Of a stretch of 64,000 bases of DNA, positions 1 to 64,000 are shown in pieces. The notes under the pieces were generated by a model. That model was given only the letters and a program-made list of their open reading frames with translations, was not told the DNA's origin and searched no databases. Numbering within the stretch: the stretch's first letter is position 1; each line of letters begins with the position of its first letter. A program made the position numbers and the translations under genes. Source of the stretch: Bifidobacterium vansinderenii (lineage in GTDB: Bacteria; Actinomycetota; Actinomycetes; Actinomycetales; Bifidobacteriaceae); contig NZ_NEWD01000005.1 in NCBI RefSeq assembly GCF_002234915.1, positions 1-64,000 of the forward strand, in the 5' to 3' direction.

Positions 1-518
1 CTCCACTCGTCGGAGAGCCTGCGCCGGATGTAGTCGAGCAGGCCGGGCACCGCACGCACCTTCGCGGTCTTGGGCCTCGAACGACGTCCGGCGCTCATCC
101 GCTGGGCCCGGTTCGGCTCATACTCGCCGGTGGATGGATTCGTGTTGCGCGCGAGCTCCCGGGACACGGTCGACGCGGGACGTCCGAGCCGTCTGGCGAT
201 CTCGCGCACGCCCATGCCGGCATGCCGCCAATCGGCGATGCTGATGCGACTCTCCAGATCCAGGAACCGTGGGCTGATCGTCTTCGACTCATGCATGACG
301 GGAGCATACCGGATCACCACGGACGGCTGCACACGACGACCGCCGCTGGCGCCCCCGTTACGCCATACCTTGCCCGTACGCTTCGAGACCCCGACCGCTC
401 TCGCGGCCTGCGTGTAGTTCATCCCGCCGGCTATGAGCTCCACGTACCGATCCCGACGCGCCTTGCACATCTCGCCACGAGTCGCGTACCCAACACCATC
501 GAACACCCACCTGCCCAC
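1..518 (-). CDS. IS30-family transposase, N-terminal part, cut by window start
   Basis: The minus-strand frame is open from position 518 to the window edge, giving about 172 residues without a stop. Two helix-turn-helix segments are visible. The first is around residues 35-53 (YTQAARAVGVSKRTGKVW) and the second around 103-122 (VREIARRLGRPASTVSREL), followed by RNTNPSTGEYEPNRAQ. This pairing with a following R-x4-YxP-xxAQ stretch is characteristic of IS30-family transposases, which carry a DDE catalytic core further on, outside the window. I chose the GTG at 518 because GGAGGAG lies 7 bases upstream (526-533); an in-frame ATG at 470 is a possible alternative. The gene points away from the truncated MFS gene on its other side. 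Confidence 0.88.
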   Translation of the reverse strand, partial: MGRWVFDGVGYATRGEMCKARRDRYVELIAGGMNYTQAARAVGVSKRTGKVWRNGGASGGRRVQPSVVIRYAPVMHESKTISPRFLDLESRISIADWRHAGMGVREIARRLGRPASTVSRELARNTNPSTGEYEPNRAQRMSAGRRSRPKTAKVRAVPGLLDYIRRRLSDEW

Positions 519-542
519 CCGAAATCTCCTCCCGGATCACCA

Positions 543-571
543 GGTGTTGCAACGATCACTAGAACCCGCGC
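543..571. repeat. Putative IS30 terminal inverted repeat
   Basis: Read inward from 571 on the minus strand, the sequence has the layout GGGTTCTAG...GTTGCAACACC. This resembles the known IS30-type terminal repeat pattern (TTCAA-like block, then a CAACGCAACA-like block). It sits upstream of the transposase start and directly against the truncated MFS coding sequence at 572. The opposite end of the element is outside the window, so the repeat cannot be confirmed by pairing. Confidence 0.55.
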
Positions 572-1663
572 ATGGGCGTCACCATCCCCCAGGCCGGCCA
601 CTACATCTCCGCATACGCGATCGGCGTGTGCGTGGGCACGCTGATCCTCGTCTTCGGACGCCGAGTGCCGCCGAAGAACCTCATCATCCTGTTCATGGTG
701 CTGGTGGTGGTCGGCAACAGCATGTCGGCGTTCTCCGTCAACTCCGCCATGCTGATTCTCGCCCGGTTCATTTCGGGCCTGCCGCACGGCGCGTTCTTCG
801 GCACGGCCACGCTGATCGCCAAGACCGTGGCCGACAAGGGCAAGGAGGCGCAGGCCGTCTCCGCGATGGTCACCGGCCAGACCGTGGCGAACATGATCGG
901 CGTGCCCGCCGGCACCATGCTCGGCGAATTCCTGTCGTGGCGTCTCGCGTTCGGCGTGCTCGCCGCATGGGCAGCGGTGACGATCGTGCTTACGCTGGCG
1001 TGGATCCCCCGTATTCCCGCCGTACCGGACAAGGGTCTGGCCGGACAGTTCGAGTTCCTGAAGAAGCGCGGACCGTGGTTGATCCTCGCGGCCGTGTTCC
1101 TGGGCAACAGCGGTGTCTTCTGCTGGTGGAGCTATGTTTCGCCGTGGCTGACCAACGTGGGCGGCTACCCGTCCGGCATGGTGCCGGTGCTGATGATGCT
1201 CGCCGGATTCGGCATGGTGGTCGGCGGTCTCATCGGCGGCAAGATCTGCGACGCATGGCGGTACGCCGGCACCGCCGCGCTCGGCCAGACGATCTCCATG
1301 ATCGGCCTGGTGGTCATCTTCTTCATTCCCGGCGGGCACGTCGGCACGGCGATCATGACGTTCGTGGTGGCGTTCGGTCTGTTCTTCGTCTCCTCGCCGC
1401 AGCAGCTGCTCATGGCCAACGCGGGCAAGGGCGGCGGCGAGCTGATCGGTGGCGCGACCGTGCAGGTGGCGTTCAACTTCGGCAACGCGGTCGGTTCCAT
1501 GATCGGCGGAGCCGCGCTGACCATGACCAACATGGACTACCACTATCCGTCGCTGACGGGTGCCCCGCTCGCCCTGCTCGCCGTGATCTGCCTGGCCGTG
1601 TACTCCATGCGTCACGAGACGAACACCGGAGCGTACGAGCGCATGCGCGAAGTGCACGTGTGA
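572..1663 (+). pseudogene. MFS drug/sugar exporter (AraJ-like), 5' end lost to the IS30 insertion
   Basis: The 363-residue frame encodes a DHA1-type major facilitator transporter but begins at GVTIPQAGHYISAYAIGVCVG. In this family that stretch follows the first transmembrane helix, so helix 1 and the N-terminus are missing. The remaining helices and the loop RFISGLPHGAFFGTATLIAK are intact to the stop. There is an in-frame TAG at 560-562 and no ribosome-binding site before the ATG at 572. The sequence just upstream looks like the end of the IS30 element. I therefore read this as the 3' remnant of a gene broken by the insertion. A related, complete exporter lies at 14686-15984. The remnant could still be translated from an internal start, but function as a transporter is doubtful. 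Confidence 0.8.
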
Positions 1664-1701
1664 TCACACCAACGATGTGTGGGTAAGATCACAGGGATTT
1701 C

Positions 1702-1733
1702 GTCCGTCCGGCACTCCCCCGCGCCGGACGGAC
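1702..1733. terminator. Inverted repeat after the MFS remnant
   Basis: GTCCGTCCGGC (1702-1712) pairs perfectly with GCCGGACGGAC (1723-1733) across a 10-base loop. It follows the MFS frame and precedes the TPR gene. There is no T-run, so termination is only suggested. Confidence 0.4.
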
Positions 1734-1814
1734 ATCTAGACTTGGGAACGATGCGTAATCCACGGGACGCGACGAACGCGGACCGACGTATGACCGACCG
1801 GATCAGGGGGATGC

Positions 1815-3797
1815 ATGGGCAACGAAGCGAACGGCGCATTTGACGTCAACGGATTCATTCAGGGACTCGACTCCATATTCTCGGCGCACGACGCCGCCAC
1901 CAAGGCCGAACCGTACCTGCTGCACGCGCTCGACGAGGCGCGCCGACTCAACGACGACGCCGGCCAGCTCACCGTGATCAACGAACTGCTCGGCTTCTAC
2001 CGCTCGCAAGGACGGCACGCCGACAACCTGCCACTGGTCACGGAATCGTTGGAACTGGCCAAGCGCATGGGGCTCGAGGGCAGCGACGCCTGGACCACCA
2101 CACTAATCAACGCGGCCACCGCCATGCGCGCGGCCGGCAAGTACGACGACGCGGAACGACTCTACCGCGATGCACTGGAATCCGCGGAGAAGACCCTCTC
2201 CCCCACCGACCGCCGTCTCGCCGCACTGCACAACAATCTGTCCATTCTCTACAGCGAGACCAACCGGTACGAGCCGGCCGAGCAGGAGCTGCGCAAGGCG
2301 CTGCACATCCTCGAATCGTCGAGCGTGAACGCCGCCGAGGACGTGGACGTGGCGTCCACGCATACGAATCTGGCACTGATCCTGCTCAACGCCGACCGCG
2401 ATAGCGAAGCCATGAAGCACGCGGCCGAAGCGCTGCGCATCTACAAGCGCGGGCATCTCGAAAACAGCGCACACTTCGCCTCCGCGCTCGCCGGCTACGC
2501 GCAGGCGTGCTTCCACGCCGGGCGACTCGACAACGCGGTGCGCGCCTACCGCAAGTCGCTCGCCGTGATCGAGGAATGCTACGGACACAACGACTACTAC
2601 ACCATCACCGAGGAGAATCTGGACGCCGTGGAACAGGCCGCGGCGAAGGCCGGCGTGAGCGTGCCCGCCGACGACGGTTCGGATTTCTGGAATGACGACA
2701 GCGATCAGTTCGTCGACGATTCGCAGACCGCCGCGCGCATCGCGGAGACGCCGGCCGCCACGGCCCGTCCGTCCATCAGTGGACTGGAGCTGGCGAAGCA
2801 GTACTGGCTGCATTGCGGCAAGCCGATGATCGCCGACCGCTACGCCGATTACAAGGGCCGCATCGCTGCCGGACTGGTCGGGCACGGTTCGGAATGCTAC
2901 GGGTTCGACGACGCCATCTCGCAGGACCACGACTTCGCGCCGCGCTTCTGCCTGTGGCTCACCGACGAGGACTACACCGCGATCGGCGAGCGTCTGCAGC
3001 ATGACTACGAGACGCTGCTGCCGCACGAGTTCATGGGATTCACGGTGAAGACCGCCGATTCGTCCACGCCGCGCGCGCAGGGCGCGAACCGCCGCGAGGG
3101 CGTGTTCTCGATCGGCGACTTCTTCGAGGGCATCACCGGATATCGCGAGGCGCCGGGCAACGACCCGTCCAAGGCGCATGAATGGCTGCTGCTCGACGAG
3201 GCCACGCTTGCCGCGGCGACGAACGGCAAGGTGTTCGCCGACCCGCTGGGACAGTTCTCCAAGACGCGTCAGGGATTCAAGAACATGCCCGACGAGGTGC
3301 GCGTCGCACTGCTGTCGCGCAGGATCGGCATGATCTCGCAGGCCGGTCAGTACAACTTCCCGCGCATGATCGAGCGTGACGACGGTGCTGCCGCATGGCT
3401 GGCGATCGACGAGTTCGTCAAGGCGACCGCATCGTTCGTGTATCTGGTCAACGAGCCGATCACCGTGGGCTATCTGCCCTACTACAAGTGGAGTTTCGCC
3501 GCGCTGCGCAGGCTCAGCCGGGGTCTGGCCACGCGCATGTCCGACGTGTGCGAACAGCTGGAGACGCTGCTGCGCATCTCGTCGGCAGCATGCTACGGCG
3601 GTGCGGGATTCGGCGAGGGAGGCAAGGGCGCTGGCCCGGCCGTGAAGCAGGTCAACGAGATCATCGACCATATCTGCGGGCAGATCGTGACCGAACTCAA
3701 GCGCGACGGGCTCACCCGCAGCGACGAGACCTTCCTCGAATGGCAGCGCCCGTACGTGGAGGAGCATATCGCCAACCCGTGGCTGAAGAGCCTGTGA
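1815..3797 (+). CDS. TPR protein with C-terminal DUF4037 domain
   Basis: A 660-residue cytoplasmic protein with no signal peptide or membrane helix. Residues about 30-275 form tetratricopeptide repeats (for example AAGKYDDAERLYRDALE, ETNRYEPAEQELRKAL, HAGRLDNAVRAYRKSL). After an acidic linker, residues about 320-655 match DUF4037, a family related to nucleotidyltransferases, with the block GSECYGFDDAISQDHDF typical of its active-site-like loop. The start has GGGGG about 5 bases upstream. The next gene encodes a DUF4125 protein; these two families are commonly neighbours in Actinobacteria, which suggests a shared role. The substrate is unknown, and a regulatory or nucleotidyl-transfer role is inference. 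Confidence 0.85.
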   Translation: MGNEANGAFDVNGFIQGLDSIFSAHDAATKAEPYLLHALDEARRLNDDAGQLTVINELLGFYRSQGRHADNLPLVTESLELAKRMGLEGSDAWTTTLINAATAMRAAGKYDDAERLYRDALESAEKTLSPTDRRLAALHNNLSILYSETNRYEPAEQELRKALHILESSSVNAAEDVDVASTHTNLALILLNADRDSEAMKHAAEALRIYKRGHLENSAHFASALAGYAQACFHAGRLDNAVRAYRKSLAVIEECYGHNDYYTITEENLDAVEQAAAKAGVSVPADDGSDFWNDDSDQFVDDSQTAARIAETPAATARPSISGLELAKQYWLHCGKPMIADRYADYKGRIAAGLVGHGSECYGFDDAISQDHDFAPRFCLWLTDEDYTAIGERLQHDYETLLPHEFMGFTVKTADSSTPRAQGANRREGVFSIGDFFEGITGYREAPGNDPSKAHEWLLLDEATLAAATNGKVFADPLGQFSKTRQGFKNMPDEVRVALLSRRIGMISQAGQYNFPRMIERDDGAAAWLAIDEFVKATASFVYLVNEPITVGYLPYYKWSFAALRRLSRGLATRMSDVCEQLETLLRISSAACYGGAGFGEGGKGAGPAVKQVNEIIDHICGQIVTELKRDGLTRSDETFLEWQRPYVEEHIANPWLKSL

Positions 3798-3907
3798 ATC
3801 CGCGGATTCAAGCCTTTATCGTCACGAGATCATCGGTACGAAATCATCGTCACGAGATCACAAAAGCCGAATCGGAAAACACAAATCAGAAAACGAGGAG
3901 TCCACAC

Positions 3908-4591
3908 ATGACCACCACCGACGCCGCGGACAAGAACGTGCTGACCAGCACGCTGTGGTACGACGACCAGCGTAATGTAAACGAGCAGGCGCACAAGGCC
4001 GAGCTGATCGTGCGTCACGAATGGCAGCAGTTCCAGCAGGTCAACAACGAGGGCGGCCGTGCCAACTGCCAGGGCAACTGGCCTACCTTCCATCAGATGC
4101 GCATCAGCCAGTTCCTCACGTGGCGTCTCGATCTGCTCGACAGCTACGCGCAGGATCTCGACGACGCCGACGAGTCGGGGCGCAATCTACTCACCGAGAA
4201 GTACGCGCGCATGATGGAGTCCACCGAGCCGGAGCGCTATCACAGGGAGCTCGAGCCGTCGCTGCCCGTGCTTGACCCGGAACGCGTTGCAGCGCAGGAG
4301 GCCGTGATCAAACAGCAGGTGGCGTGGGCGCGCGACTTCCGCGAGCGCTATCCGAAACTCGGTCAGGCCATGCGCGTGCTGACGACGGACGAGGACGTGA
4401 TCGGCACGACGTCGTTCGAGACGTATCTGCGCGGCGAGCTCGGCACGTATTCGGACCGTACGTTCCACAAGTACGCACTGATGGTGATCGATCTGCGCAA
4501 CGCCGGCGTGAACCTGACCGAGCAGACGATCGCCACGACGGTGATCCTCGGCGGCTTCGACGGTCTTGATGAGGCCGAGGCCGCGCAGTAG
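3908..4591 (+). CDS. DUF4125 family protein
   Basis: A 227-residue soluble protein. The motif ANCQGNWPTFHQMRISQFLTW near the N-terminus is the hallmark of DUF4125. The start at 3908 is set by GAGGAG about 7 bases upstream; the open frame extends further upstream only as a shadow inside the TPR-DUF4037 gene. It lies 110 bp after the DUF4037 gene on the same strand, probably in the same operon. The spacer carries two direct copies of CGTCACGAGATCA. No catalytic residues can be named, and the function is unknown. Confidence 0.85.
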   Translation: MTTTDAADKNVLTSTLWYDDQRNVNEQAHKAELIVRHEWQQFQQVNNEGGRANCQGNWPTFHQMRISQFLTWRLDLLDSYAQDLDDADESGRNLLTEKYARMMESTEPERYHRELEPSLPVLDPERVAAQEAVIKQQVAWARDFRERYPKLGQAMRVLTTDEDVIGTTSFETYLRGELGTYSDRTFHKYALMVIDLRNAGVNLTEQTIATTVILGGFDGLDEAEAAQ

Positions 4592-4602
4592 GACCGGTGA
4601 TC

Positions 4603-4642
4603 GGGAATGGCGGATCGTTCGGGCGGATGAGCCGCCGTTCCC
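4603..4642 (+). terminator. Terminator-like hairpin after the DUF4125 gene
   Basis: GGGAATGGCGG (4603-4613) pairs with CCGCCGTTCCC (4632-4642) with one G-T pair. It lies just after the stop codon and before gdhA. There is no long T-run. Confidence 0.5.
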
Positions 4643-4680
4643 ATGTCTCCGTCCCACATTGTGCGATGGGTATTCCGTAA

Positions 4681-6156
<1,476 letters not shown>

Positions 6157-6206
6157 TCCATACGCAACTGTCGATTATGCGCATTATGGCATAAAGCGAC
6201 AGTCAT

Positions 6207-6256
6207 AAAATCGGCTCTGTCGACGGTTTCCATCGTCGACAGAGCCGATTTTTTAT
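6207..6256 (+). terminator. Rho-independent terminator of gdhA
   Basis: A perfect 19-bp stem (arms 6207-6225 and 6234-6252, starting AAAATCGGCTCTG) with an 8-base loop is followed by a T-rich tract (TTTTTTATTTG). It also serves the converging gene at 6321. Confidence 0.9.
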
Positions 6257-6320
6257 TTGTTCGCCGGCATCATATGCATGACATGACATCTTGGGACATG
6301 ACGTCTTGGCACCGGCACCG

Positions 6321-6989
6321 TTATTCCCGATTCCGGCGGACTGTGCGGATGAGGACGCCGGCGATAATGGCCAGGCCGGCAACGGCGAGGACCGCGGCCA
6401 ACAGGAGGGCGTCAAGTGAACCGGAATGTATGGAGAAGATCGGTTCGGGGAAACGGTAGACGGTAAGGAAGCCGAAGCTGGCGAGTATGAACAGGAGTAG
6501 ACCGAAGACGACGGTCAGGACGCTGATGCCGGTCTTCCAGGGGGATGGCGTTTCGGTTTCATCGGGTGCGGCGGCAGCGGCGCTTCGTTGATTATTGATA
6601 TCCCCAGTGTTATGCGCAGCGGTGTGTACAACGGTGGATTGCTTTGGGGAAATATCCCCAGACTTATCGTCGCCGTCCACAGTGAGACGAACCGATTTCC
6701 CGGGAATCGGGATCGTGGGCTCGGCCAGGGTATCGGATACGAATCCGCTCGACGAGCCGGCACGGAATTTCTCAGTATAGGGGACATCGGACTCGGTTTC
6801 GTGGTTTTCCGCGGACCGTGTTGCGGAGGAATCAGCGGAGGCGACTTTCGGAAGTTCGGTGGTGCTGACGGAGTCGGCGGAGAAGAGGGGGACCTTGGCG
6901 GCGTTGGCGGCGAAGGGGTTGGCGGGGAGCTCGGCGGTGATGTCGGCGAGGGAATCGGTGGGTGTGGGGTTGGGGGTGTTAGTGGGCAT
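6321..6989 (-). CDS. Hypothetical membrane protein with two C-terminal helices
   Basis: A 222-residue protein of unknown function. Residues 1 to about 145 are polar and rich in Thr, Ser and Pro, with no signal peptide. Two hydrophobic helices follow, about 153-175 (ISVLTVVFGLLLFILASFGF) and about 192-212, then a basic tail RTVRRNRE. The long cytoplasmic disordered region resembles other Bifidobacterium envelope-associated proteins, but no family can be assigned. The start ATG at 6989 has AAAGGA a few bases upstream. It is transcribed toward gdhA. Confidence 0.65.
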   Translation of the reverse strand: MPTNTPNPTPTDSLADITAELPANPFAANAAKVPLFSADSVSTTELPKVASADSSATRSAENHETESDVPYTEKFRAGSSSGFVSDTLAEPTIPIPGKSVRLTVDGDDKSGDISPKQSTVVHTAAHNTGDINNQRSAAAAAPDETETPSPWKTGISVLTVVFGLLLFILASFGFLTVYRFPEPIFSIHSGSLDALLLAAVLAVAGLAIIAGVLIRTVRRNRE

Positions 6990-7063
6990 GGGTTGGGTCC
7001 TTTTTGTGTGGAGTAGGTTTGCTGGAGGCTGCTAGGGAATTGAGGCTAGACGAAATAGCGGTG

Positions 7064-7105
7064 GCGCTCCCCTCAGCCAGCTGCGCTGACTGAGGGGAGG
7101 GAAGC
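7064..7105. repeat. Two-hairpin intergenic repeat, copy 1 (short)
   Basis: GCTCCCCTCAG-CCAGC...GCTG-ACTGAGGGGAG: a degenerate, shortened copy of the dispersed element. It keeps the outer CCCCTCAG/CTGAGGGG stem and an inner palindromic CAGCTGCGCTG. Confidence 0.6.
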
Positions 7106-7109
7106 CGGA

Positions 7110-8846
7110 CTAGTGATTGTCGAAGGCGCTGACCTCTATGGAGGCGAAGCGGACGGTGGCATCGATGCGGAGGAGTTTGGTGTCGTCGGTGGTCCAGTTA
7201 GTGGAATAGTCGTACAGGTCTTCATCGGAATCGATGTCCGAGCCATCCGAAGTACCGTTTTCGGAAGTGTCGTCTGAAGTCGCGGCATCGGAACCGTCAC
7301 CGGAATCCTGCGCATTCGTATCGCCAACCGAACTCGTATCACCAACCACACCGGAGCCATCGGCCGAACCGGTATCTGAATCGGTGCTCGGCGCCATGGC
7401 GGCGGGAAGCTGACCGCTGGAGAGGTCTCCGTCTGCCGCAAAGGTGAATCCGCTCAGCAATGGCGAGTTCGAGGAGAGACCCCGCAGTCCGCTGACTGCC
7501 ATCGGGTATCCCATCGCGTCGTTGCCCAGCAGGAATCCGCAGCCGCGCGGCATGCGCACCACCAGCTGCGTGTATTCCACATTCAGGTGGATGGTGCCGG
7601 TCGGGCATTCCGCGGCATCACTGAGATTGATCGTCGCATGGGAAAAGCCGCCCGAATGTTCGCCGCTGAGCGTCAGTCCGTCGCGGTACATCCGCATCTG
7701 GTCATCGCCACTGCCCAATTCGAGATTCGAATACACGTTTTTCACCGCGTAGTTGCGCGATTCATCGGCAGACGACGTGCCGGCATACGTGACGCCGGTC
7801 ATCGCCAGTATCGTCACGGCGATGAACAGCAGTACGGAGATCGGCAGCAGACCGCCGGATTTACGGCCAAGGAATCCCAGTACCACCAGCACGATGCCGA
7901 CTACGGCGGCCGCGGCGCACACCCAGATCAGGATGGAGCGAATCATCTCCTGAGGATCCGCCTGCGTTATGGCGTTCATCAGCAGCACGCCGGCCAGCGA
8001 GACCAGCATCAGTCCGCAGACCACGCCGACGACGAGGAATCCGGCCGGACGCCGACGCAAACGCGGTTTGGGACTGACGGGAACGGACGCATCGGCGATG
8101 GGCTCCAGCTGGACGGATGAGGTTTTTGCCGCAGAACTATTCGTATCGTCAATCTTGGCCATCGCCGCAGTCGCAGTCGCCGCTGTATCAGTCACACCAT
8201 CTGACGCCATGACAGTCGTCGAAGATGCATCAGCCGACGGCGCATCCACTCCCCCGGTCTGCGCGTTCCGCATCTCATCCTCCAGACTGCGCACAGGACG
8301 GACCGCGGACGACGGCCTCACCACATACTGCGCGCGCGACCCGCTCCAATTGAGGAATGCGAGGAACCCGATCGTGACGAAGACGAACATCCACCAGCCG
8401 ACCGTGTCGACGCGCCCGTCCGTCATCGTCGCGGGAAGGTTCACCATGGCAAGGAATCCCGCCCAGAACATGAGGCTCGCGCCGACCAACGGCCACGACA
8501 GCTTGCCATGACCGAGTCGCTGCAGCAGAATCTGGCCATCGCGACTGTCCGGCAGAATCAGCCACGCCAGTCCGTACACGGCTGCACCCACGCCGAAGAA
8601 GCAGCAGGAGGCCACGAACACGGCCCGGATCAGCAGTTCACTCACGCCGATGCGGTAGGCGATACCGCCGCACACGCCGCCGAACCATCGGTATGGCGAG
8701 CGCTCGACGGCGCTGTCGCGCACCCATCGGAAGAAGCGGGATTCTTTGGGCGGTGCGGTCTTGTCATGCACGGTCGTATCGTGTGCGGTTGCGCCGTGCG
8801 AAGTCTTGTCGTTGTCGTTCATATCTTCATGAGACCACGGCGACAT
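7110..8846 (-). CDS. PspC-domain membrane protein
   Basis: A 578-residue membrane protein. The PspC domain lies near residues 45-105 (SPYRWFGGVCGGIAYRIGVSELLIRAVFV, then GLAWLILPD). Several more hydrophobic helices follow, around 115-165 and 280-360, then an exported C-terminal region of about 200 residues ending in a Ser/Asp/Thr-rich stretch. PspC proteins sense envelope stress. Here the gene is divergent from a PspC-histidine kinase and its response regulator, so it is probably a member or target of the same stress circuit. No convincing ribosome-binding site marks the start; ATG at 8822 (MNDNDKTS) is equally likely. Confidence 0.8.
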   Translation of the reverse strand: MSPWSHEDMNDNDKTSHGATAHDTTVHDKTAPPKESRFFRWVRDSAVERSPYRWFGGVCGGIAYRIGVSELLIRAVFVASCCFFGVGAAVYGLAWLILPDSRDGQILLQRLGHGKLSWPLVGASLMFWAGFLAMVNLPATMTDGRVDTVGWWMFVFVTIGFLAFLNWSGSRAQYVVRPSSAVRPVRSLEDEMRNAQTGGVDAPSADASSTTVMASDGVTDTAATATAAMAKIDDTNSSAAKTSSVQLEPIADASVPVSPKPRLRRRPAGFLVVGVVCGLMLVSLAGVLLMNAITQADPQEMIRSILIWVCAAAAVVGIVLVVLGFLGRKSGGLLPISVLLFIAVTILAMTGVTYAGTSSADESRNYAVKNVYSNLELGSGDDQMRMYRDGLTLSGEHSGGFSHATINLSDAAECPTGTIHLNVEYTQLVVRMPRGCGFLLGNDAMGYPMAVSGLRGLSSNSPLLSGFTFAADGDLSSGQLPAAMAPSTDSDTGSADGSGVVGDTSSVGDTNAQDSGDGSDAATSDDTSENGTSDGSDIDSDEDLYDYSTNWTTDDTKLLRIDATVRFASIEVSAFDNH

Positions 8847-8968
8847 ACCATCCGTCTATGGGGGTTTGCCCTGACATTGCCTGACATTTTCCGCGCGATC
8901 GCCTGATTTTTCCTGAGATCGGCGGCGGTTCGGCATGGTCCGCGCATGGCTGCGGTAGGAATGGAGGC

Positions 8969-10420
8969 ATGATGATCGTATTGCAAGCCCCGCCGATCGT
9001 GACGCGCCGCACGATCGATGGCATAACCGCGGAGGGCGCGACGCCGGACGCGACGGGAACGGTGGAAGCCGTTGTCGCGAATGCATCTGCCACGGTACCG
9101 CTTCAGCCGCTGGCCCCCGCGCACGTTCCGCTATTACGCCCCGATCGCAGTCATGGCGGATTGCTGTGTGGGGCATGCTCCGGACTGGCGGCGCATCTGG
9201 GATTGCCGACGCCGTTGGTGCGCGCGTTCATGGTGCTAGCCACGCCGCTGTTCGGGTTCGGACTGGTGCTGTATGTCTTTCTCTGGGCGTTCGTACCGAA
9301 GGGCGATCCACGTTCGGCCGAGCGGGAGCGCGTCGATGTGATGAGCATGCCGTTGGCCAGGGGGAACGCGGATGTGATGGGAACGGCCGCCAGATCAGCG
9401 GATATGGCGGCCGCCTCGACGAACGCCACGACGGCCGCGAACGGCTTCTCCCCCGCCCGAAGCCGTTCGTTCACCGATCTGCTGCACGACGCGTCCACCA
9501 TATCGGTGATCGTGGCGGCATATACGGTGATCGTTCCGCTGACGGTGCTGCTGGGGAATCTGTTTCATGAGGTCTCCCCTGCGATCACGCTGTTCTTCGC
9601 CGCCACCGGCGTACTGGCCGACTGGGCACTACGGCGGTATCCGCGTACGTCGGGACGAATCAGTCTGGCCACCGGGGGGGCGCTGCTCGCGGTGGCGCTG
9701 CTCGCCTTCTCCACGTATATCGGGTATGAGCGGACCGCCAACCGGTCGCTGCGTGTGATCGTCTGTGTGCTGCTGCTGGCCGGCGCGGCCGCGTTGATGA
9801 TCGGGCCGCGCGTCACGGCGATGACCCGTAGACTCGCCGACGAGCAGGCGGCCAAGGAGCGTGAGGAGGAGCGCGCCGACATGGCCGCGCATCTGCACGA
9901 CGGCGTATTGCAGACGCTGTCGCTGATCCAAGTGAATGCCGATGATCCGGCGATCGTACGGCAGCTCGCCCACGCCCAGGAGCGGGAACTGCGGTCGTGG
10001 CTGTATCAGAGGCGCAGTACGGAGTCGCAGTCGTTCGTCACCGGACTCAGGGAGACGGCCGCCGAAGCGGAGGCCCGCGTGGGCGAGCCCATCGATGTGG
10101 TGACGGTTGGTGACGTACAGCCGGACGAGTCACTGACCGCGCTGCTCGAGGCCACGCGCGAGGCGTTGACCAACGCGGCCAAGCATGGTCGGCCGCCGAT
10201 CAGCGTGTACTGTGAGGTGATGGACGACGGCGTGGACGTGTATGTGAAGGACCATGGCGATGGCTTTGACCCGAACGCCATTCCCGAGGGGCGGCTTGGC
10301 GTGCGCGAGTCGATCATGGGCCGTGTGATGCGGCGCGGCGGTCAGGTGGAGATCGAGTCGTCCGCCGAGTTCGGCACCGAGGTGCACATGCACATGCCGG
10401 TCGCTGCGGGACGGCCGTGA
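8969..10420 (+). CDS. PspC-domain sensor histidine kinase (DesK/LiaS type)
   Basis: A 483-residue membrane kinase. Residues about 55-112 form a PspC domain (GGLLCGACSGLAAHLGLP, then LYVFLWAFVPKGD). Four further membrane helices span about 175-280. The dimerisation/phosphoacceptor segment is MAAHLHDGVLQTL, with His310 followed by Asp as in the HisKA_3 family. The HATPase domain has an N-box (EATREALTNAAKHG, about 396-407) and a G1 box (DHGDGFD, about 428-434). The response regulator follows 42 bp downstream. PspC fused to a kinase is a known actinobacterial arrangement for envelope-stress sensing; the signal is not known. Confidence 0.92.
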   Translation: MMIVLQAPPIVTRRTIDGITAEGATPDATGTVEAVVANASATVPLQPLAPAHVPLLRPDRSHGGLLCGACSGLAAHLGLPTPLVRAFMVLATPLFGFGLVLYVFLWAFVPKGDPRSAERERVDVMSMPLARGNADVMGTAARSADMAAASTNATTAANGFSPARSRSFTDLLHDASTISVIVAAYTVIVPLTVLLGNLFHEVSPAITLFFAATGVLADWALRRYPRTSGRISLATGGALLAVALLAFSTYIGYERTANRSLRVIVCVLLLAGAAALMIGPRVTAMTRRLADEQAAKEREEERADMAAHLHDGVLQTLSLIQVNADDPAIVRQLAHAQERELRSWLYQRRSTESQSFVTGLRETAAEAEARVGEPIDVVTVGDVQPDESLTALLEATREALTNAAKHGRPPISVYCEVMDDGVDVYVKDHGDGFDPNAIPEGRLGVRESIMGRVMRRGGQVEIESSAEFGTEVHMHMPVAAGRP

Positions 10421-10462
10421 CCGCGTGACCATAGGAAGCGTGTGACAGAAGGAGAGGACGTG

Positions 10463-11224
10463 ATGGATGAGATGATGAGTGGCAACGATTTCGACGAGGG
10501 GGCCGGTGACGATCGACGCATCACCGTGGCCATCGTGGACGATCATGAGGTGTTTCGTGCCGGCGTGATCACGATTCTTGGCGACCGGTTCGACGTGGTC
10601 GGGCAGGCCGCGGACGTGGAGGGCTCGGTGGCGATGATCACACAGACCAAACCGGATGTGGTACTGCTTGACGTGCATGTGCCCGGCGGCGAGGGCGGCG
10701 GCGGCGCGGAGATCATTCTCAAGTCGCGGGAAGCCTCGCCCGAGTCGGCGTTTCTGGCGTTGTCCGTGTCGGATTCAGCGCAGGATGTGGGCGCTGTGAT
10801 TCGTGCCGGCGCGTTGGGGTATGTGACCAAGACGATCTCGCGCATGGATCTGGTCTCCTCGATCCATCAGGTGGCGCAGGGGTATACGGTGTTTTCGCCG
10901 AAGCTGGCGGGATTCGTGCTGTCCATGTTCCAGGCCGGGGCGGCGAGCGCCGGAACCGCCTCCGGTTGGAACGCGAGGTCTGGCTCCGACTCGGATTCCC
11001 GTACCGGATACGGCATCGACTCCGAGGAATTGGACCAGCTCACGCCGCGCGAGCGCGAGGTGATGCGATTGATCGCGCGCGGCTACACGTATCGCGAGGT
11101 GGCGGCCAAGCTGTTCATCTCCGTGAAGACCGTGGAGACGCACGCCTCGCGCGTGCTGCGCAAGCTGCAGCTGTCGAACCGGGCGGAGCTCATTCGATGG
11201 GCGTCTGATCGGAGTATTGTGTGA
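10463..11224 (+). CDS. NarL/LuxR-type response regulator, partner of the PspC kinase
   Basis: A 253-residue regulator. The receiver domain has the acidic pair Asp26-Asp27 (IVDDHEVFRAG), the phosphoacceptor Asp70 (VVLLDVHVP) and the Lys of YVTKTIS. The C-terminal LuxR helix-turn-helix reads LTPREREVMRLIARGYT, then KLFISVKTVETHASRVLRKL. AAGGAGAGG at 10449-10457 places the start at ATG 10463; GTG 10442 and GTG 10460 are less likely. A Ser/Gly-rich linker of about 30 residues separates the two domains. It probably controls the divergent PspC gene and its own operon. Confidence 0.92.
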   Translation: MDEMMSGNDFDEGAGDDRRITVAIVDDHEVFRAGVITILGDRFDVVGQAADVEGSVAMITQTKPDVVLLDVHVPGGEGGGGAEIILKSREASPESAFLALSVSDSAQDVGAVIRAGALGYVTKTISRMDLVSSIHQVAQGYTVFSPKLAGFVLSMFQAGAASAGTASGWNARSGSDSDSRTGYGIDSEELDQLTPREREVMRLIARGYTYREVAAKLFISVKTVETHASRVLRKLQLSNRAELIRWASDRSIV

Positions 11225-11248
11225 GGTTTTGTTCGGGGCACCGGGATT

Positions 11249-11331
11249 GCCGGTTCACAAAACGCAGATACCGGGCCTGACGCCTTGTATTGCAACGCGC
11301 ACGTCCGGGTATCTGCGTTTTGTGAACCGGC
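11249..11331. repeat. Long inverted repeat with 24-bp perfect arms
   Basis: The left arm 11249-11272 (beginning GCCGGTTCACAAAACGCAGA) is the exact reverse complement of the right arm 11308-11331, separated by 35 bases. It follows the response-regulator gene. No T-run is present, so it may be a terminator, an mRNA-stabilising hairpin or a protein-binding site. Confidence 0.75.
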
Positions 11332-11444
11332 GACGTCCGAGACCCACACCCAATCCCTCATAACGTAACCGGAAGGCGAACAGAAGCTTTCAACTTCCTA
11401 CAGAACCTCCCATTCCCATGTGCGAAGTAATACAGTGGATTAAT

Positions 11445-12929
11445 ATGACTCTTCGTTTTCGCAGGAACGGCACCTTCCGCGTGCTTCAGATGGCCGATAT
11501 TCAGGACGGACCGAACGTCAATGAGGATACGCTTCGCCTGATCCGGGCGGCCATCGCCGAGGGGGATCCCGATCTCATCGTGTTTACCGGCGACCAGATC
11601 CGCGGATACGATCCCGCATACATCGACACGTTCCTGCGCCGGCGCGACGACGAGCCCGGCGAGCACATCCGCGCAGTAACCAAACTTGAGGCCCGTGTGC
11701 GCGGCATCACGCCGATGGACGAGTCCGGCCCCGACGTGGACGCCGATTCCGCGAATCATCAGGCGCTGCTCGCCGCGGCGATGGACGCCACCCGGCAGAA
11801 GGTCCGCCGCACGTTCGCCGCGTTCCTCTCCCCCGCGATCGAAGCGCATGTGCCATTCGCCGCGACCTATGGCAACCATGACTTCCAGTGCGGCGTGCTC
11901 GTGGACGAACAGGATGACATGTACCGTGAGTTCGACGGGTGCCTGAATCCAAAGACCGACACCGTTCCGAAGACCGACGACGACTCGCAGACCAAGGGCA
12001 ATGCCGACCCGTTGGCCTGCGAGCCCGGCACGTTCGCCCTGCCGATCGCTGCATCCGACGGCAGTGATCGCATCGCCATGAGCGTGATGATGGTCAACTC
12101 CGGCGACTACGCCGGCAAGGCGGGCGATGAGGACGGCGAGCCCGCATCCTACATGGAGGGCACCCCGCAGGCCCTGCACTCCATCACGCACGAGTTCTAC
12201 GCCAAGCATTCCCGTGCCCTCGATCTGGCCGACAGCGCCGGCTACGGCTCCCCCAGCCCGGAGGCGCTGCAATGGCTTGCTGACGTGCAGCATCATCTAG
12301 GTGAGGTCAACGGCGATGGCAAGCCCGTGCCGGCCATCGCGTTCCAACACATTCCTCCGCAGGAGTTCTACCGTTGCCTCCGCCCTGTGCCCGCATGGAC
12401 GCCGAACGCCGTGGAGGGCACGCGCGCCTTCGCCGGGCAGTGCTATGTGATCGACGAATCCGTGTGCCGCCCAGGCTCTATGCTCGGCGAGTCGATCGGC
12501 TGCCCGGACGAGAATTGCGGCGAGGTTGATACGTTGCGCAACACCGGCGGTTATTTCGCACTGTTCACCGGCCACGACCACAAGAACTCGTTCATCGGAC
12601 ACGTGGACGGCCTCGATCTGGGATACGCGCCAACCTGCGGGTTTGAATCGTACGGCCCCAAATCGGCATTGCGCGGCATCCGCCTGTTCGTATTCCACGA
12701 GGACGATCCGGCGGCCTACGATTCGCGCATGCTCACGTTCGGCGAACTGATCGGACCGCACAGCGGCGACGAGGTGCGCGTGTTCTTCGGCGATCATCTG
12801 ATGACCGACGGTGCCTCGGTACGCAACCAGCTGCGCCGCCCGAAGGTATTTGCCGCCGCACTGCTCACGCTCGCCGCCACCGCCCACGTGGTGTGGCACA
12901 GCGTGATTCGTCGCCTGTGGTACCGGTAG
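11445..12929 (+). CDS. Metallophosphoesterase (calcineurin-like, Dcr2/PPA29-like)
   Basis: A 494-residue protein with the metallophosphoesterase motifs in order: LQMADIQDG (metal site 1), VFTGDQI (site 2), TYGNHDF (GNHD box) and LFTGHDHKN (C-terminal GHxH-like box). Motif 1 reads D-I-Q where D-x-H is usual. A C-terminal hydrophobic stretch (AALLTLAATAHVVWHSVI) may be a membrane anchor. There is no signal peptide at the N-terminus, so active-site location is uncertain. The start at 11445 gives MTLRFRRNGTFRVLQMADI, a normal N-terminus for the family; no clear ribosome-binding site is visible. The substrate is unknown. Confidence 0.85.
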   Translation: MTLRFRRNGTFRVLQMADIQDGPNVNEDTLRLIRAAIAEGDPDLIVFTGDQIRGYDPAYIDTFLRRRDDEPGEHIRAVTKLEARVRGITPMDESGPDVDADSANHQALLAAAMDATRQKVRRTFAAFLSPAIEAHVPFAATYGNHDFQCGVLVDEQDDMYREFDGCLNPKTDTVPKTDDDSQTKGNADPLACEPGTFALPIAASDGSDRIAMSVMMVNSGDYAGKAGDEDGEPASYMEGTPQALHSITHEFYAKHSRALDLADSAGYGSPSPEALQWLADVQHHLGEVNGDGKPVPAIAFQHIPPQEFYRCLRPVPAWTPNAVEGTRAFAGQCYVIDESVCRPGSMLGESIGCPDENCGEVDTLRNTGGYFALFTGHDHKNSFIGHVDGLDLGYAPTCGFESYGPKSALRGIRLFVFHEDDPAAYDSRMLTFGELIGPHSGDEVRVFFGDHLMTDGASVRNQLRRPKVFAAALLTLAATAHVVWHSVIRRLWYR

Positions 12930-12939
12930 TGCACGATTC

Positions 12940-13602
12940 CTAGCGACGCGAGAACGCTCCGAACTGCGCGAGCTGGGCGCGGGCATCGAGCGCGTTGGTG
13001 AACACGAAGGACCGGAATCCCGATTCCTTGGCACCGCGCACGTTCCACATCTTGTCGTCGATGAACACGGACCGGCCGGGATCAATGCCGAACCGTTCCG
13101 CGGCCAGCTCGTAGATGCGATGATCCGGCTTCTTCAACCGTTCCGTGGACGAGACGATCACGTCGCGCAGCAGCCGCAGCGACGGATACTTCGCCGTCGC
13201 ATAATCCACGGCGTCCTGCGTGAAGTTCGTCAGACCCCACACCGGCACGCCACGCCGCGCCAGATCGTTCAGCAGCGTATCCATGCCGGTGATCATGCCA
13301 CGGAACGCCTGCTCGCGATGCGCATAGTACACGTCGAACATGCGCTCGCAGTCCTCGCCACGATGATGCGCGCGGTAGTCGGCGGCAGCCTCCTGTGGAT
13401 CGAGTCCGATGTCGAGCAGACCATCGTAGTGCCACATGCCGTACGGCGCATCCTCGTCGTAGAAGTCCCTCCACGCGTCGACGCCGAACTCCCCGGCCAG
13501 CAGATCATACGTGCCGCTCTTGGGATCCCAGTTGAGCAGCACGTCGCAGAAGTCGAACACGACGTTGAGATCGCCGCGTGAATCATGATTATTCCCATTC
13601 AT
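12940..13602 (-). CDS. HAD-superfamily phosphatase
   Basis: A 220-residue cytoplasmic hydrolase of the HAD-IA (haloacid-dehalogenase/epoxide-hydrolase-like) group. Motif I is VVFDFCDVLLNWD, motif II is WGLTNFT, motif III is the Lys of TERLKKPDHRIY, and motif IV is VFIDDKMWNV. The cap is helical and N-terminal-inserted, as in sugar or nucleotide phosphatases. The start at 13602 (MNGNNHDS) is preferred over 13623. The gene converges with the metallophosphoesterase and diverges from the nucleotidyltransferase-fold gene. The substrate cannot be predicted. Confidence 0.88.
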   Translation of the reverse strand: MNGNNHDSRGDLNVVFDFCDVLLNWDPKSGTYDLLAGEFGVDAWRDFYDEDAPYGMWHYDGLLDIGLDPQEAAADYRAHHRGEDCERMFDVYYAHREQAFRGMITGMDTLLNDLARRGVPVWGLTNFTQDAVDYATAKYPSLRLLRDVIVSSTERLKKPDHRIYELAAERFGIDPGRSVFIDDKMWNVRGAKESGFRSFVFTNALDARAQLAQFGAFSRR

Positions 13603-13654
13603 ATCGGCGACACTATCACGCACGACCGCACCGGGCCGGAACTAGACTGGCATC

Positions 13655-14365
13655 ATGAGACGAAGTCTGGTCGATCTGTACACATGGCGCCCGCAGGTGG
13701 TGGCCGCGCTGCATGATGCGTTCGGTGAGCGCCTGCAGTGCGTCGGCCTGCAGGGCAGCTATCTGCGCGGCGAGGCCAATCCCGACAGCGGCATCGATCT
13801 GCTCGTCATTCTCAACGACATGACCATCGACGATCTGAAGACGCTGCGTCGGGTGATTCGCGATCTGCCGTACGGCGAACGTGTGGTAATGTTCGCGTCC
13901 GGCCGCCGTCAGCTCGTGCATTGGCCGATGTATGAACTGTTCCAGTTCGCGCAGGGCACGGAGACGTGGTTCGGGAGTCTGACGAACAATCTGCCGAACA
14001 TGGAGCCGCGCGATACTGTGCTGGGGGCGCAGGCCAGTCTGGCGAGCCTGTATCATCTGACGAACAACGCGTTCCTGCGGCATGACGACGATCTGGAGTC
14101 CTGTGTGGAGTCGCTGCACGCCGCGTACAAGCATTTCTTCTTCTCCCTGCAGATCGTCGAATATCTGCGGACCGGCCGGTTCCTGCCCACCAAGAACGAT
14201 CTGCTTGAGGTGTGCGTGAGGGATGGCCACGATAACGAGGCGCGGATGATGGAGCTGAGCATCGACGACAATGCGATCCGAACGGCCATCGCCGAATATG
14301 GCATCGATGAGCCGTATCGGTGGCTGCTGGAGTGGGTTGGTCGTTCAATGCGGCTGCTGGGCTGA
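13655..14365 (+). CDS. Nucleotidyltransferase-fold protein (MNT-like), possibly inactive
   Basis: A 236-residue soluble protein. Near residue 30 it carries GLQGSYLRGEANPDSGIDLLVIL, the polymerase-beta nucleotidyltransferase signature GSxxRG...SDxD. The first metal-binding Asp of SDxD is replaced: the sequence reads S-G-I-D. The C-terminal half is helical, with HAAYKHFFFSLQIVEYLRTGRFLP resembling HEPN-like or kanamycin-nucleotidyltransferase-type helical domains. Catalysis is therefore uncertain. Neighbours give no functional link. Confidence 0.78.
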   Translation: MRRSLVDLYTWRPQVVAALHDAFGERLQCVGLQGSYLRGEANPDSGIDLLVILNDMTIDDLKTLRRVIRDLPYGERVVMFASGRRQLVHWPMYELFQFAQGTETWFGSLTNNLPNMEPRDTVLGAQASLASLYHLTNNAFLRHDDDLESCVESLHAAYKHFFFSLQIVEYLRTGRFLPTKNDLLEVCVRDGHDNEARMMELSIDDNAIRTAIAEYGIDEPYRWLLEWVGRSMRLLG

Positions 14366-14423
14366 CGGCAGCGGTGCGCGATTGGTCAGTGTGCGTTCAG
14401 TGCACGACCGGCTGATATGCAAA

Positions 14424-14451
14424 GGGCTCCCCGGTAGAAACCAGGGAGCCC
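14424..14451 (-). terminator. Terminator of tRNA-Ser
   Basis: On the minus strand GGGCTCCC pairs with GGGAGCCC across a 12-base loop and is followed by TTTGC. It lies just downstream of the tRNA-Ser gene. Confidence 0.75.
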
Positions 14452-14456
14452 AATCG

Positions 14457-14541
14457 CGGACAGAACGAGATTCGAACTCGTGGTGGCTTGCGCCACAACG
14501 GTTTTCAAGACCGTCTCTTTAGACCGCTCAGACATCTGTCC
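14457..14541 (-). tRNA. tRNA-Ser(TGA)
   Basis: An 85-base class II tRNA on the minus strand. The acceptor stem is GGACAGA/TCTGTCC, the anticodon loop is TCTTGAAAA with anticodon TGA (reads UCA), there is a long variable arm (TGTGGCGCAAGCCACCA), and the T-loop is GTTCGAATC. The CCA end is not encoded. Confidence 0.96.
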
Positions 14542-14651
14542 ACGGAATTCACATGCCGGAGTTCCCGACACGCAAAAGCACGCGAACCATCATAATGCAA
14601 AGCGGCCGGTTCGCCAAACCGCGGTCTTTGTGTTCCCGTCCCCTCCTGTCC

Positions 14652-14667
14652 TGGTGTGATTACACCA
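14652..14667. promoter_or_regulatory. Palindrome TGGTGTGATTACACCA
   Basis: A near-perfect 16-bp palindrome between the tRNA-Ser gene and the 3' end of the MFS exporter. It shares the GTGTGATnACAC core with the palindromes at 1658-1669 and 47683-47704. Its role is unknown. Confidence 0.35.
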
Positions 14668-14685
14668 AGGGGAACAGAATGCGGA

Positions 14686-15984
14686 TCACTTGGCCTTAGC
14701 GGCCTCGCGACGCTTAAGATCAACGTTGAGCCACACGGCGGTGAGATAGGCGAGTACGGCGAAGATGGCGCCGAACGGGCCGAGCCAGCGCATGCCCACG
14801 TGGTCGGTCACCAGACCGCCGACGGCCGAGCCCAGTGCGATGCCGATGTTGAACGACATGGAGTTGAACGACGACGCGAGGTTCAGCGAGCCGGGGTGGG
14901 TGGCGGCGGCCACGTCCATGTACAAGATCTGCGATGACGTGTTCTGCAGGTACATGAGGAAGCCGAGCACGAGCAATACTGCGCAGCCGATGAGCGGGTT
15001 GAGCACGGCGAAGGGCAGCGCCACCATGAACACCGCCTGGATCAGGTAGATCGGACGGCCCTTGACCAGCGGCACCACGCCACGGCCGCGGTCGCCGAGC
15101 TTGCCGCCGTACAGGTTGCTGCCGAGACAGGCCAGACCGTACGCGGCGAGCGCGAACGAGATGTACTGTTCGGGGATGCCGATCTCCTGTTCGAGGATCG
15201 GGGTGAGGTACGTGTAGAACACGTAGGTTGCGGCCGCGGCGAACACGACGGCGAGGATGCCGCCCCAGATGCGCTTTTCGGTGAAGATGAAGAACTGGGC
15301 GAGGAAGCGCGACTTGGGCCCGTAATGGTTCTTCGGCAGCACGACGCACATGAGCACGATCAGCGCCACGGTGAGCAGGTTGATCACGTGGAACGACCAT
15401 CGCCAGCCGAACATGTTGGCGATGGTGGTGCCGATCGGCACGCCGAACACGGATGCGATGGAGAAGCCGGAGAACACCCAAGCCACGAACTTGGTGCGGT
15501 TCTTGGGTGTGGCCACGTCGTCGGCGAACGTCATGGATACGGCCACGGTGGTGCCGGAGATCAGTGCGATCACGATTCGCGCTGCCACGAGCATGCCGTA
15601 GCCGACGGCGAACGCGCACATGAGGTTGCCGATCAGGAACACGATGGCAAGGAACAAGAGGGTGCGGAACCGTTCGAACCGGGAGCTGATCGAGGCGCCG
15701 ATCGGCGTTGCCGGCGCGTAGACGAACGCGAACAACGAGACGAGTCCTCCCACGGTGGTCAGGGACACGTTCAGGCCTTCGGCGATGTCCGGGAGGATAC
15801 CAACGATGATGAATTCACTCATGCCGAGCATGAAGCTCATGGCGACCAGTGAGATCACCGGCAGGGTGAAGAACCGGTCGTCACGCGGGGCAGGCCGACC
15901 AGCGGAGGCTACGGACTCCACCGCGGCCTTGGAGGATTCGCTCTTGACGTTCTTCTGGCTGGCGCTTATCTGCTCCTGCGTCAT
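14686..15984 (-). CDS. MFS exporter (DHA1/AraJ-like)
   Basis: A 432-residue membrane transporter with 12 predicted helices. Conserved family features are FMLGMSEFIIVGILPDIAEGL in helix 1 and the following loop, SRFERFRTLL in the loop between helices 2 and 3, and ARIVIALISGTTVAVSM in helix 4/5. It is an apparently intact relative of the truncated exporter at 572-1663. The start at 15984 (MTQEQISAS) is set by AAGGAAGAG about 8 bases upstream. It probably exports a sugar, metabolite or drug by proton antiport; the substrate is unknown. Confidence 0.9.
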   Translation of the reverse strand: MTQEQISASQKNVKSESSKAAVESVASAGRPAPRDDRFFTLPVISLVAMSFMLGMSEFIIVGILPDIAEGLNVSLTTVGGLVSLFAFVYAPATPIGASISSRFERFRTLLFLAIVFLIGNLMCAFAVGYGMLVAARIVIALISGTTVAVSMTFADDVATPKNRTKFVAWVFSGFSIASVFGVPIGTTIANMFGWRWSFHVINLLTVALIVLMCVVLPKNHYGPKSRFLAQFFIFTEKRIWGGILAVVFAAAATYVFYTYLTPILEQEIGIPEQYISFALAAYGLACLGSNLYGGKLGDRGRGVVPLVKGRPIYLIQAVFMVALPFAVLNPLIGCAVLLVLGFLMYLQNTSSQILYMDVAAATHPGSLNLASSFNSMSFNIGIALGSAVGGLVTDHVGMRWLGPFGAIFAVLAYLTAVWLNVDLKRREAAKAK

Positions 15985-16041
15985 CGTTGATCTCTTCCTT
16001 GCGGAACCCCCATGACGGGGATGATTGTTTACGGAACGAGA

Positions 16042-16110
16042 AAAAAATAACGCTGTCATCCGACAATCGTCACGACAGAATACGCTAACGATTACGTCGG
16101 AGACAGCGTT
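16042..16110 (-). terminator. Rho-independent terminator of the GH3 operon
   Basis: On the minus strand AACGCTGTCTCCGAC (16110-16096) pairs with GTCGGATGACAGCGTT (16064-16049), with one bulge, and is followed by ATTTTTTT. It lies between the end of the GH3 gene and the start of the MFS exporter. Confidence 0.8.
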
Positions 16111-16162
16111 TGCGCACAGCGTCGTGGCGGCGTGCCTGTTCGCCGCCACGACGCATTCGACG

Positions 16163-18394
16163 CTATCGAGCCACTGCAGCGTCGTAGTCGGAGAGCACCG
16201 TCTCCTTGAACCACCGTCCCTTGGGCCCCACGAAGGTGGTGATGCTGTTCAACGGTACGGTCAGGAAGAACATGGCATTCACCTCGTCGTCGATCCAGAA
16301 CGTGGATCCGTCCTCCTCGAATTCGGCGGCGCGGGCGTTGAAGATCGCGGATCCGACCGGATCGTCGAGCCATTCCTTGATGGTGGACATGTCGGTCAGA
16401 CGCAGAGTCTTGCCGTCGCCGTCGAGCGTAACGGCCGCGGCATCGGCCACGTCACGCGATGACGAGGCGAATTCGATCATGTAGTCGCCGGCCTCCACAT
16501 GCCAGTCCTCGTACCGTTCTGACCAGTAGGCGAACGCACGATCGTCAAGATCGAATTCGATGGTCCGGCTTTCGCCCGGCACGAGATGCACCTTGGCGAA
16601 CGCCTTGAGCTCGTGGCAGGGGCGCACGGCGGAAGATGCATGGTTCGGCGCCACATACACCTGCACCACCTGGGAGCCTTCACGATCGCCGACGTTCGTA
16701 ACGACGACGCTGGCCTTCGCGCTGGTCGGTCCGGTCGCCTCGACCCTGGCGTCGCCGATCTCGAATTCGGTGTAGCTCAGTCCATAGCCAAATGGATAGG
16801 CGACTTCGAGGTTGCGACTGTCGTAGTAGCGGTACCCGACGAAGATGCCCTCGCCGTAATCCACATAGCCTTCGCCGCCTGGGAAGTTCACCGTGGACGG
16901 GTTGTCCTCGATGTCCAGCGGGATGGTTTCGGACAGGCGTCCGGTGGCGTCCACGTCGCCGTACAGCACGTCCGCCGTAGCCTGACCGCCGGCCTGACCG
17001 AGTAGCCAGGCCTCGAGCAGACCCTTGGCGTCGGACTGCCAGTCTCGCACGGACACCACCGCGCCGTTGGACAGCACCACTACGACGTTCGGATTGACCA
17101 CTGCCACGGCATGCAGCACCTCGATTTGCTTGGCGGGCAGGTCAATATCAGTGCGATCATAGCCCTCGGATTCAGCAAGGTCGGGCAGTCCAAGGAACAT
17201 GACTACCTTGTCGGCGTTCTGCGCGGCGGCGACGGCCTCGCCAGTCAGCGCACCGTCCTGCTTGGTGTCGTCGAGTGTGAATCCGGGGGCGAAGGTGGCG
17301 TCCACACCACGTTCGGCTAGTGCGTCGAGGAAAGAGACCATACGGGTGGGGTTGATGTGGGAGGAGCCACCTCCCTGATAGCGCGGGGTGCGTGCGAACT
17401 CGCCGATCACGGCGATGCGATCGTCGGCGGCGAGGGGCAGGATGCCGCAGTCGTTCTTGAGCAGCACGATGGATTCCTGAGCGGCACGGCGCGCGAGCGC
17501 ATGGTGGGCGTCTTTGTCAAACGTGTAGTCGCGTTCCATGGCGGGTCGGGCCTTCTCGAGCAGATCGAGCATGCCCTGCGCCATGCGGTCGAGCTGCTTT
17601 TCGTCAAGGCGCCCCTCACGAACGGCGATCACGACGTCGTCGTCGGTGTTGCTTGGTGGCATTTCGAGATTGAGACCGGCGGCCACAGATGCGGCGCGAT
17701 CGTGCACGGCACCCCAATCGCTCATGACGATGCCGTCGTACCCCCATTCGTCGCGCAGAACCTTGGTGAGCAGCCATGGGTTTTCCGAGGAGAATACGCC
17801 GTTGATCTGGTTATAGGAGCACATCATGGTCCATGGCTTGGCATGCTTGACGATGTATTCAAACGCGGACAGGTAAATTTCACGCAGCGCACGCTCGGTG
17901 ATGCGCGCGGAGATACGCATGCGGTCGGTCTCCTGATTGTTGGCGGCGAAGTGCTTGAGCGACGTACCGATGCCCTGCGACTGTACCCCTTCGATGAGCG
18001 CGGCTGGCAGACGTCCGGCGAGCACCGGATCCTCGGACCAGTATTCGAAGCAGCGACCGCCGAGTGGGTTGCGCTTGATGTTCACGCCGGGACCGAGGAT
18101 AACGGCCACCTTCTCCTGCACGCATTCCTCGCCCATGGCCACGCCGACCTCCCGTACGAGTTCGGGGTTCCACGAGTTGGCGAATCCCGCCGCAGGAGGG
18201 AAGCATGTCGAGGGAACGGTGTCGTAGAGTCCAGAGACTCCGGTTGACCGCTTCATCTTGCGCAGTCCGTGGGGGCCGTCGGTGATCATGTATCCGGGAA
18301 TGCCTTTGGATTCCACACCGGTCAGGTGCCAAGCGTCGGCTCCCGATGTGAGCGCCGCCTTCTCCTCAAGCGTGAGTTCGTTGACGTTTACCAT
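16163..18394 (-). CDS. Beta-glucosidase, glycoside hydrolase family 3
   Basis: A 743-residue cytoplasmic enzyme without a signal peptide. Residues about 1-300 form the catalytic barrel, with ITDGPHGLR, LKHFAANNQE (Lys-His 147-148) and the nucleophile Asp226 in IVMSDWGAVHD. Next come the alpha/beta sandwich (IAVIGEFA, then GGGSSHI) and a C-terminal fibronectin-III-like domain (YPFGYGLSYTEFE, then VVTNVGDREGSQVVQVYV). It hydrolyses beta-glucosides or related oligosaccharides after uptake. The adjacent MFS permease is transcribed in the same operon. AAGGAG lies 7 bases before the start. The operon is likely repressed by the divergent TetR protein. Confidence 0.95.
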   Translation of the reverse strand: MVNVNELTLEEKAALTSGADAWHLTGVESKGIPGYMITDGPHGLRKMKRSTGVSGLYDTVPSTCFPPAAGFANSWNPELVREVGVAMGEECVQEKVAVILGPGVNIKRNPLGGRCFEYWSEDPVLAGRLPAALIEGVQSQGIGTSLKHFAANNQETDRMRISARITERALREIYLSAFEYIVKHAKPWTMMCSYNQINGVFSSENPWLLTKVLRDEWGYDGIVMSDWGAVHDRAASVAAGLNLEMPPSNTDDDVVIAVREGRLDEKQLDRMAQGMLDLLEKARPAMERDYTFDKDAHHALARRAAQESIVLLKNDCGILPLAADDRIAVIGEFARTPRYQGGGSSHINPTRMVSFLDALAERGVDATFAPGFTLDDTKQDGALTGEAVAAAQNADKVVMFLGLPDLAESEGYDRTDIDLPAKQIEVLHAVAVVNPNVVVVLSNGAVVSVRDWQSDAKGLLEAWLLGQAGGQATADVLYGDVDATGRLSETIPLDIEDNPSTVNFPGGEGYVDYGEGIFVGYRYYDSRNLEVAYPFGYGLSYTEFEIGDARVEATGPTSAKASVVVTNVGDREGSQVVQVYVAPNHASSAVRPCHELKAFAKVHLVPGESRTIEFDLDDRAFAYWSERYEDWHVEAGDYMIEFASSSRDVADAAAVTLDGDGKTLRLTDMSTIKEWLDDPVGSAIFNARAAEFEEDGSTFWIDDEVNAMFFLTVPLNSITTFVGPKGRWFKETVLSDYDAAVAR

Positions 18395-18487
18395 GATGTG
18401 CTCCTTTGCTGGTGTCGTTTACAGACGGGTGTTCGATAGGACCGATGGGGACCAATCAATGGGTCGATGGGACGGAATCGTGGGAGG

Positions 18488-19813
18488 TTACTTGGCCTTG
18501 CGGATCAGGGCGATGAACACGCAGGAGACCACGAGCACGATCGCGCCGATGAGGAAGGCAAGTTGATAGCTGTCGAACGCCATGACGATGATCGACGTGG
18601 CGACCGGACCTGCCATCTGTCCGACGGTGTTGGAGAGGTTGAGGATGCCAAGATCCTTGCCCGCTTCTGCCTTGCTGGGCAGCACGTCGACATTGAGCGC
18701 CTGGTCGCAGGCGTTGTACACGCCGTAGCCGAAACCGTACAGGCCACTCCACGCGTACATGGCCCAGATGCTCGGCGCGAAGGCGGGAATGAGGAAGCCG
18801 ATGGCGATGATCACGGCGGCGCCGATCACCAGCGCCTTACGGCGTTGGATGAGATCGGACAGCGGGCCGGTGACCGCGGACGCGATGAGGGACGCGACCA
18901 TGATGATCACGGCGGTGACGGACAGCACCGCAGCGGATCCGGTGGCGTCGAGTCCGATGTACTGCTGCAGAATGTACAACTGGTAGTTGACGATCATGTA
19001 CATGGAGGTGACCATGAACAGGCGTCCGAACAGCGCCAGATAGAAGTCACGGCAGTTCTTGGTAGGCGGAGTGAACGCCTTGATGAGCGAGCCGAAGCCC
19101 TCGTTGGTACGGGGCAGGTTCTGCGCAGAGGGTTCCTTGGGCCAGATGACCACGACGAGCAGGCCGGTGACGCCGAGCAGCACGCCGGACAGGAGGATGC
19201 CGAAGCCGAGGTTATGGATGAGCTGGGCGCCCACGATCTGTCCGACAGACTGGCCTACCGTCACGCCGAGGCCGTAGGCGGCCGACATGCTGGCGCGGTT
19301 GTTCTCCGGCACGCGATCGGATAGTACAGCAAGGAACGGCGCGAGCAGCATGTTGAGGAAGAGCTGCGCACCGCACCAGCACAGGATGATCAGCGCCGGG
19401 CTGCCAACCACGGAGGTGAGCCAGAGGAACAGGCCGGCGAGTGCGGCACCGATAATCATGAACGGTGAGCGACGCCCGAAGCGCGAACGGGAACGGTCGG
19501 ACAGCGTGCCCCACAGCAGGTTGGCGACGAGAGCCACGAATGCGCCGATGGAGTTGAGCTGGGCAACAAGAGCAGTGGGGTTGCCTACACCGTCGTCGAG
19601 GAATCTCTGCGGCAGCAGAATGCCGATGGCAGCTGCGAACGGCGCGTACCACAGAATGCCGCACAGCAGGAATCCCGCGAGGAATCGCACGCGCTGGGCC
19701 ATGGTTATGGGCTGGTTGGCAAGAGCTTCAATCGCGTCATGCGCACTGATCGCCCCCTTGGGCGGTTCGGGTCCGTTTTTCTTGTGCTCCGTCTGTGAGG
19801 CTGTCATGCTCAT
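18488..19813 (-). CDS. MFS sugar permease of the GH3 operon
   Basis: A 441-residue, 12-helix major facilitator protein. The loop after helix 2 reads GTLSDRSRSRFGRRSPFM, typical of the oligosaccharide/proton and GPH-like symporters found in Bifidobacterium. The first gene of the operon, it precedes the GH3 beta-glucosidase by about 90 bp, which suggests that it imports the glucoside hydrolysed by that enzyme. AAAGGAG precedes two possible starts, 19813 (3 bases away) and 19807 (9 bases away). The exact substrate cannot be read from the sequence. Confidence 0.9.
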   Translation of the reverse strand: MSMTASQTEHKKNGPEPPKGAISAHDAIEALANQPITMAQRVRFLAGFLLCGILWYAPFAAAIGILLPQRFLDDGVGNPTALVAQLNSIGAFVALVANLLWGTLSDRSRSRFGRRSPFMIIGAALAGLFLWLTSVVGSPALIILCWCGAQLFLNMLLAPFLAVLSDRVPENNRASMSAAYGLGVTVGQSVGQIVGAQLIHNLGFGILLSGVLLGVTGLLVVVIWPKEPSAQNLPRTNEGFGSLIKAFTPPTKNCRDFYLALFGRLFMVTSMYMIVNYQLYILQQYIGLDATGSAAVLSVTAVIIMVASLIASAVTGPLSDLIQRRKALVIGAAVIIAIGFLIPAFAPSIWAMYAWSGLYGFGYGVYNACDQALNVDVLPSKAEAGKDLGILNLSNTVGQMAGPVATSIIVMAFDSYQLAFLIGAIVLVVSCVFIALIRKAK

Positions 19814-20035
19814 TCACTCCTTTGATTATGAGCCGCTTCGCCGCCGGCGAAGCGCATCCTTCCATGCCTCGACGCGGTAGGTCTGCTTCGACTCCACACG
19901 TCGAATGATCAATCGGCCGGATCGGTCGACCAGTTGATCACAATCGTCAATCGGCGACCGTTGATACGACCGTCATCAACACGGTCGTTCCTCATGTTTT
20001 TGACTTGAGTAAAAATTGACCGCAAGTAAAAAATA

Positions 20036-20047
20036 TACCAGTCGGTA
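20036..20047. promoter_or_regulatory. Candidate TetR operator 1, TACC-AGTC-GGTA
   Basis: A TACC-N4-GGTA palindrome in the AT-rich intergenic region between the MFS/GH3 operon and the TetR gene. The same half-sites recur at 20162-20173. It lies within the likely promoter zone of the leftward operon. Confidence 0.6.
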
Positions 20048-20161
20048 AAAAATATCAAGAATGTTGAAATTTAAGGCGTGTCTCACCTATTCGAGCAACA
20101 AATCGTCAATAATTCGCAACATCAATCATCATGTACACGATCAGCCGCCATGCCCTTGCTT

Positions 20162-20173
20162 TACCATTAGGTA
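20162..20173. promoter_or_regulatory. Candidate TetR operator 2, TACC-ATTA-GGTA
   Basis: The second TACC-N4-GGTA site, extended to a 16-bp palindrome TTTACCATTAGGTAAA (20160-20175). It sits 70-85 bp before the TetR start and suggests autoregulation. Confidence 0.65.
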
Positions 20174-20180
20174 AAAGTAA

Positions 20181-20194
20181 TGTACGATGGTACA
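20181..20194. promoter_or_regulatory. Palindrome TGTACGATGGTACA next to operator 2
   Basis: A perfect 5-bp-arm dyad with a 4-base centre, TGTAC-GATG-GTACA. It could be a third, weaker binding site for the same regulator, since it contains TAC-N4-GTA. Confidence 0.4.
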
Positions 20195-20245
20195 TGCGAT
20201 GGGCACGGTCGCCCATCCACGCCAACGCACAGGAGAGAAGCCATC

Positions 20246-20842
20246 ATGAGCAAGTTCGACGATCGTCTCGACACGATACTCGACGCAGCCACGGAACTGA
20301 TGGCCAGATACGGCTTCTACGGCACCTCGCTCGAACGCATCAGCGACAAGACAGGCATGAGCAAGCAGAATCTGCTCTACTACGTCAAAAACAAAAAGAA
20401 TCTGCTGACGCTGATCATCACCGAGCGGTACGACGAGACACCGGAATTCGTGGAATTCATCAGGCGGCATACACCCGGCACCGTGGACTATGAAGGCCCC
20501 GCACCACTGCCCGCCTACTACCGTCTGCTGGCGCGCGTCAACGAGAAGCGTCCCGTGTTCGTGCAGTTGTTCAGCATGCTCAACGCGGAGACGCTAGAAC
20601 CTTCACATCCCGCGCACGACTACTTCGTCAAGCGCGAGAACAAGACGCTGGAGTGGGCCTGCCAAGCCGCATGGCAGGTCCCGGACGGCGTGGATATACG
20701 CGCCACGATGCGCGTGTGCGACGCCACCATGGACGGCATTCAGGTGCAATGGCTGCATAACCCCCAGATATCGTTGACCAGTCTCTGGGCCGACTGCGAG
20801 GAACGACTCTTCCCCTCCCCCGTCTGGGACGGCTATCGCTGA
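20246..20842 (+). CDS. TetR-family regulator of the GH3 operon
   Basis: A 198-residue regulator. The N-terminal TetR helix-turn-helix reads LDAATELMARYGFYGTSLERISDKTGMSKQNLLYYVKNKKNLL (positions about 12-54). The C-terminal ligand domain is unassigned. The start at 20246 follows AGGAGAGAAG. It is divergent from the MFS/GH3 operon, with two TACC-N4-GGTA sites in the 432-bp shared region, so it probably represses that operon and itself and is relieved by a sugar-related ligand. That link is inference from layout. Confidence 0.92.
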   Translation: MSKFDDRLDTILDAATELMARYGFYGTSLERISDKTGMSKQNLLYYVKNKKNLLTLIITERYDETPEFVEFIRRHTPGTVDYEGPAPLPAYYRLLARVNEKRPVFVQLFSMLNAETLEPSHPAHDYFVKRENKTLEWACQAAWQVPDGVDIRATMRVCDATMDGIQVQWLHNPQISLTSLWADCEERLFPSPVWDGYR

Positions 20843-20935
20843 CCGGACCGCCGCACGGAACCATCAGGATAATCATCGGCCGGGAAATCCCCGACGCAGA
20901 CTCGGGAGACTCGGAAAAACACGGCCGCAATACAG

Positions 20936-20962
20936 AAAGCCCCCTCCAAGAAGGAGGGGGCT
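20936..20962. terminator. Terminator between tetR and serS
   Basis: AGCCCCCTCC (20938-20947) pairs with GGAGGGGGCT (20953-20962) across 5 bases. It separates the converging TetR and serS genes; on the minus strand it continues into TTTCTG. Confidence 0.75.
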
Positions 20963-20997
20963 TCAACAGCCCGCGATCGGGGCCAAGGTACAGGGAA

Positions 20998-22284
20998 TCA
21001 GGCCTCCCAGGTGGTGGGCTCGATGACCTCGCGGCCGCCCATGTACGGACGCATGGCGGTCGGGATCACGATGGAACCGTCCTTCTGCTGGTGGTTCTCG
21101 AGGATGGCCACGAGCCAGCGGGTGGTGGCCAGCGTGCCATTGAGCGTGCTGACGGAACGGGTGGAGCCGTCCTCGGTGCGCTCGCGAATGTTGAGGCGGC
21201 GGGCCTGGTACTCGGTGCAGTTCGAGGTGGAGGTCAGCTCGCGGTAGCGGCCCTGCGTCGGCACCCAAGCCTCGCAGTCGAACTTGCGGGCGGCGGAGGA
21301 GCCGAGGTCGCCGGCGGCGGTGTCGATGATGCGGTACGGCAGTTCCATCTTGCCGAGCATCTCCTGCTCCATGCCGAGAAGGAACTGGTGCTGGGCGCGG
21401 GAGTCCTCCTGCTTGCAGTAGACGAACATCTCCACCTTGTTGAACTGGTGCACGCGGATGATGCCCATGGTGTCCTTGCCGGCGGCACCGGCCTCGCGAC
21501 GGTAGCAGGAGCTCCAGCCGCAGTAGCGCAGCGGGCCGTTCTCCAGGTTCAGGATCTCGTTCTCGTGCATGCCGGCGAGCGCCACTTCGGAGGTGCCGAC
21601 CAGGTAGTCGTCGTCGGGCTCGCGCAGACGGTAGATCTCGTCGGAGTGCGCGTTGAGGAAGCCGGTGCCGGCCATAATCTCGGGGCGCACGAGCGTCGGG
21701 GTGATGGTGGTGATGAAGCCGTTCTGCTCAGCCTGGTCCACGGCCATGGTGAGCATGGCGATCTCCATGCGGGCCACGGCTCCGCGCAGGAAGTAGAAGC
21801 GAGATCCGGAGACCTTCACGCCGCGGCGCATGTCGATGCCGGCCACGCCCACACCGAGGTCGAGGTGGTTCTTCGGCTCGAAGCCCTCGGCGGCGAAGTC
21901 GCGCGGGGTGCCGATCTTCTTGACGACCACGTAGTCGTCCTCACCGCCTTCGGGGGCTTCCGGCTCCACCACGTTGGACAGCTTCCACATGGCGGTGGTG
22001 TATTCCTCGGCGGCCTTGTCGGCTTCGGACTTGTATTCGGAGACCTTGTTGGCCAGTTCCTTGGTCTCGGCGATGATGGCGGCCTTCTGATCGGCCGGAG
22101 CGGAGGCGACCTTCTTGCCCATGGCCTTCTGCTCGGCGCGGGCGGCCTCGAATTCCTTCAGTGCTTCGCGACGGGCGGCGTCGGAGCGCAGCACCTCGTC
22201 CACGAGTTCCACGGATTCGCCACGCTTGCGCTGCGATTCCTTGACAACGTCGGCGTGTTCACGGATGAATTGAATATCAAGCAT
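20998..22284 (-). CDS. serS: Seryl-tRNA synthetase
   Basis: Charges tRNA-Ser with serine. The 428-residue length is normal. The N-terminal coiled coil (about residues 30-110) begins MLDIQFIREHADVVKES. Class II core motifs are present: motif 2 around YRREAGAAGKDTMGIIRVHQF and motif 3 around the C-terminal GTLATTRWLVAILENHQ. The frame extends upstream to 22461, but the start at 22284 matches the family N-terminus. A tRNA-Ser gene lies 6.5 kb away. Confidence 0.97.
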   Translation of the reverse strand: MLDIQFIREHADVVKESQRKRGESVELVDEVLRSDAARREALKEFEAARAEQKAMGKKVASAPADQKAAIIAETKELANKVSEYKSEADKAAEEYTTAMWKLSNVVEPEAPEGGEDDYVVVKKIGTPRDFAAEGFEPKNHLDLGVGVAGIDMRRGVKVSGSRFYFLRGAVARMEIAMLTMAVDQAEQNGFITTITPTLVRPEIMAGTGFLNAHSDEIYRLREPDDDYLVGTSEVALAGMHENEILNLENGPLRYCGWSSCYRREAGAAGKDTMGIIRVHQFNKVEMFVYCKQEDSRAQHQFLLGMEQEMLGKMELPYRIIDTAAGDLGSSAARKFDCEAWVPTQGRYRELTSTSNCTEYQARRLNIRERTEDGSTRSVSTLNGTLATTRWLVAILENHQQKDGSIVIPTAMRPYMGGREVIEPTTWEA

Positions 22285-22402
22285 ATGGCTTACGTTAACG
22301 CCCACATGAGACACTGCCGGCAACGGTCTTTCGTTGATTTTTCCGATGGTTTTTGTGCGGAAAACGAAGAAATCCGCGAGCCGTTGCGCCCTTGAACAGG
22401 GG

Positions 22403-23662
22403 ATGGATAACACAATGGAAAGTATGTTGTCATCGTTGTCTCCAGTCTGGATCGTGCTCATCGCGATCGCCGTGGTCGCCGTGGGCGTCGCCGTTTTCCT
22501 CGCCGTTCAGGCGTACCGCAAGCACCGGCTGGCGACGGCCATCGTGCAGCGTGACAAGGCGCCCGTGCACTACGCGTTCATTCTCAACCCGTCCAAGCCC
22601 GGCGCCGAGGAGGTCAAGGGGCAGATCCTCGCGTTCTTCGAGTCGCATCATCTTGCCGAACCGATGATCGTGGAGACGCAGCTCGACAAGGACGGACGCG
22701 ACTGTGCCAGGGAGGCCATGGAACGCGGTGCGGACGCGATCGTCGCCGTGGGCGGCGACGGTACGGTGCGCACGGCGGCGAGTGCGGTGGCGGGTTCGGA
22801 TCGTCCGTTCGGCATCGTGCCGATCGGCACCGGCAATCTCTTCGCCCGCAACATGGGCATTCCGATCGGCGACGTCGACGCGGCGCTCACCGTGGCCACG
22901 TCGCATGGTTCGCGCAAGGTCGACATGGGCCGTCTGGCGTTGCTGGATTCGGAGGAGCCGGAGCGCAAGCACGCGTTCCTGATCATCGCCGGCATCGGCT
23001 TTGACGCGGCGATGATCGACGACACCGATCCGGCGCTGAAGAAGAACATCAGCTGGCTTGCGTACTTCGTCGGCGGCGTGAAGAACCTGTTCACGCCGCG
23101 CTATCACGGCGACGTGACGATCATCGGCACGGACGGCAAGGAGCAGACGTCGAAGAACATCTCGTTCCGCACGTTCATGGCCGGCAACTGCGGTCAGATT
23201 CCGGGATTCTCGCTCATGCCGGAGGCCGCGTACGACGACGGTATCCTCGACTTCGAACTCATCGATACGACCGGCGGACTGATCGGCTGGGCGAACCTGT
23301 TCGGCGACGTGGTGCATCAGACGATCACCCGCAAGGCCGAGCAGAATCCGTTGTCGACGAATTCGTCGGTGGATCAGACGCAGGGTGTGCGCGCTCGCAT
23401 CCGTTTGGAGAAGCCTGCGTTGGCCGAGGTGGACGGTGATATTCTCGGCAAGACCTCGCTGATCGAGTTCACCGTGGAGCATCGTGCGCTGTGCGTGCGC
23501 GTGCCTGAGGTGCCGGCGACCATGCCGGACGCGACGGGAGTGATGGAGCCGGTGAAGGTGCCGGCTGCCGGGGACTCCGAGCTTGTCGAGGAAGCGACGG
23601 CAATGGCGTCTGACGACGATCGGTCACGGGCGGCTCAGGAACAGCAGTCTTCCAAGGATTAA
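22403..23662 (+). CDS. Diacylglycerol-kinase-fold lipid kinase with N-terminal membrane helix
   Basis: A 419-residue protein. A helix at about residues 14-35 (VWIVLIAIAVVAVGVAVFLAV) anchors it to the membrane. The catalytic domain follows with AFILNPSKPGA, VAVGGDGTVRTA and PIGTGNLFARN, the glycine-rich nucleotide and substrate loops of the DagK/YegS family. The later LMPEAAYDDGILDFELI and EVDGDILGKT are also typical. It probably phosphorylates diacylglycerol or another lipid. The tail after residue 380 is low-complexity. The start is uncertain: ATG 22403 or 22415. Confidence 0.9.
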   Translation: MDNTMESMLSSLSPVWIVLIAIAVVAVGVAVFLAVQAYRKHRLATAIVQRDKAPVHYAFILNPSKPGAEEVKGQILAFFESHHLAEPMIVETQLDKDGRDCAREAMERGADAIVAVGGDGTVRTAASAVAGSDRPFGIVPIGTGNLFARNMGIPIGDVDAALTVATSHGSRKVDMGRLALLDSEEPERKHAFLIIAGIGFDAAMIDDTDPALKKNISWLAYFVGGVKNLFTPRYHGDVTIIGTDGKEQTSKNISFRTFMAGNCGQIPGFSLMPEAAYDDGILDFELIDTTGGLIGWANLFGDVVHQTITRKAEQNPLSTNSSVDQTQGVRARIRLEKPALAEVDGDILGKTSLIEFTVEHRALCVRVPEVPATMPDATGVMEPVKVPAAGDSELVEEATAMASDDDRSRAAQEQQSSKD

Positions 23663-23670
23663 GCCGCTCG

Positions 23671-23717
23671 CTCCCCTCAGTCGCCGTTGGCGACAGCTCC
23701 TCTCCAAGAGGGGAGCC
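23671..23717. repeat. Two-hairpin intergenic repeat, copy 2
   Basis: CCCCTCAGTCGCC-GTTG-GCGAC-AGCTCCTCTCC-AA-GAGGGGAGC: one hairpin GTCGCC/GGCGAC and one CTCCTCTC/GAGGGGAG. It lies between the converging DagK-like and ptsI genes. Confidence 0.8.
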
Positions 23718-23726
23718 AATGCCTAT

Positions 23727-25514
23727 TTACTCTGCGGAAAGGCGTGCCAGCGATCGACGGAGTGCAGAGAGCCGGGCGGGGGCGACGGACAGCGAGGTCA
23801 CGCCCATCTCCACCAGCTTCGGCGCGATGCGCGGATCCCCCGCGGCCTCGCCGCACACTCCTACAGGCTTGCCGGTCTCACGCACCGCCGCACCGACCAT
23901 GGCGATCAGCCGCATCACCGCGGGATTCGCCGGGTCGAGCAGGCCAGAAACGGCGCTGTTGCACCGGTCCGCGGCCATCACGTACTGCGTCAGATCGTTC
24001 GTGCCGATCGACGCGAAATCCACCACGTCCAGAATCTCCCGCGCACACAACGCGGCCGCGGGGGTCTCGATCATCACGCCCACGTTGGGCAGTCCGTACG
24101 CACGGGCCTTGCGGGCGAACCATTCAGCCTCCTCCACGGTGGCGATCATCGGCGCCATGACCCACAAATCGACATCCCCATACGTGCGATCAAACGCCTC
24201 GGCGAGCGCGGCGAGCTGATCATCAAGCAACGATTCATATACCCGGCTCAGGCGAATGCCGCGCACGCCGAGTGCCGGATTCGGCTCCGCGTCGCCGTCC
24301 GTCCGCGGCAGGAACGCGAGAGGCTTGTCGGAGCCCGCGTCGAGGGTGCGGATCACCACGCGTCTGCCGGGGAACGCGCGCAGCACCCGTTCATAAAGGT
24401 CGGCCTGTTCCGTCACGCTCGGCGCATCGGCACGGTCGAGGAACAGGAATTCGGTGCGCAGCAAGCCCACGCCATCGGATTCGGCGATCGTTTCGCCCAT
24501 GGCGGCGAGGTCCTCGGAACCACTGAGGTTGAGCAGAAGCTTGACCTCCCTGACTTCAGGGTTGGTGTCTGCGGTGACGCTGCCGCCCTGGGCAACGGCG
24601 GCGCCCGGCACGCCGGCCGCACCCGCATCCGAATCCGAATCGTCCGGCACGGCTGGATCGCTGATCGTTTCGGCTCCCAACCCCAATTCCGCACCGGGGT
24701 CCGGCTGCTCCCGAAGCAGCGCGATCTCACGGTCGGTGGGGTCGAGCACGACGTCGCCGGTTTCGCCGTTGAACGCAATCATGCGCCCACCGGCGGAATG
24801 TGAATCGTCGTACGAATCGTCGGTCATGGCATCGAATAGTCCGGTTACGCGCATGACGGTGGGGATGCCGGCCTGTGTGGCGAGGACCGCCGCGTGCGAG
24901 GTGGCGCCGCCCGCTTCGCAGACGATGCCCAGCACCATGTCGCGGTTCGTGCCCAGCAGCATCGTCAGATCGGCCGGTGCCAGTTCCCTAGCCACGATCA
25001 CCGACGGCTCGGACAGTGCCGGTATGGCATGGGCGCCGCCTTGCGCTCCCGTGCCTTCGCCGACGGCTCTCTTCTCCATCGCGGCGAGCGTACGGTCGCG
25101 AATATCTTCCAGATCGGCCACGCGTTCGGCGAGACGACCGCCGAGATTGCGGAACAGCGCCGCATATTCCTCCACCGCGTTGCGGACGGCGAGCTTCGGA
25201 CCATCGCCCATGTGCAGTCGCTTGGATACCGCGTTGATCAGCCCCCGGTCCACGGCGAGCAATGCCGCCGCCTCGAGCATGGCCCGGGCATCGGCAGAAT
25301 CGGCCGACGCTGCGAGATCTCGATACTCTTGTGCGACGTTGGCCATCATGCCCGCGATGCGTTCGGTTTCCGCGTTCGGGTCGGCGCAGGGAGGCTCGGG
25401 TTCGGCCGCGGCGACGTCTCCCCCGATTCGTCCGGCGAGGATGACGGCCGGCCCGGCGACCGTTCCCGGGCAGATGCCGATGCCGTGGAAGGTGGATGGG
25501 GTGGAGGATGGCAT
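23727..25514 (-). CDS. ptsI: PTS enzyme I (phosphoenolpyruvate-protein phosphotransferase)
   Basis: Transfers phosphate from PEP to HPr. A 595-residue protein with the HPr-binding/N-terminal domain, the phosphohistidine loop GGATSHAAVLATQAGIP, and the PEP-binding barrel (GLLRTEFLFLDR, GVRGIRLSR, VGVMIETPAA, ASIGTNDLTQY, GVCGEAAGD with the catalytic Cys). A loop rich in Asp, Gly and Ala (DSDSDAGAAGVPGAAVAQGG) between the two halves is an insertion not usual in EI. The start at 25514 (MPSSTPSTFHGIGICPG) is chosen to match the family N-terminus. HPr is 205 bp upstream in the same direction, with two repeat elements between them. Confidence 0.95.
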   Translation of the reverse strand: MPSSTPSTFHGIGICPGTVAGPAVILAGRIGGDVAAAEPEPPCADPNAETERIAGMMANVAQEYRDLAASADSADARAMLEAAALLAVDRGLINAVSKRLHMGDGPKLAVRNAVEEYAALFRNLGGRLAERVADLEDIRDRTLAAMEKRAVGEGTGAQGGAHAIPALSEPSVIVARELAPADLTMLLGTNRDMVLGIVCEAGGATSHAAVLATQAGIPTVMRVTGLFDAMTDDSYDDSHSAGGRMIAFNGETGDVVLDPTDREIALLREQPDPGAELGLGAETISDPAVPDDSDSDAGAAGVPGAAVAQGGSVTADTNPEVREVKLLLNLSGSEDLAAMGETIAESDGVGLLRTEFLFLDRADAPSVTEQADLYERVLRAFPGRRVVIRTLDAGSDKPLAFLPRTDGDAEPNPALGVRGIRLSRVYESLLDDQLAALAEAFDRTYGDVDLWVMAPMIATVEEAEWFARKARAYGLPNVGVMIETPAAALCAREILDVVDFASIGTNDLTQYVMAADRCNSAVSGLLDPANPAVMRLIAMVGAAVRETGKPVGVCGEAAGDPRIAPKLVEMGVTSLSVAPARLSALRRSLARLSAE

Positions 25515-25554
25515 GGGGATGGGGATCCTTTCGAGGAAATCTGGTGATGCGGGA

Positions 25555-25615
25555 TGGGCACCCTCTCTCAGTCCGGGATAGCCGGACAGCTCCCTCCTAA
25601 GAAAGGAGCATGGGT
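25555..25615. repeat. Two-hairpin intergenic repeat, copy 3
   Basis: CCCTCTCTCAGTCCGG-GATAG-CCGGACAGCTCCCTCC...GGAG: the same layout as the other copies, with a different inner stem (GTCCGG/CCGGAC). It lies between ptsH and ptsI. Confidence 0.75.
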
Positions 25616-25640
25616 AAGACATCCCTCGGAGTAGTGGGGA

Positions 25641-25692
25641 GCCCTCCCTCAGTCCGCCGTTGGCGGACAGCTCCCTCCCTGGGAGGGAGCAC
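25641..25692. repeat. Two-hairpin intergenic repeat, copy 4
   Basis: CCCTCCCTCAGTCCGCC-GTT-GGCGGACAGCTCCCTCCC-TGGGAGGGAGC: a near-consensus copy with two perfect stems, in tandem with copy 3 between ptsH and ptsI. Confidence 0.85.
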
Positions 25693-25719
25693 GAAGAGAT
25701 TGGGGAACGGGAAGGGGTG

Positions 25720-25992
25720 CTAGGCGACGTCGAGGTTGCCGGAGAGGAGAGCGCTCAATGAGTCCAGCGCGCGGGCGGCTTCCGGGGAATCGTCGGGGAT
25801 GCTCAGCGTGACGGTGTCGCCGCCATCCACGTTCAGAGTCATGATCTCCAGCGCGCTGCCGGCGTCGGCCTCACCATCGGCGGTGGCGATGTGCACGTCG
25901 AATCCGGATTCCAGCACTGCCTGGGCGAACAGCGCGGCCGGGCGCGCATGCAGGCCGAGCGGGGTGCCGATCGTCACGGAACGGGAAAGCAT
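25720..25992 (-). CDS. ptsH: PTS phosphocarrier HPr
   Basis: A 90-residue phosphocarrier between enzyme I and EIIA. The active-site His15 lies in GLHARPAALFAQ. Position 46 is Ser (GSALEIMTL), which aligns with the regulatory Ser46 of low-GC Gram-positive HPr; whether a kinase acts on it here cannot be seen. AAAGGA lies a few bases upstream of the start. It is in a run of minus-strand PTS genes (EIIBCA, antiterminator, HPr, EI). Confidence 0.95.
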   Translation of the reverse strand: MLSRSVTIGTPLGLHARPAALFAQAVLESGFDVHIATADGEADAGSALEIMTLNVDGGDTVTLSIPDDSPEAARALDSLSALLSGNLDVA

Positions 25993-26105
25993 AGCGGTCC
26001 TTTCTTTTCAATACCCGTCCGTAAGGTACCGATGCGAACAGGCAACACACAATTTCAGTTCATGAGGTCATGACACTGCCGGACATGACGCAGTCGGCAT
26101 GGCCG

Positions 26106-26945
26106 TCACTTCGCCTTGCCGGCCACGCGCGCCACGTGCAACGCCAGATACGCCACCTCGTCCTCGGTGATGTCGGCGTCGAGCCGTAGCTCCAGCACCG
26201 ACGCGATGCGCGACGCACACTGCATGGCCTCAGGATAGGAGTCGCGGATGGCCGCCACGATCGGATCGGGCTCGGATTCCAGCTGCTGGTTCTGGTGGAT
26301 GCGTACGAACAGGTAGCGCAGATGCGTAATGAACCGTCCCACGTTCACCGACGCCTGATCGAGCGTCACCCCGTAGCTCTGTTCGATGATCGCCAGCATC
26401 TGCTGGATCACGCCCGTCATCGTATACGTATATGTCAGGTCGCCCGACGAAAAACCGGCGTTCACCAGATGCAGGCTCAGCGCGGTCGTCTCCTCGTCCG
26501 GCAGCACGCCATCGAGACGCTTGTTCAACGATTTGAGCAACGCCTGCGACTGCGCATACTCCTTCGGGTACAGGTTGCGCACTTCGCCCATCAGCGGGTA
26601 GGCGATGTGCACGCCGTTGCGGGCGCGGGCCACGGCGTTGTCCACGTGATCGGCGAGCGCCACGACGAGCGTGGTGCTGCCGAGCGCGGACTCGTCAAGT
26701 CCGGCCTCCTTCATCGATTCGAGGACCGAGCGAAGCGTCTCGGGCGGAATATCGGTGAGCATCTGCGCAAGATGGTCGGGGTCACGGCCGTCGGACGGCA
26801 CGAACTTGCGCACCACGCTCGCAGGATCGATCGATTTGCCCGGCTTGCCTTGGAATCCGATGCCACGGCCGGTGAGGATCACCTCGCCACCGTCGTCGTC
26901 CTTGGCGAGCACGACGTTGTTGTTGAATACGCGAAGAATCTCCAT
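26106..26945 (-). CDS. LicT/BglG-family transcriptional antiterminator
   Basis: A 279-residue RNA-binding regulator. Residues 1-57 form the CAT RNA-binding domain (MEILRVFNNNVVLAKDDDG, then GRGIGFQ). PRD1 is about 70-165 with His in LADHVDNAV and LSLHLVNAGF. PRD2 is about 170-278 with RFITHLRYLFVRI and YLALHVARV. PTS phosphorylation of the PRDs sets its activity. It lies 41 bp after the EIIBCA gene and probably controls it. The start at 26945 follows AAGGGGAAAGGG. I could not find a clear RAT antiterminator hairpin upstream of the EII gene. Confidence 0.93.
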   Translation of the reverse strand: MEILRVFNNNVVLAKDDDGGEVILTGRGIGFQGKPGKSIDPASVVRKFVPSDGRDPDHLAQMLTDIPPETLRSVLESMKEAGLDESALGSTTLVVALADHVDNAVARARNGVHIAYPLMGEVRNLYPKEYAQSQALLKSLNKRLDGVLPDEETTALSLHLVNAGFSSGDLTYTYTMTGVIQQMLAIIEQSYGVTLDQASVNVGRFITHLRYLFVRIHQNQQLESEPDPIVAAIRDSYPEAMQCASRIASVLELRLDADITEDEVAYLALHVARVAGKAK

Positions 26946-26986
26946 GCCTGTTCCCTTTCCCCTTCGTACCGTTTCGTTCATTGTCG

Positions 26987-29278
26987 TCAGCGTTCCACTC
27001 TGATCGCCGTTTCTCCCGCGGACAGCATGGCGTCGAGCACGGGCGAAACCGTTGTCATCCGGCTACTGTTGGCCACGGTCATCACCGTCACCGCGCTGCA
27101 TCCGGCCTTGACGATGCGACCGAAGTCGACCGTCGCCAACACGTCACCCGCACTCACCTGTTCTCCTTTGGACACCGCCATGGCAAAGCCCGTGCCATTC
27201 ATTCTCACTGTACCAATACCGATATGCACCAGCACTTCAATGCCGTCGTCGGTTTTGATGCCGAACGCATGACCGGTTTTGGCCACGGTCTTGAGCGTAC
27301 CCGATACCGGTGCGACCACGGTGGTTTCCGTTCCCTCCGCCGGCTCGCCCGCCGGCATGATGCCCACGCCCTCGCCGAGCGCGCGCGATGCGAACACGGG
27401 ATCGTTCACGTCGTCGAGCGCGATCGTATGACCGGGAACGGGTGCACCAATACAAGTGACGTCGTCGTCCGGCGAGTTCAGCGTGACGGCGGATTCGGAT
27501 TCGGGCGTCCCAGCCGAGTCAGCGGATTCGACGTCATCCGCAGGTTCGATGTTATCCGCAGGTTCGACGATCCGTCCGGGATCGGCAACGGCATCGTCAT
27601 TATGAGCAACGGCATCGCGACCATCATCACGGTGATCATCGCGGCCGTCATCATCACGTCCTACGGAAGAGACGCCGGCGGCACCGCGCGCACGCATGCG
27701 CTCGCGCTCCTCCGGAGTGCGGTAGTCGAGCGCCACGATCAGCAGCATCGGCACAAGGAATCCCACGCCGATCGCAACCACGTACACCCACATCGGGTCG
27801 AACAGCGGAATCGTCAGCAGCGACGTGAACGCGAACGCGCTGGCGGTGACCACATGCACCACCGCGCCCGACGGCGTGACCGACGGGAACATGAGACCCA
27901 GCACGCCGATCACCACACCGCCCGCCGCACAGCCGGCGAGCATACGGCGATAGACCAGCCGGTAACGCAGATGAATGCCGTACAGGCTCGGCTCGGTCAG
28001 ACCGCCAAGCAGACCGGCCGCCAGCGCGCCCGACGCCGTGGCGCGCATGGCCGCATTGCGTTCGCGCAACGACACGATGAGCACGCCGGCCGTGGACCCG
28101 AAGCACGCGAAATTCCATACGGCCATCGGCCCCTGAATGAAGTCGTAGCCGAGCAGCTGCACGTTCATGAGCATGAGCGCGTTGAGCGGCCAATGCAACC
28201 CGACGGGCACGAGGAACGGATAGATCAGCGGCAGCAGCACGGCGAATGCGAACGGCGCATGCACGCTCAGCCATGCCAACGCCGTGCAGATGCCGTTGCT
28301 CAGCCACACGCCGAACGGCCCGATCACGAATCCGGTGAGCGGCGTGATCACCGCCATGCATAGGAACGGCATGAACACCATGCGCATGTTCGCCGGCACC
28401 ACACGACGCAGACCGTGGTAGAGCCCGGCGAGCGCCAATACCATGAGCAGCGGCACGAACACGTTGCCGCTGTAGTCGCTCACCAGCATGGGAAGGCCGA
28501 ACACCGGCACCGTGCACGAGCGCGATCCCAGTGTGGCGTTGACCGAGCAGGAAGCGACCGGCAGATCCATGAGCCCCGTGTACTGCGGCGTCATGAACGC
28601 GGCCATGATCATGGCGCCCAGCCACGGATCCACCTTGAGTTTGCGCGACGCGTTGTACGCGACGATGATCGGCAGAAAGTAGAACACGCCCTTCCACATC
28701 GCGGTGACGAACATCCAGCCGGGCGATCCGACATCGGCCGTGCGCACGCCGAACGCGGCGACCAGATTGACGATGGCGATGACGATCGACGCGCCGAGCA
28801 GCACGCCGATGATCGGACGGAACGAATCGGACAGGTATTCGAAGAACCAGGCCAGCCAGCGTGTGCCGCGCTCGCGCAACGCCGTGGGTATGGGCGTGTC
28901 GGCAAGGGATGCGTCGGCCACGTTTGCGTTTGTGGTCACGGTCGTGGATTCGGTCGCAGCGGAACCGACGTCCATGCCGCCGAGGGGGGATCGATCGGCG
29001 ACCGGCACCCCGTCGGATTCGTCCGCCATGCCGGGCAGCGCCATCACGGCGTGGTAGACATCCTCCACATCGCCGCCGATGACCACCTGGTACCGGTCGC
29101 CCTGACGGGGAAATCCGGCCAGAACCGCGGGATTGGCGTCGATCGCCGCCTGATCGACCCGTGACGCGTCGACGAGCTCGAATCGCAGACGGGTGGCGCA
29201 ATGCGTGAGCCCCCGTACGTTGCCCGCTCCCCCGATGGCCGCGATGATCGCCCGCGCCGTATCACGTTCGCTCGCCAT
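26987..29278 (-). CDS. PTS EIIBCA permease, glucose/beta-glucoside type
   Basis: Imports and phosphorylates a hexose or beta-glucoside. A 763-residue protein in B-C-A order. The EIIB domain has the phosphocysteine Cys27 (GLTHCATRLRF). EIIC spans about residues 110-480, with about ten helices. A low-complexity acidic linker (many Asp and His-Asp repeats) follows. The EIIA domain has VAPVSGTLKTVAKTGHAFGIK and the phosphohistidine in EVLVHIGIGTVRM. It heads the PTS gene run and is followed by its likely antiterminator. Comparable single glucose PTS systems are known in Bifidobacterium longum. The start at 29278 follows GGAGAACGGG. Confidence 0.94.
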   Translation of the reverse strand: MASERDTARAIIAAIGGAGNVRGLTHCATRLRFELVDASRVDQAAIDANPAVLAGFPRQGDRYQVVIGGDVEDVYHAVMALPGMADESDGVPVADRSPLGGMDVGSAATESTTVTTNANVADASLADTPIPTALRERGTRWLAWFFEYLSDSFRPIIGVLLGASIVIAIVNLVAAFGVRTADVGSPGWMFVTAMWKGVFYFLPIIVAYNASRKLKVDPWLGAMIMAAFMTPQYTGLMDLPVASCSVNATLGSRSCTVPVFGLPMLVSDYSGNVFVPLLMVLALAGLYHGLRRVVPANMRMVFMPFLCMAVITPLTGFVIGPFGVWLSNGICTALAWLSVHAPFAFAVLLPLIYPFLVPVGLHWPLNALMLMNVQLLGYDFIQGPMAVWNFACFGSTAGVLIVSLRERNAAMRATASGALAAGLLGGLTEPSLYGIHLRYRLVYRRMLAGCAAGGVVIGVLGLMFPSVTPSGAVVHVVTASAFAFTSLLTIPLFDPMWVYVVAIGVGFLVPMLLIVALDYRTPEERERMRARGAAGVSSVGRDDDGRDDHRDDGRDAVAHNDDAVADPGRIVEPADNIEPADDVESADSAGTPESESAVTLNSPDDDVTCIGAPVPGHTIALDDVNDPVFASRALGEGVGIMPAGEPAEGTETTVVAPVSGTLKTVAKTGHAFGIKTDDGIEVLVHIGIGTVRMNGTGFAMAVSKGEQVSAGDVLATVDFGRIVKAGCSAVTVMTVANSSRMTTVSPVLDAMLSAGETAIRVER

Positions 29279-29503
29279 TGCCCGTTCTCCGTTCTCGCCG
29301 GTGTTCTCTCTGCGCATCGCCGGTCTTGCCTTTGATTCACCACAAACTTAGCCCGTTCCGCCGATTGCCGCACCGTCCCACGCCGACCTGTGCCATCCCA
29401 CACCGGCGAAAGTCGTCGAAACGTCAACACGGCGTCGGCGTTTCGACAGGGATTGTTCATTTCATGCACGCGTTTGCGCCGTTTCGTGTGGCAAGATGGT
29501 GTC

Positions 29504-31180
29504 ATGGTTGCTAAAAATGCGGGACTTCCCGCCACCCCAGAAGATCTGATCAACGTCGATGAGGTCATCGGCAAGTACTATGACCTCGTCCCCGACCCCT
29601 CGGTGCCCGAGCAGCGCGTGTCGTTCGGCACGTCCGGCCACCGTGGTTCCAGCCTGAAGACCTCGTTCAACGAGGCTCATATCGTCGCCATCTCACAGGC
29701 GATCGCCGAATTCCGCAAGAAGGACGGCGTCACCGGACCGCTGTACATCGGCCGTGACACGCACGCCCTGTCGGAGCCGGCGTGGAAGACCGCCATCGAG
29801 GTGCTCGTCGCCAACGGCGTGCGCGTGCGCATCGATTCGCGCGACGACTTCACCCCCACCCCCGTGGTCTCCCAGGCCATCCTGACGCACAACCGCGCGG
29901 CCGACAGCACCCAGCGTTTCAGCGGTGACGATCTGGCCGACGGCATCGTGGTCACCCCGTCGCACAACCCGCCCACCGACGGCGGCTTCAAGTACGATCC
30001 GCCGACCGGCGGCCCGGCTCCGGCCGAGACCACCAACGCGATCGCCGCCCGTGCGAACGAGCTGCTCGGCGACTACAAGTCCGTCAAGCGCGTGCCGTTC
30101 GAGCAGGCCGTCAAGTCCGATCTGGTGGAGCGCTTCGACTTCCGCGACCACTACGTGTCCGATCTGGGCAACGTGATCGACTTCGACGTGATCCGCAACA
30201 GCGGCGTGCGTCTGGGCATCGACCCGCTGGGCGGCGCCTCCGTGAACTACTGGCCGCTCATGAACGAGAAGTTCGGCCTGTCGATCGACGTGGTGCGTCC
30301 CGAGGTCGACCCGACCTGGCGCTTCATGACCATCGACCACGACGGCAAGATCCGCATGGACCCCTCCTCCACGTACGCGATGAAGGGTCTGGTCGACGAG
30401 CTCAACGCCGGCGCGTGGGACAAGTACGATCTCGTCGGCGGCACCGACCCGGACGCCGACCGTCACGGCATCGTCTGCCCGAACTGGGGCGTGATGAACC
30501 CGAACCACTACATCGCCGTAGTCGTCGAATACCTGTTCGGCGGCAACCGTCCCGACTGGCCGAAGGGCGCCGGCATCGGCAAGACGCTGGTGAGCTCCTC
30601 GCTGATCGACCGCGTGGCCGCCTCCATCGGCGCCAAGCTCGTCGAGGTGCCGGTGGGCTTCAAGTGGTTCGTCGACCCGCTGTTCAAGGGCGAGGTGGCG
30701 TTCGGCGGCGAGGAGAGCTCCGGTATGAGCTTCCTGCGTCGCGACGGCCGCGTGTGGACCACCGACAAGGACGGTCTGATCCCCGACCTGCTGGCCGCCG
30801 AGATCACCGCCAAGACCGGCAAGAACCCGGCCCAGCTGCATCAGGAGCAGGTGGAGCGCTTCGGCGAGAGCTGGTACAAGCGCATCGACACGCCCACCAC
30901 GCTCGAGCAGAAGCAGAAGTTCGCCACGCTGTCCGGCAGCGACGTGACCGCCACGCAGCTGGCCGGCGAGGACATCACCGCCAAGCTGACCGAGGCTCCG
31001 GGCAACGGCGCCAAGATCGGCGGTCTGAAGGTGACGACCAAGGACAACTGGTTCGCCGCCCGCCCGTCCGGTACCGAAAACATCTACAAGGTGTACGCCG
31101 AGTCCTTCGTCTCCCCCGAGGCACTGGACAAGGTGCTCGACGAGGCCGGCGCCGTGGTCGACAAGGCGCTGAGCGAGTAG
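29504..31180 (+). CDS. pgm: Phosphoglucomutase (alpha-D-glucose 1-phosphate/6-phosphate)
   Basis: Interconverts glucose 1- and 6-phosphate, feeding glycogen and surface-polysaccharide synthesis. A 558-residue protein, the usual length for the bacterial Pgm family. The catalytic Ser lies in [19 protein letters not shown]. The metal loop is [12 protein letters not shown], the sugar-binding loop is [10 protein letters not shown], and the phosphate-binding loop is [11 protein letters not shown]. The frame opens further upstream, but the start at 29504 gives the normal N-terminus. Confidence 0.96.
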
Positions 31181-31223
31181 TCGCGTAATCGGTCGTCGAA
31201 TCGATAACCGAGATACAAGCGAA

Positions 31224-31278
31224 ATACGAAAGGGGTCTGGCATCGCAGTACGACTGTGACGCCAGACCCCTTTCGTAT
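31224..31278 (+). terminator. Terminator of pgm
   Basis: An 18-bp perfect stem (arms 31224-31241 and 31261-31278, ATACGAAAGGGGTCTGGC) with a 19-base loop, directly after pgm. Confidence 0.8.
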
Positions 31279-31326
31279 GCATTCGCGCACGTTTCGTCAC
31301 CGTCAAGTCCGCGAACGGTCGGATAC

Positions 31327-31440
31327 GATTACGTTCCGTCATCTCAACAGAACGAAACGTAATCGAAGAGCGTTGTTCGGTTACGAACCGTTTCGCGGCG
31401 TCAACGGAACGTAATCCGAAAGACCGCCTTTCCGTTCCGT
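31327..31440. repeat. 52-bp dyad array A (about 2.2 units)
   Basis: Copies of GATTACGTTCCGT and its reverse complement alternate: forward at 31327, reverse at 31352, forward at 31379, reverse at 31404 and a partial forward near 31428. Starts recur every 52 bp on each strand and dyad centres fall every 26 bp (31345.5, 31371.5). A weaker copy of the forward arm lies at 31285. The array lies between the converging pgm and HtaA-like genes. The same motif forms array B at 44108-44367. Confidence 0.85.
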
Positions 31441-33983
31441 CATCGTCCGGCGAGCAGACGGTCGAGCGCGTCGGACGGGTCGAGTCCCAGACGGCGACGG
31501 ATGAGCCAGCCGCATCCCAGCGGCATCGCGGTCGCGGCGGCCACGCCGGCCGAACCGGCGGCGATGGTACGCGCATTGTCCTCGATCAGCGTGACCGTGC
31601 CGGCCTCGGCCAGGGGCTCGTCGTCGGATGCGGAGGAACGGCCGGCACGACTGCCGCCATTGTCGTTGCCGGAAGCGTCGTTCTTCTGCTGATCATCGGT
31701 CTTTTTCGCAGATGCCAATGATTTATTCCCGGTCGAACCGGACGCGGAGGCGGACGAGGCACCGCTGCCGCTGCCTCCGCTGCTCGACGTGGACGACGAG
31801 GAGCCGGAAGCGGACGATGCCGCCGCGCCGGCGGCCGTAGCCGCAGCGGGCGAATCGGCGGGAACGTCCACCGTGTACGAGGCGTCGAACTGCACGGACA
31901 TCGGCAGCGTGACCTTGGCGAAGTCGCGCGCGCCACCTGCCGTGTACCAGTAGGCGGACTGTCCGGTTTCCATCTGGAAGTCGACGAACGACTGCGGGAA
32001 CGATCCCCAGTATGCGGCGTTGCCGTCGTCTTTGGCCGCCTGTCCGCCGTGGTCGCCGCTTGCGGTCACCGCGACGCCAAGATAGTTCGGTGTGACAGTG
32101 AAGCCGTGCGCCGACTCGGCCTGGCTGAGGTTCACGCCCGTGATGTCGGCCACGTGGATGGTGCGCGGCGACAGCGTCACCCATTTGCCGGAGTCGGTCA
32201 TCGAGGATCCGTAGCCGGACGCGGTGGCGGTGAGCGCGCCGTTGCCGTTCGCGTCGAGCGTGAGCGTGGGGTCGGTGACGCTCCAGTAGGTCATGCCGCC
32301 GTAGTAGGCGACCGTCCATGATCCCTTCCATGAGATCGTGACGGAACCGTCCGACGCCATGACGCCGGAGCCGTTGGCGATCACCACCTGCGATTCGGTG
32401 TTGATCGATCGGCCGTCGGCGCGCTTGCCCATGGTAACGCCATCACCGCTGCGGGTGAGGCATCGGCTGTCCCACGACGCGCGCACCCATTGGCCGGACG
32501 AGTTCGGCTTTTCAATGCTGACGTTGCCGTCCACGGCCTTGTAGAGATCCTTCGTCCAGACCCTGGCGGATCCGGTGTTGCCCGCCTTGCCCGCAGAGAG
32601 GAAGTTGCAGTCGCCGTAGTAGGATGCTGAGTTCGTCTCGTCGTTCATGCCCCAGCGGAGGGTGACGTTCGAATAGGTGACGGTGGCGTTGCCGTCGGCG
32701 TCTCCGGAACCGCCGGCGCCGTTCCCGCTAGCGTCGCCGCCACCGTTCTCACCGTTGCCGGAATTGCCGGAATTGGAATCGCCACCGGAACCATTGTCAG
32801 GACCGTTGCCGGAACCGGTGTTGTCACCGTTGCCGGAACCGTTCCCGCCAACATCGCCGCCACCGTTCCCACCGTTGCCGGAATTGTCTCCGGATCCGCC
32901 GCCGCTACCGTCGCCGTCACCGGGATTCGATGGCGTATCGGGCGCGGGCGCGGCCTCCCCCCACGTGATGCTGATGGGCGACGCCACCTTGCGCGGCTGA
33001 ATGCTGTCAGAACCGCCGTCAGTGGTGTACCAGTACGACGTCTGTCCGGTCAGCTTGTTGAACGCCACCCATGTTTCGGGGAACGATCCCCACCATGCCG
33101 CGTTAGCGTCGGTCCGATCGGCCTGACCCTCCCCGACGTCCACGCCGAGGTAGTCGGGTTGTACGTCGATGCGTTCGTCGCCGAACACGATCTGATCGGC
33201 GTCGCCGTTCCCGGTTCCGGTCGTGAAATCGGCCAGATGAATGGTGGTGACCTCCAGCGTCGACCATTTGCCCGGATCATTGCGGTCGGCGCCGTACCCG
33301 GTGGCCGTGCCGGTGAGTGTTCCCTTGCCGTCCTTGATGTCGAGCACGGGGTCGGCGATCGACCAGTAGGTCATGCCGCCGTAGTAGACGATGGTGAACG
33401 ACGCGTCCTTCCATGCGATGTGCGCGGTGCCGGCTGCGGCGTTCACCGTTCCCTCGCCGCCGGTCAGTCGCACGATGTTCTCGGAGTACGTGGGTTCGGC
33501 ATCGGTCGCGCCCTGCGGTGTGAAGGTGAGTCCGCCGGTTCTGCCGCTGATGCTGGTGCCGTTGCGGTTCGTGCATCGTGTGTCGAACCCGGACACCTGC
33601 CGCAGGTCGCCGTTCGCATCGGGTTTGAGGATCTGCGCATGCGCGCTCTCATCGACCGTGCGATACAGCGGCTCGCCGTCGGTGTCGACGGAGTCGGCCG
33701 TCCAGATCGTGGCGCCGCCAGCGTTGCCCGTGGTGCCGGCGGACAGGGCGTTGCAGCCGCCCGCATACGATCCGCCGCCGCTTTCGGGATTCACGCCCCA
33801 GTCGAGCACGACGTCGGTCACCGTGGTATCGGTCGAGGAGGAGGACGAGGCGGCATCGGCACCGTTCGCCTTGGTTCCCGTGGCCGCGAACGCCGGCGCG
33901 ATGGCGGCCACCGATCCGGCGCCCACCGCCACGACCGTGGACAGCGCGCAGATGGTCTTCAGTACGGTCCGTCCCAAACTCAT
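31440..33983 (-). CDS. Surface protein with two HtaA-like domains
   Basis: An 847-residue exported protein. A signal peptide covers residues 1 to about 34 (ending APAFAATG). Two HtaA-like domains follow, about 55-350 and 445-705. Each has a Cys pair (GGCNALSAG with DTRC; GDCNFLSAG with DSRC), a YYGGMTYWS block and a GQ.(S/A)YWYT block. A Gly/Asn/Ser-rich linker joins them. A Ser/Gly-rich stalk and a C-terminal membrane segment (about 800-825) anchor it, without an LPXTG signal. HtaA domains bind haem in Corynebacterium. The start codon overlaps the stop of the gene before it (ATGA). GTG 33986 is an alternative start. Confidence 0.85.
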   Translation of the reverse strand: MSLGRTVLKTICALSTVVAVGAGSVAAIAPAFAATGTKANGADAASSSSSTDTTVTDVVLDWGVNPESGGGSYAGGCNALSAGTTGNAGGATIWTADSVDTDGEPLYRTVDESAHAQILKPDANGDLRQVSGFDTRCTNRNGTSISGRTGGLTFTPQGATDAEPTYSENIVRLTGGEGTVNAAAGTAHIAWKDASFTIVYYGGMTYWSIADPVLDIKDGKGTLTGTATGYGADRNDPGKWSTLEVTTIHLADFTTGTGNGDADQIVFGDERIDVQPDYLGVDVGEGQADRTDANAAWWGSFPETWVAFNKLTGQTSYWYTTDGGSDSIQPRKVASPISITWGEAAPAPDTPSNPGDGDGSGGGSGDNSGNGGNGGGDVGGNGSGNGDNTGSGNGPDNGSGGDSNSGNSGNGENGGGDASGNGAGGSGDADGNATVTYSNVTLRWGMNDETNSASYYGDCNFLSAGKAGNTGSARVWTKDLYKAVDGNVSIEKPNSSGQWVRASWDSRCLTRSGDGVTMGKRADGRSINTESQVVIANGSGVMASDGSVTISWKGSWTVAYYGGMTYWSVTDPTLTLDANGNGALTATASGYGSSMTDSGKWVTLSPRTIHVADITGVNLSQAESAHGFTVTPNYLGVAVTASGDHGGQAAKDDGNAAYWGSFPQSFVDFQMETGQSAYWYTAGGARDFAKVTLPMSVQFDASYTVDVPADSPAAATAAGAAASSASGSSSSTSSSGGSGSGASSASASGSTGNKSLASAKKTDDQQKNDASGNDNGGSRAGRSSASDDEPLAEAGTVTLIEDNARTIAAGSAGVAAATAMPLGCGWLIRRRLGLDPSDALDRLLAGR

Positions 33984-35284
33984 CACGCCGCCCCCGTCTC
34001 GGCTTCGACGCCCTGCACGGCATTCCGCGAGCGCAGACCGCCGCCAGGCACGAAGATGGAGGGGCGGGCATCGGCGGTAACGGACGAGCCTTCCCCGTTC
34101 ACCGTGACGGCCGTCTCGGCATCGGCGTCGGTCTCGAAATCGGCGGGCCGGCCTTCCGCCATAGCCTGCGCCTTGTCGGCCCGCGCCCGCTCCTTCAGCA
34201 GTCGCTCGTGCAGCTTCCGCCGGTGGCGTTCCGTCCTGATCTCCTCGCGGGCGCGCACGGTGGCAGCCCTGCGCTCGCGACGGGCCGCCTCCCGGTCCAA
34301 CGCCGCCGGCGAGATGCCAAGCAGTAGCGCCTTGGCCGCCAGGTATCCGCCGATTCCCGCGGCCAGCGCGATGGTCGAGATTCCCAGAATGACCACTGCG
34401 GCCACCAGCAGCCAGCCGGCCACGCCCAAGGTCGGGATGCTCGTCGTCATGTCGTTCCCCCTGCTTGTCGTTGCGGAGTCCGCAGCCGATGCCGCGGCGT
34501 TCGTCGTGTCGTTCGTACCGTTATCTTGCGTGTTCGCGCCATCCTGCTGACCGGTGCCGGCGGCAGCCGACTGATCGGCCTGGTTTGCGTCGGACCCATC
34601 CGTGGTCTCGGTGGCGGACTGGCCGGCCGCGGACTGACCATTCGTGGCCTGGTCGTCATTCGTCTGCTGCGCCGATGATGAACCAAACGTCATCGGCGTG
34701 AATGTCTCGTTGGTGGCGTTGGCCACGCCGTGCGCGCCGATCGTGATGATGCCGCACTGCACAGCCGTGCAGTCGACGCTCACCGGATTGTTCGACCGGT
34801 CGACGCTGGTGAATTTCGCGCCGGGCACCGTGATCGTTGCGCGCCACGTGCCGTCGGACGCGATCTGCCCGCCGTTGGCCGCCGACGCCGTGGGATCGCC
34901 CGGGAACGCGACGAACACGTCGTACCCCGTCGGATTGTTCTCGTCGTCGGGCACGTACCGGTAGGTCTCGCCGGTCACGCCGCCCTTTGACGGCTTCCAT
35001 GAATCCCCGTTCGGATCGCTGACCCATCCGAACAGCACGTAGATGCCGCCAAACCCGCCCTGCACCGACTGGAATCCGCTACCCGACAGGTCCACCGTGG
35101 TCGCGGCGTCCGGGTTCAGCGTGCCGCCCTGCACCGAAACCGACACCGTGGCGCCGGCCGCCCGCACGGGAACCGAACCCACCGTTCCGACCGTCGCCAG
35201 CGCGGCCAATGCGACCAGCATGGCGACCATCATCGCCGCCAGACGGGCGGGCGCCTTCTGCCTCATCGTCCTCGTCACCTTCAT
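33983..35284 (-). CDS. Exported single-pass surface protein of the haem locus (HtaB-like)
   Basis: A 433-residue protein. The signal peptide ends near PVRAAG (about 43). The exported domain, about 45-200, is beta-rich and resembles a domain seen next to HtaA domains in actinobacterial surface proteins (VSVQGGTLNPDAATTVDLSG, then IITIGAHGVANATNETFTPMTF). A Gln/Thr/Asn-rich linker follows. A membrane helix at about 283-312 leads into a basic cytoplasmic tail of about 110 residues (RREAARRERRAA). The GAG-containing ribosome-binding site overlaps the hmuV stop. The position suggests a role in passing the ligand to the transporter, which is inference. Confidence 0.75.
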   Translation of the reverse strand: MKVTRTMRQKAPARLAAMMVAMLVALAALATVGTVGSVPVRAAGATVSVSVQGGTLNPDAATTVDLSGSGFQSVQGGFGGIYVLFGWVSDPNGDSWKPSKGGVTGETYRYVPDDENNPTGYDVFVAFPGDPTASAANGGQIASDGTWRATITVPGAKFTSVDRSNNPVSVDCTAVQCGIITIGAHGVANATNETFTPMTFGSSSAQQTNDDQATNGQSAAGQSATETTDGSDANQADQSAAAGTGQQDGANTQDNGTNDTTNAAASAADSATTSRGNDMTTSIPTLGVAGWLLVAAVVILGISTIALAAGIGGYLAAKALLLGISPAALDREAARRERRAATVRAREEIRTERHRRKLHERLLKERARADKAQAMAEGRPADFETDADAETAVTVNGEGSSVTADARPSIFVPGGGLRSRNAVQGVEAETGAA

Positions 35285-35291
35285 CGATCTC

Positions 35292-36224
35292 CTAACTCAC
35301 ACCATCGCTCGAGCCATTCGCAACGTCGGCTTCAGCGCCCACGCCATCACCCACGCCAACGCTGCATCGGCCATACACGTTGCGCGCCACCACCGGTCGC
35401 CCTGGCACGATGATCAGCCCGCCGTCCGGATGCCGCAGCACGTCGATCGGGCACTGGTACACGTCGCTGAGCAGCTGCGGGGTCAGCACCTCCTCCGGCG
35501 TGCCCAGCGCGCGCAGCCGGCCGCGCTCCAGCAGCGCCACACGATCCGCCCACGCGGCAGCCGCATCCAGAGCGTGCACGATCACCACCACCGCGCAGCC
35601 GGCAGCCGCATACTCGCGACCCACACGCATCAGCATCTCCTGATGCTTCACATCCATGGCCGCGGTCGGCTCGTCCAGCAGCAGGATCGGTGCGGTCTGG
35701 GCCAGCACGCGGGAGAACGCGGCACGACCGCGCTCGCCGCCGGACAGCGACGCGTACACGCGGTCGGCAAGCGCCGTCACCTCGGTCGTGGCCATGGCGT
35801 CGTCAACGATCACGTCGTCGTTCATCTCCTGCGCAGTGCCCTCCCACGGAGCGCGGCCCATGCGCACGATGTCTCGCACGGAGAACGGGAACGTCACGTC
35901 CACGGACTGCAGCAGCACCGATCGGCGCATGGCCAGCTCCGTGGAATCCCATACGCCGGCGGGCTTGCCGAACAGGGAGATCTCGCCGTCGGTGAGCGGC
36001 ACGTCCCCGGTGATGGCGTTGAGCAGCGTCGATTTCCCGGCGCCGTTCGGGCCGACGAGCGCCAGCAGTTCGCCGGCACGCACGTCAAGGGCCACGCCCC
36101 GAAGCACGGCGCGCTCGCCGATGCTCACGCTCACGTTCGACAGTTCGAGTACGCAGTCGCCCGGTTTGGGCATATCGGGCGCAAGATGATCCGTGCGCCA
36201 CGGCAGTGAAAGAGTCATGGTCAT
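35292..36224 (-). CDS. hmuV: Haem/iron-type ABC transporter ATPase
   Basis: A 310-residue ABC ATPase of the FepC/HmuV type. The Walker A is GPNGAGKST, the signature is LSGGERGRAAF, the Walker B is ILLLDEPTAAMD and the switch His lies in IVHALDAAAA. GGGAGG lies 7 bases before the start at 36224. The start codon overlaps the hmuU stop (ATGA), so translation is probably coupled. A poorly conserved tail of about 25 residues follows the ATPase domain. Confidence 0.93.
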   Translation of the reverse strand: MTMTLSLPWRTDHLAPDMPKPGDCVLELSNVSVSIGERAVLRGVALDVRAGELLALVGPNGAGKSTLLNAITGDVPLTDGEISLFGKPAGVWDSTELAMRRSVLLQSVDVTFPFSVRDIVRMGRAPWEGTAQEMNDDVIVDDAMATTEVTALADRVYASLSGGERGRAAFSRVLAQTAPILLLDEPTAAMDVKHQEMLMRVGREYAAAGCAVVVIVHALDAAAAWADRVALLERGRLRALGTPEEVLTPQLLSDVYQCPIDVLRHPDGGLIIVPGRPVVARNVYGRCSVGVGDGVGAEADVANGSSDGVS

Positions 36225-37339
36225 GCCCAGCCTCCCGACTTGGAGCGGCTGCGTCGCAGCAGCCAGAAGAAGAACGGTCCGCCGACCAACGACGTGAGCA
36301 TGCCGATCGGCAGGTCGGCGAACGCGATGGTCGTGCGCGCGGCGAAGTCGGCGATCGTCAGCAGGAGCGCACCGCCCAGCGCGGACGCGGGCAGCAGCGT
36401 GCGATACCCCGGTCCGAGGATCATGCGCAGCAGGTGCGGCACCACGAGTCCGACGAACGAGATGATGCCGGCGAACGCCACGGCCGACGACACGAGCAAC
36501 GCCACGGCCAGCATGGCGATGAACCGCAGTCGTTCCACGTTCACGCCGAGGTGACGGGCGGGGCGTTCGCCCAACGACAGCAGGTCGAGTCGGCGGGCCA
36601 GCGTCTGCACGATGATCATGCCGATCACGCACATGGGTGCCACGAGCGCCACCTGCTGCCAGCGGCTGCCGTTGAACGAGCCCATCTGCCAGAACACGAT
36701 CTGGTCGCGCGCGCTGGTCGGCGCGGCGAACGTGAAGAACGCGATGAGTGCGCCGGCGATGGCGTTCACGGCCACGCCGGTGAGGATCAGCGTGACGATC
36801 TCGGTACGGCCGCCGCGACGGGCCAGCAGATACACGGCCACCGTGGTGCCCAGTCCGCAGACGAACGCGAGGAACGGCGTGGTGAACGATCCGAGAAACG
36901 TCCAGCCCATGAGGATCGAGCAGCTGGCGCCCACGGCCGCGCCCGACGATACGCCGACGGTACCCGGTTCGGCCAGCGGATTGCCGAACACGCCCTGCAT
37001 CACCGCACCGGCCACGCCGAGTGCCGCGCCGACGACAACGGCCATGGCGATGCGCGGGAACCGCACGTTCCACAATGCCTCGTTGCCGAACGCGCGGGAC
37101 GGTCCGTCGAGCCAGTGGATGCCGATGCGGTTGAGCACCGATCCGATCACCTGGTCGAAGGGGATGATGAGCTGGCCGAGTGATGCGGAGACGACGATCA
37201 TGACGATCAATGCCACCGTCATGACGAGGAACGTGACGGCGGTTCGACCCATGCGCGGTTCGGCGGCGAGGCCGAGGTTTGCGGCGTTGGTTCGTATGTG
37301 ATCGGCCCGCTGCGGGCGTTGTGTCGTTGCTGCGCTCAT
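36221..37339 (-). CDS. hmuU: FecCD-family ABC permease, haem/iron-siderophore type
   Basis: A 372-residue, roughly ten-helix permease. The FecCD signature segments are present: GAALGVAGAVMQGVFGNPLAEPGTVGVSSGAA near residue 110, RHLGVNVERLR near 265, and AGIISFVGLVVPHLLR near 295. The start overlaps the hmuT stop by ATGA (37336-37339), so the two are coupled. With the haem-like binding protein upstream and HtaA-type surface proteins in the same cluster, haem is the most likely substrate, but an iron-siderophore cannot be excluded. Confidence 0.92.
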   Translation of the reverse strand: MSAATTQRPQRADHIRTNAANLGLAAEPRMGRTAVTFLVMTVALIVMIVVSASLGQLIIPFDQVIGSVLNRIGIHWLDGPSRAFGNEALWNVRFPRIAMAVVVGAALGVAGAVMQGVFGNPLAEPGTVGVSSGAAVGASCSILMGWTFLGSFTTPFLAFVCGLGTTVAVYLLARRGGRTEIVTLILTGVAVNAIAGALIAFFTFAAPTSARDQIVFWQMGSFNGSRWQQVALVAPMCVIGMIIVQTLARRLDLLSLGERPARHLGVNVERLRFIAMLAVALLVSSAVAFAGIISFVGLVVPHLLRMILGPGYRTLLPASALGGALLLTIADFAARTTIAFADLPIGMLTSLVGGPFFFWLLRRSRSKSGGWA

Positions 37340-38556
37340 TGCGCATCCTCCTGATTCGGGGTCTCGTTCTGGGTGTCCGAGGGCTGGTACGCGAGGTCCG
37401 GTGCGTACACGGCGGTGGCGAGCGCGGCGAGCACCTGCGCGGTCTGCGGTCCGAAGCTCATGATTTCGTAGTCGCTCATGTCCACCACCCGTCGGTGCTC
37501 GCCGGCGGGGGTCTCCTTGATTCCAGGCAGATCGAGCATGCCGTCCACGCCGCCGGCCGATTCCACGCCGAGCGTCATGGCGAGGATCACGTCTGGCGCG
37601 GCCTTGATCAGGGCTTCGGCGTTGGTCGGGGACATGCCGGCGAATCCGACCTCCTTGGCCACGTCCACGCCGCCGATCGACTGGATGAGCGAGTCTGCGC
37701 CCGAGCCTTCGCCGAACCAGTAGTAGATCGACGTGCCGCGCACGTAGAGGAACACGATGCGTGGTCTGCGATCGGTGTCCTTGGGTACGAATCGTTCGTT
37801 GATTGCCTCGATGGTCTGGTCGATTTCGCTGTTCGTGCGTTCGACGAGTTGTTTGCCGAGTTCGCTCACGCCGAGCGCGTCGGCCACGGCCTGGATCTGC
37901 GTGCCGACGCCCTTGACGCCCTGATCGCTGACGAGCGGGATGAACACGACGGGGACGCCGGACTGGCGCAGCTGCAGCTGCACGTCGTACGGTCCGATGC
38001 TCGTGTCGGTGATGATGACGGTGGGCGACAACGCCATGATCGCCTCGGCGTTGAGATCCATGCCGTTGGCGGTCACCTTGGGCAGCTTGTCCATGCCGGA
38101 CGAGCCGGTGGCGGTGTCGCGGCCGACGAGGTTGCAGCCAAAGCCGAGCGCGTAGACCGCGGCGGCGAGACCGCCGTTCTGGTTGAGCGCGAGGATTCGC
38201 GTGGTGTCGGTGACGGTCTGTTCAGGGCCGTCGGCACTGGTGACGGTGACGGGTAGCGTCTGCCGTTCGAAGGGCGCGTTGCTGACGGGGATGATCTGAT
38301 CCGACCTGGTGTACGCGGTGGTCGGTCCTTCGATGGTGCGGGGGTTGCTGAGTTTTGCCGCGGTGACGTCGGGCAGTTCCGGCGGGTTCGGTTCGGTGGA
38401 TGCGTCCGGCACGGTGCATGAGTCGAGACTTGCCTCGCTGATGGTGCCGATGTTGGCGCAGCCCGCCACGGACAGCAGGCATGCGACTGCGATCACCGAC
38501 GCCAGCAGCGCACGGGCGCCACGGCGAAGATCGCGGCTCATATGTCCGATGTTCAT
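37336..38556 (-). CDS. hmuT: Haem/iron-type ABC substrate-binding lipoprotein
   Basis: A 406-residue lipoprotein. The signal peptide ends at the lipobox SVAGC, so Cys33 would be lipidated. The periplasmic-binding-fold (TroA/BtuF superfamily) body has ILALNQNGGLAAAVYALGFG near residue 120, VIITDTSIGPYDVQLQLRQSG near 180, and a C-terminal lobe ending near PQTAQVLAALATAVY. The GP-x-x-V-x-x-QLR-x-SG block is typical of haem-binding T components. GAGGAAGAGG precedes the start. Two repeat elements and a hairpin separate it from the large HtaA gene upstream. Confidence 0.9.
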   Translation of the reverse strand: MNIGHMSRDLRRGARALLASVIAVACLLSVAGCANIGTISEASLDSCTVPDASTEPNPPELPDVTAAKLSNPRTIEGPTTAYTRSDQIIPVSNAPFERQTLPVTVTSADGPEQTVTDTTRILALNQNGGLAAAVYALGFGCNLVGRDTATGSSGMDKLPKVTANGMDLNAEAIMALSPTVIITDTSIGPYDVQLQLRQSGVPVVFIPLVSDQGVKGVGTQIQAVADALGVSELGKQLVERTNSEIDQTIEAINERFVPKDTDRRPRIVFLYVRGTSIYYWFGEGSGADSLIQSIGGVDVAKEVGFAGMSPTNAEALIKAAPDVILAMTLGVESAGGVDGMLDLPGIKETPAGEHRRVVDMSDYEIMSFGPQTAQVLAALATAVYAPDLAYQPSDTQNETPNQEDAQ

Positions 38557-38593
38557 GGATTGGATTCCTCTTCCTCAGAGCATGCGTTTGTAG

Positions 38594-38704
38594 TGCTCCC
38601 TCCCTTGGAGGGGATGTCATAGCGACTGTCGTGACGGAATAGTTCGGACGTTCTCCCTCCAAGGGAGGGAGATGTCACGACGCCCGTCGTGACAGAGGGA
38701 GGGA
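38594..38704. repeat. Two-hairpin repeats, type b (one degenerate, one full)
   Basis: The full copy (38651-38704) reads TCTCCCTCC-AA-GGGAGGGAGA then GTCACGAC-GCC-GTCGTGAC then GAGGGAGGG. A degenerate copy lies at 38594-38637. The AGCACCTG/CAGGTGCT hairpin at 38709-38728 follows. Confidence 0.75.
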
Positions 38705-38731
38705 TCCAGCACCTGAAACCAGGTGCTCCTG

Positions 38732-38784
38732 CATCCCTCCCTCAGTCCGCCTGCGGCGGCCAGCTCCCTCCCATGGAGGGAGCA
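38732..38784. repeat. Two-hairpin repeat, type a
   Basis: ATCCCTCCCTCAGTCCGCC-TGC-GGCGG-CCAGCTCCCTCC-CATG-GAGGGAGC: close to copy 4 in ptsH/ptsI. It lies between the large HtaA gene and hmuT and could influence read-through. Confidence 0.8.
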
Positions 38785-38795
38785 CTGCCTAGGCG

Positions 38796-41700
38796 TCAGT
38801 CGCGGCTCATGCGGCGGCGAGCGGCGAGCGCGATGCCCGCGCCAGCGACGAGCACGACGGCGGCGCCGAACACGCCCAGCACGGCGGAGCCGGTCTTGCT
38901 CAGCGTGGCGGTCTTCTTGGCTGTGTTGTTGGTGTTCGCGCCGTTCGCGGCATTGGTGTTCGTCGAGGTGGACGAGCCCGTGCCGTTGTTCGCTGACGTG
39001 GATCCGGTCGAACCGGAGTTGCCGTTGGTGGTACCAGTCGATCCGTTGCCGTTGTCGGCAGAGCCGTTGCCGTTGCTATCGTTGTCGCCGTCGGTGTTCG
39101 GGGCGGCCACAGTCACCGGCATCGAGGCGGACACTGCGGTGTCGTCGATGGTGGCCTTAATGGTCACGGTCACAGCGCCGGACTTGAGTGCGGTCACGGT
39201 GGCCTTGTCGCCGGACTTGGCGGCAGTCACCTTGGCCACGGCGGCGTCGGAGGACTCCCATGCGACGGTCACGTCGTCGGTGTTCTCGCCGGCGATCACG
39301 GCGTTGACGGTCGCCTTGCCGTCCACGTCGAGCTTGAGCTCGGTGATGGCCTTGCCGTCGGCGTCGGCGAACGTCAGCTTCGGGGCGATCGGCGCGGGGG
39401 CCACGGCGGCGTCGGACTGTCCGGCGGCGCTGGTGCCCTTGGCGTTCTTGGCGGTCACGGACGCGGTGTATTCAGTGGCCGGATCCAGCTTGGAGAAGGC
39501 GTGCTGGAACGTGTTGGCGTCCACGTCGGCGGTCAGGGCGGAGGCCTTGACCTTGGCGGCGGAGGCGTCCTTCGGGGTGAGGGTCACGGTGTAGCCGGTG
39601 ATCGCGGAACCGCCGTTGTCCTCGGGCTTCTCCCAGCTGACGAGCAGCTCGTGGACGGCACCCTGCTTCACGGTCACGTTCTGCGGGGCGGACGGCTTGG
39701 TGGCCTCGGTGGGGGTCACGGCGGCGGAGGCGACGGACGGGGCCGACGTGCCGGCTTCGTTCTTCGCTACGACGGTTGCCGTGTAGGAGACGCCCTTGGC
39801 GGTCAGGCCGTCGAACGTGGCGGAGGTGGCGTCGGCGGCCACGTCACGCGTGATCGGGGCGCCGGTGGACGGGGTGAGGGTCACGGTGTAGCCGGTGATC
39901 GCGGAACCGCCGTCGGACGGCACCTTCCATTCCACCTTCACCGATCCGGCGGCCGGCACGGATGCGGTCGGCTTGGCCGGAGCGTCCGGAACCTGGGCCT
40001 GGGCCTTGAGCGCGATGGGCTTAGCGGTGTCGAGACGACGGTCGGTCAGCGACAGTCCGTGCGCGGCGGTGGTGCCCACCACGTAGTTCTTGCCGTACTG
40101 GAACGTGTCGGCGGGGATCGTCACGGTGGTGGTGAATTCGCCGTTCTTGATGTCGGCGGCCTTGATCCAGGCGGCCTTGACGAAGTCCTTGGCGCTGGAC
40201 GGGTTCTGTCCGGCGTTCCACACGTCGGTGTCGGCGACCACCACGTAGGCGCCGTAGAACGCGGCGCCGCCGGTGAAGCCGGTGCCCTTCACGGTGAAGG
40301 TGGTCTCCTTGGACGGGTCGATGTTGGTGGTCGGCGTCACGGTGATGGCCGGGGTGGAGGTCGGGTCGGCGTTCGGTGTCACGGCGTCGGAGGACGGGGA
40401 TGCGGCCGACGTGCCGACCTCGTTCTTGGCGACCACGCTGGCGGTGTACGACACGGCCGGCGCGGTGAGCTTACCGAATGTGGCGGAGGTGGCGTCGGCG
40501 GCCACGTCCTGCGTGATCTGATCACCGGTGGACGGGGTGAGGGTCACGGTGTAGCCGGTGATCGCGGAACCGCCGTCGGACGGTGCCTTCCACTCAACCT
40601 TCACCTGGTACGGGTCGGCCATGGTGCCGGCCACGGTCGCGGTCGGCTTGGCCGGTGCGGCGGGCGCGGTGGCCTCGGGTTCGGCGGCCTTGAGGGTCAG
40701 GGCCACGGCGTGGTCGAGGTTGCGGTTGGTCACGGACAGCATGTGCGCGGCGAACGTACCGACCACGTACTCCTTGTTCGGGTCGAGCGTGTTGGCGGGG
40801 ATGTCGAGCGTCTGGGTCCAGTTGCCGTTCTTGTCGAGGTTGGCGTAGCCGTCCTTCGGATCATTGGCGGGGCGCACCCACTTCTGGATGGCGAAGGCGC
40901 TCTGGTCGGTCGGGACCTTGCCCGGCTCCCACACGGACTTGTCGGCGATCACCACGTAGGTGCCGTAGGCGGCGCCGGAACCGGTGTATCCCTTACCGGT
41001 CACGGTGATCTGCTGGTCCTTGGTCGGGTCGATGACGGTCGGGTCGGCGGACAGCGTGCCGACGTTGCCCACCTTGCTCGGGTCCTCGGCGGTCTTGGTG
41101 GTGTAGGCCACGGTGATCGGAGTCGGGGCCTTGGCCTTGGCGTTAGCGTCGGAGGAGCCGCTGTTGTACCAGTAGGAGGCCTGACCGGTCTTGTCCTGGA
41201 AGGTCACGAAGTCCTGCGGCCAGGAGCCGCCGTCGGGGGCTTCGGTGGTCTTGATGGAATCGTATTCGGGGGTGACGGTGAAGCCGGTGTCGGTCACCTT
41301 CACGTTCTTCAGCTCGGCGATGGTCTGGTTTTCGGCCACGGGCAGCTTGCTCCAGGTGCCGCCACTGCGGTCGGTTCCGTAGCCGGAAAGGTCGGCGGTG
41401 AGGGTGGCGGTGCCGTCGGCGTTCACCTTCAGCTCCGGGTCGGCGGCGAACCAGTAGGTCATGCCGCCGTAGAACGCCACGGTGAAGGAGCCCTTCCACG
41501 TGATGTCCGCGGTGTTGGAGGAGGCGTCGATGGTGCCGGTGCCCTTGCTGAAGTTCACGGTGGCGCCGGTGGAGGTTCCGCTGCCGCCCATATACGGCTG
41601 AGCCGCGGCGCCACTGGCGGTGAGGCACTTGGTGTCCCAGGTCGGGGTCACGGTCAGGTCGCCCTTAGCGTCGGGGTACGTGATGCTCACGTTGCCGTCC

Positions 41701-41975
41701 GTGGCCCGGAAGCCGGGCTTCGGATTGTCGGCGGTCCACGCGGTCATCGCCTTGCCCGTGTCGCCGGCCTCGCCGGCGGAGATGAAATTGCAGCCGCCGG
41801 CCCATGCGCCGCCGCTGGCGATCTTGCTCAGGCTCCAGCTCAGCGTGGCGTCGCTGGTGGTCTTGGCGGTCGCGTCGGCGGCGGACGCCACCGGTACGAT
41901 CAGTCCGGCGCCCATCGTGGCCGCTGCGACCACGGAGGCGAGCGCCGCGGCTCGTTTCCTGCTGTTGAAGAACAC
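38796..41975 (-). CDS. Large surface protein: HtaA-like domain, FN3 repeats, BIG2, sortase-like C-terminus
   Basis: About 1059 residues from GTG 41975 (AAAGGA 6 bases upstream; upstream in-frame codons extend the frame but do not give a signal peptide). Signal peptide 1 to about 33. HtaA-like domain about 40-290 (Cys62 and Cys117, FYGGMTYW at 168-175, GQASYWYNSG). Two beta-rich domains like that of the 33983-35284 protein at about 300-430 and 540-660. Three FN3 repeats, each with the sequence GGSAITGYTVTLTPS or similar. A BIG2-type domain near 850-940. A low-complexity stalk, then LSKTGS, a hydrophobic helix and RRRMSRD. LSKTG is a variant of the LPXTG sortase motif. Confidence 0.88.
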   Translation of the reverse strand: MFFNSRKRAAALASVVAAATMGAGLIVPVASAADATAKTTSDATLSWSLSKIASGGAWAGGCNFISAGEAGDTGKAMTAWTADNPKPGFRATDGNVSITYPDAKGDLTVTPTWDTKCLTASGAAAQPYMGGSGTSTGATVNFSKGTGTIDASSNTADITWKGSFTVAFYGGMTYWFAADPELKVNADGTATLTADLSGYGTDRSGGTWSKLPVAENQTIAELKNVKVTDTGFTVTPEYDSIKTTEAPDGGSWPQDFVTFQDKTGQASYWYNSGSSDANAKAKAPTPITVAYTTKTAEDPSKVGNVGTLSADPTVIDPTKDQQITVTGKGYTGSGAAYGTYVVIADKSVWEPGKVPTDQSAFAIQKWVRPANDPKDGYANLDKNGNWTQTLDIPANTLDPNKEYVVGTFAAHMLSVTNRNLDHAVALTLKAAEPEATAPAAPAKPTATVAGTMADPYQVKVEWKAPSDGGSAITGYTVTLTPSTGDQITQDVAADATSATFGKLTAPAVSYTASVVAKNEVGTSAASPSSDAVTPNADPTSTPAITVTPTTNIDPSKETTFTVKGTGFTGGAAFYGAYVVVADTDVWNAGQNPSSAKDFVKAAWIKAADIKNGEFTTTVTIPADTFQYGKNYVVGTTAAHGLSLTDRRLDTAKPIALKAQAQVPDAPAKPTASVPAAGSVKVEWKVPSDGGSAITGYTVTLTPSTGAPITRDVAADATSATFDGLTAKGVSYTATVVAKNEAGTSAPSVASAAVTPTEATKPSAPQNVTVKQGAVHELLVSWEKPEDNGGSAITGYTVTLTPKDASAAKVKASALTADVDANTFQHAFSKLDPATEYTASVTAKNAKGTSAAGQSDAAVAPAPIAPKLTFADADGKAITELKLDVDGKATVNAVIAGENTDDVTVAWESSDAAVAKVTAAKSGDKATVTALKSGAVTVTIKATIDDTAVSASMPVTVAAPNTDGDNDSNGNGSADNGNGSTGTTNGNSGSTGSTSANNGTGSSTSTNTNAANGANTNNTAKKTATLSKTGSAVLGVFGAAVVLVAGAGIALAARRRMSRD

Positions 41976-42785
41976 TGGTGTTCCTTTCTCATTCCCCAGT
42001 GCCCGCTTGCGAAGCGTCGGCATCGTCGCAATGGTGTCATTGCGACGACGTGCATCCGTCGTTTCCGGTCATGGATCGGTGATCCCCGACCGTCAGATAA
42101 GACCTGATGTCCGTCGTCCGATGATTGACATGAGACATTCGGAGCCACGCTTCCACGTCTGTGAAATCCACGAATCGTGGTCGCACGGCAGATCCGAGGT
42201 GTTCCATGTCGGGCGGGCATCGGCGTCAGCGCTCCGACAGGACGATCCCGGCATGCATCAACCATCGACCCGTCGTCGGCCGTCACCGACTTCGTGTTTT
42301 TTCGTTTCGGCCATCGGTTCGCGCCGTCGTGGGGCACGATCCGCTGGTCCAAGCGTCGGTTCAGTCGCCGGCTGGTGCCGTCGGCTCGGTCGACCGCGAT
42401 GATCATGACGATCCTGCGGGATATTCCAACACTGCATGTTCCACGACCGTCGCCTCGACTGCTCAATGTGTGTATGACAGGCGCGGTTCGTGAAGAACAC
42501 CCGCACGATACGACGAGAAAATTCCCATTCTCAAGTCTTGATTTTCTCAACGGGTTTCCGTAGTCACGCGCGCGATATCAAGAATCATTTCCAAAATCAA
42601 TACCTGTGACAAACCTCACATTCACAGCCTTCTCCGTCACTCGCCCGTCTGTCCGGTACACGCTTCGGGCTTCTCGCTAGCCAATCCCACCCTCATTCGT
42701 TCCCATTCCATCCGTATACTCTCATCCTTCGCCCATTCCGCCACTCATAATCTCCCTCGCATCGCATCCGTTCTCGATCGTTACG
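41976..42785. other. Intergenic region before the large HtaA gene
   Basis: About 800 bp with no convincing gene. It contains a perfect hairpin at 42024-42047 (CGTCGCAATG/CATTGCGACG, 4-base loop) in the leader of the HtaA gene, a candidate -10 TTATCT on the minus strand near 42098, the dyads GGATC-GGT-GATCC (42073-42085) and CCACGAATCGTGG (42168-42180). I found no obvious DtxR/IdeR-type or Fur-type box. Short frames here look like chance. Confidence 0.5.
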
Positions 42786-42993
42786 GCCTGTCTGCCACAT
42801 GCATGTGTCAAACAGGCACCGAAGCTCACTGTTCGGTGCTTATGTGACGCATGCATACGTCCCACAAACACCGAATCCCCCTCTTCGGGGCCTATTCGAC
42901 GCATACGTGCGGCAAATAGACCACTAACGCACAATTTCAATGCTTATCCGACGCACGCATGCAACGGATGAGCAACAAACACAACGGCTCGGC
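42786..42993. repeat. 52-bp dyad array C (4 units)
   Basis: Four units start at 42786, 42838, 42890 and 42942, exactly 52 bp apart with no gaps. Each has a 32-base hairpin (9-bp arms around a 14-base centre containing GCATGC-like or CGCATAC cores). Arms differ between units but remain largely complementary, as in GCTTATCCG/CGGATGAGC for unit 4. A 20-base second dyad follows (ACCGAA...TTCGGT in unit 1, ACCGAA...TTCGGG in unit 2). Dyad centres fall every 26 bp. It ends about 65 bp before the AbiEi/Vsr-like gene. Confidence 0.85.
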
Positions 42994-43057
42994 CACGTTC
43001 GACCACATTGTCCCCCAGCCCTTGCCACCCATCACCATATCGCCTTAGCGTTTGCAC

Positions 43058-44011
43058 ATGAGAACACATGCATCTACCGAACAGCTCCTCAACGAAGCCG
43101 AGCACGGGCAGCGCTGCGCCATCGGCACCACCGACTTGCAACGCAAAGCCCTCCGTCGGCGAACACAGGCAGCACTTTTGATTTCCCCGTACCGTAACCT
43201 CTATGCACGGGTCGAGTATTGGAACACTCTGACGCCAATACAACGACACCTGCACATCGCACGAGCACTGTCCCTCATGCACCCCAACTGGATATTCGCC
43301 GGACTCACCGCCGCATGCGCATACGATCTTGATCATTCCTACGCCCTCCATCACAGCATGATCATCTGCATCGCCAGCGCATATTCGCCGTCACCGCATC
43401 AATCCCGTCAGCTGAAGCGCATATACATGCGCAACGTCAATCACACACGAACGTCGTCAATCCCCGTCACCGATATCCATCGCACGCTCATCGATTGCGC
43501 GACGCTGTTCCCCTTCGCCGACGCGCTGCCGATGTTCGATTCCGCGGCGCGCAAGGGGGTGTCGATAGTGGGTCTTCCCGATCGTTGCCGCACGCTTGGC
43601 ATCGACAGCGCGAACGTCACGGCACTCTGCACGTACACGGATCCGTTGAGCGAGAACGGCGGTGAGTCGTTCGCCCGCGCGACGATCATCCAGCTGGGGT
43701 TCGTCGTGCCGCGACTGCAGAGACCGTTCGCGAATCCCGCGAATCCAAGCGCACCGCTGCGCGCGGATTTCACATGGGAGCTGCCCGGCGGCGTCATCAT
43801 CGTGGCGGAGTTCGACGGCATGGGCAAGTACGTGATGACCGACACGAAACGCAGCAGCATCCAGGCGAAGGTGCACGCCGAACGCGAGCGCGAGGATCAG
43901 CTGAAATCGCAGGGCGTGACCACGATCGTCCGGTTCGAGTTCGAGGATCTCACCCATCCGGAACGATTGGAACGCAAGCTGCTGCAGGCGGGCGTACCAA
44001 AGCGGCAATGA
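43058..44011 (+). CDS. AbiEi-like protein with C-terminal Vsr/DUF559-type nuclease-like fold
   Basis: A 317-residue soluble protein. The N-terminal half resembles AbiEi-type antitoxin/regulator proteins (YRNLYARVEYWNTL, then HPNWIFAGLTAACAYDL). The C-terminal part has ADFTWELPGGVIIVAEFDGMGKY, then EREDQLKSQGVTTIVRFEFEDL, matching the PD-(D/E)XK/Vsr-like DUF559 pattern with Asp, Glu and Lys in the expected places. No AbiEii toxin partner is next to it. It is bracketed by 52-bp dyad arrays C and B. The start at 43058 has no strong ribosome-binding site. Such genes are common and of unproven function in Bifidobacterium. Confidence 0.75.
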   Translation: MRTHASTEQLLNEAEHGQRCAIGTTDLQRKALRRRTQAALLISPYRNLYARVEYWNTLTPIQRHLHIARALSLMHPNWIFAGLTAACAYDLDHSYALHHSMIICIASAYSPSPHQSRQLKRIYMRNVNHTRTSSIPVTDIHRTLIDCATLFPFADALPMFDSAARKGVSIVGLPDRCRTLGIDSANVTALCTYTDPLSENGGESFARATIIQLGFVVPRLQRPFANPANPSAPLRADFTWELPGGVIIVAEFDGMGKYVMTDTKRSSIQAKVHAEREREDQLKSQGVTTIVRFEFEDLTHPERLERKLLQAGVPKRQ

Positions 44012-44107
44012 ACGTCACCTGAACCTCTCATGCGCTGCGCAAAGAGTGTCAATACCGGATCCCGTGCGCCAATCACGTTCGTATCCTCACGAAACACTCA
44101 GCATATG

Positions 44108-44367
44108 CGTACGATACATTTCCCGATCGCGACGGAACGTAACCGAAAGCACCGATCCCGTTACGTTCCGTGACCGACCAGCACCGTAACGTAATCGGAG
44201 GAAACGCTACGATTACGTTTGGTCAGTATCATGGTACGGAACGTAATCGAAACCTGCAGCATGATTACGTTCCGTTGCAGACCCGCAGCGGAACGTAATC
44301 CAAAGCCAATCCTTGATTACGATACGTTCGCGCATGGCAACGGAATCGACCGTTACTCATGATTACA
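44108..44367. repeat. 52-bp dyad array B (5 units)
   Basis: Five contiguous 52-bp units begin at 44108, 44160, 44212, 44264 and 44316. Each contains GATTACGTTCCGT (or a variant) and, 25 bp later, ACGGAACGTAATC. Exact copies are at 44264 (forward) and 44237 (reverse). The 12-base loop and 14-base spacer vary freely. Dyad centres fall every 26 bp. It lies after the AbiEi/Vsr-like gene and before the RNase H gene, with no coding frame. Confidence 0.9.
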
Positions 44368-44452
44368 CTCCCAACCGATGGACGAAAAGACCGCCCTCGT
44401 TCCATAACTCGATGAGCCCGTTTCGAGAATGGCAGACGGTAGGGTGGAACGC

Positions 44453-45715
44453 ATGACGATTACGGTTTCTACAGACGGCAGCGCGCTGGGCAATCCGAAT
44501 GGACCGATGGGATGGGCGTGGGCCGACCACGAGGCACATGCGGGCGGCCGACCCGGACACGAGCACGGCGGCGACTGCGATGCGGGCGGCGCCACGAACG
44601 GCACGAACCAGATCGGCGAGCTGTGCGCGGTGCTTGAGGCGTTGCGCGCGCACCCCGGCGAGGAGCCGCTGGTGATCGAGACGGATTCGCAGTACGCGAT
44701 CAACTGTTCCACTAAGTGGGTGCACGGCTGGAAGCGCAACGGCTGGAGGAATTCGCAGAAGAAGCCGGTGAAGAACGCGGCCGTGATCAAGGCGATCGAC
44801 GTGGAGATCTCCAAGCGTCCCGGTTCGGTGAAGTTCGTGTGGGTGAAGGGCCATGCGGGCAACGCCGGCAACGAGAAGGTGGACGAGTTGGCGCGCACGT
44901 ACGCGGAGGACTGCCGGTCCGGCGTACGCGACGGGTACCTGCCCCGCGAGGGTTGGGAGTCGCTGCTGGCGTCGGAGTATTCCAAGGGCACGGATGTGCC
45001 GGCCGACGCGCAGATGCTCATGGACGGGCAGATCACGGCGGCGGAGTACCACCTCGGTCACGGCGAGGATACCGGCGGCGTGACCGGTGGAGACGAATCC
45101 GGCGCAACGTCCGTCGGCGCGCGGTCCGCGACGACATCCGGGAAGACCAGGAAGACGATGTCCGATACCGATCGACGCAGTTCCGACGGGAAGACCGGCG
45201 AGCGCGAACGCGACGCGGATTCGCTGGCACAGCGTCTCGCCGGCAGAGAGGGAGTGCCGGAACTGGCCGACTTTTCGTCGGGTTCGTCGGCAACCGAGTC
45301 GAGTGCCACGGCAATGTCGACTGATTCGACGAATACGTCGAATGCCACGGTGAACGTCAGCATGGAAAGCGGACGGATCGGCGGGACGGACGACGGCACC
45401 GCTCACGCGGCGCGAGTCACTGCAACAACGGAAGCGACTTCGATGGCGACCACTCTGGGGGATAATTCCCACGACATGCGAACGATGACCGCCGTTCATC
45501 AGACGGCAGCGCCGACCCAGCAGCAGCCGCATCGCGCGACCGGTACTGGACTGCACGCGTCGGGCCGAGTGCGTATCACGCCGCCACCGTCGAGCAGTCC
45601 GTCGTTCTCCGGCGGCACGATCACGATCAGCGGCACAATCACGTTCACCGGCACCGTGGACGCCGACGGCTACATGCAGCTCGACGGCGACGTGACGATC
45701 ATGCCGCACCGCTGA
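44453..45715 (+). CDS. Ribonuclease HI with long C-terminal extension
   Basis: About 420 residues. The N-terminal 150 residues form RNase HI: the first Asp in STDGSALGNPNG, Glu in NQIGELCAVLEAL, Asp in VIETDSQYAIN, and the His-Asp region GHAGNAGNEKVDELA. Family members are about 150-160 residues, so the remaining 260 residues are extra. They include a Ser/Thr-rich low-complexity segment and a C-terminal beta-rich tail (GTITISGTITFTGTVDADGYMQ). It cleaves RNA in RNA-DNA hybrids. ATG 44453 is the likely start, as the frame then begins at the usual MTITVSTDG. Confidence 0.9.
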   Translation: MTITVSTDGSALGNPNGPMGWAWADHEAHAGGRPGHEHGGDCDAGGATNGTNQIGELCAVLEALRAHPGEEPLVIETDSQYAINCSTKWVHGWKRNGWRNSQKKPVKNAAVIKAIDVEISKRPGSVKFVWVKGHAGNAGNEKVDELARTYAEDCRSGVRDGYLPREGWESLLASEYSKGTDVPADAQMLMDGQITAAEYHLGHGEDTGGVTGGDESGATSVGARSATTSGKTRKTMSDTDRRSSDGKTGERERDADSLAQRLAGREGVPELADFSSGSSATESSATAMSTDSTNTSNATVNVSMESGRIGGTDDGTAHAARVTATTEATSMATTLGDNSHDMRTMTAVHQTAAPTQQQPHRATGTGLHASGRVRITPPPSSSPSFSGGTITISGTITFTGTVDADGYMQLDGDVTIMPHR

Positions 45716-45906
45716 GCCGGCATCCCCTCCGTCAGCCTCCGCCAACCACCGGAGTGCCAACCGCCGGCACTAACCGACGCCCCGACGTTCCGCCTATACC
45801 GTCCACGTCATCCCCCGAAATTCCACGCGGCCGCCTAGACTGGGCAGAGAACACATAGAACGTTCAAAACCGATCGCTCAGACGCACATATCGCGAAGGA
45901 GAAGAC

Positions 45907-46605
45907 ATGGACAAGGCACAGCAGGACGCACTGAAGAAGGCGGCGGGCATCGAGGCCGCCAAGCTCGTTGAGGATGGCATGATCGCGGGTCTGGGCACCG
46001 GTTCCACCGTGCGCTTCCTCGTTGACGAGCTCGGCCGTCGCGTGCAGGAGGAGGGCCTGAAGTTCACCGGCGTGACCACCTCCCGTCGTACGCAGGAGCA
46101 GGCCGAGAGCTACGGCATCAAGATCGTGGACGTGGACGATGTGGACCACATCGACGTGACGATCGACGGCGCCGACGAGGTGGACAAGAACTTCAACGGC
46201 ATCAAGGGTGGCGGCGCCGCCCTGCTGTGGGAGAAGATCGTGGCCATCAACTCCAACAAGATCGTGTGGATCGTGGACGAGTCCAAAGTGGTCGACACCA
46301 TCGGCAAGTTCCCGCTGCCCGTCGAGGTGATCCCGTTCGGCGCCGGCCACGTGGTCAAGAAGTTCGAGGCCAAGGGCTACAAGCCGGTGCTGCGTCTGGA
46401 CGCCGACGGCAAGGAGGTGCGCACCGATGAGAACAACTTCATCGTCGACCTGCACCTCGAGCGCATCGATCACCCGCAGGATCTGGCCGAGGATCTGATC
46501 AACACCGTGGGCGTGGTGGAGCACGGCCTGTTCCTCAACATGGTCGACACCGTGATCGTCGGCGATCCGAACGGCCCGCGCGTGATGACCAACGGCAACA
46601 AGTGA
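45907..46605 (+). CDS. rpiA: Ribose-5-phosphate isomerase A
   Basis: Interconverts ribose 5-phosphate and ribulose 5-phosphate in the pentose phosphate part of the bifid shunt. A 232-residue protein with [44 protein letters not shown] and [11 protein letters not shown], which include the family's catalytic Asp, Glu and Lys. GAAGGAGAAG lies a few bases upstream. Confidence 0.97.
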
Positions 46606-46715
46606 TCCACTGACCAAGCGATCACACGGCGGTCGGTCGATGACCGGCTGACCGCCAAACCGCGAATCGCATCGAATCCGAATCGCATCGGGCAAGCGGC
46701 ACGATTCGCATACAC

Positions 46716-46752
46716 GAAAGCCCCGGACCACAACCAAGTGATCCGGGGCTTT
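46716..46752. terminator. Bidirectional terminator between rpiA and the bS22-like gene
   Basis: AAAGCCCCGGA (46717-46727) pairs with TCCGGGGCTTT (46742-46752) and is followed by TCCC. It lies between converging genes. Confidence 0.85.
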
Positions 46753-46788
46753 CCCATGCTGTTCAGCTGCTCGCAACGGAGCGCAACA

Positions 46789-46878
46789 CTACTTGCGCTG
46801 GTGACGAGTCTTACGCAGCAGCTTGCGGTGCTTCTTCTTGCTCATCCGCTTGCGGCGCTTCTTGATGACGGAACCCAT
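46789..46878 (-). CDS. Small ribosomal protein bS22-like (AURKAIP1/COX24 domain)
   Basis: A 29-residue, very basic protein beginning [20 protein letters not shown] and continuing LRKTRHQRK. It matches the short actinobacterial ribosome-associated protein bS22 (AURKAIP1/COX24 family) found in mycobacterial 30S subunits. GGAGG lies 6 bases before the ATG at 46878. Its short length hides it from ordinary frame searches, but the sequence is unmistakable. Confidence 0.9.
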
Positions 46879-47018
46879 CTGAAGCCTCCATTCTATAGGT
46901 ATCGAAAAGATTGCAACTTGCCCAATAGTACTACGGCTTTCGGACGAACACCACGGAACTCCCACACTTCACCGCAAAACAACGGCAAAACGTTGGAAAA
47001 CCGCGGCGTCAAGCGGCA

Positions 47019-47627
47019 TTACAGCGGGAACTGCTGGTAGAACGACAGCACCGCATCCTTCGGACCGGTCACCTGAAACACCGCCGTATCGTTCTGCCAC
47101 ACGGCCACGGCCTGCTTCTTGTCCGATGCGTCGGTCTTCACCACGTACGTGCCGGTGTTCGCGCCCGACACCTTCACGTTGCCCTGCGCCAAGGTGTCGC
47201 CGGTGAGCGCACCGGCCACCGCATCGTACTGCGTTTTGGCGGCGTTCGCGTCGGACCACTGTCCGACCAGCACGGTCAGATCCTTCGCCGTGTCACCGGT
47301 GGAATACGTGACCTTGTATTCCTCCACCGGATTGGCGGATGCCCAATCCTGAGCGGCTTCGGCACCGGTGCGGGCGTAGTTGGTCACGGAGTCGGGAGCG
47401 GCCTTGAGCAGGTCGGTGGCATCGGTCGGCAGCGCGCTCGCCTTGATCGTGGGCGTAGCGGCCGCGGACTGAGTCTGCGAGGCCTGACTGGAACCATCCT
47501 GATTCTTCATCGCCCATCCCGGCCAGATGAAGGCGCTGGCCAGCGCCAGCAGCACGACCACCGCCGCAATGACAACGACAACAAGACGACGACGGGAGGA
47601 AGTGGAATTGTTATTCGGATTAGGCAT
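47019..47627 (-). CDS. Membrane-anchored extracytoplasmic protein, unknown function
   Basis: A 202-residue protein. A short basic N-terminus (MPNPNNNSTSSRRRLVVVV) precedes one membrane helix at about 14-36. The exported part of about 160 residues is mixed and includes WSDANAAKTQYDAVAGALTG and a C-terminal AVFQVTGPKDAVLSFYQQFPL. No lipobox or catalytic motif is seen. It is divergent from radA with a 22-bp palindrome between them. Confidence 0.75.
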   Translation of the reverse strand: MPNPNNNSTSSRRRLVVVVIAAVVVLLALASAFIWPGWAMKNQDGSSQASQTQSAAATPTIKASALPTDATDLLKAAPDSVTNYARTGAEAAQDWASANPVEEYKVTYSTGDTAKDLTVLVGQWSDANAAKTQYDAVAGALTGDTLAQGNVKVSGANTGTYVVKTDASDKKQAVAVWQNDTAVFQVTGPKDAVLSFYQQFPL

Positions 47628-47682
47628 ACGGCGATTCTCTCACGGCGTTAGGACGCTCACTGCCGCGGGTTCCGCCCTGTTT

Positions 47683-47704
47683 CCCTAGTGTGATCACACT
47701 AGGG
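47683..47704. promoter_or_regulatory. Perfect 22-bp palindrome with GTGTGATCACAC core
   Basis: The palindrome centred on GTGTGATCACAC is flanked by CCCTA/TAGGG. A second, partial copy (GTGTGATCACGC) lies at 47722-47733. Both lie between the membrane-protein gene and radA, where divergent promoters are expected. It looks like an operator for a dimeric regulator (CRP/FNR- or LacI-like half-sites), but the regulator is unknown. Confidence 0.6.
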
Positions 47705-47748
47705 ATGCACGCCACGGCATAGTGTGATCACGCCAAAAGACATGCGTA

Positions 47749-49389
47749 ATGTCAGACAACGCCAATAGCGTGGATGCCATGGCGAAATCCTCAACTCAGT
47801 ACCTGTGCTCGGAATGTGGCTGGAGCGGCGGCAAGTGGTTCGGCCGATGCCCGGAATGCGGCCAGTGGGGCACCGTCGAGGAGTTTCACGAGGCGCGGCC
47901 GAGCTCGCGCACACGTGCGGCGAAGATCACGGTGACGGAAACCGGCACGGCGTCCAGAGGTGGCGCGCGCAGCGGCATGACGAACGATGCCCCGGGCGTT
48001 AGCACTGGCGCCGGCATCGGCACGGTCCGCACGTCGCGCACGTCCGCCGTGCACGTACCGGACAGTCTGATCACGCCGATCACCGATGTGGACGATCACG
48101 ACGTGGATCGCATCGGCACCGGATTCGAGGAGTTCGACCGCGTGCTCGGCGGCGGCATCGTACCCGGATCGGTGGTGCTGGTGGCCGGCGAGCCGGGCAT
48201 CGGCAAATCCACGCTACTGCTGGAGACCGCGGGACGTGTGGCGGCCGGCATCGGCGGGAGCAACTCGGAACGAACCGCCAGCGGAAAAGCCGGCAACACC
48301 GGCACTACAGGAGACTCAGGCACCGTCGATCTCACCGATCTCACCGGCAAGGTCCTCTACGTCTCCGGCGAGGAGTCCACCGCCCAGGTGCGTATGCGCG
48401 CGGGACGCATCGGCGCGGTGAACGAGAATCTGCTGCTGTCGTCCACCACCGATCTGGCCACCGTGCTCGGCCTGCTCGAACAGGTCAGTCCGCGGCTCGC
48501 CATCGTGGATTCGGCGCAGACCATCACCTCGCAGGACGTCGACGGCATCGCCGGCGGTTCCACACAGGTGCGCGAGGTGGCGAGCGCGCTCATCGACGTG
48601 GCGAAGAGCCGTGGTATTCCCGTGCTGCTCGTGGGTCATGTGACCAAGGACGGTTCGATCGCCGGCCCGCGTACTCTCGAGCATCTGGTGGATGTGGTCT
48701 GCCAGTTCGAGGGCGATCCACAGACCGCGCTGCGCATGCTGCGCGCGGTGAAGAACCGCTTCGGCCCGACCGACGAGGTCGGCTGTTTCGACATGAGCGG
48801 CGAGGGCATCGACGAGGTGACCAATCCTGGTGCGCTGTTCCTGTCCGACGCGGGTGATTCGGATGCGCCCGGCGGCACCGAGGGCACGTGCGTCACGTTC
48901 ACCGTGGACGGCCACCGCAGTCTGCCGATCGAGGTGCAGGCGCTGGTCACGAATTCCGTGCTGCCGACGCCGCGACGCGCCACGAACGGCATTGATTCCA
49001 ACCGTCTGGCCATGCTTGTGGCCGTGCTGTACCGGCATGGCAAAGTGCCGCTGCTGACGAACGATCTGTATATTTCCACGATCGCCGGCGGACTGGCGAA
49101 GGAGCCGTCGTGCGATCTGGCGGTGGCGGCCGCGTTGGCGAGTGCCGCGTTCCATGCGCCGATTCCGCGCGACTGGGCGGCGATCGGTGAGATTTCGTTG
49201 ACTGGTCAGGTGCGCCCGGTGCCGCGATTGGAGTATCGATTGCGTGAGGCGGCACGACTCGGGTTTACGCATGTGGTGGTGCCGAAGCGTCGCCGCGGCG
49301 CCAAGCCGATCGCCGTGGACGGCATCACCGTGATCGAGGTCGATTCCCTCCCCCGCGCACTACGAGCTCTTGGCGTCGAACGCAAATAG
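47749..49389 (+). CDS. radA: DNA repair protein RadA (Sms)
   Basis: A RecA-like branch-migration/repair ATPase of 546 residues. The N-terminal C4 zinc finger reads CSECGWSGGKWFGRCPECG. Walker A is GEPGIGKST, Walker B is IVDSAQT, the RadA-specific KNRFG motif lies in AVKNRFGP, and the C-terminal Lon-like domain has DLAVAAALASAAFHAPIP. A Gly/Thr/Asn-rich insertion separates the zinc finger and the ATPase. ATG 47749 is the longest start; 47779 (MAKSSTQY) would be nearer the family norm. Confidence 0.96.
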   Translation: MSDNANSVDAMAKSSTQYLCSECGWSGGKWFGRCPECGQWGTVEEFHEARPSSRTRAAKITVTETGTASRGGARSGMTNDAPGVSTGAGIGTVRTSRTSAVHVPDSLITPITDVDDHDVDRIGTGFEEFDRVLGGGIVPGSVVLVAGEPGIGKSTLLLETAGRVAAGIGGSNSERTASGKAGNTGTTGDSGTVDLTDLTGKVLYVSGEESTAQVRMRAGRIGAVNENLLLSSTTDLATVLGLLEQVSPRLAIVDSAQTITSQDVDGIAGGSTQVREVASALIDVAKSRGIPVLLVGHVTKDGSIAGPRTLEHLVDVVCQFEGDPQTALRMLRAVKNRFGPTDEVGCFDMSGEGIDEVTNPGALFLSDAGDSDAPGGTEGTCVTFTVDGHRSLPIEVQALVTNSVLPTPRRATNGIDSNRLAMLVAVLYRHGKVPLLTNDLYISTIAGGLAKEPSCDLAVAAALASAAFHAPIPRDWAAIGEISLTGQVRPVPRLEYRLREAARLGFTHVVVPKRRRGAKPIAVDGITVIEVDSLPRALRALGVERK

Positions 49390-49460
49390 CGTGCGACCGC
49401 CTCCCCGATCTTCCTCCCTCTTGAGAGGGAGCCGCCAAACGACAGCACCCGCCGCTCCTT

Positions 49461-49510
49461 CTTCCTTCCCCTCGAGGGGAAGGTGGCACGCAAAGCGTGA
49501 CGGATGAGGT
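49461..49510. repeat. Two-hairpin repeat, type c
   Basis: CCTTCCCCTCGAGGGGAAGG (49464-49483) is a perfect hairpin, followed by GGCACGC-AAA-GCGTGAC and GGATGAGG. It is related in layout to the other repeats. A partial CCTCCCTC/GAGGGAG hairpin lies at 49412-49431. It is located after radA. Confidence 0.7.
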
Positions 49511-49553
49511 GCCCGACCGCTAAGATCCGCACCTCCACCGCGCAGACCCCGCC

Positions 49554-50312
49554 CTACTGCACCGTGATCGTCACCGGCGAGGACTTGATCTTCGGATGGT
49601 CCTTCACCGACAGCATCGCCACATACGTGCCGACATCCACCTTCGAGCGTGCGCTCTCCGCCTGGCATTCGCTGCCGGTGCTGTTCGTGTTCCACGCGAT
49701 CGTCTGCGAATCCTTGTCGGAGCCGGTCATGAGCAGCTGCCGCGACTCCACCGGGCACGAATCCGACCGCCATACCGTGTTGTCGCCGGACGTGATCGTG
49801 AGAATGCGCGACGCGTTCGACCCGTCGATTACACAGTCGCGCTTGCTGTCATGCTTGATCACGACCTTGAAGTTGACCTTGCTGCCCTGCGCCACCGTGG
49901 TCGTGTCGGCCGTCAGATCCAGCGACACGTCCGACGCCGTACAGCTGGGGATGCCTGGATTCTTCGACTTGGTCGAACTGGCGGACGCGCTCGACTTCGT
50001 GGATTTCGACGCCGACTTGCTTGACGTACTCGACGACTTGGATGACTTGGTCGACGTGTCAGTCGACGCACTCGCGCTCTGCGACGTCGATGAGTCGGCC
50101 GATGCTCCGCTTACGGCCTGCACGCCACGGACCACGCCGTACACCAGTCCACACAGCGCGGCGATCACGGCCAGCAGTACGATTACCGCCACGATGCGAC
50201 GACGGCGATAGATTTGCTGCTGCTTCTTGCTGATCTTGCGCACCGGTTTCCGAGCCGGTTTTCTGGTGAATTTCTGCGAGGATCCGTTCGACGTGTTCTT
50301 CCGCTGTGCCAT
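49554..50312 (-). CDS. Single-pass membrane protein with Ser-rich stalk and exported domain
   Basis: A 252-residue protein. A basic N-terminus (RKPARKPVRKISKKQQQ) is followed by a membrane helix at about 40-62, then a Ser/Lys/Thr-rich stalk (KSSKSSSTSSKSASKSTKSS) and a folded region from about 118 with a Cys pattern (IPSCTASDVSLDL, RDCVIDGS, SDSCPVESRQLL, GSECQAES). The region is Ig-like in appearance. No enzymatic motif is visible. Residues 225-245 contain a typical beta-sandwich end (DVGTYVAMLSVKD). Confidence 0.75.
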   Translation of the reverse strand: MAQRKNTSNGSSQKFTRKPARKPVRKISKKQQQIYRRRRIVAVIVLLAVIAALCGLVYGVVRGVQAVSGASADSSTSQSASASTDTSTKSSKSSSTSSKSASKSTKSSASASSTKSKNPGIPSCTASDVSLDLTADTTTVAQGSKVNFKVVIKHDSKRDCVIDGSNASRILTITSGDNTVWRSDSCPVESRQLLMTGSDKDSQTIAWNTNSTGSECQAESARSKVDVGTYVAMLSVKDHPKIKSSPVTITVQ

Positions 50313-50438
50313 AGCTATCGAGTGTAATCGGACCCGTTCCGGCCTATTCTTCCAATACGCTCAACCCCTTTGGCTCCCCCTCCTTGTCACCTTCAACAGC
50401 TACCCGCATACAATTCCCGCAAAGGACTCGAAGCTTCC

Positions 50439-50495
50439 GGCTCCCCTCCCCACCGGAGGGGAGCTGTCTACGCAGCAGACTGAGGGGAGGAGCCG
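50439..50495. repeat. Two-hairpin intergenic repeat, copy near mutY
   Basis: GGCTCCCCTCC-CCACC-GGAGGGGAGC then TGTC-TACGCAGCAG-ACTGAGGGGAGGAGCC: the two-hairpin layout with a weak inner second hairpin. Confidence 0.7.
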
Positions 50496-50565
50496 CTTAT
50501 CAAACAGCCAGAATTCCCTCCCCACTCGAACACCCCGGGCTCATAACACTCCCAGCCATATAACC

Positions 50566-51495
50566 TCACCGCGGCAACCGCAACGCCCCACCCGGCAGCA
50601 TCTCGATCAGCCCGTCCTCATCCAACGAGGCGATACACGCGTCCAACTGCACATGATCAGTCCACAGCCGCTCGATCCGCTCACGTGAGACCACGCCACC
50701 GCCCGTAGCCTCACGCAGTGCACCAAGCACGATGCCCCGCACCTGACGATCCGTGCCTTGGAACCGCTGGCGGGGACGGGTCCGCTTCTCCCCCAGCCCC
50801 GGCAGCCCGGCCTTCAGGAACGCGCACTCCTCTGACACCGGGCATGACTCGCACAACGGTTTCTTCGCCGTGCACACCACCGCACCGAGCTCCATCACCG
50901 ACTGATTCCAAGTCACCGACTCCGCGGTATCGAACGGCAGCACGTCGGCCGCAAGATCACGCTCGGCACGGGTCGCCGCACCGCCACGGGATTCCTTGCC
51001 GAGAAACACGCGAGACAGCACGCGACGGATATTCGTATCGATCACCGGCACGCGACGACCGAACGCGAAACTACTCACCGCGCTCGCCGTATAGTCGCCC
51101 ACGCCGGGCAGGTCGAGCAGCTGGTCATAGTCGTCGGGAATCTGATTGCCATACCGTTCCGCCACCACGCGGGCGCACTCCTGCAATCGCAGCGCCCGAC
51201 GCGGATAGCCGAGACGCCCCCACGCGGTGATCACCTCGGCCGTGGATGCCTTGGCGAGCGCAGCGGCGTCCGGCCATGCTTCCATCCATGCGGTCCAGTA
51301 CGGCACCACACGGCTCATCTGCGTCTGCTGGCTCATCACCTCGGAGACGAGCACACCCCATGGCGTGGTGCGACCGAACCGCCACGGCAGATCGCGCGCG
51401 TTCGCTTCCCACCACGCAGCCAGCTTCAGCCGGACCTGATTGCGCTGCCCGACCATCTCATCGTTCTGTAGTTCGCCCATCATTCCCTGCACCAT
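50566..51495 (-). CDS. mutY: A/G-specific adenine glycosylase MutY
   Basis: Removes adenine mispaired with 8-oxoguanine. A 309-residue protein with the HhH-GPD domain: catalytic Glu in VSEVMSQQTQ, catalytic Asp following GVGDYTASAV in RRVPVIDTNI, and the [4Fe-4S] loop CTAKKPLCESCPVSEEC. The short C-terminal region lacks a full NUDIX domain, which is normal for actinobacterial MutY. Confidence 0.94.
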   Translation of the reverse strand: MVQGMMGELQNDEMVGQRNQVRLKLAAWWEANARDLPWRFGRTTPWGVLVSEVMSQQTQMSRVVPYWTAWMEAWPDAAALAKASTAEVITAWGRLGYPRRALRLQECARVVAERYGNQIPDDYDQLLDLPGVGDYTASAVSSFAFGRRVPVIDTNIRRVLSRVFLGKESRGGAATRAERDLAADVLPFDTAESVTWNQSVMELGAVVCTAKKPLCESCPVSEECAFLKAGLPGLGEKRTRPRQRFQGTDRQVRGIVLGALREATGGGVVSRERIERLWTDHVQLDACIASLDEDGLIEMLPGGALRLPR

Positions 51496-51737
51496 CTTTT
51501 CCCTATTTCCGCTCCATCAGTCCCGATATGCGCCTCTTGCACGACCATGCTCGCCGCAGACCGCGAGTTTTGTGGTCTTCAATCAAGCAACCATGCCAAA
51601 ATCCCCACGATTCCGCAAATTTCCCGCCGATTTTCTCTCTGCGACCAATACGAAAACCACAAAACTCGCACCCTTATGCACAAGGAGCCACATATTCGGG
51701 GGGAAAACATCAAGATCCCCTCACCTTGCACACCTAG

Positions 51738-51788
51738 GTTCCCCTCCCCGAAGGGAGCTGTCGGCAAAGCCGACTGAGGGGAGCCGCC
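51738..51788. repeat. Two-hairpin intergenic repeat, copy before trmL
   Basis: TCCCCTCCCC-GAA-GGGAGCTGTCGGC-AAA-GCCGACTGAGGGGA: the outer CCCCTC...GAGGGG and two inner hairpins make a potential three-way junction. It lies between mutY and trmL. Confidence 0.85.
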
Positions 51789-51910
51789 AGAAACAATGCC
51801 ATTCACCCACCAATCCCTCCCCACCCAATAAGCATCCTCACCCCAGCCATTCCCAGCACATCCCCCATCTCAACTGTCGTTCGCCGTTCTTATCCTTGAC
51901 CATTGTGAAT

Positions 51911-52597
51911 ATGGAACAGAACCCCGAGAACGCAGCCCAGGGAACCCCTGCGAATCCCCAGAATCCTGCCGAAAACCCGGAAGCCAAGGTCGAGAAAATG
52001 TTCGAGTACGGCTACCGCAAGTCGAACTACGGTCCCGACGAACTGGTGACCGACGCCCACGGCAATCCGATCAGCGTGGTTGACGCCATGCTGTCGCCGC
52101 ATGCGGCCGCCAAGGCGGAGACCGTGACTCCGCATCTGTGCTACTACTCGCCGCGCATTCCCGGCAACACCGGCTCGGCCATCCGCCTGTGTGCGGTGAC
52201 CGGCACGATCCTCCATTTGGTGGAACCGCTGGGCTTCAACCTGCGCGACACCAAGCTGCGCCGCGCCGGCCTGGACTACCACGACATGGCGCATGTGGTG
52301 CTGCACCCGAACTTCGAGAATCTGGTGGAGTCGATGCCGAACTCGCGCATCATCGCGTTCACCGCACACGCCACCAAGCTGTACACGGACATCGAGTACC
52401 GCCCGACCGACATTCTGCTGTTCGGCCCCGAACCGGGCAACATTCCCGATCCGATGGACATCATGGAAGGACCGCACGTGGCCGAGCAGGTGCGTCTGCC
52501 CATGCGCCCGAGCCTGCGCAGCCTGAATCTGACGAATTGCGCATCGATCGCCATCTATGAGGCCTGGCGACAGCTGAATTTCGCCGGCGGCGAGTGA
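51911..52597 (+). CDS. trmL: tRNA (cytidine(34)-2'-O)-methyltransferase
   Basis: A SPOUT-class enzyme of about 228 residues that methylates the wobble ribose of certain leucine tRNAs. Knot features are PRIPGNTGSAIRLCAVTG, HLVEPLGFNL and the C-terminal LRSLNLTNCASIAIYEAWRQL. The first 70 residues are an acidic extension (AENPEAKVEK). The start at 51911 (MEQNPENAAQG) has no clear ribosome-binding site. The family is usually about 150-160 residues, so the N-terminal extension is extra. Confidence 0.92.
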   Translation: MEQNPENAAQGTPANPQNPAENPEAKVEKMFEYGYRKSNYGPDELVTDAHGNPISVVDAMLSPHAAAKAETVTPHLCYYSPRIPGNTGSAIRLCAVTGTILHLVEPLGFNLRDTKLRRAGLDYHDMAHVVLHPNFENLVESMPNSRIIAFTAHATKLYTDIEYRPTDILLFGPEPGNIPDPMDIMEGPHVAEQVRLPMRPSLRSLNLTNCASIAIYEAWRQLNFAGGE

Positions 52598-52606
52598 TTT
52601 AACCCC

Positions 52607-52654
52607 GATTCTGGCGCACTCTTCGACAACGGAGCCGAAGAGTGCGCCAGAATC
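52607..52654 (+). terminator. Terminator of trmL
   Basis: A 19-bp perfect stem (arms 52607-52625 and 52636-52654, GATTCTGGCGCACTCTTCG) with a 10-base loop, followed by ATCACGCTTTCTT. A shorter CACTCTT/AAGAGTG hairpin at 52714-52741 repeats part of it. Confidence 0.75.
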
Positions 52655-52789
52655 ATCACGCTTTCTTGACAACCACCCTTGGAATTTCAACGATCTGTGT
52701 CAGTCTTCCGGTTCACTCTTCGATGGCGTGATCAAAGAGTGCGCTGAGTTTAGCCATAAATCGGGTTTTGGGACTGGTAGGAGTTCGAG

Positions 52790-52842
52790 CTCTCCCTCTG
52801 TCACGACATGCGCCGTGACATCTCCCTCCCTTGGAGGGAGAA
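52790..52842. repeat. Two-hairpin repeat, type b
   Basis: TCTCCCTCTGTCACG-ACATG-CCGTGAC-ATCTCCCTCC-CTT-GGAGGGAGA: two stems, similar to the copy at 38651-38704. Confidence 0.8.
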
Positions 52843-52860
52843 CTCCCTTCCCATCCTCGT

Positions 52861-52909
52861 GCTCCCTCCAAGGGAGGGAGCTGGCGCGCAAAGCGCGACT
52901 GAGGGAGGG
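52861..52909. repeat. Two-hairpin repeat, type a
   Basis: GCTCCCTCC-AA-GGGAGGGAGCTGGCGCGC-AAA-GCGCG-ACTGAGGGAGG: an additional copy immediately before the 3' end of the next gene, in tandem with the type b element. Confidence 0.8.
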
Positions 52910-52927
52910 TGTCAACAGCGACCGGCG

Positions 52928-55342
52928 TCAGTTTGAAGTGGTCGTCTTTCCTGAATTATTGGAATTCGTACCGTTATCAGTTGTTCCGTTGCCGCTCGTA
53001 CCACCGGTAGCACTGTCGGTGCTAGAGCCACCGGATCCACTACCGGATCCGTTACCGGAACCATTACCGCCACTGCCGGAGTTGTCCGTGCTGCCCTCGG
53101 TGCCGCTGGTACCGGGCGAAGTCGAAGTCGTCGTACTGGGCGACGAGCTCGACGCACTCGGGCTCGAGCTGGTGGTGTTCCTATGCGTGGTCGACGGGCT
53201 CGTGGTTCGACGAGTCGTGGAACCACTGTTGCGCTTGGTGGTTCCGCTGTTGCTGTTCGAGTTGCTGGAACCGTTGGAATCCGAGTCGGAGCTGGATTCC
53301 TTTTGCTGCTGCGCCTTAAGCGCCGCCTGATATTCGTCCATGGAGGCGGTCACCGCATCGATCGCACTCTGCAGATCGGTCTTCGCCTTGTTGAGGTCAT
53401 CAACCGTAGCATCCGTGTTCGCAAGCACGCCATTCGCCGAGTCGATGGCAGACTGCAGTGCAGTGCGCGTCGATTCGTCGGACACCTCGCCCTCGCTGTC
53501 GGCCATGGTCTGCTGCGCGGTGGCGAGCAGATCCTGCAGCTGCTGCTTGGCGGTGTCGATTTCCTTCTGCTGCTTGCTGTCGGTCACGGCCTTGGCGGCG
53601 GCGGTCACGCTCTTCACGCTCTTCTCCAGCTTGCTCGCCAGCGTGCGATTGTCCTTGGCGGCGGCGGTCAGCTGCTCAGTGGAGGCCAGATACGTGCAGC
53701 TCTTGGCCTTGCCCGCGCTCCCGGCCTCCTCCACGGCGGTCTTGAGCGTGCTGACGGTGTTGGCGTCGGCCACCTGATCGCCGGCGATGCCCTGCGCGTC
53801 CTTGGTGGAGCTCAACGCCTTGCTGAGCTTGTCGTTGGCGATGGTGACGCGATTGTTCGCGGCGATGCACTGAGTCATCGCGTCGGAGTGGGCGCCGTCC
53901 TTCTTGAGCGAGTTCCAGTAAACGAATACGCCCACGACGAGTCCGATCACCACGAGAATCGCGACAACGATCGCCACGATGATCCACGGCGACTTCTTCT
54001 TTTCCTCGGGCTTCTCCTCGTCCACCATGTCGTCGGCGAATCCGGCTCCGGCGAGCGCGGCCAGCGCAGGCTTGTCCCTGTGCTCGAAGTCGTCGGCATC
54101 GGAGGCTGGTCCGGCGAACTGCGGCAGGTCGCCGAACGGCTTGGTCGCGTCGACGTCGGTGTCGTCAGCACCGGTCACGGATGCAGGGAACTGGATGGGC
54201 TCGATGCCCCAGGACGTGTCAACAAGATCGCCGCCATGACGCGCTGACGCAGCCTTGGCGTCGTCCGGATACAGCCATTCGGAGGTCGACTTGGGTGCGG
54301 TGCTCTTGGCCCCGGCACCAGCGGATCCGGCACCGGCAGCTCCGCCCGCAGCACCGTTCTTCGCGGCCGCCTGTGCTGCGGCGTCGGCGAGCGCAGAAGG
54401 AGAGAACACCATGGTCGGCGCTTCCGTAACGGTTGTAGGCACATCGACGGCGGATGTATTCGAGTCGGCGACAACCGTGGGTACTTCAGACGTTGCGGAT
54501 TCATCGGTACCGGCGTGTGCAGAAGCATCTGTCGGGCTGATCGACGGCACGTTGTCGGCGTTCTGTCCGGAAATCGCGGAATCCGCGGAAGCACTGGCAG
54601 TGGTGACGGCCGGACTGTCAGCGGTTTCGTTTACTGCACGATCAGACACCATATCCTCCATGATCGGCGCTACGACCGACGGTGACGTTACATTGTTTGA
54701 AAACTGGTTCATTTGGTTTGCGGAGTTCGTTCCCGTCGCATTTCGATCGTCGGGTCCACCGGGAATGTCCAGCATGGGGATTCCCGAGTCCGCGGCTTTT
54801 TCGGACGGATCGGATACCACCGACGCGGCCTCGATATCCTCCGGTGCCAACGATTCAGGCAGCACGGCCGGGATCACCGGCATCGTCTGGGTTGCCGTGA
54901 TGTCCGGATTCGGTGTCGCGTTCACTGTCTCAGACGGCGTGGTCTCAGCAGGATCCGTATTCTCGGCCGGATCGACTGGACCGGCGGACTCAACGGTTCC
55001 AAAGGTTTCAGCGGTCCCGGAGTTCTCAGCGGGGAGCGTCTCCGGCTGTTCCTCTTCAGAGGACACGATCTCCACCGTGGCCGGCGCGTTCGAGGATGAG
55101 ATCGGCACCGGTCCCGACACGGAATGCGAATCCGAGATCACCGGCATGCCCGATCGTACGGAGGATCCGGGGATATCCGCCATCATCGGCACATCGGCGC
55201 CGACAGTCCCGACCGTCGCACCGCCCGTACCAGCTGCACCTGGGCCTACACCCGACCGACGAAGTCCGGGCATGTCCTGCGACGATGGTCTGTCCACGGT
55301 TCCTTCGGCATCCCCTCGCGTGAACTTCTGGTCGTCGGTCAT
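52928..55342 (-). CDS. Long single-pass membrane protein with exported helical domain
   Basis: An 804-residue protein of unknown function. Residues 1-450 are cytoplasmic, acidic and low-complexity. A membrane helix at about 453-476 (WIIVAIVVAILVVIGLVVGVF) leads to an exported helical region at about 480-690 with FIVAR-like helices (ALQSAIDSANGVLANTDATV, then LNKAKTDLQSAIDAV) and a Ser/Thr/Gly stalk to the end. Its start overlaps the stop of the phosphatase gene (ATGA). The 277-residue protein at 56244-57077 has the same layout. It may be a surface-polysaccharide partner, inferred only from location. Confidence 0.8.
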   Translation of the reverse strand: MTDDQKFTRGDAEGTVDRPSSQDMPGLRRSGVGPGAAGTGGATVGTVGADVPMMADIPGSSVRSGMPVISDSHSVSGPVPISSSNAPATVEIVSSEEEQPETLPAENSGTAETFGTVESAGPVDPAENTDPAETTPSETVNATPNPDITATQTMPVIPAVLPESLAPEDIEAASVVSDPSEKAADSGIPMLDIPGGPDDRNATGTNSANQMNQFSNNVTSPSVVAPIMEDMVSDRAVNETADSPAVTTASASADSAISGQNADNVPSISPTDASAHAGTDESATSEVPTVVADSNTSAVDVPTTVTEAPTMVFSPSALADAAAQAAAKNGAAGGAAGAGSAGAGAKSTAPKSTSEWLYPDDAKAASARHGGDLVDTSWGIEPIQFPASVTGADDTDVDATKPFGDLPQFAGPASDADDFEHRDKPALAALAGAGFADDMVDEEKPEEKKKSPWIIVAIVVAILVVIGLVVGVFVYWNSLKKDGAHSDAMTQCIAANNRVTIANDKLSKALSSTKDAQGIAGDQVADANTVSTLKTAVEEAGSAGKAKSCTYLASTEQLTAAAKDNRTLASKLEKSVKSVTAAAKAVTDSKQQKEIDTAKQQLQDLLATAQQTMADSEGEVSDESTRTALQSAIDSANGVLANTDATVDDLNKAKTDLQSAIDAVTASMDEYQAALKAQQQKESSSDSDSNGSSNSNSNSGTTKRNSGSTTRRTTSPSTTHRNTTSSSPSASSSSPSTTTSTSPGTSGTEGSTDNSGSGGNGSGNGSGSGSGGSSTDSATGGTSGNGTTDNGTNSNNSGKTTTSN

Positions 55343-56133
55343 TTCGTTGCGGTCACCTTTCCGTGGTCAGCACCGATCGTACTACCGGAATTGCCTGATT
55401 TAGCGAGCGCCCCTTGTACCGGCGGAAGAACGACGGTGGCTTCACCCGAATGGTCGGCCGCATTCCCTGCGGTGACGACTATGGCGGTGGTTGCAGCATC
55501 AGCCTCCACAGCATCGGCCTTCGCGGCGCCAGCCTTGCGCACGCTGTCCTTGCGAGGGCCGGCCGAGGCGTTGGTCACCGCATCCGTGTAATGCTTGCGC
55601 ATGCTGTCGAGAATGATCCAGATCGCCTTGTTGGTCTGCTCGGCGGCACGGCAGAACACGTCGAAGCTCTTGCCCATGGGGTCGTCCACGTCACGCGGTG
55701 CGGGAATCATCGGACGGATAAACGAGGCCGCATTGATCACGGACCGCAGCCGTTCCTCGAGCGTTCGGCCCTTGACGAGCTTCTGCTGCGCGGAGTAGAG
55801 GCACATGTTGGCGAAGTCGGTGACCAGGAACGTGTAGTTCACCGCCATAGGGGCGAGCGAGACGATGTCGCGCCGCTGCTCCTTTTCGAAGCAGAGGATG
55901 AGGTCGGCGTCCTGTGCCATTTCGGCGGTGAGCATGCGGGAGCGGAACGCGCTCGAGTCGATGCCCACGCTGGCCATGAGCTTGCCGCTGGACTGGTGGA
56001 TCGGGCGGTCTTTGAGTCCCTTCACGCCGGCGCTGGACACGGTGATCGACGAGCCGGCGAGATACCGCTTCATCATCAGTTCGCCCATGGGCGACCGACA
56101 GACGTTGCCCGTGCAGACAAACATGATGTGCAT
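55339..56133 (-). CDS. Low-molecular-weight protein tyrosine phosphatase, Wzb-like
   Basis: A 264-residue cytoplasmic protein. The P-loop is at residues 7-14 (CTGNVCRS, nucleophile Cys7, Arg13), and the general acid is probably the Asp before Pro in DVDDPMGKSFDVF near residue 148. The family is about 150 residues, so an extra C-terminal 100 residues (low-complexity Ala/Lys/Asp) are present. Wzb-like phosphatases control capsular and exopolysaccharide export. Its stop overlaps the start of the large membrane protein, and the polysaccharide genes follow. Confidence 0.9.
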   Translation of the reverse strand: MHIMFVCTGNVCRSPMGELMMKRYLAGSSITVSSAGVKGLKDRPIHQSSGKLMASVGIDSSAFRSRMLTAEMAQDADLILCFEKEQRRDIVSLAPMAVNYTFLVTDFANMCLYSAQQKLVKGRTLEERLRSVINAASFIRPMIPAPRDVDDPMGKSFDVFCRAAEQTNKAIWIILDSMRKHYTDAVTNASAGPRKDSVRKAGAAKADAVEADAATTAIVVTAGNAADHSGEATVVLPPVQGALAKSGNSGSTIGADHGKVTATK

Positions 56134-56243
56134 GGCCCGACCTCTACTTCTCTTCGTATGTTCCTAGATTTCCAACTCTATATCGTTATTAATCTACCAA
56201 CCTGAATTCCGGTCAGCGTGACGGGAGACTCTTTGATCCGGTT

Positions 56244-57077
56244 TCAGCCGAGTACGGACTGATTCACCTTATCCACAGCTGCCTGCAAAGCAGAAGACGC
56301 GTTCTGATATACGGTCGGACTCATGATCTGATCGGTGGTCAGCAGCTGCTGGGCCTGATTGAGGGCATCGGAAAGCTGCGCACGAACCGAAGGATCGGCC
56401 TTGGCTCCGGCAGTGCTGAAGAACGTCTGCACATCCGTCAGCTGGTCCTTCAGAGCCTGACGAGCCTCACCCGCTTCCTTGGCGGACTTGGATGCCATCA
56501 CGGCATCACTAGCGTCAAGAACGTTCTCGTTCTTCGTTCCCAGATCGCGTGTCTGCTTGGTGATCTTCTCGTCGACGGCCTTGTTCTGACTGGCTGCGGC
56601 ACTGGGATTGCAATCATTAGTAATCTGCGGCACGTTCTGGGTGTCGGAAAGTGCCTTCTGCAGAGCATCAAGGGTTGCGGGATCGGCGACCGCATCGGCG
56701 GCGACCTGAGTGGCCGGCTCCACGGACTTCACGGTCTTCTTCAGACGTTCAGTATTCTGCTGGTAGATGGACACCGACTGCTGGCAGGAGTCGAATGCCG
56801 ACTGGGTCGAATCGCGATGCTGGAGAAACGCAAATCCACCACCTGCGGCCAGTGCGATCACGACGGCGACCGAAGTAAGAACAACAGTGGCCTTCCTGCC
56901 GGGATTATCGTCAAACGCGGAGTTGCCGGCACGCGCGGCAAGCGCGCTGGGATCCAGCAACGGAGTATCACCAGTGGACGTGGTGGAGGGGAACGAGAAC
57001 ACCGAAGGACCGCGTGATACGCTTCCCCCGTTTCCGGCACGTAATTCGTCGATCGGCCAGTTGTATTCCTCAGCCAT
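56244..57077 (-). CDS. Single-pass membrane protein with exported helical domain
   Basis: A 277-residue protein. The cytoplasmic N-terminus ends in KATVVLTSVAVVIALAAGGGF, a helix at about 62-85. The exported helical part contains repeated A-x3-A patterns (LKKTVKSVEPATQVAADAVADPATLDALQKAL) and ends SSALQAAVDKVNQSVLG. It has the same plan as the 52928-55342 protein. No signal or catalytic residues. It lies between the phosphatase and the Wzy-like gene and may assist polysaccharide assembly or attachment; that is inference. Confidence 0.75.
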   Translation of the reverse strand: MAEEYNWPIDELRAGNGGSVSRGPSVFSFPSTTSTGDTPLLDPSALAARAGNSAFDDNPGRKATVVLTSVAVVIALAAGGGFAFLQHRDSTQSAFDSCQQSVSIYQQNTERLKKTVKSVEPATQVAADAVADPATLDALQKALSDTQNVPQITNDCNPSAAASQNKAVDEKITKQTRDLGTKNENVLDASDAVMASKSAKEAGEARQALKDQLTDVQTFFSTAGAKADPSVRAQLSDALNQAQQLLTTDQIMSPTVYQNASSALQAAVDKVNQSVLG

Positions 57078-57189
57078 GACAACCCTCTCTGCAGTCTCGC
57101 GCCGTCTTACAACGACCGCCTGCGACTCCTGCGGTTCCCGTCACAGAGTCCCACTGTATCTGACATATTTCGGTAACCGTTTTATCAAA

Positions 57190-57209
57190 CCCCCGCTACA
57201 GTTCGGGGG
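57190..57209 (-). terminator. Hairpin after the Wzy-like gene
   Basis: On the minus strand CCCCCG-AACTGTAG-CGGGGG is followed by TTTG. It lies between the Wzy-like gene and the 277-residue protein gene. Confidence 0.6.
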
Positions 57210-57338
57210 CATTACGGCCCAGAGATACATTACTCTTCGGGGGGCGTATAGGCTCTCGAGCACCCTCGGAATTTCACGATTCTTCCCAAGAGTCAGCGTC
57301 AAAACACGGTAAGGGCACGATCTCACGTCCGGATAACG

Positions 57339-58721
57339 TCAACCGCGCTCCTCTTCCGCATGACGCCTATCGCATCCTTCCCGCTCTTTCCGCTCACGGA
57401 CGGCGGCCTTTGGCAGGACGCTTGCGCCCACAGCCCAGATGAACAGCCAGAAGGCATAAAAGGCATAACCCTCAAACTGAATATAGAGATAGGCAAGCAG
57501 CAGCAGCCAGCAGACGGACATCTTGTTCCACGCATGATTACGCGTGACATGTACAAAAACCAACGCCAATGCCGCGATGAACATGACTAGGCCGAATTCG
57601 GTGATGAAATCGACATACGCGTTCATGGTAAAGATGTAGTGATCTCCTGGCGGAGTGCCGAGCAGGCGGATTTCGCCATTGTCCTGAGGGGCTCCCCCCA
57701 TGGCGACGAGTTGCCGCCATGCGGCATCGTAGCCACGGGCGATGGCGTCCTTGAGGTTGCCGATGCCGAAACCGAACATCATATGCACCGGGTCCGCAAT
57801 CCACGCTTCGACCGGCGCCAACGTACGGAAGATGCGCGCCGTTGCGGAGAAATCTCCAGACACCGGTCCGTTGGCTATCAACGATTGCACTCGATCATTG
57901 CTCAGCATCACGATCCCGCCACCAATACCGACCACAACAACGCCAACGGCCGCGATCACCATGTTGCGAACCTTGTGAAAGTCCACAACCACGATCAACC
58001 ACAGCACCAGTGCGATCACGGTATCGATGAGAATTCGCACGCCGGCACCCATAGCGGCGGAACCGAAAGCGTAGATCAGTATCAGAATCGGCAGATCCCT
58101 ACGCCGGGTAAGCCAATACAACGGCATGAGCACGCCGAAAAGATGCATGCCGATATACGACGGTTCGGCGAATAGGAACTGCACACGTCCGGGCACGTGC
58201 ACATAGTTGCGTTCCAATGTACGTTCCGCAAGAGTAACGACGAACGAGGCATGCCCGTGCACTGCGAAGAACTCCAGTACTCCGATGCCGAACGACACAC
58301 CGTAGGCCACGACTATTGCGGTAACCGCAAAGTTCCAGTCAAGCCGTTTGATTCGAAAGGCGATGTCCAGAGCGACCAGACACGACAGTCCCGTCACCAA
58401 CGCGACGATCGTCTGCATTGCCGTGTGGGCGTGGAATCCCACGGAGAGCCATCCGAATACCGATACCGCGACAAGGGCCACGGGGAACACCATAATGGCC
58501 GCATACCGGAAGAATACCCTCGGGATCAAACGGATGTTCAGCAGCACATACACGGCGAACAGTATGGGCGAGATCGGGGACCAGTACATCATGGTGAATC
58601 CGAACACCGTGCCCCCGGCGGGGAGCAACAGCAATGCCAGATACAGCACCACATCTGTGGGATCGGCTATCGCGTTCCGCCGACCGGCACGGTCGCCGGC
58701 AACGATTCCGACATGGCTCAT
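57339..58721 (-). CDS. Wzy/O-antigen-ligase-like polysaccharide polymerase
   Basis: About 460 residues and roughly ten to twelve helices. The large exported loop near residues 310-360 (GGAPQDNGEIRLLGTPPGDHYIFTMNAYVDFITEFGLVMF) with a conserved GdH-like stretch is typical of O-antigen ligase/Wzy proteins. It probably polymerises repeat units of a surface polysaccharide. The ATG at 58721 is the likely start, with GGAGG 10 bases upstream. Sequence divergence within this family is high, so the assignment rests on topology and context. Confidence 0.8.
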   Translation of the reverse strand: MSHVGIVAGDRAGRRNAIADPTDVVLYLALLLLPAGGTVFGFTMMYWSPISPILFAVYVLLNIRLIPRVFFRYAAIMVFPVALVAVSVFGWLSVGFHAHTAMQTIVALVTGLSCLVALDIAFRIKRLDWNFAVTAIVVAYGVSFGIGVLEFFAVHGHASFVVTLAERTLERNYVHVPGRVQFLFAEPSYIGMHLFGVLMPLYWLTRRRDLPILILIYAFGSAAMGAGVRILIDTVIALVLWLIVVVDFHKVRNMVIAAVGVVVVGIGGGIVMLSNDRVQSLIANGPVSGDFSATARIFRTLAPVEAWIADPVHMMFGFGIGNLKDAIARGYDAAWRQLVAMGGAPQDNGEIRLLGTPPGDHYIFTMNAYVDFITEFGLVMFIAALALVFVHVTRNHAWNKMSVCWLLLLAYLYIQFEGYAFYAFWLFIWAVGASVLPKAAVRERKEREGCDRRHAEEERG

Positions 58722-58823
58722 GGCGATCACACCTCCATCATTGAAAACAGCTCATGGCGGAGCCCATCCGCATACGGCTGCGGACGGTTCACGACCATCG
58801 CCCGTCTAAGCAGAACGGCCCGA

Positions 58824-60806
58824 TCACTGTTGGTAATCGTAGGTGACCTTCGGAGCACCGGCCGTGGGAGTCTGGTCAAACTGCAGAGGGGATGAGCCCT
58901 CAGCCGTAGTCACATCATATTCCAGAGTCGCACTGGACCCTGGAGAAATCAGCGTAGCTAGGTTTACCCAATAGGTGACTCCGTTGGAAGTAAATTTGTC
59001 GAAGGCCGTCTGGGCGGGCTGGACCTGCGTGGGCGAATCGCTGGTCAGTTTGATGTTGGAGATCTTGCCGCCGGCCGGCTGCGCAATGGCCAGCGAATGG
59101 CCCACGACACCGGGCTGGGTGAGACCGGAGATGGCCGCATCGACCACCGTTTTCTCATCATCGGGAAGCTGAGCCTGACCGACGAGCTGGTTGATCATGT
59201 CGACAGGGAACGTACCGGTAATGTATTGGGGCAGGCTCTTCGCCTGATCTTCGGTCATACTGTTGCTGATCGAATACGACACATGATAGCTGGCCGCACC
59301 GTTCTTACTGACGGATGTGCGTTTGATCGTTGCGGCACGCTGCACGTACCAGTCGGACTTAGTCCAGCCCATTTCGTTGACGTATACGCCAGTCACTGGC
59401 GACGCCTTCTGCTGGCGAAGTTCACCGGTCATACCGGCTGCGCGCAGCGCCGGCTGGTCATCCTTGTCGAAAGACCACAGATACAGATGACGTTCCTGAG
59501 CCATCTTCGGGAGAATGCCGACCAGTTTCATGGCTTTGTCGGCATTGATCCCGGAAAGGGCGTCGCCGATGATGCGTTGCGCGCTCTCCTCAAAGAACTG
59601 GTCCTCGGCTTCGGGACTGGGGATATCGATGTACACCTGATTCGACAGATACTGCGCAGTGTTGTCGGCTGTGAGAGTCTGTCCCGTGCTCAAAGTGATG
59701 TTTCCGGTCACCGCAATAAGCGACTGCAGGGCCGCGGTATCAAATGACAAGACTCCGTCAATGTCATCGGACCCGAACGACTGTCCTGCCCAGACCTCTT
59801 TGGCGTATGCGGCACCTTCGGGAAAGTTCGGAGTGGCCGACGCGAGTCGGATATCACCGCCATATGGCACGCCAAGACGGCTGATGGCGTACATCTTGTT
59901 GATCTCGTCGGTGGCCTTGACCGATTCTGTCATGACGAACTTGGAGTCGGAATAGAAGTCACCCAGTGTGACCTTTCCGTCAGAGACCGTCACCGTACCG
60001 ACCGAGCCGACGACGCCTCCAGCCGACTGAGTCTCCGCGTTCGTCTGGGAAAGAATAAGGTAATGTCGAGTGCCGCTATGCCCGAACATGGCATTCAGAC
60101 TGGTTACCGTATCGGAATACGATCCGATCGTCCCTGCGAGGGAATCGAGAATGCCAGTACCGGTCTTCAACGCATCACGCACCTGGCCGATATGCGGTTC
60201 AGGAGTCTGGTGCAGTGCCGTCACCTGCTGCTGCAGCACGGTATTCGCCCCACCGATCTTCGAGGAGACTGCGTCCAGTGACTTCACGTTGAAGCTGCCA
60301 TCGCCATTGGATAGGCCTGACTGCTGCATGGTCTCCGCGGCTTCGATCAGACCAGGAAGCGCCTGCTGCGCAAGCGTATCGAATGCATCCGTGGCGGTAC
60401 GAGCGGCCGTAAGATCGTCACCGATATAGGGGAATGCCATGGCAATGCGCCAGACAGCACCATCGGCCTGTTTGCGAGCGGCACCCGTATGCTCCTGCAA
60501 TTCAGGGACGATGTTCTTGATTTTAGAGAACTGATCGTCGTTCTGACCGTTGGAAACATCTGCGGTGATGTTCGACGACGTAGCCACCTGCACAGCCTGT
60601 TCGAGTTCGGTCTTCAGAATCCGAGCAGAATTCAGCAGCATCACGGCATATACGACCAGAGCGGCCAGCAACACGCCAATGATAAGGCCGATGGTCTTTC
60701 CGGCATGAAGCGCTTTCGTGCCCTTATGACCTGCATGATTCGGTTTCGTACGATGAGCCGACCGAGCGGCCCGACCATGAGCAGAGTGACGTGATCTCAT
60801 AGGCAT
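58824..60806 (-). CDS. DUF4012 membrane protein
   Basis: A 660-residue protein. A basic N-terminus and one membrane helix (KTIGLIIGVLLAALVVYAVML, about residues 37-60) anchor a large exported domain. The central motif GSYSDTVTSLNAMFGHSGTRHYLILSQTNAETQSAGG and a following GDFYSD are typical of DUF4012. The C-terminal half is beta-rich and carries WTKSDWYVQRAATI. DUF4012 proteins are common in actinobacterial exopolysaccharide clusters, but their enzymatic role is unproven. It is transcribed with the Wzy-like and acyltransferase genes. Confidence 0.88.
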   Translation of the reverse strand: MPMRSRHSAHGRAARSAHRTKPNHAGHKGTKALHAGKTIGLIIGVLLAALVVYAVMLLNSARILKTELEQAVQVATSSNITADVSNGQNDDQFSKIKNIVPELQEHTGAARKQADGAVWRIAMAFPYIGDDLTAARTATDAFDTLAQQALPGLIEAAETMQQSGLSNGDGSFNVKSLDAVSSKIGGANTVLQQQVTALHQTPEPHIGQVRDALKTGTGILDSLAGTIGSYSDTVTSLNAMFGHSGTRHYLILSQTNAETQSAGGVVGSVGTVTVSDGKVTLGDFYSDSKFVMTESVKATDEINKMYAISRLGVPYGGDIRLASATPNFPEGAAYAKEVWAGQSFGSDDIDGVLSFDTAALQSLIAVTGNITLSTGQTLTADNTAQYLSNQVYIDIPSPEAEDQFFEESAQRIIGDALSGINADKAMKLVGILPKMAQERHLYLWSFDKDDQPALRAAGMTGELRQQKASPVTGVYVNEMGWTKSDWYVQRAATIKRTSVSKNGAASYHVSYSISNSMTEDQAKSLPQYITGTFPVDMINQLVGQAQLPDDEKTVVDAAISGLTQPGVVGHSLAIAQPAGGKISNIKLTSDSPTQVQPAQTAFDKFTSNGVTYWVNLATLISPGSSATLEYDVTTAEGSSPLQFDQTPTAGAPKVTYDYQQ

Positions 60807-60856
60807 ATGACCCCTTACTATCTTTCCCCCGATAAATATACCCCCTTAATGGAGAC

Positions 60857-61885
60857 TTATCGATGACGTCCCACGGCGCGGGTGTTCGTCCTACCGATCA
60901 GTGCGCCGCAATGCGACAGCACGACGACGGCATGGATCATGCAGCAGATAGACATAACGATAAGGAAGGTAACGAATCTCCCCACCAACGACGAACTGAC
61001 CGAGAATGGCGGTACGGCAAGAACCTTGATCGCGACCGGCATCGCGATCGACTGGTGGAACATGAAAAACACCATGGTGTTTCTCCCCAGCCAGTTCAAC
61101 GGGCGGCATCGCACCAATGACATGAAAAGAATGACGGCAACCGATCCGCAGCACGCGGCCATGATTGTCAGAGGAAAGACGCCGTATTGACCGGCAAACA
61201 TCTCGTAGGGTTCACCGCACAACCGGTAATTGATCAGAGAACAAGCCACACTGGCGGCAACGGCCACGATCATGTTGCGTCCACGATGCTCGATCAGCAT
61301 GGTCATGACATTACGCTTCCGACAAGTGTATCCGATCGCTAGATACAGGAGAATCACGGGAACCACGTCAAGGTTCCAGGGTAGGAACACACGAACGAAC
61401 TCATTGTAGAGAATGCCAAGAGTTCCCAGTGCGGCGCAAGCGGCAAGCAATCGTCTTGCGTTGTCTCCAAGAAGACGAATCAGCGCCCAGAACACCAGTT
61501 CGCTCACGAATAATGCGGCCAAAAACCACAGCGTGGTGAATCGGCGCTGCATGATGAAACCGCCGAGCAGATACGACCCCACTTCGAGTATTGGCCGGTG
61601 GGAAATCACGCATTGCGCGAACAGTTCAAACACTGTTATCACTACTGCGGCAAATGCATAGGGGATCAGGTATGCCCGGCTCTTTTTGAGCGCGAACGAT
61701 TTGAAATCCCCCCTGCAACTGAAGAAGTACCCAGATATGAGAAAGAACAGCGGCAGGTGGAACGTGTACAGCGCAATATCGAATAGGTTCTTGCCATGCA
61801 ACATGTCAATGTCGATATGAGCAATGACGACCGCCAGAATGCCAATACCTTTGGCGGCATCCATGTATTCGACGCGTTTTCCCAT
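60857..61885 (-). CDS. Membrane acyltransferase, AT3/OafA type
   Basis: A 342-residue, roughly ten-helix protein of the Acyl_transf_3 family. MDAAKGIGILAVVIAHIDI near the N-terminus (R/K-D-x-x-K-G and a His), LPLFFLISGYFF and TLWFLAALF are characteristic. It probably O-acetylates the surface polysaccharide in this cluster. The start ATG is at 61885. The gene lies 75 bp after the GT39-like gene in the transcription direction. Confidence 0.92.
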   Translation of the reverse strand: MGKRVEYMDAAKGIGILAVVIAHIDIDMLHGKNLFDIALYTFHLPLFFLISGYFFSCRGDFKSFALKKSRAYLIPYAFAAVVITVFELFAQCVISHRPILEVGSYLLGGFIMQRRFTTLWFLAALFVSELVFWALIRLLGDNARRLLAACAALGTLGILYNEFVRVFLPWNLDVVPVILLYLAIGYTCRKRNVMTMLIEHRGRNMIVAVAASVACSLINYRLCGEPYEMFAGQYGVFPLTIMAACCGSVAVILFMSLVRCRPLNWLGRNTMVFFMFHQSIAMPVAIKVLAVPPFSVSSSLVGRFVTFLIVMSICCMIHAVVVLSHCGALIGRTNTRAVGRHR

Positions 61886-61960
61886 TCATCACCTCATCTC
61901 AGAAAAAGACATCGTCGGGGAGCTTCCGGCACGTCCGGTCTACACGAGTCGGGAACGGTG

Positions 61961-63490
61961 TCAACCGACGCGACGGTACACGCTCACGGGACCGTCGGGA
62001 GTCTGATCGACGGACAGAACAAGCCTGTAGCGTGAATCCAGAATCGGCTGAATGGCAGGCTCCTTCAGATCGTTGGTCTTGGCCACCACTAGATATTCCG
62101 CCTTTGCGGAGCCATACGTTTCTAGAAGACGCTCCCGGAATTCTGGGCTGAACTTTCCCTGCCAATCCTGAAGATTCGCATACGGGTATATGGGTTTGAG
62201 ACCATACCGCAGATAGGCCTCGGCGGGAAGGTTGTACAACGCCACCGTTTCGTCTCCGGCCTCCTCGATCACGGAGGCAACGATTTCGTTGTTATAAGGA
62301 GTGCCGTGGGAGATACGTTCCTGATATACCGTCATTCCTATCAATGCCGCGAGGATCACAGCCAGAGACGTCACCTGCACCCATCGTGTTCTCACAAGCG
62401 TAAGAACCATGGCCAGAATGATCGGAATGAATTCGGCCGCGATTACGGCATAGTGGAGGAACATCTCCGTTTTCAGGAACAGTACCGACAGCAGAAGACC
62501 GGCGATCAGCAGCAACACCTGTTCCGAAGAAACGGACCGCATGCAGATCATATGCACCAGAGCAACGATAACCATAGCCACCGGCACTGCCAGAATGCGG
62601 CCTATCACCGTAATGCCGGGTACCTCTTCTGGGGAAGATCCCGATGCATAGCTCAGATTAAAGATCACCGTTCCGTACAGAAACTCACCGAACGCATTGT
62701 GCATGGCGAAATATACGGCGAACGGTACCGTCAGCGTCAGGAATCCTCCGATGCATGCCGCAGCGCATTGGATAAGGGAGAGCCACTGCTTCCTCATGCA
62801 CAGCATGACGACCAGCACCAGCACACATACGCACACCGGCAACGCATTTGTGACTCTGGTCAACAGAGACGCGGCACCGGCGAGCCCCTGAACATACGCA
62901 GTGACGATCGCCACCGAGGCATCATCGCTTTCCCGCATACGACGCATGTCGCGAAGAGCCAGCCATAACGCGGCGGTCAGGAACGGCATACAGACAGTTT
63001 CCGTCACGTTCAGATTCGGCACCAGCAGATATGCGATCCATGCCACGGTGATCCATAGGACAAACGTCTTCACGACAACGGAGAGCCGTTCTCCCACTAC
63101 TTCGAGGATCTTCCACAGGAAGACCATGGAGATGCCCATCAATGCCACATCGACATAGAACACTCCATGATCCGGACCTCCGACCAGTGCACCAATAAGA
63201 TTGGCAAAGAAAATAAGCGGTCCCTTATGATCCCAGTAATCCACATAGGGAACACCACCCTCGGCCCATACCCATCCGGCAAGACGGAAGATGCTGGTAT
63301 CCCAGAGGTCCAGATGATCCTTGTGGACGGGCGATGTACCATCCACATAGAGCATGAACACCGTCAGCACCGCTAAATTGGCGAGAGGAAACCATCCCCG
63401 CCAGATTCTGTCGGATCGGCTGAAACGCGCCTGCTCATTCTCACGATGATTTACGCCCGTTGGCACGGGAACATTCGACTCAGCATTCAT
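61961..63490 (-). CDS. GT39-like multi-pass membrane glycosyltransferase
   Basis: A 509-residue protein with about ten helices. It has the N-terminal VHKDHLDLWDTSIFRLAGWVWAEGGVPYVDYWDHKGPLIFF, with acidic residues in the first exported loop as in GT39/PMT-like mannosyl- and arabinosyltransferases. A long C-terminal exported domain of about 110 residues follows the last helix. It probably transfers a sugar from a lipid carrier during polysaccharide assembly. The exact sugar is unknown. Confidence 0.85.
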   Translation of the reverse strand: MNAESNVPVPTGVNHRENEQARFSRSDRIWRGWFPLANLAVLTVFMLYVDGTSPVHKDHLDLWDTSIFRLAGWVWAEGGVPYVDYWDHKGPLIFFANLIGALVGGPDHGVFYVDVALMGISMVFLWKILEVVGERLSVVVKTFVLWITVAWIAYLLVPNLNVTETVCMPFLTAALWLALRDMRRMRESDDASVAIVTAYVQGLAGAASLLTRVTNALPVCVCVLVLVVMLCMRKQWLSLIQCAAACIGGFLTLTVPFAVYFAMHNAFGEFLYGTVIFNLSYASGSSPEEVPGITVIGRILAVPVAMVIVALVHMICMRSVSSEQVLLLIAGLLLSVLFLKTEMFLHYAVIAAEFIPIILAMVLTLVRTRWVQVTSLAVILAALIGMTVYQERISHGTPYNNEIVASVIEEAGDETVALYNLPAEAYLRYGLKPIYPYANLQDWQGKFSPEFRERLLETYGSAKAEYLVVAKTNDLKEPAIQPILDSRYRLVLSVDQTPDGPVSVYRRVG

Positions 63491-63580
63491 GCGGTATTTC
63501 TCTTCCTTGCGTCATAGCGAATATTCGAACTTCATTACTGGGGAGTAGGTCGCCGAACGGGGCTGGGAATCACCCGCTAA

Positions 63581-64000
63581 TCATTCATCGCCGGAGGTTC
63601 TATCACTGATGATGTACCTTGGACGGTGCTTGGATTCCATATAGATCTTGCCGACGTATTCACCGATGACTCCAAGACTAAGCAGCTGAACGCCGGAGAC
63701 AAAACACAGAATGCATGCGGTGGACGCCCAACCGGATACGGTATCACCACTGGCCACTTTGCAGATGACCCAAATAACTCCGATGAAACTGACCAGCGAT
63801 ACGAATGCCCCAAGTCCCGTAATGAGTCGTATGGGCTTGATACTCAGACTGGTTATGCCATTGAACGCCAGGGAAAGCATCTTGGCCAGCGGATAGTGCG
63901 AAGAACCGGCCATGCGCTCATGACGCTCGTATTCGACCGTCGTGGAGGGGAAACCGACCAGCGGGAACAGTCCGCGCAGATACAGATTGACCTCGTGAAA
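63581..64000 (-). CDS. GT2 glycosyltransferase (DPM1/GtrB-like), C-terminal part, cut by window end
   Basis: The frame is open to the window edge, giving 139 residues of the C-terminus. It begins FHEVNLYLRGLFPLVG and continues YERHERMAGSSHYPLAKMLSLAFNGI, then two membrane helices (GAFVSLVSFIGVIWVICKV and CILCFVSGVQLLSLGVIGEYVGKIYMESKHRPRY). This is the typical end of GtrB/ArnC-like polyprenol-phosphate sugar transferases. The catalytic GT-A half lies outside the window. It would supply lipid-linked sugar to the GT39-like enzyme next to it. Confidence 0.9.
   Translation of the reverse strand, partial: FHEVNLYLRGLFPLVGFPSTTVEYERHERMAGSSHYPLAKMLSLAFNGITSLSIKPIRLITGLGAFVSLVSFIGVIWVICKVASGDTVSGWASTACILCFVSGVQLLSLGVIGEYVGKIYMESKHRPRYIISDRTSGDE

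Follow-up and report, generated by a model that had tools for sequence, protein, structure and literature searches.

Centromere-like arrays such as sopC of the F plasmid and parS consist of repeated dyads near the gene of their binding protein, with further sites elsewhere. The REP, BIME and REPIN repeats that go with RAYT are extragenic, alternating and palindromic, occur as several families per genome and form tandem clusters; RAYT genes are themselves flanked by such repeats (PMC3733652, PMC3116915), as in the REPtron, a dedicated gene flanked by dispersed repeats. Monomers of S. agalactiae AbiEi bind two 23-bp inverted repeats separated by a 3-bp gap, i.e., in a 26-bp register (PMC7319586). 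TIGR arrays combine two different 8-12 nt repeats and 9-nt spacers with a Nop-domain protein (PMC12045711).

We analyzed a stretch of 64,000 nucleotides from Bifidobacterium vansinderenii (the window), in which an array of alternating inverted repeats, array B (type 1, 44107-44352, no strand assigned, half-site TTCGRKTACGTTYCGTTG), lies 3' of a conserved nuclease-like gene (43052-44011, forward strand) and 5' of rnhA. Array B and its relatives share with REP-type repeats the extragenic position, the alternating palindromic make-up, the tandem clustering, the presence of several families per genome and the dedicated gene flanked by repeats. The gene, however, is no RAYT, stem pairing is not kept, the period is a strict 51-52 bp and individual orthologous arrays are conserved. 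Operators of AbiEi and MenA-type antitoxins (abiE of S. agalactiae, a type IV toxin-antitoxin, and Rv2827c of M. tuberculosis) are similar in that a possibly, if weakly, AbiEi-like protein accompanies inverted half-sites of ~22-23 bp in a 26-bp register, a likeness of geometry only and not of compared sequences. In contrast to these operators, the rows described here reach 20 half-sites and occur chromosome-wide, mostly near gene ends, and the protein has a predicted C-terminal Vsr-like nuclease fold with no nucleotidyltransferase toxin gene adjoining; a DUF1814 toxin gene was not found beside it. A nuclease-like gene next to tandem repeats that alternate and enclose intervals also recalls TIGR-Tas, but here a single inverted motif recurs with a 52-bp period, the intervals drift and the protein is not of the Nop/Tas type; no Nop/Tas gene was found among the array neighbors, the others of which are housekeeping genes. 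Unlike sopC and parS, many arrays are spread over one chromosome, and the protein is unrelated. None of these families fits gene and arrays: RAYT, a DUF1814 toxin and a Nop protein were each sought and none was found. By analogy, they are best read as a functional analogue of REP-RAYT without a RAYT. With moderate confidence we regard them as a kind apart from the REPtron and the AbiEi operator; the confidence is moderate since gene and arrays are so far linked by association. An earlier description of such a gene with such arrays was not found in the open-access literature searched, which is no proof of absence.

Array B and its half-site

Array B consists of the 13-bp arm GATTACGTTCCGT alternating with its own reverse complement. 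Reverse arms are located at 44132, 44184, 44236 and 44288 and forward arms at 44159, 44211, 44263 and 44315 (13-mers, 1-based), so that like arms are exactly 52 bp apart, neighboring arms are alternately 27 and 25 bp apart and dyads follow each other every 26 bp. The exact spacing of like arms had been recognized in the initial annotation, in which every position was one base too high. Of the five units proposed there, four are good; the fifth is degenerate, as are the arms at either end (forward 44107, reverse 44340). The regularity is real. Within the window, the arm motif has 30 matches with up to three mismatches versus 15.5 ± 3.9 in shuffled sequence, and none of 100 shuffles reached 30. 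Genome-wide, it occurs at 33 sites with at most one mismatch (reversed control motif, 0) and in 47 full dyads per strand (control, 0). A motif-blind detector, which knows only dyads 26 bp apart and found no chain in 410 kb of locally shuffled sequence, gave array B (five dyads) a score of 56 as compared to a maximum of 38 for shuffled windows. Tandem Repeats Finder did not detect array B because its intervals differ, and an Rfam search of the window returned a tRNA as its sole match and none on the array.

The sequence logo of 208 half-sites reads TTCG-R-K-TACG-T-T-Y-C-G-T-T towards the dyad center and holds ~21 bits over 26 positions. Intervals had been described as varying freely, which is true for the ~8 bp of each linker that carry no information; the remainder is patterned. 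The 14-base linkers start with GAA and end with TTC, and the 12-base interval contains the weak dyad TGCGGA/TCCGCA. The real half-site is therefore ~22 bp long and the arm is its core, with arrays composed mostly of whole forward-12-reverse units. Comparison of 26 orthologous units from B. vansinderenii and B. callimiconis revealed that the core TACG.T is identical at 257 of 260 positions (99%), versus 522 of 676 (77%) for intervals and linkers (12-base interval, 78%; linker, 77%; P about 1e-20). These units were picked by overall similarity, a choice from which the contrast between positions cannot arise. Retention of the core next to drifting intervals thus indicates selection for half-sites at each array. 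Unit numbers differ between species by whole 52-bp units.

Dispersed arrays, motif classes and the flanking gene

Similarity and pattern searches identified ~14 such arrays in the genome of B. vansinderenii (G000) and 11 in B. callimiconis (G002), while B. leontopitheci has at least 48 with up to 20 arms. One array appears twice in B. vansinderenii, at the ends of two contigs and in opposing orientations (G000:C17:380-631 and G000:C27:1-225); the assembly has probably split a single locus, and the count may hence be one too high. When 84,980 species genomes were scanned, with the genome of the window left out, the dyad was numerous in B. leontopitheci and B. callimiconis alone; matches elsewhere were isolated and chance-like. 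Among 189 genomes of the family Bifidobacteriaceae, type 1 dyads numbered 30 in B. vansinderenii, 18 in B. callimiconis, 134 in B. leontopitheci and one each in G007 and G177, all of which encode an ortholog of the clade described below, and 0 in the remaining genomes. No DNA match was found in phages, plasmids yielded one match at chance level and viral contigs contained two isolated dyads. The motif search in other Bifidobacterium genomes that had been put forward with the first description of array B has thus revealed a dispersed, strictly phased family in some species. In nearly all its arrays, arms alternate every 25 and 27 bp with a period of 51-52 bp. Forward-to-reverse spacing in B. 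leontopitheci is 25 bp (178 cases) or 26 bp (23 cases) and reverse-to-forward spacing 27 bp (122 cases) or 26 bp (100 cases); every chained array of B. vansinderenii and B. callimiconis follows the 25/27 pattern, except for a few out-of-phase fragments (L060, L061).

All 54 arrays examined are extragenic, in agreement with the initial annotation, which had placed array B outside coding frames; none overlaps a called gene (gene calls from a simple codon model, as for all placement counts). Arrays lie between convergent genes in 20 of 54 cases (37%), as compared to roughly 30 of 213 (~14%) other long gaps, and between divergent genes in eight. Between genes of the same direction, 18 arrays are nearer to the stop codon and seven nearer to the next start. 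Their neighbors are ordinary genes such as pgm, rnhA and genes for a glycosyltransferase and an aminotransferase. The second type 1 array of the window, array A (31327-31416, no strand assigned), is located between convergent genes and has four good arms and a degenerate fifth at 31428; its orthologous place in B. leontopitheci is occupied by a longer type 1 array. A strong inverted repeat (AAAGGGGTCTGG...CCAGACCCCTTT, 31229-31277) that separates the stop codon of pgm from array A is a probable terminator.

The motif-blind detector uncovered further arms, namely type 2 (TTCGCTGCGGGTTYGTC), type 3 (TTCGGTGCTTATTCGACGCATG) and others, in arrays whose dyad spectrum peaks at 26.0 bp. Types 1-3 have the frame TTCG.T.....T.CG in common, placed equally far from the dyad center in each. 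A type 3 array with 26-bp dyad spacing (42775-42982, no strand assigned) precedes the nuclease-like gene by ~70 bp, and the place of array B is taken by type 2 arrays in B. callimiconis and G007. Across the clade species, about ten motif classes were distinguished in 14 genomes under a constant 26-bp dyad architecture: type 1 in B. vansinderenii, B. callimiconis and B. leontopitheci; type 2 in B. callimiconis and G007; type 3 in B. vansinderenii; GGTTCCCRTYCGTTG (GGTTCCC...) in G004 and G001; GGTTATAACGCA in G008 and G005; GTACGTTTTTGC in G177 and G185; and GCGTCCGGTATTACACA, GTCGCATCCGTTTACG, GGTNCGTTCTGTAA and CATACGGTTTCACCGG in G170, G176, G219 and G164, respectively. Sister proteins have the same motif (G004/G001, G008/G005 and G177/G185). 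Counted in ten genomes, the motifs of G004/G001 and G008/G005 are dispersed in no genome outside the group G001/G004/G005/G008, and the reversed controls had no matches. In G004, the array regions C1:100700-101111 and C1:230697-231108 are identical and inverted at a distance of 130 kb, which suggests either that a large region was duplicated in inverted orientation or that the assembly is in error. Mixed arrays of G007 (L165:8311-8680, L164:8194-8430, L166:7638-7850) carry type-3-like half-sites on one strand and type 2 half-sites on the other, joined per dyad, suggestive of two binders or relaxed recognition. Dyad arrays of 25-26 bp outside the TTCG.T frame also occur, with half-sites TTCTCTGCCAC and CGTTCCGTACCA (L163:1856-2046 in G007 and L182:9187-9327 in G008).

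The initial annotation captured the pattern of array B and missed its genome-wide spread, the other arm sequences of the same architecture and the link to a gene. Its statement that no effector gene is visible was wrong, as the nuclease-like gene (ATG at 43058, 317-319 aa) ends 96 bp upstream of array B. Homologs were detected in 118 of the 189 Bifidobacteriaceae genomes. Fifteen of them, including the gene of the window, form one clade in the maximum-likelihood tree (support 100/99), and 14 of these 15 have an array of 26-bp dyads within 1 kb, whereas none of the 36 homologs examined from elsewhere in the tree does (Fisher 1e-11, shared descent ignored). No array was detected at the remaining clade member, G128. 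An association of arrays with the nuclease-like family in general was rejected, as only this one clade is array-flanked. Arrays are present on both sides of the gene in B. vansinderenii, B. callimiconis, B. leontopitheci, G007, G004, G001, G008 and G005. In the window, the type 3 array 5' and array B 3' separate the gene from both neighbors, i.e., upstream, on the other strand, the gene for a long protein with repeat domains and a surface-like appearance (judged by eye) and downstream the RNase H gene rnhA (PF00075). No arrays were found in the 240 kb sampled from each of G003 and G006, a sample too thin to speak for gene-less genomes at large.

The C-terminal half of the protein, modeled with pLDDT mostly between 70 and 90, resembles a Vsr/homing-endonuclease-like nuclease fold. 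The model matches the catalytic domain of I-Bth0305I (Z 8.3, 92 residues, rmsd 2.7), followed by NGO0050 (Z 7.3), Vsr (6.0) and TnsA (5.3); these Z values, including 8.3, are borderline singly and agree on one fold group. Residues E205, D239, E253, D255 and K259 are invariant in 14 homologs. Residues 1-140 are modeled with a pLDDT under 50, and the N-terminus is weakly similar to the AbiEi winged-helix domain as judged from profile matches (Pfam PF13338, below cut-off with E 0.0035 and in no ortholog but that of B. leontopitheci; PADLOC AbiEi profile, E 0.017, weak). For the protein flanking array B, Pfam gave no match up to an E of 1, and a sequence search against solved structures found nothing. 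No relatives were found in PHROGs, NCBIfam, phages or viral contigs, and one distant relative was found in plasmids. Asp28 is the sole column that is fixed and separates TACGTT users, which is unconvincing as a specificity determinant because 46 of 2002 possible groupings also have such a column.

Candidate binding protein and competing explanations

That the arrays are protein-binding-like sites, and neither RNA stems nor guide arrays, is supported by sequence patterns, namely the conserved half-sites of ~21 bits, their rigid phasing, the retention of cores in orthologous units and the lack of compensatory change; of the roles offered in the initial annotation, the multi-site protein-binding array thus fits best. 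It is attractive to propose that they are cooperative binding sites for the predicted DNA-binding protein encoded by the flanking gene, a proposal to which we give even weight for and against. Briefly, each monomer would read one 22-23 bp half-site, and inverted half-sites 26 bp apart would permit head-to-head and tail-to-tail contacts and thereby an uninterrupted nucleoprotein array. Among findings from other systems, the 26-bp register of AbiEi hints most strongly that an AbiEi-like domain might read the half-sites. The same protein would also fill the arrays scattered over other intergenic regions, most of which adjoin the 3' end of a gene or lie between convergent genes, and could regulate its own gene via the array upstream of it. 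If its specificity shifted, arrays of a new type would replace the old ones while the geometry is kept. As a guess, the cell might gain autoregulation together with a marking or structuring of gene ends. The nuclease domain, if active, may drive array turnover or be held in check on arrays. Some genomes have two or three array types and one clade gene (types 3 and 1 in B. vansinderenii, types 1 and 2 in B. callimiconis); the protein would therefore have to recognize more than one motif, unless part of the arrays are remnants. Type 1 is also common to B. leontopitheci and B. vansinderenii, though proteins nearer to that of the latter use other motifs. The wider proposal, that a vertically kept nuclease-like protein and its own dispersed 26-bp-register arrays co-evolve in specificity and motif as an undescribed two-part chromosomal system of bifidobacteria, is tentative and falls slightly short of an even chance.

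Alternatively, the arrays could be REP-like (semi-)selfish DNA that is spread or amplified in trans by the nuclease-like protein they flank, as has been suggested of RAYT transposases and REPINs; the gene and its flanking arrays would then correspond to a REPtron. Their extragenic, dispersed placement and enrichment between convergent genes, the repeats on either side of the gene as with RAYT genes, a nuclease fold related to homing endonuclease and TnsA, the large expansion in B. leontopitheci and the differences in array presence and type at the same place between species are all consistent with this idea. Tandem growth within B. leontopitheci arrays also fits; it was recent and involved two units at once, as duplicated stretches are offset by 103 nt (L077:7025-7412, 314 nt at 90% identity; L068:414-831, 331 nt at 84% identity). 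However, the RAYT hypothesis itself was rejected, as the Y1 transposase (PF01797) is missing in B. vansinderenii and B. callimiconis and present in five control genomes. Convincing recent copying from array to array was not found in B. leontopitheci, where matches between arrays are at or below ~87% identity over 70 nt and nearly identical copies at separate positions are lacking. Neither common array ends nor target duplications were seen, and individual orthologous arrays have retained their cores, a sign of selection acting on each of them rather than of dead copies decaying. We consider selfish spread unlikely, if the most serious competitor. Binding of another, unlinked nucleoid or regulatory protein, with the gene merely embedded in an inherited array-rich locus, would account for several array types per genome, for arrays adjoining ordinary genes and for the array on the rnhA side, which is kept with a changed type in B. 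vansinderenii, B. callimiconis and G007. It is less probable still, as arrays track the gene clade and not homologs generally, and the gene is array-flanked in the distant species G001, G004 and G005, where other arrays are rare (0 in the ~438 kb sampled).

Explanations at the level of RNA fare worse. Tandem hairpins acting as 3' UTR stabilizers or terminators would agree with the bias towards gene 3' ends, and every dyad could fold. Yet 70 arm changes in the 26 orthologous units are one-sided and five two-sided, with pairing kept in one of the five, and resemblance between the arms of a unit is at the shuffled level (z -0.3), although position 2 covaries (z 3.7). Eight of the 54 arrays lie between divergent genes, the G007 dyads join two different half-site types and Rfam gave no match. 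Hairpins, one of the roles initially considered, are therefore disfavored and very improbable. The early speculation about a TIGR-type array with intervals as guide RNAs drew on the alternation of inverted repeats with variable intervals, to which the fixed length of the intervals and the adjoining nuclease-like gene can now be added. It has next to no probability, as the geometry is wrong (inverted copies of one sequence, period 52), the adjoining protein matches no Pfam family, a Nop/Tas gene is missing nearby and intervals diverge between species by substitution at the rate of the linkers, and are not swapped.

If gene and arrays belong together as binder and sites, they would constitute a system of repeats and protein that has no relation to RAYT or Tas, in which one chromosome can carry as many as 50 arrays and the recognition motif is replaced rapidly. 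The ~10 natural protein-motif pairs could then serve to read a DNA-recognition code, and would offer a testable case of a binder and its many dispersed sites changing specificity together. Such a system would also account for otherwise puzzling intergenic repeats of bifidobacteria.

The first ~48 bases of rnhA recur upstream of rnhA, followed by a hairpin-rich insert, in L188 (G001), L187 (G008) and L191 (G006). This repeat looks like a decoy start, an attenuator or an insertion with duplication.
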